A stretch of 25,074 nucleotides of DNA from the IMG/VR virus record IMGVR_UViG_3300025327_000695, positions 1-25,074 of that record. One strand, 5' to 3'. Shown here in pieces: positions 1-25,074 of this stretch. This stretch comes from a virus. The notes below the pieces were generated by a model, which searched no databases, was not told where the DNA came from, and saw only the letters and a program-made list of their open reading frames with translations. The translations under genes were made by a program, and so were the position numbers. Numbering within the stretch: position 1 is the first letter of the stretch; each line of letters begins with the position of its first letter.

Positions 1-92
1 GAAACAATCTTAAAGATCCGGATTATTCTTATTCAAATGAATATATTGAAAACTGGTTAGATAAATTAAAAGAGGAGATTATTTAATTATAT
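1..92. repeat. terminal direct repeat, left copy
   Basis: These 92 bases are identical to 24983-25074. The simplest reading is a circular molecule of about 24,982 bp whose assembly overlaps itself. A linear genome with direct terminal repeats cannot be excluded from one sequence. The copy carries the last 28 codons and stop (84-86) of the small ORF that starts at 24979, so coding runs straight through the junction, which favours a circle. Confidence 0.9.
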
Positions 93-104
93 AATTTATA
101 TATT
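93..104 (+). promoter_or_regulatory. BoxA-type promoter before the 119 gene
   Basis: The AATTTATATATT stretch is a good archaeal TATA box (core TTTATATA, 95-102). Its centre lies about 20 nt from the ATG at 119, so the transcript would be leaderless or nearly so. There is no Shine-Dalgarno site before that ATG, which agrees. It would drive the string of small genes that follows. Confidence 0.45.
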
Positions 105-118
105 AAACAATTAAACAA

Positions 119-292
119 ATGAACACCCAACCAGAACAATCCCCCTCGGAAATACAATTGAAGTTAAATCTACAAAACATCGTTTCTTACTATCACATTT
201 GTCGTCCAGAAGAAAGAGAAAAGCTTAATGATTTGCTTGTTGATAACATGATAAGATATAGACATTTAAAAAAAGAGGAGTATAGATTTTGA
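119..292 (+). CDS. small hypothetical protein, 57 aa
   Basis: A 57-residue ORF from ATG 119 to TGA 290-292. I do not recognise it. The product looks soluble and helical, with a charged second half (for example RPEEREKLNDLL). Support comes from context: a TATA box sits just upstream and its stop overlaps the next start codon (TGATG). The last codons (KKEE) also contain the GAGGAG Shine-Dalgarno site of the next gene, so the two are probably translationally coupled. No secretion signal, membrane segment or metal motif is visible. Confidence 0.6.
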   Translation: MNTQPEQSPSEIQLKLNLQNIVSYYHICRPEEREKLNDLLVDNMIRYRHLKKEEYRF

Positions 293-504
293 TGACAGAC
301 TTAATATCATTCACTTCTAGAGAAATAAAACGCAGACAATTAGAAAAAAAGGTAGACAATGCTTTGCTTTTCATGGGCATGACAAAAGACAAGAAAGCTA
401 AAGAAGTTTATGCAGATATAATTAATCAATCACAAAAAGAATATTATGACTCATTTAAATTCTATTATATGCCTGATACTTTTAGGGGTGTCGTAATTAC
501 TTAA
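292..504 (+). CDS. small hypothetical protein, 70 aa
   Basis: The start is taken as ATG 292, with GAGGAG at 275-280 at good spacing, rather than the TTG one codon upstream. The protein is 70 residues, Lys-rich in its first half and Tyr-rich near the end (EYYDSFKFYYMPDTF). It has no membrane segment or cysteines and no family is recognised. It overlaps the previous stop by one base and is followed after one base by the next ATG, so it belongs to a tight operon. Confidence 0.65.
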   Translation: MTDLISFTSREIKRRQLEKKVDNALLFMGMTKDKKAKEVYADIINQSQKEYYDSFKFYYMPDTFRGVVIT

Positions 505-505
505 C

Positions 506-700
506 ATGAGTGATAGAATAATAATTAATCAGATAGAATGTTGTTACTGTAAAAAGGTAAATAAGAACATTTTCTATAATGATGAATGGGCAAATAGTTT
601 TGAATGTATAATTTGTGGAGAAGAGAACTTTATATTTCCAGCGTATAAGACTTATAAAAAAGTGAATAATGAAAAAATCAAAAAGAACAAAGAAGAATAA
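506..700 (+). CDS. small zinc-ribbon protein, 64 aa
   Basis: The 64-residue product has two CxxC knuckles: CYCK at about residues 13-16 and CIIC at 34-37. The roughly 20-residue spacing is typical of a zinc ribbon. The C-terminus is a Lys/Glu-rich tail. Such small zinc ribbons usually bind nucleic acid or proteins, but nothing here identifies a partner. The ATG follows the previous stop by one base, and the 3' end overlaps the next ORF by 32 nt in another frame. It is one of at least six tiny CxxC-pair proteins in this operon. Confidence 0.7.
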   Translation: MSDRIIINQIECCYCKKVNKNIFYNDEWANSFECIICGEENFIFPAYKTYKKVNNEKIKKNKEE

Positions 701-803
701 AAAATATATCTGGAACTGGATAGATTATTTTGTTGCAATCTTGGGAATTACATTTTTTATAGCTATAATTATTCAAATATTAAAGATCCATAATATGATA
801 TGA
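669..803 (+). CDS. single-pass membrane peptide, 44 aa
   Basis: ATG 669 lies inside the end of the zinc-ribbon gene. The 44-residue product has a strongly basic N-terminus (MKKSKRTKKNKK), then Trp residues and one hydrophobic helix at about residues 20-38. The positive-inside rule puts the N-terminus in the cytoplasm. Its stop overlaps the next start (ATATGA). Function unknown. The 32 nt overlap with the preceding gene and the ATGA-type junction favour a real gene over chance, but its size limits confidence. Confidence 0.5.
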   Translation: MKKSKRTKKNKKYIWNWIDYFVAILGITFFIAIIIQILKIHNMI

Positions 804-895
804 ATTTATTATTGGTTTATTTACTTTTCATTATTCTTATTTTTGCAATTGTTTTTACTCTTGTAATAATTTTTGATAGAAATTTTCAAAGGTAA
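800..895 (+). CDS. hydrophobic mini-protein, 31 aa
   Basis: ATG 800 overlaps the preceding TGA. The peptide is almost entirely one transmembrane helix (residues 2-25), ending in a short charged tail (DRNFQR). It may pair with the preceding single-pass peptide, a two-subunit layout seen for holins and small membrane modulators, but no motif supports a specific role. Confidence rests on the overlap and on the sharp membrane-segment and charge pattern. Confidence 0.4.
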   Translation: MNLLLVYLLFIILIFAIVFTLVIIFDRNFQR

Positions 896-911
896 AAGAT
901 AAGAAACAATA

Positions 912-920
912 GCCTTATAA
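912..920 (+). promoter_or_regulatory. BoxA-type promoter before the 944 gene
   Basis: CCTTATAAGC resembles an archaeal TATA box. Its centre is about 28 nt before ATG 944, and no Shine-Dalgarno site precedes that ATG, so a leaderless transcript is likely. It would start a second transcription unit, running to about 3311. Confidence 0.4.
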
Positions 921-943
921 GCAATACTCAATAAGAATACTAC

Positions 944-1084
944 ATGAAAGTCAAATGCCCTTTCTGCAAATGGATTCAAGATTATCTAGGTAGGAAAAAT
1001 ATTTATTATTGTTGTTCTAATTGCCATAGGGCAGTAAGAATTCAGGAAAATTTATTAAAAGAAGAGGAGATAAAAAGTGGTTGA
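944..1084 (+). CDS. small zinc-ribbon protein, 46 aa
   Basis: The 46-residue product starts with CPFC (residues 5-8) and has CSNC at about 24-27, directly preceded by another cysteine. This is a compact zinc ribbon like those in archaeal transcription factors and ribosomal proteins. The C-terminus is acidic and encodes the GAGGAG site of the next gene, whose GTG start overlaps this gene's last 8 nt. A nucleic-acid-binding role is likely for the fold but not shown. Confidence 0.65.
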   Translation: MKVKCPFCKWIQDYLGRKNIYYCCSNCHRAVRIQENLLKEEEIKSG

Positions 1085-1241
1085 TTTTACAACAGTATTT
1101 TATGTATTTATTGGATTTGCAGTTGGATTCGCAGTTGGAAAGTTCTTTGTGCCGCTTGTTCAGGCTACAAGAATTTTTGGAAAAGAAATGCATAATACAT
1201 TAGATACTGATAAAAAAAGATTAGACGAGGTGAAATACTAA
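1077..1241 (+). CDS. single-pass membrane protein, 54 aa, GTG start
   Basis: GTG 1077 is chosen because GAGGAG lies 8-13 nt upstream and no ATG fits. The product has one hydrophobic glycine-rich helix (FVFIGFAVGFAVGKFFV, about residues 8-28), then an amphipathic charged region of 25 residues (KRLDEVKY at the end). The small-residue spacing in the helix suggests helix-helix packing. The stop TAA at 1239-1241 abuts the ATG of the larger membrane protein at 1242, so the two probably act together. Function unknown. Confidence 0.6.
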   Translation: MVDFTTVFYVFIGFAVGFAVGKFFVPLVQATRIFGKEMHNTLDTDKKRLDEVKY

Positions 1242-1931
1242 ATGGTTCCATCATTAGATGAAATAAATCAGAAGGTCCTTGGAGGAATAACTGTTCAAAG
1301 TGTAACTTCAATAATAGGTTGGATTGTTTTAGCTATTGTAGTTATTGCTTTAGCAGGTTTTGGAATTTGGTGGTATTATAATAAAAAACTTTTCAATAAA
1401 AAAATAACTGATTTTGAACTTATCAATGGAAATTATATTCCTGCAAGAAAAGATTTAGCTAAGACTATTAAATTAGGGGCAGGAGGATTTGAAGTTATTT
1501 ATATACAGAAAATTAAAAGATATAGACTTGCTTATGGAGCAAGAATAGGTAAAGATAATTATTATTTCTTCATAGGCCAAGATGGTTATCCTTATAATGG
1601 ATTACTTTCAGGAACATTGACGAAAGATGGAATAGTTCCAATCATAATTACTAATCCGACGGCAAGAGCACAATATACTGCCCTTGAAAAGCATGTAGAC
1701 CAATTATATTCTGATAAAAAGACTTTCTGGGATCAATACGGCAATTGGATATTATCTGGAATGTTTATTATGATAATTGGAATATTTGGATGGCTTATGC
1801 TTAAAGAATTTTCAGCAGTTACGGGTCAGCTTCCTAATCTTATTGATAAAGTTGCTGAACTTGTTGATAGAGTCAATAAACTTATTGTTATTACAAGTTC
1901 AAATAGCGGAGGTTTGACAAAAGTCGGTTAA
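1242..1931 (+). CDS. two-pass membrane protein with a soluble middle domain, 229 aa
   Basis: Hydrophobic segments lie at about residues 22-45 and 166-188. The roughly 120-residue domain between them is beta-rich and aromatic (YIPARKD..., DNYYFFIGQDGYPYNG). The C-terminal tail (VDRVNKLIVITSS) is amphipathic. I do not recognise a named family. With two membrane spans the middle domain and the two ends face opposite sides. It follows a small membrane protein with zero spacing and sits among other small membrane genes, so it may be a virion membrane or host-envelope component; that role is an inference. Confidence 0.75.
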   Translation: MVPSLDEINQKVLGGITVQSVTSIIGWIVLAIVVIALAGFGIWWYYNKKLFNKKITDFELINGNYIPARKDLAKTIKLGAGGFEVIYIQKIKRYRLAYGARIGKDNYYFFIGQDGYPYNGLLSGTLTKDGIVPIIITNPTARAQYTALEKHVDQLYSDKKTFWDQYGNWILSGMFIMIIGIFGWLMLKEFSAVTGQLPNLIDKVAELVDRVNKLIVITSSNSGGLTKVG

Positions 1932-1932
1932 T

Positions 1933-2097
1933 ATGGCAAGAAATACTCCTAAACGTTCTCATTGGAAAAAAGGCATACAAAAAATAAGATGCCAAGCTTT
2001 TAAATGTAAAAAATTATCAAGAGATTTATATGAGGGGAGATATTTATGTGGAAAACATTCGCCATATAGGCGAGGATATATAGGCGAGGATATATAG
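1933..2097 (+). CDS. small basic Cys-containing protein, 54 aa
   Basis: ATG 1933 follows the previous stop by one base. The 54-residue product is very basic, with C20, C25, C39 and H42 (CxxxxC...CxxH), a plausible zinc site. A nucleic-acid-binding role fits charge and metal site but is inferred. The last codons and the stop fall inside a 14-bp tandem duplication (2069-2096). Because 14 is not a multiple of three, that duplication sets the C-terminus (RGYIGEDI), so the original reading frame may have ended differently. Confidence 0.6.
   Translation: MARNTPKRSHWKKGIQKIRCQAFKCKKLSRDLYEGRYLCGKHSPYRRGYIGEDI
2069..2096 (+). repeat. 14-bp perfect tandem repeat at a gene end
   Basis: GGCGAGGATATATA occurs twice in a row (2069-2082 and 2083-2096). 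Each unit has a GAGG core and a TATATA run, so the repeat supplies two Shine-Dalgarno-like or TATA-like elements just before ATG 2107. It overlaps the last codons of the 1933 gene. A slipped-strand duplication is the simplest origin. Confidence 0.85.
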
Positions 2098-2106
2098 GAA
2101 ATACAA

Positions 2107-2322
2107 ATGAAAAAACAAAAACAATCAAATAAAATAAGAGAAGTTCAAAAGACACAGGGACAATTAACTGACGAAGATTTAGATAATCTAATAAATAGAA
2201 CAATCAAAATGGCTCTTGAAACAGGATTATTGAGAGATTTGCTTAATGTTTCAATTAAGACTGTGACGATAACTCCCCCAGATCAAATTGGGACAAAAAA
2301 GAAAAAGAGGAGAAAGAAATAA
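2107..2322 (+). CDS. small charged hypothetical protein, 71 aa
   Basis: The 71-residue product has a Lys/Gln-rich start, a helical centre (LTDEDLDNLINRTIKMALETGLLRDLL) and a very basic tail (TKKKKRRKK) that could bind nucleic acid or phospholipid. There are no membrane spans or cysteines. The GAGG of the upstream tandem repeat lies 18 or more nt away, so the ribosome-binding site is not ideal. The stop overlaps the next start (TAATG), coupling it to the membrane protein that follows. No family recognised. Confidence 0.65.
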   Translation: MKKQKQSNKIREVQKTQGQLTDEDLDNLINRTIKMALETGLLRDLLNVSIKTVTITPPDQIGTKKKKRRKK

Positions 2323-2786
2323 TGGGATTAGCAACAATAGGAATAATAGCAATCTTAATTATCTTAGTCGGATTTATAGCAGTCTTAATTTGGATGTGGA
2401 AAAGATTACATCAAATAAAAACTGGAGTTCCTCCAGAGATACTTAAAGACTTCGAATTAGCTGAAAGGATGGTAAAAGAAAATCAACAAAATGGAATCAC
2501 AGAAACAGGAGAACAAATCCTCTTTAGAATCGGAAAAGCAAGAGTTGCCGAGCAAGGAAGAACTAATGCAGTTAATCCAACAACAGAGACAGGAATTAGT
2601 AAAATACTCCCTGAAAGACGAGAGCCAGTTCAGGATAGAGTTATTGACACAGATAGTTCAGATGAATCAGTCCCTATCGCATCTTACTCAGATAGCTCAG
2701 ACTCTCCAAGAGATGAACGGAAGTTTATCTCCAAACTCGGAGACAGACTCAGAGCAATCCGAAACAGAGGAAACAAAACCAACTAA
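2322..2786 (+). CDS. single-pass membrane protein with Ser/Asp-rich cytoplasmic tail, 154 aa
   Basis: ATG 2322 overlaps the previous stop and is preceded by GAGGAG. A hydrophobic helix spans about residues 4-28 and ends in WKRLHQIK, so the tail is probably cytoplasmic. The tail is polar and has a DSSDES...SDSSDSPRDE stretch followed by a basic end. From codon 57 the same DNA is also open in the +1 frame, where it encodes a 102-residue coiled-coil-like protein (2491-2799). Codons in this frame mostly end in A or T like the rest of the genome, so this frame looks real; both may be. Confidence 0.65.
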   Translation: MGLATIGIIAILIILVGFIAVLIWMWKRLHQIKTGVPPEILKDFELAERMVKENQQNGITETGEQILFRIGKARVAEQGRTNAVNPTTETGISKILPERREPVQDRVIDTDSSDESVPIASYSDSSDSPRDERKFISKLGDRLRAIRNRGNKTN

Positions 2787-2799
2787 AAAAGGAAAGTAA
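2491..2799 (+). CDS. overlapping-frame coiled-coil-like protein, 102 aa
   Basis: This ORF lies in the +1 frame relative to the 2322 gene and overlaps it by 296 nt. Its product is not random-looking: Gln/Glu-rich heptad-like segments (KEELMQLIQQQRQEL; ELLTQIVQMNQSLSHLTQIAQTLQEM) precede an acidic Ser/Glu tail ending in KPTKKGK. ATG 2491 has only a weak Shine-Dalgarno site (GAAAGGATGG about 20 nt upstream). An in-frame stop at 2473-2475 means a +1 ribosomal shift joining the upstream membrane helix to this frame would have to occur between 2476 and 2490. Codon third positions are richer in G/C than usual here, as expected for a constrained second frame. Confidence 0.5.
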   Translation: MESQKQENKSSLESEKQELPSKEELMQLIQQQRQELVKYSLKDESQFRIELLTQIVQMNQSLSHLTQIAQTLQEMNGSLSPNSETDSEQSETEETKPTKKGK

Positions 2800-2807
2800 T
2801 TTTCGAG

Positions 2808-3137
2808 ATGAACAGACAGACAATATTAAATTGGATTGTTATTGTAATGATAATTGGAATAGCTGTTTATATGATTGTATTTTTAAAGTCTGAACAAAGC
2901 CAGTGCGTAACTAATCCAATGCTTTATGGCCTCAAGACTCTGGATAAAATAAATAATGCAGAGATAAGTTGTACTTGTTCGGGTAACCGGCCAGATATTA
3001 CTACAGTGATTATAACTTCTGAAGGAATTAAACCTTTCCAGACAGACAATTATAATGCCCTAGGAAGTTCACAATCGCCTTACAACAGCGAGTTTTGGAC
3101 AAATCTTAGTAAGTATAGTAAAATGAAAGGAGGATAA
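2808..3137 (+). CDS. N-terminally anchored extracytoplasmic protein, 109 aa
   Basis: The N-terminus is short and then hydrophobic (about residues 8-26, WIVIVMIIGIAVYMIVFL), followed by an outward-facing domain with three cysteines (C33 and the CTC pair at about 55-57) that could form disulfides. The ending YSKMKGG contains the AAAGGAGG Shine-Dalgarno site of the next gene. No catalytic motif is visible. It starts 8 nt after the stop of the overlapping-frame gene. A virion or envelope surface role is possible but inferred. Confidence 0.7.
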   Translation: MNRQTILNWIVIVMIIGIAVYMIVFLKSEQSQCVTNPMLYGLKTLDKINNAEISCTCSGNRPDITTVIITSEGIKPFQTDNYNALGSSQSPYNSEFWTNLSKYSKMKGG

Positions 3138-3143
3138 AATAAG

Positions 3144-3311
3144 ATGAGTAAAAATGTAACTTGCGATAAATGCAATAAACAAATAAAAGAAATCAAAACC
3201 CTCACTTTACAATCTAAAGATTATGATTTATGTATAGATTGTTTTGGAAGAATAGATAAGTGGTTAAATGCTAAAGAAGTAAAATCAGATAACTTAGGAA
3301 TGTTCAGTTAA
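3144..3311 (+). CDS. small zinc-finger protein, 55 aa
   Basis: ATG 3144 follows a strong AAAGGAGG site (3126-3133). The product has CDKC at residues 7-10 and CIDC at 30-33, a two-knuckle zinc site, with a short helical tail. It resembles the small zinc ribbons elsewhere in this element. It is the last gene of the + strand run that crosses the circular junction, and an inverted repeat that may terminate transcription follows at 3326-3362. Confidence 0.7.
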   Translation: MSKNVTCDKCNKQIKEIKTLTLQSKDYDLCIDCFGRIDKWLNAKEVKSDNLGMFS

Positions 3312-3325
3312 TGATTGGGGTAAAT

Positions 3326-3362
3326 GGCAGAACAAAAGACTAAAGTAAAAAGCTGTTCTGCC
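3326..3362. terminator. 9-bp inverted repeat between converging operons
   Basis: GGCAGAACA (3326-3334) and TGTTCTGCC (3354-3362) are perfect inverted copies separated by 19 nt. The site lies between the end of the + operon (3311) and the end of the - strand mini-operon (3391), where a bidirectional terminator or insulating hairpin is expected. There is no long T-run, so it could instead be a protein-binding site. A second palindrome, TTCTAATTAGAA (3385-3396), overlaps the end of the - strand ORF. Confidence 0.45.
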
Positions 3363-3390
3363 TTAAAGAATTAGATAGTCTTATTTCTAA

Positions 3391-3489
3391 TTAGAATAGA
3401 CTTGCTTCATTGAATAAGGCTTCATCAACAAGTTCAGCATCTCTGCCAAAGTCAATGTCTTCATCAATTACAAAATTATCTCCTAGCAT
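3391..3489 (-). CDS. acidic mini-protein, 32 aa
   Basis: A 32-residue ORF rich in Asp/Glu (NFVIDEDIDFGRDAELVDEALF). It is preceded by a strong GGGGGTG Shine-Dalgarno site about 8 nt before its ATG, and its start overlaps the end of the 34-residue ORF upstream (ATGCTAG). Two ORFs joined this way with a good ribosome site are unlikely to be chance. The acidic peptide could mimic DNA or mask a basic partner, but no family is known. Confidence 0.4.
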   Translation of the reverse strand: MLGDNFVIDEDIDFGRDAELVDEALFNEASLF

Positions 3490-3587
3490 ATTTTACACCC
3501 CCTTTTCATTTTTCTAATTATGTAATATACTTCTCCGTTTTCTTTCACGGTTTCGATCTGATAACCTTTTAAAATATTTAAGGTCAT
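3483..3587 (-). CDS. mini-protein, 34 aa, first gene of a two-gene unit
   Basis: The product has an amphipathic, beta-prone body (NILKGYQIETVKENGEVYYI) and a basic CxxC end (KRGCKIC). It overlaps the next ORF by 7 nt and encodes that gene's Shine-Dalgarno site. A TATA-like TTTAAATAGT (- strand, about 3622-3632) lies 35-45 nt upstream, inside one arm of a 13-bp inverted repeat. This layout suggests a regulated promoter. Function unknown. Confidence 0.4.
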   Translation of the reverse strand: MTLNILKGYQIETVKENGEVYYIIRKMKRGCKIC

Positions 3588-3612
3588 TCTTTTGTTTGTC
3601 ATAAAAGAACTA

Positions 3613-3694
3613 AAGAATACTACTATTTAAAGTCTTATGCTAACTAGAAAGTAGATACAAAGTAGTAGTATTCTTATAGTCTAATATAAGACTA
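3613..3694. repeat. interleaved inverted repeats: operator or recombination site candidate
   Basis: AAGAATACTACTA (3613-3625) is the perfect inverse of TAGTAGTATTCTT (3663-3675). AGTCTTAT (3631-3638), inside that pair, is the inverse of ATAAGACT (3686-3693), outside it. TAGTCT/AGACTA (3677-3682/3689-3694) forms a further small hairpin. The order is A-B-A'-B'. The block lies just past the 3' end of the serine recombinase gene and covers the probable TATA box of the - strand mini-operon. It could be a resolution/attachment site for that recombinase, or an operator. Confidence 0.55.
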
Positions 3695-3722
3695 AAAAGG
3701 GACGTTATTAACGAAATGTAAT

Positions 3723-4220
3723 TTACTCATAAAAAGTAGGCTTTTTAGAACCCCCCCTTCGTTTACGTGGATTCTTGTCCTTACCTCTCTTACCAATACC
3801 TATTGCTTTTTTCATTCCTTCTTTAGTTCTCTCACTTATAATATTTCTTTCAAACTCTGCAAATGCACCCATTATCTGCATTTGAAGTTTACCACTTGGA
3901 GTTGAAGTATCTATATGTTGAGTAGCTGCAATAAAGTTAATTCCTTTCTTATTAAATTCATCAAACAAACTTAAGAGATGTTGCAGACTTCTTCCAAGTC
4001 GATCTAATTTAGTAACCATTATAGCATTAAATTTTAGACTTCGCATATCTTCTAACATCTTATTAAATTCTGGCCTACTTGTTGTCTTGCCACTTATAAC
4101 ATCTTTGTAAACTTTATATATCTCAAAGTTATTTCTATTACAATAGTCTTTACATATATCTTCTTGTTTATCTGCATCTTGTTCTTCAGTACTTACCCTA
4201 CAATATATTGCTATCTTCAC
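3723..4220 (-). CDS. small serine recombinase (resolvase/invertase family), 165 aa
   Basis: The N-terminal resolvase catalytic domain is clear: YCRVSTEEQ with the nucleophile Ser10 and Arg8, then KLDRLGRS at 71-78 (conserved DRLxRS), and the long helix region GAFAEFERNIISERTKEGM (118-136). The family cuts and rejoins DNA through a 5'-phosphoserine. The usual C-terminal helix-turn-helix is absent; a short Lys/Arg tail (GKRGKDKNPRKRRGGSKK) replaces it. That tail is encoded across a run of seven G's (C's at 3751-3757 on +), so a slip would change it. GTG 4220 is the start because a TATA box lies 26 nt upstream. Likely roles are dimer resolution, integration or inversion. Confidence 0.9.
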   Translation of the reverse strand: MKIAIYCRVSTEEQDADKQEDICKDYCNRNNFEIYKVYKDVISGKTTSRPEFNKMLEDMRSLKFNAIMVTKLDRLGRSLQHLLSLFDEFNKKGINFIAATQHIDTSTPSGKLQMQIMGAFAEFERNIISERTKEGMKKAIGIGKRGKDKNPRKRRGGSKKPTFYE

Positions 4221-4240
4221 GCATTAATTAATACTTTTTG

Positions 4241-4250
4241 GTTTATATAA
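4241..4250 (-). promoter_or_regulatory. BoxA promoter of the serine recombinase
   Basis: On the - strand TTATATAAAC has its centre about 26 nt before the GTG start at 4220, so the mRNA is probably leaderless. Further upstream, toward the ATPase gene, there is a 14-bp perfect palindrome ACAATATATATTGT (4317-4330) that could be an operator. The 138 bp between the two genes holds nothing else convincing. Confidence 0.55.
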
Positions 4251-4358
4251 TTGTTGTTTATTTTTCTGTCTATTTTTTGAAGCCAGAATTGGCATACAGT
4301 TTAATCTATATACTGGACAATATATATTGTATAGCTACAATTAAATCCTGCCCCTATA

Positions 4359-5378
4359 CTATATGGTCTCTCCATCATCTTCTGATTCATTATCCTCTAT
4401 TTTATCATCACTTTCATCTGGTAACACCTCATCATCTTCATCATCAATCCCATTATTATTCATATTGCGTTCAAAGTTCAGCTTTCTAAGCTCTTTGATA
4501 CCCCGCGGGGGAGTTTTTACCTCAATTTTGCCCCATAAATCGATTGATTTACGTGTCGTATGCAACCATTTAGCCATCTCGATTATATTTTTAATAGGAT
4601 AAGTTATTAATCCAATCTTTTTCTTTAATTGTTTAAATGCTATCAGGTCTTTGTTATCTTCTTCATCACCAATTGATTCAATAGCTTTATCTTTCTCATC
4701 TTCATATGTCTTTAATGTAGCATGAGATATACCATTGATTGTTATATCCATCTTATTGAAGTAGGGGATACCATCTGCACCACATTTCTCCATGACTTCT
4801 GGGAATCCTCCACCAAAACTTCTAAGCTTTCTATAATTTCTTTTCTTTGTTGAACGATATTCATTCCAAAGTTTCTCAAGATTAGATTTTTTAACATAAA
4901 CAAATCTTCCAGGAGTAATTTCTTTTCTAGAATACATATGAACCATTCCCAATGCTCTATCGACGACAGTATACTCTGGAAACTTATAAAACTTTGTATA
5001 ATTTAAAATAAAGAAGTGCCTTCTCTTTCTAATCGTCATAAATAATCTTAATAAGTTTCTATTGATCTTCTTTATCTGATCTGCACCTAAAGAATCTAAG
5101 GACGGTTCATCCCAGATTATTATTTTATCTTTATTCTTCTTTGCGAAGTCAATCATGGCCTCTAATCTAAAGAACATATGTATCTCTCTGCTAGTTTTGA
5201 ATTTAATATAATATGCTTCAGCACAAGAAGTATTTGTTTTTCCTTCTCCTTCAGAACCCTCGTTTATAAGTAGTGCATCTTTCTTAACATCTTTCTGAAC
5301 ACATCTTAGTATCATTAAGTCTAACTTAGCAAGAAGTTTATTCTCTAATGCGTACTGTAAGTCAGTAACAACAGCCAT
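4359..5378 (-). CDS. P-loop ATPase, probable packaging/morphogenesis motor, 339 aa
   Basis: Walker A is GSEGEGKT at residues 41-48, and Walker B is KIIIWDE at about 85-91. A following strand (RHFFILNYTKF, 120-130) fits the sensor strand of RecA/FtsK-HerA-like folds. The pattern of a short N-terminus, Walker B with DE, and RKRRHFFIL recalls Zot-like and archaeal viral packaging ATPases. Such motors drive DNA translocation or virion assembly at the membrane; I infer the same here. The C-terminus is an extremely acidic tail (DDEDDEVLPDESDDKIEDNESEDD). The ATG lies 2 nt after the stop of the 143-residue gene, so they form one operon. Confidence 0.75.
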   Translation of the reverse strand: MAVVTDLQYALENKLLAKLDLMILRCVQKDVKKDALLINEGSEGEGKTNTSCAEAYYIKFKTSREIHMFFRLEAMIDFAKKNKDKIIIWDEPSLDSLGADQIKKINRNLLRLFMTIRKRRHFFILNYTKFYKFPEYTVVDRALGMVHMYSRKEITPGRFVYVKKSNLEKLWNEYRSTKKRNYRKLRSFGGGFPEVMEKCGADGIPYFNKMDITINGISHATLKTYEDEKDKAIESIGDEEDNKDLIAFKQLKKKIGLITYPIKNIIEMAKWLHTTRKSIDLWGKIEVKTPPRGIKELRKLNFERNMNNNGIDDEDDEVLPDESDDKIEDNESEDDGETI

Positions 5379-5380
5379 GA

Positions 5381-5812
5381 TTAAAGTCCTTCATCATCGT
5401 CTCTGTTAGGAGAGTTCAATGCGTGCTCATCAAGATACTCTTTCATTTTCTTTTCATATATTAATAATAAGTTCTTTAACTTATCAAAGTTCTTTTGATT
5501 CATTTTAAATCCACTGCTTCCACTTCTTTCAGATCCCGATTGTTCCATTGGGGGATAATGATTAATACAATCATGCGTAAGTTTTCTAACACGTTCAGCG
5601 TCTATCTTTTCTTGTTTGTCTAACTTCGCCCAAGCTTCAAGAAGCAAACCATCTAATGCATTTATCATAACTTCATAATTAAATGTTCCAGTCTCTTGAT
5701 TGAATCCTCTTAGATTAAATCGTGAAGCATTTAAAGCTCTTTGTAAAGAATCAATTCTTTCAGCAAGAGCAATTCCTGCATTGAATAAACTTTTAACTCC
5801 ATCGTCACTCAT
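5381..5812 (-). CDS. helical hypothetical protein, 143 aa, partner of the ATPase
   Basis: A soluble, mostly helical product (SLFNAGIALAERIDSLQRAL; EAWAKLDKQEKIDAERVRKL) with a Ser/Gly linker (SGSERSGSSG) and a Lys-rich helix before an acidic end. No family recognised. It is the first gene of the ATPase operon and shares a 20-bp promoter with the 8842 gene. A packaging accessory such as a small terminase-like or adaptor subunit is possible from operon context only. The ATG at 5812 lies 20 nt from the 20-mer, with BoxA about 26 nt away, so translation is probably leaderless. Confidence 0.7.
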   Translation of the reverse strand: MSDDGVKSLFNAGIALAERIDSLQRALNASRFNLRGFNQETGTFNYEVMINALDGLLLEAWAKLDKQEKIDAERVRKLTHDCINHYPPMEQSGSERSGSSGFKMNQKNFDKLKNLLLIYEKKMKEYLDEHALNSPNRDDDEGL

Positions 5813-5831
5813 GAATAATTACTATTACTTT

Positions 5832-5851
5832 TTAGTTATAAGCTTTTTGTT
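5832..5851 (-). promoter_or_regulatory. promoter of the ATPase operon, shared 20-mer
   Basis: Read on the - strand this is AACAAAAAGCTTATAACTAA, identical over 20 bases to 8804-8823 on the + strand. CTTATAAC is the TATA box, 26 nt from ATG 5812, and the A-run before it fits a BRE. Identical spacing to a start codon at both sites shows it is a promoter cassette. Confidence 0.7.
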
Positions 5852-5872
5852 TTTACTGCTTGTCCGTAGCAA

Positions 5873-5883
5873 AATATTTAAAC
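5873..5883 (+). promoter_or_regulatory. BoxA promoter of the proline-rich large protein
   Basis: AATATTTAAAC lies with its centre about 25 nt before ATG 5904. It is divergent from the ATPase operon promoter; the two starts are only 91 bp apart. This spacing is the reason for rejecting a longer N-terminus for the 5904 gene. Confidence 0.6.
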
Positions 5884-5903
5884 TTAATAGGATTATCTAT
5901 TTC

Positions 5904-8282
5904 ATGCCTATAACAGCACCATCATTTGGTAAACCTGCACCAAATCCATTTACTCCAGCTCCGGCTCCTAAACCTGCCCCAGCAATTCCTTCAGGTCCAA
6001 TTAGTAAACCCACTCCAAGTCTTCCAGGAGTTCCAGCTCCAAAGCCAGTTCCATTTCTACCACCACAAACATATTATGGCGGAGGCGGAGGTGGTGGCGG
6101 AGGTGTAACACCCACTGCTCCACCTATTAGTACGGCACTTCCAACAGGAACTCCCGTTGGTTCAGCAGTTGGTGGAGGAACATTAGTTGTTACTCCGGGA
6201 GCACCAGGTGGAGTAAGTGTTGTTCCAATGTCTACACAAATTAAACCAGCTGTTTCTGTTCAAGTTACTCCAGTTCAACAATATGCTACAGCATCACCAT
6301 ATATTCAACCTCCGACAATATTACCAAAACAAATAACTGCCGTTCCAGAAAATATTCAATTTATGAAATTAACTCCATTCCAACAATTTTATACTTCTGA
6401 TATTGTAACTAAAATAAAAAAAGGCCTGGGCGAACTATTGCCGGAAGGATTTCAAAGAGCAGAACAACCAGTAAGTCCAATAATTACAATAACAAAACCT
6501 TCGATTACTGGGACAAGAGCAACACAAGTTTATGAACAAAGATTTAGAACTGCAGAAGAATTACCTCCAACACAAGCTTATCAAATGGGATTATATAATG
6601 AGAAACAATTCTTAGAAGCAGAAGCTAAATATCAAGCAGCAGCAACATTTGGTACGGGAGTTGTATTGGGAGCAGTATCTATATTAGCTCCCCCAGTTGG
6701 TGTTGCTGCTGGAATATTATATGGGGCAAAAACAATATTAGACTTGCCTGAAATTATTAAAACAACAACAATTTCTCCTAAGGCCACAGCAATAAGTATA
6801 GGAGCAGGATTAGCTGGAGGTGCAGTTGGAGCATTGGGAACTGCATATATAGTTCCAAAGATAAAGGGAGAACTTGCTTCTATTGGAAGACAAGAGATTC
6901 AAATAGAAAAATTATCTTCACAAAAACCATATCCTGAAGCTCCTGTTGAAAAACATTTAGAAATATTTAAAGAAAATAAATATGCTTTGCCTGGAGAAGA
7001 ATCTCCGGGAGTGTATCACGCAACTCCTTACGGTGGTTCATTCAAAGAGACTTTTACAGTTACTCCTGGTTCAAGTGAACTTCCGGGATTATATGTTGCT
7101 CCAGAAGTATCCTATAAATTTTTAAAGATTCAAGGTGTTGAAATACCTGTTCCAAAATTCTTTGATTTGAGTACAACCTCTGTCCTTGAAAAAGCTCCAA
7201 AGATATTGAGGATATATCCAGAAGCAATTGAAGAAGCACCAACATTTGGAGAAATATTATTACCTAAAAAATCAGCTGTAATCATTGAAAGATTTAAAAC
7301 TCGTGGTCCTGAATCAACTAAATTCTTATTAACTAAAGCAGAAAAAGGGGTTGCATATGTTCCTGGAGTTAAAACAGAAATAGAAGCAATAATTCCTCCA
7401 GAAAGTACCTTTGCATTATCTGGACAAAAATTCTATACAGAGTTTATAGGAATAAAAGTTCCAATAGATCAATACATAAGTTCAGCAGAAAAGGGAGTGA
7501 TTAGTGCTTCAGAATTAGAAGGAGGATATATTCCGACATTTAGTATTACTACTCCAGGAACTATTGGTTATGGAATTTCTAGAGTAAAATATGTGCCTTC
7601 TAAAATTTCATATCCATCTAATGTTTCAAAAATAGTATCTCAAGTTTCATCTGTTCCATCTAAATCAATTGCTTCCGTTTCTAAAGTTTCTTATCCTACA
7701 ATTAGTTATCCGAGTATTACAACTTCATCGATAACAACATATCCTTCTATTTCATATCTTCCAATAGTTCCACCATCTTATGTTGTTCCTTATGTGCCTC
7801 CAAAATATCCAATAACTTACTCTCCAATTACACCAAAAATTATTACACCAAAAATTATTCCACCATTTAAATCTTTAGATGAAGAAAAGAGATTTAAATT
7901 TGGAGAGCGTAAAAGAAGAAAAGCCTATTCAGTCTTCCTTAGACGACGTGGAAAATATATTCCAGTAGCAATAGGACTCCCAAGAGAAAGAGCCTTGAAA
8001 TTTGGATCTGAGAAAGCTTTAGGAACTTTGGGTAGGACATTTAAAATTAAGGCTATGGGCGAAACTTTCCAGGAAGATATTGCATTTAAACCAAGAGAGG
8101 ATATATTTAGAACATTTAAAGTTCGCAAGGGGATTAAACAACCACTCGTTGATACATATATACAAAGAGCTAGCAAGTCATTATCTACAAGAGCCGAACG
8201 TGGATTAATTCGTGAGGCAAGAATAGAAAAGCAATCAGGCATAAAAAATCCATTTAGATATAAACAAAAGATATTTATATAG
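5904..8282 (+). CDS. large proline-rich probable structural protein, 792 aa
   Basis: ATG 5904 is chosen because a TATA box sits 25 nt upstream and an upstream in-frame extension would read through the divergent gene. Residues 1-75 are Pro/Ala/Lys-rich and end in nine glycines. Two glycine-rich hydrophobic segments lie at about 250-280 and 295-315 (GVVLGAVSILAPPVGVAAG; SIGAGLAGGAVGALG). At about 368-400 the pattern GVYHATP...GLYVAPEVSYKF recalls the Y-H-[GA]-T...GLY signature of ADP-ribosyltransferase-like folds. A Pro/Ser/Tyr-rich region (about 560-645) precedes a basic C-terminal domain. Size, composition and its place next to the ATPase suggest a virion or DNA-injection protein; this is inference. 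Confidence 0.75.
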   Translation: MPITAPSFGKPAPNPFTPAPAPKPAPAIPSGPISKPTPSLPGVPAPKPVPFLPPQTYYGGGGGGGGGVTPTAPPISTALPTGTPVGSAVGGGTLVVTPGAPGGVSVVPMSTQIKPAVSVQVTPVQQYATASPYIQPPTILPKQITAVPENIQFMKLTPFQQFYTSDIVTKIKKGLGELLPEGFQRAEQPVSPIITITKPSITGTRATQVYEQRFRTAEELPPTQAYQMGLYNEKQFLEAEAKYQAAATFGTGVVLGAVSILAPPVGVAAGILYGAKTILDLPEIIKTTTISPKATAISIGAGLAGGAVGALGTAYIVPKIKGELASIGRQEIQIEKLSSQKPYPEAPVEKHLEIFKENKYALPGEESPGVYHATPYGGSFKETFTVTPGSSELPGLYVAPEVSYKFLKIQGVEIPVPKFFDLSTTSVLEKAPKILRIYPEAIEEAPTFGEILLPKKSAVIIERFKTRGPESTKFLLTKAEKGVAYVPGVKTEIEAIIPPESTFALSGQKFYTEFIGIKVPIDQYISSAEKGVISASELEGGYIPTFSITTPGTIGYGISRVKYVPSKISYPSNVSKIVSQVSSVPSKSIASVSKVSYPTISYPSITTSSITTYPSISYLPIVPPSYVVPYVPPKYPITYSPITPKIITPKIIPPFKSLDEEKRFKFGERKRRKAYSVFLRRRGKYIPVAIGLPRERALKFGSEKALGTLGRTFKIKAMGETFQEDIAFKPREDIFRTFKVRKGIKQPLVDTYIQRASKSLSTRAERGLIREARIEKQSGIKNPFRYKQKIFI
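8274..8282 (+). promoter_or_regulatory. BoxA promoter overlapping a stop codon
   Basis: TTTATATAG supplies both the last codons and TAG stop of the 792-residue gene and the TATA box of the next gene. Its centre is 23-24 nt from ATG 8301, so that transcript would be leaderless. Confidence 0.5.
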
Positions 8283-8300
8283 GATTAGCATTACTTAAAC

Positions 8301-8798
8301 ATGGTATCATTCACAGAGTATACAAAGGCAATCCAATCAGTCAAAGGACAAACTGAAACTTCTAAGTTACAACGCAAGGCAATAAGAAAAAGATATTTAA
8401 GTGAAGCCTCAGCCGAGGGTAAGAAGTTATTAAGTCCCGAATATAGAAAACAAAAAGCTTTTAGATCTTCAGGCATAGGGCAATTCTTTTCTGGCGTAAG
8501 TAAATATCAAAGAGCTATTCAAGGAAGAGGAAGACCAAAAGGATCAACAGATCCTAGATATGCTGCGTATGGTGGAGTTTATGGATATCGTAAGCAATTA
8601 GCTGCTAGATTATCTTCTAATAAAGCATTGGCCAGAGCAGAAGCCTATCGGCAAGCAGCACAGACACAACAATTTCAAAGACAACAGATGGCAAGACAAA
8701 TTCCACAAGAACAACGGACTATCCCAAATACAAGTGGTTTTAGTTCAATAGGAAATTATATGAAAGAAATCGAAGATGCTTCTAATGAAGTTCCTTAA
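8301..8798 (+). CDS. basic AT-hook protein, 165 aa
   Basis: A strongly basic product rich in Arg, Gln and Ala. Residues 76-82 (GRGRPKGS region) match an AT-hook, the short minor-groove element for AT-rich DNA, and an N-terminal basic helix (SKLQRKAIRKRYLSE) precedes it. The second half is Gln/Ala-rich (AEAYRQAAQTQQFQRQQMARQ). It looks like a DNA-binding protein, perhaps a nucleoprotein packed with the genome or a chromatin-like factor for this AT-rich DNA. It has its own promoter and sits inside the probable structural cluster. The family is not recognised. Confidence 0.75.
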   Translation: MVSFTEYTKAIQSVKGQTETSKLQRKAIRKRYLSEASAEGKKLLSPEYRKQKAFRSSGIGQFFSGVSKYQRAIQGRGRPKGSTDPRYAAYGGVYGYRKQLAARLSSNKALARAEAYRQAAQTQQFQRQQMARQIPQEQRTIPNTSGFSSIGNYMKEIEDASNEVP

Positions 8799-8803
8799 GA
8801 ATT

Positions 8804-8823
8804 AACAAAAAGCTTATAACTAA
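8804..8823 (+). promoter_or_regulatory. promoter of the 8842 gene, shared 20-mer
   Basis: AACAAAAAGCTTATAACTAA is the same 20 bases as 5832-5851 on the - strand. CTTATAAC is the TATA box, about 26 nt before ATG 8842. The two genes or operons are therefore likely to be co-expressed. Confidence 0.7.
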
Positions 8824-8841
8824 CTACTTCTTAGGAATTAT

Positions 8842-9492
8842 ATGTCTGAACAAGATCAAGAATTTATGAATCAAATTGTAGCCGAAATAGAACAACTTAA
8901 ACAAAATCAAGGAGGTCAATATCCTGCACCAGTTTCATTTGGTGGTGGAAATAAGACTAACTTAGTTGAATGGCAATTAAATTTTAGTGAAGAACTTGCC
9001 GAAATAGAACATCTATTAAGAAATGACTTATTTATGAGAGATGAAAAGAATAATGAAATTTGGGTAAGAAATAAAAATTCTGAAGAAGTTATATTTAATG
9101 ATCGTGGAGTTAATGAAATAATTAAAGAGATTAGAATGTTCTTAAATAAAAATACTGTTCTTTCAAACTATCAGGCTGATGAAATAAGATTAAGACTTAG
9201 AAATTTAGGTCATGAGCTTAGAGCACTTATTTATAATAATTATGAAGCTTATGGATTAGATACCGAATATAAACTTAATCATTATCCTATGATGGTTATA
9301 ACAATTCTTTCAATGATTGAGTCTGCCTATCGCAGGGCCTTGAATGGAGAAGAAAGAAGAGATCTTAATTCAGCCAGACAAGTTACACAGACAGAACCAA
9401 TTGGTAGTCAGCATATGAGTGGCTATCCAATGATGATGATGCAACAACCTTCTAAGAAAAAACTTTGGAATCCATTTAGTTGGGCCGCTTAA
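8842..9492 (+). CDS. helical hypothetical protein, 216 aa
   Basis: A mostly helical, acidic protein. An N-terminal helix (MSEQDQEFMNQIVAEIEQLKQN) and a Gly/Pro linker lead to a core (about residues 45-170) with LRLRNLGHELRALIYNNYEAYGLD and MVITILSMIESAYRRALNGEERRDL. The C-terminus is Met/Gln-rich and ends in KKKLWNPFSWAA, an aromatic tail that could bind a membrane or another protein. No enzyme motif is visible. Its promoter is shared with the packaging-like ATPase, so it may be a structural or assembly protein. I do not recognise the family. Confidence 0.75.
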   Translation: MSEQDQEFMNQIVAEIEQLKQNQGGQYPAPVSFGGGNKTNLVEWQLNFSEELAEIEHLLRNDLFMRDEKNNEIWVRNKNSEEVIFNDRGVNEIIKEIRMFLNKNTVLSNYQADEIRLRLRNLGHELRALIYNNYEAYGLDTEYKLNHYPMMVITILSMIESAYRRALNGEERRDLNSARQVTQTEPIGSQHMSGYPMMMMQQPSKKKLWNPFSWAA

Positions 9493-9534
9493 ACTATTAA
9501 CAATTAGTAAAAACCAAATAATATATAAACTTAT
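9491..9534 (+). promoter_or_regulatory. late-type promoter of the LamG glycoprotein
   Basis: This 44-bp block matches 13348-13391 at 38 of 44 positions. It begins at the previous stop codon (TAAACTATTAA), continues through TAGTAAAAAC and ends with the TATA box ATATATAAA, 26 nt before ATG 9552. The long conserved stretch upstream of BoxA suggests an activator site rather than only basal elements. Confidence 0.7.
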
Positions 9535-9551
9535 CTGTCCTCTAAACCTTC

Positions 9552-12500
9552 ATGAATCATAAGTCCATATGTCTAGTATTCTTTATCTCTTTATTAACAA
9601 TTCCTTTAGTCCAAGCTTTAACAATTTCCCCATTAAGTACTGGCGTGTATAATTCAACAGATACAAATATAACTCAAGAATTTAATTTTGCTCATTTAAA
9701 TGTTTCTACATCAACACCTTATGATTCATTAATAAGATACTATACTTTTGATAATGACAATGCAACAAAGTCTTATGATTTTTCATCAAGCAATATAAAC
9801 GGCAATTATACAAATGGTGCAAATACTAAATCTGGAATGTTTGGTGATGCATATAATGGCTCTTCAGCTTTAAATAGTTTTCTTAACCTAAATTCAAATT
9901 TAATTCCAGGAGACAATAATTTTACAATTTCTCTTTGGTTTAGAGCTAATTCATTGGCTTCTTTCGGAATGATTATAGGTTCTCAAGACAATGGAAACTC
10001 TAATTATTTGACAACGCAGGATAATAATAAAGTTAATTATAGGTCTGGTGCAGGAGACTTTACATCTACAGCAACTTTATCTACTAATACATGGTATCAT
10101 CTAGTTGTTAGAAATAATAATACTGGTGCTACAATATTTATAAATGGTGCAGTAAATGCTAATTCTGCAACACCGAGAGATTGGAATCAAGAGAAATTTA
10201 ATTTAGGAACAAGGAATTCTGGAGATTTATCTTTTTCAGGTCTTATAGACGATTTTATGGTATTTAATATTTCATTAAATAATTCTCAAGTTTCAGATAT
10301 TTACAACAATCAATCTTCAAGATTCTTTCCAACTGGTGAACAACTATTCCAGAATATTAATTTCAATACTAATACCAAAGTAAATATTTCTCTTACAATA
10401 AATCAGACTTTGCTTTCATCTTATTTGTCAGCAAAAATTAACAATGGCCCAGTGACCAATTTTACAAATGGTAGAATAATAGGATATAATTTATCTGGTG
10501 ATGTGTCAAATGGAAATCTTAGTATCTTTTATACTACGTCACCCAATAACTTTTATAGTCCATTGGTTGGTGGTAATATTACAATAGAATCTGATCCGGC
10601 AAGTGCCCCCGATATACAATTTGTTTCGCCAACTAATCCTTCGGGTACTATAATCGGTGCAAATCATATATTAATAAATGTTACTTCATCAGATACAAAT
10701 TTAGTAAACATAACAATAAGATTATTTAATGCTTCAAATAGTTTAATTAATTCAACTACAACTACAATATCGCCTAACTTTGTTAATATAAGCAATTTAG
10801 CTAACGGGGTATACTTCTTTAATGCGACAACATATAACTTATTTGGAATATCAAATAGTACAGAAACAAGAAATGTTACTATTGATTCAACTCTTCCTAA
10901 TGGAACAATAATCTTCCCCTCAAATGGTTCACTCTTAAATTATGCAGAAGTTAATTTTACTTTAAATGCAACTGACAATTTAGGATTAGCTAATGCAACT
11001 TTAAATATATATAATTCTACAGGAGGATTATTTAATAGTACAACTATAACTTTTGCATTTGGAACTTTACAATCGTTAGTAGGAATAGTCGTTAATTTGG
11101 TTGATGATGTCTATAATTGGTTCTATACTGTAGTTGATAATGCAGGTAATTCATTTATAACTCAAAATAATACCTTGACAATAAATATAACTTCAACTAA
11201 TGTTACAGCATGTGGAGTTTTAAGTTCAGCCAATACAGTCTATACTCAGATAGCAAATATAATTCCAGTATCAACAACTCCATGTATTAATATCACGGCA
11301 CAAAATGTAACATTCAATGGTAATGGTTATTCAATTGTGAATGATACTTATTCAAGTCTTTGGGGAATTTGGTCTAATCAACTCAATACTACAATAATAA
11401 ATGTAAATGTTTCAACACACGCAGGAATTAGTTACGGAATTAGATTTCAATCGGGTGCACATAATTCTACTATAAGGGATAGTACTTTAATCTCCGGCTT
11501 TGCAGATATAAGAATAACGAGCGCTGACAATATTAAAATAATAAATAATACTCTTCCTGGAGGGGGAAATGGAACAGGCATATACTTAGAGACTTCTAAT
11601 TATAATTTTGTTGCAAATAACACTGTAATAAATCATGTTGGCGGTGTTGGCGCTGCTGATGGAATAACCACTGCTCCAGGTTCTCATAATATAATCATCG
11701 GCAACAATGCCAGTGGAAATTTCAGATACGGATTTAGTTCTTTTGCTAACTCAATTAATAACACAATAACTAATAACTATTTTGATGCAAATCATGACAG
11801 CGGAATATTTTTATCTAATAGTTATAATAGTACATTCATAAATAATACGGCTAATAATAATTATCATAATGGTATATACTTAAGTGGAACAGAAACAGGA
11901 CACGTCTTTATTAATATTACTATAAACAATTCTGGTTGGAATGGAATCTATATTGATTTTGGTACAGCTACAAGTAACAATTTTACTAATATTAGAATAA
12001 CAAATACTAATTCGTCTTTCTTTGATTTAAATATAACGGAACTTACATCAAGAGATAATTATTTCATTGATACTTATATTGGAAATTATACTATTTTAAA
12101 TGCAACACTTAATATTAAAAATTCTCAATTTGGCGAAATTAAATTTATTAACCCTATAAATGGAACGGGAACAAACTTAAGTAATGATATAAAAATATTG
12201 AGCAATCTCGCAGTCGTTAATTCTTCTAATACAGGTTTAAATTCATCTGCAAATATCACCTTATATAATACTCCGACTAACTTTACATTCCCAGTAATAT
12301 ATAAAAATGGATTTAATTGTTTAGATTGTAGTAATTTTACGTCACTTAATGCTGGTAATGTATCATTTAATGTAACTAGTTGGTCTAATTATTCTATCGG
12401 AGAAGATTTAATTCCTCCAGCAATACAATTTGTTTCTCCAACTGAAACATCTGGAACTAATCTTACAACAAGAAATTATATAAAAATCAATGTTACAGCC

Positions 12501-13349
12501 ATAGATAGTAATTTGAAAAATATTACAGTTTACTTATTTAATTCAACTGCTTTAATTAATTCAACCAATAGTACAACAAGTCCATTAGATATTAACTTCA
12601 GCAATCTTGCTAACGGATTATATTACTTTAATGCAACCGCATTTGATACATCTGGAAATGTTAATAATACTGAAACAAGAAATGTTACTATATCAATTGA
12701 TAATATATTTCCACAATTCTTTAATCTCTCAGCAACCCCTACAAGTCCAGTTAATTACTCTTCAGGAGTAACATATACATTCAATGCTACATGGACAGAT
12801 AATGTGGCTGTTGATACTATAAAGATAGAATTCAATGGGGTTAATTATACAGTTCCAGTAAGTGGAACTCCAAATGTATATAGCTTTACAAGAATAGACT
12901 TGTCTGCAGGAACTTATCCATATTATTGGTTTGCCAATGATAGCAGTGGCAATGTCAATGTAACAAGCATATTTAATTATATAATCAATAAGACTGTCCC
13001 GCCTATAACACTCAGTTTCTCTCCTTCAAGCACTGTTAATCAAGGAACAGAAACTACAACATCTGGGCTTTCTTGTCCCTCACAGTTGACTTGTAATCTA
13101 TTCCAGGGAACTATTGCAGTAAGTAATCCACACATTACAACATTTGGAGTAGGAACTTATCCTTATACATTCAATACAACTGGAAATACAAATTATACAA
13201 GTGCTTCTGTAACAACTAATTTAACTGTTCAAGCTACTGGGGGCGGAGGTAATGTGACAACTATAAGTGCTCCGGTAATTTGCCCAGAAAATAAGTTTGG
13301 ATTCTATAACCCTTTATTACCACATATTGTTAAAGCTGGATGTTTATAA
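9552..13349 (+). CDS. giant secreted glycoprotein: LamG, Ig-like and beta-helix domains, 1265 aa
   Basis: A signal peptide (residues 1-22, ending VQA) is followed by a LamG/concanavalin-like domain (about 57-245: YYTFDN, FTISLWFRA, TWYHLVV, GLIDDFMVFN). Ig-like modules lie at about 352-545 (IQFVSPT, TETRNVTID). A right-handed beta-helix of NosD/pectate-lyase type spans about 552-850 (repeated NNT/N-T-I turns, for example NYFDANHDSGIFLSNSYNSTF). More Ig-like modules run from 954 to 1140. N-x-S/T sequons are extremely dense, so heavy N-glycosylation is likely. There is no C-terminal membrane anchor; the end has a Cys near the terminus. LamG plus beta-helix suggests glycan binding, so host attachment or a virion spike is the best guess. 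Confidence 0.85.
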   Translation: MNHKSICLVFFISLLTIPLVQALTISPLSTGVYNSTDTNITQEFNFAHLNVSTSTPYDSLIRYYTFDNDNATKSYDFSSSNINGNYTNGANTKSGMFGDAYNGSSALNSFLNLNSNLIPGDNNFTISLWFRANSLASFGMIIGSQDNGNSNYLTTQDNNKVNYRSGAGDFTSTATLSTNTWYHLVVRNNNTGATIFINGAVNANSATPRDWNQEKFNLGTRNSGDLSFSGLIDDFMVFNISLNNSQVSDIYNNQSSRFFPTGEQLFQNINFNTNTKVNISLTINQTLLSSYLSAKINNGPVTNFTNGRIIGYNLSGDVSNGNLSIFYTTSPNNFYSPLVGGNITIESDPASAPDIQFVSPTNPSGTIIGANHILINVTSSDTNLVNITIRLFNASNSLINSTTTTISPNFVNISNLANGVYFFNATTYNLFGISNSTETRNVTIDSTLPNGTIIFPSNGSLLNYAEVNFTLNATDNLGLANATLNIYNSTGGLFNSTTITFAFGTLQSLVGIVVNLVDDVYNWFYTVVDNAGNSFITQNNTLTINITSTNVTACGVLSSANTVYTQIANIIPVSTTPCINITAQNVTFNGNGYSIVNDTYSSLWGIWSNQLNTTIINVNVSTHAGISYGIRFQSGAHNSTIRDSTLISGFADIRITSADNIKIINNTLPGGGNGTGIYLETSNYNFVANNTVINHVGGVGAADGITTAPGSHNIIIGNNASGNFRYGFSSFANSINNTITNNYFDANHDSGIFLSNSYNSTFINNTANNNYHNGIYLSGTETGHVFINITINNSGWNGIYIDFGTATSNNFTNIRITNTNSSFFDLNITELTSRDNYFIDTYIGNYTILNATLNIKNSQFGEIKFINPINGTGTNLSNDIKILSNLAVVNSSNTGLNSSANITLYNTPTNFTFPVIYKNGFNCLDCSNFTSLNAGNVSFNVTSWSNYSIGEDLIPPAIQFVSPTETSGTNLTTRNYIKINVTAIDSNLKNITVYLFNSTALINSTNSTTSPLDINFSNLANGLYYFNATAFDTSGNVNNTETRNVTISIDNIFPQFFNLSATPTSPVNYSSGVTYTFNATWTDNVAVDTIKIEFNGVNYTVPVSGTPNVYSFTRIDLSAGTYPYYWFANDSSGNVNVTSIFNYIINKTVPPITLSFSPSSTVNQGTETTTSGLSCPSQLTCNLFQGTIAVSNPHITTFGVGTYPYTFNTTGNTNYTSASVTTNLTVQATGGGGNVTTISAPVICPENKFGFYNPLLPHIVKAGCL

Positions 13350-13391
13350 ACTATTAATAAGTAGTAAAAACGAAAAGATATATAAAGTTAT
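13348..13391 (+). promoter_or_regulatory. late-type promoter of the membrane protein cluster
   Basis: It matches 9491-9534 at 38 of 44 bases, including AAACTATTAA, TAGTAAAAAC and the TATA box ATATATAAA. BoxA is about 26 nt before ATG 13409. As at the first site, the block starts at the end of the preceding gene. Confidence 0.7.
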
Positions 13392-13408
13392 ATCTCTTAT
13401 AAAGTTGC

Positions 13409-14146
13409 ATGAATAGTAAGTTGGTATACCTTGTATTCCTTGTTTTTTTATTAGCAATTCCAATAGCTTCAGCAGGACAACAATCTCTTGGAATATTTAA
13501 ACAAGATTCATCAGTAATATTAAAACAAAGTTGCGCCAATTGCACATTTAATAATGTTACTTCAGTTCTATATCCTAATTCAACTATTGCAATGGGAGTT
13601 ACTCCAATGTCTCAATCTGGAAGTGAATATTCCATTGCATTTAATAAAACTTCTGTTCCTGGAAATTATATTGTCAATGGTATAGGTAATCCAGATGGAA
13701 GTTTAACTGTTTGGACTTATGATTTTGATATTAATCCGCTTGGTGCAAAAATAACTGGATCGAAAGCATCATTTTATATTTCTTTACTTATTATATTAAT
13801 ATTAATTTTCTTAGCTCTAATAATCTATGGATTAAGTTTACCTTATAAAAATTCAAGAGATGAATTATCAGGTTATATTTTAGATGTTAATAATCTCAAA
13901 TATCTAAAGATTCTTTCTCTTTGTTTAGCTTATTTGATAGCCGTAGTTATTACATATTTAGCATATATCATTTCTTATTCATTCCTCGAGATGGATTTTC
14001 TAGGGAATCTCCTTTATTTTATATTCTATGCAATGATTATTTTAATAATCCCATTATTTATAGTTGGAACGTACTTATTTATAGCTAATTGGGTAAGAGA
14101 TAGCAAGATTGCTGATGGATTACAAAGAGGTTTTAGAATAAGATGA
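13409..14146 (+). CDS. secreted-domain and polytopic membrane protein, 245 aa
   Basis: A signal peptide (ending SASA-type, about residue 22) precedes an outward-facing domain with a CANC motif (about residues 42-45) and the pattern QSLGIFKQ...CANCTFNNVTS...YPN. Three or more transmembrane helices follow (about 119-143, 163-190 and 198-222). I have the impression that this ectodomain pattern recurs next to adhesin-type genes in other archaeal viruses, but I cannot verify that here. The stop overlaps the next start (ATGATGA). It is probably a virion membrane or assembly protein working with the two giant glycoproteins. Confidence 0.75.
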   Translation: MNSKLVYLVFLVFLLAIPIASAGQQSLGIFKQDSSVILKQSCANCTFNNVTSVLYPNSTIAMGVTPMSQSGSEYSIAFNKTSVPGNYIVNGIGNPDGSLTVWTYDFDINPLGAKITGSKASFYISLLIILILIFLALIIYGLSLPYKNSRDELSGYILDVNNLKYLKILSLCLAYLIAVVITYLAYIISYSFLEMDFLGNLLYFIFYAMIILIIPLFIVGTYLFIANWVRDSKIADGLQRGFRIR

Positions 14147-14913
14147 TGAGTGGAATATTCAGACCAAAGCCTGGAAAGATAGATATTGAATTTGACAGAG
14201 AATTGGATGAGATAATCAGGGATAGATATGGAAGAAAGATGGATAAGAGACCGGTTTCAAGAGCTTTAGTTCAAAGAAAAATAACTAAACATCCTTTATG
14301 GCCAAATCTTAAAATGGATTTAAAGAGATTAAATTTCATACCAGAAAACAAAATTATGAATAAAAAAGGACAGATTGCTGGATGGCATCCTACCTTTAAT
14401 CTATTTACTTTAATAGTTGTATCAGTATTAGCAGTCGTATTATTTGCAGGTCTTCAATATTCAATGAATCTTATTAATAATGTTATGATGCAAGTTGGTG
14501 CTCAAAATGAAGCTAATGCCGGGAATGTAGGATACACTAATATGACTTATGCTGCACAGGTAACATTTGGAAAAGTCAATGCAAGTATGGATGGATTAAG
14601 ATTAGTTTCAATGGCATTGATATTTTCTATTATCTTGGGAATTCTATTTACTAATTTCCTTATGAAAGTACATCCTGCATTCTTTTTAATCTATATATTC
14701 ATAGTTCTTCTAGCAGTTATATTTGCTGTTCCAGTTTCAAATGCATATCTTTCTTTAATTCAATCTGGCGTCTTTGGAGGGTATTTACAACAGCATGCTT
14801 TTGCTAATTTCATAATATTACGTCTACCTTTTGTTACAGCTCTAGTTGGAATTGCTGGAGCAGTTCTTTTATTCGTAAATATTGTCAGAAGTCAAGATGA
14901 GGGACCACTTTAA
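14143..14913 (+). CDS. membrane protein with an internal class III signal-like motif, 256 aa
   Basis: The first 71 residues are charged and cytoplasmic-looking (RELDEIIRDRYGRKMDKRP). At residue 72 comes MNKKGQ followed by a hydrophobic helix, the arrangement of archaeal class III (pilin-type) signal peptides. An in-frame ATG at 14356 would start exactly there, but no ribosome-binding site is seen before it. Four hydrophobic helices lie at about 84-105, 150-172, 178-198 and 225-248. ATG 14143 overlaps the previous stop, and ATG 14146 is an equally good start. Likely a virion or pilus-like membrane component. Confidence 0.7.
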   Translation: MMSGIFRPKPGKIDIEFDRELDEIIRDRYGRKMDKRPVSRALVQRKITKHPLWPNLKMDLKRLNFIPENKIMNKKGQIAGWHPTFNLFTLIVVSVLAVVLFAGLQYSMNLINNVMMQVGAQNEANAGNVGYTNMTYAAQVTFGKVNASMDGLRLVSMALIFSIILGILFTNFLMKVHPAFFLIYIFIVLLAVIFAVPVSNAYLSLIQSGVFGGYLQQHAFANFIILRLPFVTALVGIAGAVLLFVNIVRSQDEGPL

Positions 14914-14914
14914 A

Positions 14915-17900
14915 ATGACAAACAAAACAATATTAATGATATTTGCATTGCTATTCTTAGCTCTGCCTATGGCTTCAGCATTAGAATTGAATCCTTTTGC
15001 AGATGTAAAAGATTATTCTGCGGAACCTACACCTTATGGAACAATTAACATTTCAAATACCTTTTTCTGGATAAAGACTGGAACTATAGCAACATATACT
15101 ATTGCAAGTATTTCTGATAGTATAATTAATATTCAAATGGATGGAAATGCAACACTATATCAAAATGGAACTTTATTTGATGATGTTAATTTTAAAGACA
15201 GCCTTGGTAATTTAGTCAATATAAATTATATAGCACAATTTATATTGACAGCAGAAACATATCAAATCGATGTTCCAGTATATGAAGAGAATTGTCAAAA
15301 GATTTATGATACAATGAATAAAACAACAAATAAGATATGTACTAATGATTTAGTTAAAATCAATAAGGAAGATAGAACAAGAGAAGTTTGGCAAAAATAT
15401 AATGCAGACATTTTACCTGTTGGAAATTACCAATGGAAAATAGAGGGCAGAAAGAATATCAATCAAGCAGTAGATATTTTACCAGTTAAAAGTGGAAATG
15501 AATTTAGTGAATGGGTCTGGTTCAACACAAGTTTTGCTTATAAACAAGCAATAACTATTGCAAATCAAACTGGAGAAAGCTTATTGAATTATACTCAATA
15601 TGTAAGCGTAAATCTTACAACTCAAATTAATGCCGGAAAACTTCAAAGTAATTGTGGAGATATAAGATTTGTCAATGCTTCAGAAACAGGTGAATTTTCA
15701 TATAGAATTTTAGGATGTAATAATGGGACAAATTCTTCTTTTGAATTTAGATTGGGTGATGCAGGATTGGGAAGTTATACCGCATATATGTATTATGGAA
15801 ATACGGCTGTTAATTCTACACAAAATGAAAACAGAACTTACCTATTTTATGATTCTGCAACGACTGATAGAACTTCGGAATATACAACAAATGTAGATGC
15901 TGGAACTTGTAGTCATACTTTTAATTCAGGAAGTCTTGATTATGGATTAGATGCAAGTGCTCCTGCAACTACTTGTATAGCATATGTAACAAATCTCAAT
16001 GTAACCAATGTAACCATTACTGCCCTTTTAAGAGACCAAAATTCAGCAGTTAGTTCAGGATTAGTATTAAGGGCTTCAAGTGCTAATAATAATTATAAGA
16101 TTCAGAAAATAAATGGCAATCAAAATTTAAGAATAATGGTTGGCGGAGTAGATAAAGAATTAACTCCTGCAGTAGCTAGTAGTTTAAGTACAAATACATT
16201 CTATCTTTATACATTTTATGCACAGGGGACAACATTAAATAATACGGTTAATGGATTTTCAATCCAAGGAACAAATAATAGTCTCACTAATGGATTTGCA
16301 GGAGCTTGGGCTTATGTAGATGGCAATATAAACTTCAAAAATATGACTATAAGATTAAGAGTTGCAACTGATCCAGTTATAACTTTCGGTGCAGAAACAA
16401 CTATTACAATTTCTAATGTTTTAAATGCTCCGACAAATAATGCTAATTTTACTGTTAATTCAGTAACTTTCAATGCAACCACTACAGCAGGTCAAGGAAC
16501 TGTCACTAATGCCACTCTTTATATATATTACATAAATAGTTCTGTAGTTTTAACTAATTTAACTACCGGATTAAGTGGTTCAACAAATACAACTATATGG
16601 AATCAAACTTTATCAGATAATAATAATTATAAATGGAACATATTTAGTTGCAATAGTAATAATAATTGTACTTTTGCACCATCTAATTTCACATTTACTG
16701 TTGATACGGCTGCTCCACAAATCCAATTTGTGTCACCTACTGAAACTAATAACTCTATATTTAATAGAAATAATACTCTAATCAATGTAACTGCCACAGA
16801 TAATAATCTTGCAAATATAACAATAAGATTGTTCAATTCGACATCACTTGTTAATCAGACGACAACGACAACAAGTCCTAATTTTGTGAACATAAGTAAT
16901 TTAAGAGATGGAATTTATTACTTTAACGCAACTGCGTTTGATGTGTTTGGACATAGTAATTCAACTGAGACAAGAACGGTTACTATTGATACTACTCCAA
17001 TCTCTATCAATTTTACAAATCCTACTGAAATAAATGGAAGTTTCATAAATAGAAACAACATTTTAGTAAATGTAAGTGCAAATAGTACCTCATTAGCCAA
17101 TGTTACAATTTATTTATATAATTCAACTAATTTAATAAATACTACAGTAAGTACAACGAACGTAACTTTCTTAAACTTTACAGGATTAATAGATGGTATT
17201 TATTATTTCAATGCTACGGCTACAAGTTTAATAAATGTAAAAGTATATACTGAAACAAGACAGACTACAATTGATACTTTAGCACCAATTATAAATATAA
17301 CTGCTCCGATAAATCCAGTATCTTATCAATTGATAAATACTAATTTATCTATAAATTGGACTATAACCGATATTAATCCTCAAACTTGTTTTTATAGTTA
17401 TAATTCTGGAAATATAACAGTTTCTTGCGGAGTAAATAGTTCAACACAAAAAATATTAGATTATAATAATAGAACAATAATATTCTATACAAATGACAGT
17501 GCTGGAAATTATGCAAGTTCAACAAGAACGTGGAATTATAGTGTATTTGAATTTAATAGAAGTTTCCATAATCAAAGTTTTATTGGAGCTTCAGAAACAT
17601 TTAATCTGAACTTTTCAGGAAGTACACAAGTATCTTCAGTACTTTTCAATTACAATGGAACTAATTATAATTCTCCATTTATACAGAATGGTGAAAACTA
17701 TTTAAGTACTGCCGCAATTACTATTCCAAATAATTTAGGAAATAAAACAGCTTCTTTCTATTGGACAGTTACATTAAGTTCTGGAGCAAATATAACTACT
17801 CCGAGTAGCAATCAATCAATAGCTTTTGTAACTATAGGAAATTGTACCACTAATCCCGTTCTTATTGCTAATTATAGTTTATTTGAAGAAGATGGAAAAA

Positions 17901-19009
17901 CTCCAATTAATGGTACTATTGAAACAATAACTACACTTTATTCTTATGGTTCAAGTACAAATCTTATTGCTAATTATAGCTTTAAATCAGTCAATGGAGT
18001 TGCTGGAGTTTCAATCTGTGCTCCAGCAAATGTATTTAATACAACTCAATATACTATGTATTATGAAACTAAATATTATAACGATACTTCTGCTATAGAA
18101 TATAAATATGGCCAAAATATAACTCTTAGTAATAATACAATTCCTCAAAATATTAATTTATATGATTTGATATTAACAAAATCTGTTGAATTTAGAGTTA
18201 ATTTTAAGGATTCATTTTTATCAAATGTTCCAGGAGCACTTATTGATGTTCAAAGGCAATATATTCCTGAAAATATATTCACTTCAGTTGAAACTCCAAT
18301 TACTGATATAGATGGAAATACTCTTGTACATCTTGTTGAAAGTAGCGTCGTTTATACTTTTATAATTTCTAAAGATGGACAAATATTAGGCACATTTGAC
18401 CATGTTGTAGCTAAATGTAATAGCCCCACAGATTGCAGGATTGCTTTCAATGCTGTCTCTTCTACTGTTTCAACTCAAGATTGGAGTAAATATGGAAATC
18501 TTAATGTTGCATTAAGCGCAAATAATAATACAAGAAATATACAAATGGTTTATAGTACAATAGATTCTACAGTACAAACTGTTTCTTGGACAGTTAGAGT
18601 AGCAGATCAATATGGAAATACAACTGTCTGTACTGATAGTCAAGTTTCACAAGCAGGAGTATTTAATTGTATAATTCCAACAACTTATGGTGATACCTCA
18701 ATAGAAGTAATTCCAGCAGTTAATAATCTTCCAGTAACAAGATATTCACAAACTTTTGCTCCAACATCAGATCAAACATTCGGAAATACTAGATTGATTT
18801 TGGCTATGCTATTATATTCTACATTAGTTTTAATGCTGGTTGGTCACCCAATTGCTATGGTTGCTGGAGCAATATTAGGATTGTTCTTTACAGGAAGTAT
18901 GTTTATGATAGATGGAGTAAATGGAATAACTACTGGAATGGTAATAAGCTATTTCATAATAGGTGCAATTATAGTTATGTGGCAATTAAATAAGAGGATG
19001 CAGGAATAA
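14915..19009 (+). CDS. giant secreted glycoprotein: DUF2341, Ig-like repeats, C-terminal membrane anchor, 1364 aa
   Basis: ATG 14915 is chosen over upstream in-frame starts because GAGGG (14899-14903) lies at good spacing and it begins a clean signal peptide (TILMIFALLFLALPMASA). Residues about 200-305 match DUF2341 (FAYKQAITIANQ, GDIRFVN, YMYYGNTAVNSTQ), often found with LamG-type lectin folds. At least three Ig-like repeats run from about 596 to 880 and resemble those of the 9552 protein (IQFVSPTET, NLANITIRLFNST, TETRTVTID). The C-terminal 75 residues have three hydrophobic helices (about 1290-1360). N-glycosylation sequons are dense. A membrane-anchored spike or adhesin is the likely role. 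Confidence 0.85.
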   Translation: MTNKTILMIFALLFLALPMASALELNPFADVKDYSAEPTPYGTINISNTFFWIKTGTIATYTIASISDSIINIQMDGNATLYQNGTLFDDVNFKDSLGNLVNINYIAQFILTAETYQIDVPVYEENCQKIYDTMNKTTNKICTNDLVKINKEDRTREVWQKYNADILPVGNYQWKIEGRKNINQAVDILPVKSGNEFSEWVWFNTSFAYKQAITIANQTGESLLNYTQYVSVNLTTQINAGKLQSNCGDIRFVNASETGEFSYRILGCNNGTNSSFEFRLGDAGLGSYTAYMYYGNTAVNSTQNENRTYLFYDSATTDRTSEYTTNVDAGTCSHTFNSGSLDYGLDASAPATTCIAYVTNLNVTNVTITALLRDQNSAVSSGLVLRASSANNNYKIQKINGNQNLRIMVGGVDKELTPAVASSLSTNTFYLYTFYAQGTTLNNTVNGFSIQGTNNSLTNGFAGAWAYVDGNINFKNMTIRLRVATDPVITFGAETTITISNVLNAPTNNANFTVNSVTFNATTTAGQGTVTNATLYIYYINSSVVLTNLTTGLSGSTNTTIWNQTLSDNNNYKWNIFSCNSNNNCTFAPSNFTFTVDTAAPQIQFVSPTETNNSIFNRNNTLINVTATDNNLANITIRLFNSTSLVNQTTTTTSPNFVNISNLRDGIYYFNATAFDVFGHSNSTETRTVTIDTTPISINFTNPTEINGSFINRNNILVNVSANSTSLANVTIYLYNSTNLINTTVSTTNVTFLNFTGLIDGIYYFNATATSLINVKVYTETRQTTIDTLAPIINITAPINPVSYQLINTNLSINWTITDINPQTCFYSYNSGNITVSCGVNSSTQKILDYNNRTIIFYTNDSAGNYASSTRTWNYSVFEFNRSFHNQSFIGASETFNLNFSGSTQVSSVLFNYNGTNYNSPFIQNGENYLSTAAITIPNNLGNKTASFYWTVTLSSGANITTPSSNQSIAFVTIGNCTTNPVLIANYSLFEEDGKTPINGTIETITTLYSYGSSTNLIANYSFKSVNGVAGVSICAPANVFNTTQYTMYYETKYYNDTSAIEYKYGQNITLSNNTIPQNINLYDLILTKSVEFRVNFKDSFLSNVPGALIDVQRQYIPENIFTSVETPITDIDGNTLVHLVESSVVYTFIISKDGQILGTFDHVVAKCNSPTDCRIAFNAVSSTVSTQDWSKYGNLNVALSANNNTRNIQMVYSTIDSTVQTVSWTVRVADQYGNTTVCTDSQVSQAGVFNCIIPTTYGDTSIEVIPAVNNLPVTRYSQTFAPTSDQTFGNTRLILAMLLYSTLVLMLVGHPIAMVAGAILGLFFTGSMFMIDGVNGITTGMVISYFIIGAIIVMWQLNKRMQE

Positions 19010-19443
19010 TGACGGCAGAAGCAAGAAGTTATTTAACAAATTGGATTATAATTGGATTCTTTGCATTAATTATGATGTTCTTTGTAGTTCAATTTCCAAT
19101 AGCAAATAATGGCCCTATTATAAATGATACAAGCGTTGCAAATGCTTCAGCTAGTTTAAGTGCGCATCTTAATGATTTTACATCAAATAGTAATGCAACT
19201 TATTCTTCATTTAATAAAGCTATCAAAAGTCCGAGTCCAATTCAAATATTCTTACTTTTTGATGGAATAACTCAGATATTATTTAATATAGTTTCTATGT
19301 CTGTAAATACAATTGGAATATTAGGATCATTAATAACTTCTGAATTGGGTATAGAATTTGCATTACTTTTCGGAATAGTTATAGCAATAATGTTAGTAAC
19401 GATAGTATTTTTAATCTATAAAAATGTCCGTACAGGATCTTGA
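19009..19443 (+). CDS. small polytopic membrane protein, 144 aa
   Basis: ATG 19009 overlaps the stop of the giant glycoprotein (TAATG). A hydrophobic helix at about residues 12-28 is followed by a Ser/Asn-rich outer loop with N-glycosylation sequons (NDTS, NASAS, NATYSS), then two more hydrophobic stretches (about 80-105 and 114-138). The end is short and basic (YKNVRTGS). Coupled translation with the anchored spike suggests a partner in the same membrane complex. No family name recognised. Confidence 0.75.
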   Translation: MTAEARSYLTNWIIIGFFALIMMFFVVQFPIANNGPIINDTSVANASASLSAHLNDFTSNSNATYSSFNKAIKSPSPIQIFLLFDGITQILFNIVSMSVNTIGILGSLITSELGIEFALLFGIVIAIMLVTIVFLIYKNVRTGS

Positions 19444-19487
19444 GGAAAAATGAAAACAAATAAAAAGACAATAGGAGTAAATAGACA

Positions 19488-19832
19488 ATGGTAGTTTCTG
19501 CCCCATATCCTGATCTCTCCACAGTTAATGGAAGTACAAGTGATTTATCTGTAATATTTGTATATGCAAATACAGTTACAGATGGATATTTTATGCCATT
19601 TGTAGCGTGGGCATTTTTCATAATTGCATTATTCGCAAGTTATTTTGGACAGATGAGATTTACTGGAAGAGCTAAAATGGATGTAAGTTTCTTGGCTGCA
19701 AGTTTTGTTTCAGTTGGATTCTTTTCTATAATGTCTTTAGGATTTGGATTATTGACAATGAAACATACAATTATTGTAATGATATTTGCGATAGTTGGAT
19801 TAATGTGGACTTTATTTGCAAAGAGTGAATAG
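19488..19832 (+). CDS. three-helix membrane protein, 114 aa
   Basis: ATG 19488 follows AGGAG (19473-19477) at 10 nt. The product has a polar outer N-terminus (about 30 residues) and hydrophobic helices at about 35-52, 66-84 and 92-110, with a basic loop (GQMRFTGRAKMD) between helices 1 and 2. The 44 nt before it contain a 14-codon ORF (19450-19494) that overlaps the start; it is probably spacer or a coupling leader. It lies directly upstream of the probable capsid gene, so a virion membrane role is likely but unproven. Confidence 0.7.
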   Translation: MVVSAPYPDLSTVNGSTSDLSVIFVYANTVTDGYFMPFVAWAFFIIALFASYFGQMRFTGRAKMDVSFLAASFVSVGFFSIMSLGFGLLTMKHTIIVMIFAIVGLMWTLFAKSE

Positions 19833-19851
19833 GTATACCAAGTATATTTAG

Positions 19852-19862
19852 ATTTATATATA
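19852..19862 (+). promoter_or_regulatory. BoxA promoter before the capsid gene
   Basis: GATTTATATAT lies with its centre about 25 nt before an ATG at 19882, which opens a 14-codon leader ORF. A dedicated promoter for a single downstream structural gene fits high capsid expression. A GGTATACC palindrome sits just upstream (19832-19839). Confidence 0.6.
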
Positions 19863-19881
19863 TTGACTAATTAGTAGTAAC

Positions 19882-19926
19882 ATGTCAAAATTATACTTTA
19901 AAGTTGAAAGGGGGTTATTTAAATAA
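19882..19926 (+). CDS. 14-aa leader peptide overlapping the capsid start
   Basis: ATG 19882 is placed for leaderless initiation from the BoxA at 19852-19862. The ORF reads MSKLYFKVERGLFK and ends in TAA at 19924-19926, overlapping the capsid ATG as TAATG. The strong Shine-Dalgarno site of the capsid gene (GGGGGTT, 19910-19916) lies inside it. It could recruit ribosomes for coupled or boosted capsid translation. It may be only a 5' leader that happens to be open. Confidence 0.4.
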   Translation: MSKLYFKVERGLFK

Positions 19927-20258
19927 TGAGAAAACTTTCAATGAATAAGAAAGGAGTCTTTGGACTCACTTCGGTTCAGCAATTTTTCGCAATTATACTT
20001 GGTGTTGCCCTTTTAGCTTATGTAATTATAATCATAATGGGTACATTATCAAGTTCTAGTATCGTTGCCACAGGTTCATTAGCTGGAAATCAGACTAATT
20101 CGATCTTGGCCAACGTATCAACTGGTATTACGTCATTCTTCGGAGCTATCAATCCAGTCTATGCGATCTTAGCTGTTCTTGTAATAATCTTAGTTCTTGT
20201 AGTTCTAGTTAGAGTAGTTACAGGCGGACAGCAAGGCGGTCAAGCTGGAGCTATCTAA
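19926..20258 (+). CDS. two-helix small membrane protein, probable major capsid protein, 110 aa
   Basis: The N-terminus MNKKG (from residue 6) followed by a hydrophobic helix (about 20-39) is a class III signal-like motif. A Ser/Thr/Asn-rich middle (about 41-75) and a second long helix (about 78-98) come next, then a GGQQGGQAGAI tail. Two hydrophobic helices in about 100 residues match the major capsid proteins (VP1/VP3 type) of spindle-shaped archaeal viruses. A dedicated promoter, strong ribosome site and a terminator directly downstream indicate high expression. Pilin-like or cellular DPANN membrane proteins are the alternative. Assignment is by pattern, not by alignment. Confidence 0.65.
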   Translation: MRKLSMNKKGVFGLTSVQQFFAIILGVALLAYVIIIIMGTLSSSSIVATGSLAGNQTNSILANVSTGITSFFGAINPVYAILAVLVIILVLVVLVRVVTGGQQGGQAGAI

Positions 20259-20283
20259 TAAGAGATTAGAAAGATTATCGGAG

Positions 20284-20347
20284 ACTTTTCACTCTCTATA
20301 ACTCAGTGAAAAAGTAAGGGGAGCTTCATAGCCCCATTTTTTATTTT
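20284..20347 (+). terminator. terminator after the capsid gene
   Basis: ACTTTTCACT (20284-20293) pairs with AGTGAAAAAGT (20305-20315) with one bulged base around an 11-nt loop. A second GC-rich hairpin (GGGGAGC...GCCCC, 20318-20335) is followed directly by T-rich ATTTTTTATTTTT (20336-20348). Archaeal RNA polymerase stops at such T tracts, so the module probably ends here. Confidence 0.6.
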
Positions 20348-20365
20348 TATATTTAGCCCAATGAC

Positions 20366-20410
20366 CTAGTGCTGTAGGGGACGGACACTAGCATACGGGA
20401 ATTCGTCCCC
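20366..20410 (+). ncRNA. pseudoknot-like RNA element
   Basis: GGGGACGGA (20377-20385) pairs with TTCGTCCCC (20402-20410): seven Watson-Crick pairs, one G-T and one A-T. The loop contains CACTAG (20386-20391), which is complementary to CTAGTG (20366-20371) upstream. The order A-B-A'-B' makes an H-type pseudoknot. It ends 14 nt before ATG 20425, so it could be a leader element of the small basic genes or a separate RNA. A T-rich stretch upstream (20341-20353) could act as promoter, although transcription from there might start too late to include CTAGTG. Confidence 0.45.
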
Positions 20411-20424
20411 AGAATATTTACACA

Positions 20425-20532
20425 ATGCATAAGAGAATAACCAAACAAGACGCAGAAGTTTATAGAAAGTTTTATAGTCATAAGGCTCCTTCTCCAAAAT
20501 ATCCAATCTTTTCAAGGAAACATAAAAAATGA
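20425..20532 (+). CDS. tiny basic protein, 35 aa
   Basis: ATG 20425 opens a Lys/Arg/His-rich 35-residue peptide (MHKRITKQDAEVYRKF...FSRKHKK) whose stop overlaps the next start (ATGA). No Shine-Dalgarno site is visible; the pseudoknot-like element upstream may control initiation. Charge suggests nucleic-acid binding. It is one of three consecutive tiny basic proteins after the capsid gene, a place where small basic DNA-binding virion proteins would fit, but the link is conjecture. Confidence 0.5.
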   Translation: MHKRITKQDAEVYRKFYSHKAPSPKYPIFSRKHKK

Positions 20533-20669
20533 GTCCACTTACAAAAACCGGATTATTAATAAGAAAGAAATTCTATAAAGAATATGGCCCTAAAAGGGGC
20601 AAACGAATATTTTATTCTTGGGAACATAAAAATCCTTGGGTTCTTAAACATAGAAAGAAAGGGAGGTAA
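20529..20669 (+). CDS. tiny very basic protein, 46 aa
   Basis: The 46-residue product has about one third Lys/Arg, with aromatic residues between (KKFYKEYGPKRGKRIFYSWEHKNPW) and ends KHRKKGR. ATG 20529 overlaps the previous stop by 4 nt. Its own last codons provide the GGGAGG site for the next gene. A compact nucleic-acid-binding peptide is likely from composition. No family recognised. Confidence 0.6.
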   Translation: MSPLTKTGLLIRKKFYKEYGPKRGKRIFYSWEHKNPWVLKHRKKGR

Positions 20670-20674
20670 GTTAA

Positions 20675-20809
20675 ATGCATAAAGGAAAATTACATATAGT
20701 AGTTCCAAGAGTTCCAGTACTAAAAGCCAGTAGTAAAACTTTGAGTTCTGCATTGCATACTAGTAAAAAAAGAAGTATGCCAATGCGAGCAAGAATGAAA
20801 ATTTATTAG
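20675..20809 (+). CDS. tiny basic protein, 44 aa
   Basis: ATG 20675 has GGGAGG (20661-20666) at good spacing. The product is basic with two short beta-like stretches (KLHIVVPRVPVLK) and a Ser-rich, Met/Arg-rich end (SKKRSMPMRARMKIY). There are no cysteines or membrane segments. It is the last of the three basic mini-genes, and a non-coding region of about 350 bp follows it. Function unknown. Confidence 0.6.
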   Translation: MHKGKLHIVVPRVPVLKASSKTLSSALHTSKKRSMPMRARMKIY

Positions 20810-20824
20810 ACTTTTTTTAAAACG

Positions 20825-20844
20825 ATAAACTATTTAAAGTTTAT
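20825..20844 (+). promoter_or_regulatory. promoter of the structured RNA, flanked by an inverted repeat
   Basis: The TATA-like TATTTAAAG (20831-20839) is framed by the perfect inverted pair ATAAACT (20825-20831) and AGTTTAT (20838-20844). Transcription would start near 20860. The 12-mer ACTATTTAAAGT here (20829-20840) also occurs at 3622-3633. The inverted repeat over the TATA box looks like a repressor site or a two-way promoter. Confidence 0.55.
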
Positions 20845-20859
20845 TTTCTTTTAATCTGT

Positions 20860-21078
20860 GTGCCATGATTCCTCGGCTGAGTTATCGTCGGTATGCTCAA
20901 GCACATTCAAAAAGGGACGGAAATATATTTTAGACCTCTAAAATAAACCTTCATACTTTTGTAAAAACAAAAGACACTCTTTTTTAAATTCAGAGAAGAA
21001 ATGAAAGACAATCTTTGTAGGCGTGGTGTCTTGATCTTCTCTTCCGTCCCCGAAAACTATAATTTATTAGATTTTTTG
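20860..21078 (+). ncRNA. structured non-coding RNA with a kink-turn
   Basis: This roughly 220-nt stretch has no convincing ORF but folds well. A 5' hairpin pairs 20876-20881 with 20896-20902 (one bulged A). A closing helix pairs GGGACGGAA (20914-20922) with TTCCGTCCC (21042-21050). Inside are TATTTTAG/CTAAAATA (20926-20933/20938-20945, ACCT loop), CTTTTGT/ACAAAAG (20956-20962/20967-20973, AAAA loop), and GAGAAGA/TCTTCTC (20993-20999/21035-21041). The last is followed by AAT-GA on one strand and GA on the other, then AAGACA/TGTCTT (21005-21010/21027-21032). That is a canonical kink-turn: 3-nt bulge plus tandem G-A pairs. L7Ae-family proteins bind such motifs. A promoter precedes it and a T-run (21072-21077) follows. 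Class unknown. Confidence 0.7.
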
Positions 21079-21106
21079 TAATTGTCACGTAGTAGTGATG
21101 ATAAAA

Positions 21107-21116
21107 GTTTAAATAG
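21107..21116 (+). promoter_or_regulatory. BoxA promoter of the replication operon
   Basis: GTTTAAATAG, followed by T, is the same 11-mer as at 24261-24271. It lies about 50 nt before ATG 21163, so this transcript would have a short leader with a GAGG Shine-Dalgarno site (about 21151-21154). It probably starts the replication/accessory operon. Confidence 0.5.
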
Positions 21117-21162
21117 TAAATAGATTATAATTTCTTGCTCTTAAAAAAGCAGAGGCGACACG

Positions 21163-21384
21163 ATGACCGAAATTGAAACGATAAAACAAAAGATACAAAT
21201 TCTAAAAGACTTAAATAAGTTTGTACATATTACTTTAGAAAATGGAAAATTCTATAACGGAGTTATTACTTATATCTCGGCAGATTTTATTTTTATTGAT
21301 GAAAGGAAAGAGGGAAAAGATTGGCTGATATTTATTTCTGAAATTAAAGCAATTGATCTTTACGAAAAGAAAGGTGAAGAATGA
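21163..21384 (+). CDS. Sm-like (LSm/Hfq-type) small protein, 73 aa
   Basis: A short N-terminal helix (about residues 4-18) precedes a five-strand pattern: FVHITLENGKFYNGVITYIS, DFIFIDER, DWLIFISEIKAIDLYEK. The order helix, V-x-I-x-L-x-N/D-G-x-x-x-x-G, hydrophobic strand, then ISEIKAI near the end matches the Sm1/Sm2 layout of the Sm fold, which forms RNA-binding rings. A single SH3-like barrel is the alternative. The gene lies directly downstream of the structured RNA and overlaps the helicase start (ATGA), so an RNA-related or replication-control role is plausible. Identification is by pattern only. Confidence 0.55.
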   Translation: MTEIETIKQKIQILKDLNKFVHITLENGKFYNGVITYISADFIFIDERKEGKDWLIFISEIKAIDLYEKKGEE

Positions 21385-22736
21385 CTCTTGGATTAACTTC
21401 TCCAATACCTTCTGACTTCTATGATTATTTAAAAGAAGATGAAAAAAATCAGCCTATTGAAGATAAGTGGCGATTATATAATCTTAGAAAGGCAGTTGGA
21501 CAAAATATAAAACAGAAAGAGATTGAAAAAAAGAAAATCGAAGTAAGTAAATGTTATGAAAAGATAATTGAAATATTATCTAAATATGTGGATATGAATG
21601 AAGAACAGAAAAAAATAATCGCCGTATGGATAATGGGAACATATTTTCATGAACAATTTAATACCTATCCATATTTATTCTTTAATGCTATGAGGGGATC
21701 TGGTAAAACAAGAACCCTTAAATTAATATCTTCTCTCGGAGCTAAGGGAGATGGTTCTGTACAAAATAATCTGACTGACGCAGTCCTATTCAGAATTCCG
21801 AGAGGTACTACTACTTGTATTGATGAGGTTGAACAGATAGGCCATCGAGATAAACAGACATTAAGAGAACTTTTGAACTCTGCCTATAAAAAGGGTATGA
21901 AAGTCAAACGAATGAAGAAAGTACATAAAGATAAAGAAGAAAAGCAAGAGGTAGAAGTCTTTGAACCTTACTTCCCTATTGCCTTAGCTAACATCTGGGG
22001 TATGGATGAAGTATTAGGAGATCGGGCAATAACTTTAGTTTTAGAAAAGTCTAACCATCAGTCTATAACCAAAATGATAGAAGATTTTGATACAAATACT
22101 GAAATCTTAGAGATTAAACGAACTTTAACTCAATTTAGTGACGTTAGTGACGTGACGTTACCGAAAAAAACATATATACAGCACTGGAACACCTACATCT
22201 GTCAGAAGTACAACGTCATATCATCATCATCATCATCTACGTCATTAAACATCATATCATCATTAGAAGATATAGAAAGAGATCAATTATTTAATAAAAT
22301 AGATGAAATGGGGATTCATGGAAGAAACCTAGAATTGTTTTTACCATTACTTTTAACTGCTAAAGATATAGGAGAAGAAGTGTTTGTAGATATTCTCAAT
22401 GTAGCTAAAAATATGTCTCATCAAAAGAAAGAAGATGAATATCAAGATTCTAAAGATGTTTCTTTGTTTGAATTTATTACTCATCTTGAAAATGATTTAG
22501 GATTAAACTATATTGCTTTAAAAGAACTTACTCAAAAATTCAGGCACTTTGTTGGAGATGTCGAAGAGTTTGAAGATAAGTGGTTAAATGAAAAGTGGTT
22601 GGGTCGAGCTTTAAAGAGATTGAATTTATCACTAAATAAAAAGAAGTTATCTGCTGGAGTTCAAGTCATGCTTAATTTTGGTAAAGCAAAAGAAAAGTTA
22701 AAGATATTCAAGCATCAAGAAGAGGTAAAGTCATGA
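21381..22736 (+). CDS. AAA+ replicative helicase/primase-type ATPase, 451 aa
   Basis: Walker A is NAMRGSGKT (residues 102-110), Walker B is TTTCIDE (143-149), and PIALANIWGMDEVLGDRAI (199-217) supplies the sensor and arginine-finger region. This set resembles the helicase-like C-terminal domains of phage/plasmid primases (DUF3631-like and related AAA+). The N-terminal 60 residues are charged. A Ser-rich linker (VISSSSSSTS) separates the ATPase from a C-terminal helical domain that may bind DNA. It is the only recognised replication enzyme, so the element probably borrows host polymerase and primase. It overlaps the Sm-like gene upstream and the zinc-ribbon gene downstream (both ATGA). Confidence 0.8.
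   Translation: MTLGLTSPIPSDFYDYLKEDEKNQPIEDKWRLYNLRKAVGQNIKQKEIEKKKIEVSKCYEKIIEILSKYVDMNEEQKKIIAVWIMGTYFHEQFNTYPYLFFNAMRGSGKTRTLKLISSLGAKGDGSVQNNLTDAVLFRIPRGTTTCIDEVEQIGHRDKQTLRELLNSAYKKGMKVKRMKKVHKDKEEKQEVEVFEPYFPIALANIWGMDEVLGDRAITLVLEKSNHQSITKMIEDFDTNTEILEIKRTLTQFSDVSDVTLPKKTYIQHWNTYICQKYNVISSSSSSTSLNIISSLEDIERDQLFNKIDEMGIHGRNLELFLPLLLTAKDIGEEVFVDILNVAKNMSHQKKEDEYQDSKDVSLFEFITHLENDLGLNYIALKELTQKFRHFVGDVEEFEDKWLNEKWLGRALKRLNLSLNKKKLSAGVQVMLNFGKAKEKLKIFKHQEEVKS
22139..22244. repeat. cluster of TGACGT motifs, possible origin or binding site
   Basis: TGACGT occurs three times in direct orientation (22139-22144, 22148-22153, 22153-22158), and its inverse ACGTCA twice (22213-22218, 22239-22244), in 106 bp of an AT-rich gene. 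A run of CATCATCAT lies between the last two. Clustered short repeats inside or beside a replication gene are typical of iterons, but the peptide here (DVSDVT; the Ser linker) could also explain part of the pattern. Confidence 0.35.
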
Positions 22737-22876
22737 GCTACCGCCCACCCCAAGGATATGATAAATGCCTCCATTGTAGAAAGTTCTATCCTAAAACCTA
22801 TAAACTCGGCTTAGATAAGCGCAAGATTCTATTCTGTGAGAAATGTATTCAGGAGAAAGATGAAACCAAACAATAA
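22733..22876 (+). CDS. small zinc-ribbon protein, 47 aa
   Basis: ATG 22733 overlaps the helicase stop. The product has CLHC (residues 12-15) and CEKC (35-38), a classic two-knuckle zinc ribbon, with basic residues between (RKFYPKTYKLGLDKRK). The Glu/Lys tail overlaps the next ORF by 17 nt. Base composition at its start is richer in C than the surroundings. Nucleic-acid binding is expected for the fold. Confidence 0.7.
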   Translation: MSYRPPQGYDKCLHCRKFYPKTYKLGLDKRKILFCEKCIQEKDETKQ

Positions 22877-22994
22877 CGGCTATCCAACAGAAAAGGAAAT
22901 CCAACAATGGCTAAATGAATCGCCAGATGAAGATATCCACATTTATTTAATTAGAAAAGCTTATGAGAAAGGAGATAATCGCTGTACCGAATAA
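22860..22994 (+). CDS. small hypothetical protein, 44 aa
   Basis: ATG 22860 overlaps the zinc-ribbon gene by 17 nt, with CAGGAGAAAG just upstream serving as ribosome-binding site. The product is acidic and helical in the centre (EKEIQQWLNESPDEDIHIYLIRKAYEKG). It is not recognised. It ends 2 nt before the HNH gene and could be an accessory to it. Confidence 0.6.
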   Translation: MKPNNNGYPTEKEIQQWLNESPDEDIHIYLIRKAYEKGDNRCTE

Positions 22995-22996
22995 CT

Positions 22997-23380
22997 ATGA
23001 AAGTACGTAAAAAAGCAAGAATAGCAAAGAGAAAAGCCTTAGAAGAATGGACTATGCTAGTAAAGCAATCTGGTCGTTGTCAGATTTGTGGACATGATAA
23101 ATTTTTAGATGCCCACCATATACTTCCCAAGGAACGCTGGTCAGAATATCGCACTAAGCTAATCAATGGAATTTGTTTGTGCAAAACTTGTCACAAATTT
23201 GGAACCTTCAGTGCCCATAGGCATGGAATTTGGTTTGCTAACTGGTTAAGAGAACACTATCCAGAACAATATGAATGGGCGCTTTCAGCTGTTAAAGGTA
23301 ATTCAGAGATTCAGACTAAAGATGAGCCTATAAACGATTCTAAAGGCATTGGCATTGATCCTATAGGAGAAATCAAATGA
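22997..23380 (+). CDS. HNH endonuclease, 127 aa
   Basis: A metal-binding CQIC (28-31) precedes the core DAHHILPKERW (39-49), with the catalytic HH at 40-41. GICLCKTCHKFG (59-69) completes the second cysteine pair and the final H, and Asn57 lies between. This is the HNH zinc-finger nuclease layout. The family includes homing, packaging-associated and restriction nucleases. With no capsid-type terminase here, a role in host-DNA cleavage, recombination or replication is open. It is in the replication operon and overlaps the next ORF (ATGA). The last 25 residues are polar and may be disordered. Confidence 0.85.
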   Translation: MKVRKKARIAKRKALEEWTMLVKQSGRCQICGHDKFLDAHHILPKERWSEYRTKLINGICLCKTCHKFGTFSAHRHGIWFANWLREHYPEQYEWALSAVKGNSEIQTKDEPINDSKGIGIDPIGEIK

Positions 23381-23541
23381 TTATTAACTCACAGTCCATA
23401 AGGAATCTTTCTTTAATAGATTCAGGTTGTGGCTGGACACGGGCGATGCACTCTGCCTTCAAAACCCGCAACCAATATTCCAGATTTGGAGGGGTTTATT
23501 TTGCCATAAATTTTTCCCTTTCAGGTCTGGCAAGAATCTAA
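23377..23541 (+). CDS. short ORF (54 aa) or structured RNA, ambiguous
   Basis: The ORF starts in the HNH stop (ATGA) and would make a 54-residue protein with no clear motif. The DNA is unusually GC-rich for this element and has good inverted repeats: GGTTGTGG/CCGCAACC (23425-23432/23466-23473, one G-T pair), and a nested long hairpin CCAGA/TCTGG (23480-23484/23526-23530) around AGGG/CCCT and TTTAT/ATAAA. Both a real small gene and an RNA element are possible. The first hairpin resembles a tRNA acceptor stem but is far too short for a tRNA. Confidence 0.35.
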   Translation: MIINSQSIRNLSLIDSGCGWTRAMHSAFKTRNQYSRFGGVYFAINFSLSGLARI

Positions 23542-23542
23542 A

Positions 23543-23665
23543 ATGACAACTATTACAAATCTTATCAATGGATATACAGTTAAAACACTTTTAGTTATTG
23601 CAGCCTTATTGATTCTATTTTTTGCAATATTGATAAATGAACTTAGTCGGGAGCAAAATAAGTGA
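23543..23665 (+). CDS. single-pass membrane peptide, 40 aa
   Basis: A 40-residue product with a hydrophobic helix (about 13-31, KTLLVIAALLILFFAILI) and a charged end (NELSREQNK). Its stop overlaps the GTG of the next peptide (GTGA). The pair resembles the two tiny membrane peptides at 669-895, again with the second one smaller. No Shine-Dalgarno site is obvious. Function unknown. Confidence 0.45.
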   Translation: MTTITNLINGYTVKTLLVIAALLILFFAILINELSREQNK

Positions 23666-23745
23666 TATTTCAATTATTAGCCTTATTAGTATTCGTTAGT
23701 CTTCTTATTTGGATAATCAAAATAATTATGGATGAATTAAAATGA
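23662..23745 (+). CDS. hydrophobic mini-protein, 27 aa, GTG start
   Basis: The GTG at 23662 overlaps the previous TGA, and CGGGAG upstream could serve as ribosome-binding site. The 27 residues are a single membrane helix (FQLLALLVFVSLLIWIIKII) with a short acidic end. The stop overlaps the next ATG. It is the second example in this element of two consecutive tiny membrane peptides. Confidence 0.4.
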   Translation: MIFQLLALLVFVSLLIWIIKIIMDELK

Positions 23746-23945
23746 AAACACGATACAGTCCAAAGTTTACAGTTTTTCAAAGAAATCAAGAAACCAGAGA
23801 ACTCTCAGACATAATTGACAATCTTCTATTTAGATTATCAAATGCGAGAGAAGAAGATCAGCCACAAATTAAAAGATTACTAACAAAAAGAGCAAATGAA
23901 TATCGAACTCTTACGGGAGAATATTATCGTAAACAATACAAATGA
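23742..23945 (+). CDS. small charged helical protein, 67 aa
   Basis: ATG 23742 overlaps the preceding stop. The product is soluble, helical and basic at both ends (KTRYSPKFTVFQRNQETRELSDIIDNLLFRLSNAREEDQPQIKRLL), with a Tyr/Arg-rich end. No motif recognised. Its own stop overlaps the next zinc-finger gene (ATGA), continuing the chain of coupled genes. Confidence 0.6.
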   Translation: MKTRYSPKFTVFQRNQETRELSDIIDNLLFRLSNAREEDQPQIKRLLTKRANEYRTLTGEYYRKQYK

Positions 23946-24097
23946 AAAATTTATATAAATATAAAAGAATCTGTATAAAATGCCATAAAGAATTTGAAAC
24001 TGATTACTTCAAAGTTCCTTTCTGCTATAAATGTCAATTTTATGGTCGATCTAGAGCAAGGATAATCAGAATATCTCGGAGTGAAAATGATAACTAA
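23942..24097 (+). CDS. small zinc-ribbon protein, 51 aa
   Basis: The product has CIKC (11-14) and CYKC (28-31), with a basic Arg-rich tail (GRSRARIIRISRS). The zinc ribbon plus basic tail indicates nucleic-acid binding. Its start overlaps the previous stop, and its 3' end overlaps the next ORF by 11 nt. Confidence 0.65.
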   Translation: MKNLYKYKRICIKCHKEFETDYFKVPFCYKCQFYGRSRARIIRISRSENDN

Positions 24098-24266
24098 ATA
24101 TCGATTCTCCCGTATCTGTCCAAGATGTAATTTATTATTTATTCCGTTATCTAAATTTAATCGCGTTTGTAATAATTGCATTAGGCCATATTATTGGTCA
24201 AGGCAGAAAAATAAAAGAATAAAACTTTCTCCCTTTATAGTAGTAAATAGAAAACGAAATGTTTAA
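24087..24266 (+). CDS. small zinc-ribbon protein, 59 aa
   Basis: ATG 24087 is preferred; a GTG six bases upstream would use its Shine-Dalgarno region as coding sequence. The product has CPRC (11-14) and CNNC (28-31), the same spacing as the gene before it, and a basic tail (WSRQKNKRIKLS...NRKRNV). The shared spacing suggests the two are duplicates that have diverged. The end overlaps the next promoter. Confidence 0.6.
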   Translation: MITKYRFSRICPRCNLLFIPLSKFNRVCNNCIRPYYWSRQKNKRIKLSPFIVVNRKRNV

Positions 24267-24271
24267 ATAGT
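24261..24271 (+). promoter_or_regulatory. BoxA promoter before the 24291 gene
   Basis: GTTTAAATAGT is identical to 21107-21117 upstream of the Sm-like gene. The centre lies about 25 nt before ATG 24291, so the mRNA may be leaderless. It overlaps the stop of the 59-residue gene. The last genes of the circle and possibly those across the junction would be transcribed from here. Confidence 0.5.
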
Positions 24272-24290
24272 CAACTATCTATAGTAAACC

Positions 24291-24437
24291 ATGAAAACAA
24301 CAATCAGAAAAGGATTAAGAGAAATCCACGAATTCAAATGCAAGAAGTGTGGCAAGCTATTAAAAGCAAATAGCGAGAATCATGCAGACGCTTTGATTAA
24401 GATTCATAATCAGTTTTGCAAAGGGAGAGGAAAATGA
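24291..24437 (+). CDS. small zinc-finger protein, 48 aa
   Basis: FKCKKCG (CxxC at residues 17-20) is followed by histidines at 31 and 39 and by a Cys at about 43, a CCHH/CCHC-like finger rather than two CxxC knuckles. Basic residues at both ends fit DNA or RNA binding. The last codons contain GGGAGAGG, the ribosome site of the next gene, and the two overlap by 4 nt (ATGA). Confidence 0.65.
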   Translation: MKTTIRKGLREIHEFKCKKCGKLLKANSENHADALIKIHNQFCKGRGK

Positions 24438-24982
24438 GTAAAGATTCAAATAAAAATTATACTATTTTTCTTACTTTATCAATATTTGTCTGTTTTATCG
24501 TTGTTATAATTGTTGGAGGTATATTTTTTAATCAATCTGAACAATTAGATATTCAAAAAGAATTATTGAAACAAATAACTTTAGAAACACAAGCTAAATC
24601 TTCTCAAATCGTAGATCTTCAATTAAAAGATAATCGGGCAATGTTAAGCACGATAATCTACAATTCTGGATTCGATATTAATAATCCAGAATATTTTATA
24701 TTTGATTATTTTCTTATTAATTTTGGAAATTCAAAAGCTGAAAATATAACTGTTGTATGTAAAATGCTGGATACTTATGGCCGTAGTGCATTTGAAACAA
24801 GAGATAATTACAAAATTCAGGATGCAAATTCGTATGAGTTAAAAGAGATGACTCCAAATATTCCATCAACATTTGATATGACTAAAGACTATTCCCCACT
24901 TTGTTATGTAGAAAGCTGTGATGGAAATTGTGAAACATTATATAAAAGAATTCCAAAAATGGAAGAGGCTTACGAGAAATGA
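24434..24982 (+). CDS. N-terminally anchored extracytoplasmic protein, 182 aa
   Basis: ATG 24434 is chosen because GGGAGAGG lies 4-11 nt upstream; a longer N-terminus would start inside the zinc-finger gene. A membrane helix (about residues 9-31) precedes a short coiled-coil-like region (about 38-70) and a beta-rich outer domain with four cysteines (C104 region, then CYVESCDGNC). It resembles small membrane-anchored ectodomain proteins, but I do not know the family. Its stop overlaps the last ORF of the window (ATGA). Confidence 0.7.
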   Translation: MSKDSNKNYTIFLTLSIFVCFIVVIIVGGIFFNQSEQLDIQKELLKQITLETQAKSSQIVDLQLKDNRAMLSTIIYNSGFDINNPEYFIFDYFLINFGNSKAENITVVCKMLDTYGRSAFETRDNYKIQDANSYELKEMTPNIPSTFDMTKDYSPLCYVESCDGNCETLYKRIPKMEEAYEK

Positions 24983-25068
24983 GAAACAATCTTAAAGATC
25001 CGGATTATTCTTATTCAAATGAATATATTGAAAACTGGTTAGATAAATTAAAAGAGGAGATTATTTAA
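24979..25068 (+). CDS. 29-aa ORF spanning the circle junction
   Basis: ATG 24979 overlaps the previous stop, and the ORF ends at TAA 25066-25068. The same bases from codon 2 on also form positions 1-86. The acidic peptide (MRNNLKDPDYSYSNEY...) has no motif. It carries AGAGGAG near its end, a ribosome-site sequence without a close start, and the next gene lies 33 nt on, at 119. Its value is mainly that coding continuity crosses the junction. Confidence 0.4.
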   Translation: MRNNLKDPDYSYSNEYIENWLDKLKEEII

Positions 25069-25074
25069 TTATAT
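24983..25074. repeat. terminal direct repeat, right copy
   Basis: Identical to 1-92 over 92 bases. See the left copy: this is most likely an assembly overlap of a circular molecule, with position 24983 equal to position 1. Confidence 0.9.

Follow-up and report, generated by a model that had tools for sequence, protein, structure and literature searches.

U4 snRNA and the viral Sm-class RNAs (HSURs) combine a kink-turn, in which an AAU bulge is followed by GA, with an unpaired U-rich run for an Sm-type ring. In archaea, mRNA repression by L7Ae acts via kink-turns in the leader (PMC5539422, PMC6298567), and many non-coding RNAs of Sulfolobus are bound by this protein (PMC5539422). An A:U pair at position 3b:3n blocks kink-turn folding in metal ions, and all kink-turns analysed in the same work fold on L7Ae; the kink-turn of the A. 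fulgidus l7ae leader, with A:U at 3b:3n, requires L7Ae for folding (PMC6298567). Furthermore, Hfq-like genes lie beside helicase genes on archaeal plasmids, and one is also found in Pyrobaculum spherical virus (PMC3543421).

The window analysed here, the whole stretch of 25,074 nt, is the IMG/VR virus record IMGVR_UViG_3300025327_000695 with 31% GC. Its ends form an exact 92-nt direct repeat (1–92 identical to 24983–25074), and it hence most plausibly represents a complete circular genome of 24,982 bp. A non-coding stretch on the + strand, 20858–21078, is a real and unusual element with structure, which is probably an RNA. Like the archaeal l7ae mRNA 5' leader, it features a simple kink-turn with a 3-nt bulge and tandem G.A, and it shares the A:U pair at 3b:3n with the A. 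fulgidus leader (PMC6298567). In contrast to the leader, the element is viral and stands behind a separate candidate promoter, at a distance of about 120 nt from the start codon that follows; moreover, its kink-turn sits inside a larger multi-helix domain, and the bulge is AAU rather than GAU.

With archaeal box C/D sRNAs the element has a kink-turn of the L7Ae-binding class in common, but it contains one kink-turn only, is about 220 nt long and has no guide layout. Box C (RUGAUGA) and box D (CUGA) are absent from the kink-turn strands, which read AAUGAAA and UUGA, and no Rfam C/D family was found in the interval on the + strand. A box C/D identity was hence rejected for lack of box C/D sequence. 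Archaeal H/ACA sRNAs likewise carry a kink-turn in a long arm; here, however, about 70 nt bearing two hairpins lie on one side only, with no 3' side of the pocket, and an H/ACA identity was rejected because the fold lacks a two-sided pseudouridylation pocket. U4 snRNA and the HSURs share with the element the AAU bulge followed by GA and the unpaired U-rich run, a resemblance only, since the order of the parts differs and the element matches no Rfam family. As on archaeal plasmids and in Pyrobaculum spherical virus, a Sm/Hfq-fold gene stands beside a helicase/ATPase gene on a mobile element (PMC3543421), although here it lies upstream of the ATPase gene, has no zinc finger and is preceded by a structured RNA.

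Predicted fold and kink-turn arm

The initial annotation had described a structured RNA in a viral non-coding region and had called for folding against shuffled controls. From 20855 to 21080, the predicted folding energy was −57.2 kcal/mol, compared with −40.8 ± 4.0 kcal/mol for 200 dinucleotide shuffles (z −4.06), none of which folded as well. The closed domain (20912–21052) reached a z of −4.42 against shuffles. For a 220-nt frame from 20858 to 21077, z was −4.56 on the + strand and −2.04 on the − strand. Among 452 tiles covering both strands of the genome, only one had a z below −4. All helices named in the initial annotation were recovered in their places. No ORF of more than 34 aa lies within the interval, and shorter ORFs score as non-coding by codon usage.

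Pairing is predicted with high probability almost throughout the closing helix, the two inner hairpins, the kink-turn arm and a 5' hairpin; the weak pairs are the ninth in the closing helix (0.34) and the final one in the NC helix (0.63). The 5' hairpin (20858–20896, + strand; pair probabilities 0.94–0.98, z −2.1 alone), which was omitted from the earlier description, is part of the unit, and from this it follows that the element starts slightly before 20860. The closing helix, formed by GGGACGGAA (20914–20922) and TTCCGTCCC (21042–21050), comprises 9 bp, of which seven have probabilities of at least 0.99 and the eighth 0.93. The inner hairpins are TATTTTAG-ACCT-CTAAAATA (20926–20945, 0.87–1.0) and CTTTTGT-AAAA-ACAAAAG (20956–20973, 0.86–0.95). 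The 9-bp helix and two stable hairpins reported earlier are thus well determined by their pair probabilities. A U6 run in the multibranch loop (20980–20985, + strand) is predicted to be unpaired (probability 0.88–0.97) and is a possible Sm/Hfq-type site; as the genome is AT-rich, however, this run points only weakly to a link with an Sm-like protein. Switching through pairing of AAGACAC (20971–20977) with GTGTCTT (21026–21032), as suggested in the initial annotation, is possible on paper, but the alternative costs 5.5 kcal/mol and has a probability of about 0.001. We therefore rejected it on energy.

The longest arm (20993–21041, + strand) carries the kink-turn, and its layout can be read directly in the DNA. 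On the 5' strand, GAGAAGA (20993–20999) is followed by the AAT bulge (21000–21002), GA (21003–21004) and AAGACA (21005–21010), and on the 3' strand TGTCTT (21027–21032) is followed by GA (21033–21034) and TCTTCTC (21035–21041). The standard parts of a simple kink-turn are hence all in place, namely a C helix of 7 bp, a 3-nt bulge, tandem G.A and A.G pairs and an NC helix of 6 bp, with an apical region of 16 nt. Pair probabilities ranged from 0.92 to 0.98 in the C helix and from 0.63 to 0.99 in the NC helix. In a 25-kb genome of the same composition, an exact Watson–Crick kink-turn with 7 + 6 bp is expected 0.0025 times by chance, and one with 5 + 5 bp 0.025 times; a relaxed scan with 5 + 4 bp over about 0.5 Mb of examined loci gave only four other matches. 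The exact kink-turn of the initial annotation is thus confirmed, and its description as an L7Ae-type site agrees with the rules for L7Ae binding, including the A:U at 3b:3n that the A. fulgidus l7ae leader also has (PMC6298567). By these rules, the viral kink-turn would fold on L7Ae and not in metal ions alone. We consider a small RNA gene probably the most fitting identity of the folded stretch.

The virus, its relatives and the segment before the Sm-like gene

The first gene downstream of the element (21163–21384, + strand) encodes a protein of 73 aa. Its AlphaFold2 model (pLDDT 86) shows an N-terminal helix and a five-stranded bent sheet, as in the Sm/LSm/Hfq fold, and the highest-scoring structure matches (VIA) were Hfq (Z 10.8) and Sm proteins, human SmD2 (Z 9.5) among them. 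Pfam LSM was matched by 5 of the 11 family members at E ≤1, with a best value of 0.00055, whereas the protein of the window itself had no Pfam match. We regard the product as a predicted Sm/Hfq-like protein. It is followed by a P-loop ATPase gene (GSGKT, 451 aa; 21381–22736, + strand; alignment A3), its partner also in relatives; the structure model of the ATPase (pLDDT 59) was too poor for use.

Relatives of the ATPase occur in IMG/VR contigs (38–51% identity) and, within Candidatus Pacearchaeota assemblies, on three contigs (39–48% identity), and it is weakly similar to a protein of Methanobacterium virus PhiF3 (25% identity). The virus and its relatives have structural genes in common, as well as a serine recombinase gene and others. 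Because relatives lie in Pacearchaeota assemblies, into which viral contigs may be wrongly binned, we infer that the host belongs to the Pacearchaeota or close DPANN, which would probably make it a tiny symbiotic archaeon. L7Ae is encoded in all three of these assemblies. The Sm-like and ATPase gene pair (21163–22736) recurs in about ten relatives; an Sm/Hfq-fold gene followed by a P-loop ATPase gene, sometimes with small ORFs between them, is present in L004, L005, L006, L007, L009, L035, L042, L043 and L046, from a family of probable viruses and proviruses of Pacearchaeota.

Elsewhere in the genome, exact 20-bp inverted repeats (5832–5851 and 8804–8823) flank two ORFs (about 5906–8282 and 8301–8798), and the segment between them may be invertible, with phase variation of a structural gene. 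A serine recombinase gene lies at 3723–4220 (− strand). The non-coding DNA beside it contains a long imperfect inverted repeat (3561–3760; z −5.8 for 3601–3760), possibly an attachment or recombination site. A second structured stretch (23385–23545, + strand; z −4.0, but −2.1 in a 220-nt frame) lies within an ORF of 54 aa, which shares ATGA with the HNH stop, and gave a weak match to permuted tmRNA below threshold (21 bits versus 47). L008, a Pacearchaeota provirus fragment, has a further long inverted repeat, TTGTTAAGAGAAGAAA...TTTCTTCTCTTAACAA, in a non-coding part (210–280).

A homologous RNA was found neither in IMG/VR nor in about 380 related genomes. Distant blastn searches of phage and plasmid collections gave AT-rich chance matches only, and in Rfam 15 the window had no match at the gathering threshold and chance matches only in a permissive search. 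A single-sequence covariance model (R1) detected no homologue in the relatives, in 18 genomes around a Pacearchaeota genome or in 378 such genomes, the last being a weak search with strict filters and without positive control. Among 13 matches of the closing-helix DNA pattern in IMG/VR, most belonged to a MITE-like family that is unrelated and has the ends GGGACGGAAGGGAC; such elements, of about 120–140 bp with these terminal repeats, occur in the IMG/VR contigs L019–L025, L028, L030 and L031. Matches to the kink-turn pattern were two phage coding stretches, judged to be chance, and nearly all of the 15 matches to the 3'-arm pattern fell into one unrelated phage gene family. When the element was aligned locally to the DNA preceding the Sm-like gene in relatives, no score rose above those of shuffles apart from marginal ones for L041 and L046, and a similarity through TTTAGACCTC, common to the element and L035, failed the alignment test.

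The Sm-like/ATPase module is thus kept in about ten relatives and the RNA is not, and since relatives with the gene pair are without it, the RNA is not essential to the virus family. At the same position, hairpin-rich non-coding DNA was found in L035 (z −2.9 overall and −4.5 in its 3' part), L046 (z −3.6) and L007 (z −3.7), in each case unrelated to the element and without significant sequence similarity to it, while several other relatives have no hairpin-rich segment before the Sm-like gene. A fast-changing structured segment hence is a recurring but not a universal feature of this site. L007 (6411–6428) and L046 (974–991) also have the motif ATAATAATCACCTCTTTT in common, upstream of the Sm-like gene and before a hairpin; ATCACCTC is similar to the 16S rRNA 3' end.

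These unrelated hairpins are the strongest argument against over-reading the kink-turn, and they leave room for a more ordinary role. The segment might be a 3'-end or boundary structure between the late structural and the Sm-like/ATPase operons, serving in termination or transcript protection, with an incidental kink-turn. We consider this unlikely. The preceding operon codes for membrane proteins and small basic proteins; it seems to finish at a T7 run of its own (20812–20818, + strand), likely an archaeal-type terminator, just after its last small ORF (20675–20809), and a TATA-like box follows. In addition, the predicted structure is a domain of several helices that includes an exact kink-turn, and several relatives have nothing at this site.

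Transcription signals and a proposed RNA gene

The TATA-like box TATTTAAAG (20831–20839, + strand), centred about 25 nt upstream of 20860, is suggestive of a promoter of the RNA, and a T6 run behind the last helix (21072–21077, + strand) is its candidate terminator. Both motifs are short, the window contains 42 copies of TTTAAA and the genome has 31% GC, so that they support a separate transcript but do not prove it. A further TATA box, TTTAAATA (21108–21115, + strand), precedes the next operon, and the 16 nt around it, ATAAAAGTTTAAATAG, recur unchanged in front of the same gene in L007. As that operon has a conserved promoter of its own, it does not require the RNA as a leader. Were the element a leader, the Sm-like/ATPase mRNA would begin with it, and L7Ae or another factor bound there would regulate the operon in cis, as L7Ae represses mRNAs through leader kink-turns in the archaeal l7ae leader (PMC5539422, PMC6298567). 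The element indeed lies just upstream of the Sm-like gene and is co-directional with it. We nevertheless think this unlikely, given the T6 run and conserved TATA box between RNA and gene, a kink-turn about 120 nt from the start codon and not at the ribosome-binding site, and an operon that is kept in relatives without the RNA.

We tentatively favour a small RNA gene that stands on its own in an archaeal virus, with a kink-turn that would bind host L7Ae and an RNA that the viral Sm-like protein may share. Transcription would start from its own TATA-type promoter at about 20858–20861 and end at the T-run near 21077. The RNA would then fold into the 5' hairpin and the closed multi-helix domain, and host L7Ae would bind and fold the kink-turn in the longest arm to give an L7Ae ribonucleoprotein. 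The adjacent viral Sm/Hfq-like protein may use the same RNA via the unpaired U-rich loop, as gene adjacency and the U6 run suggest. In agreement with a separate RNA, the fold is strand-specific (z −4.1 to −4.6 on the + strand), putative promoter and T-run frame the helices and the next operon is served by its own conserved promoter. The exact kink-turn, hardly expected by chance, is of the A:U class that folds on L7Ae (PMC6298567), a protein with many non-coding RNA partners in Sulfolobus (PMC5539422) and with genes in the three Pacearchaeota assemblies that hold relatives; the neighbouring gene product has a predicted Sm/Hfq fold. Against a stand-alone RNA gene speak the missing homologues, and therefore missing covariation, the short AT-rich signals and a host deduced from relatives.

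Going further, a viral snRNP-like particle, in which the kink-turn and U-rich RNA joins host L7Ae and a viral Sm/Hfq-like ring to act on host or viral RNAs, appears quite unlikely. Very unlikely, too, is a DNA element such as a hairpin-bearing replication origin: the segment is non-coding, hairpin-rich and adjoins a putative replication ATPase gene, but the + strand folds far better (z −4.56 versus −2.04), iterons and a GC-skew turn are absent from the site, and a kink-turn is an RNA motif. That a random non-coding stretch folds and contains a kink-turn layout is equally improbable, since a fold among the best of 452 tiles and a kink-turn expected 0.0025 times coincide in the same 220 nt, even for an orphan, unconserved element picked for its striking look.

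Little is known about non-coding RNAs of archaeal viruses, and the open-access literature searched for archaeal viruses with kink-turn or L7Ae held no report of a viral RNA that recruits L7Ae. If binding were shown, the RNA preferred here would be a variant of the known kind of L7Ae/kink-turn RNAs. DPANN viruses would then exploit a core ribosomal and sRNP protein of their hosts, and the conserved viral Sm/Hfq-like gene would offer a handle on the targets of Sm proteins from mobile elements.
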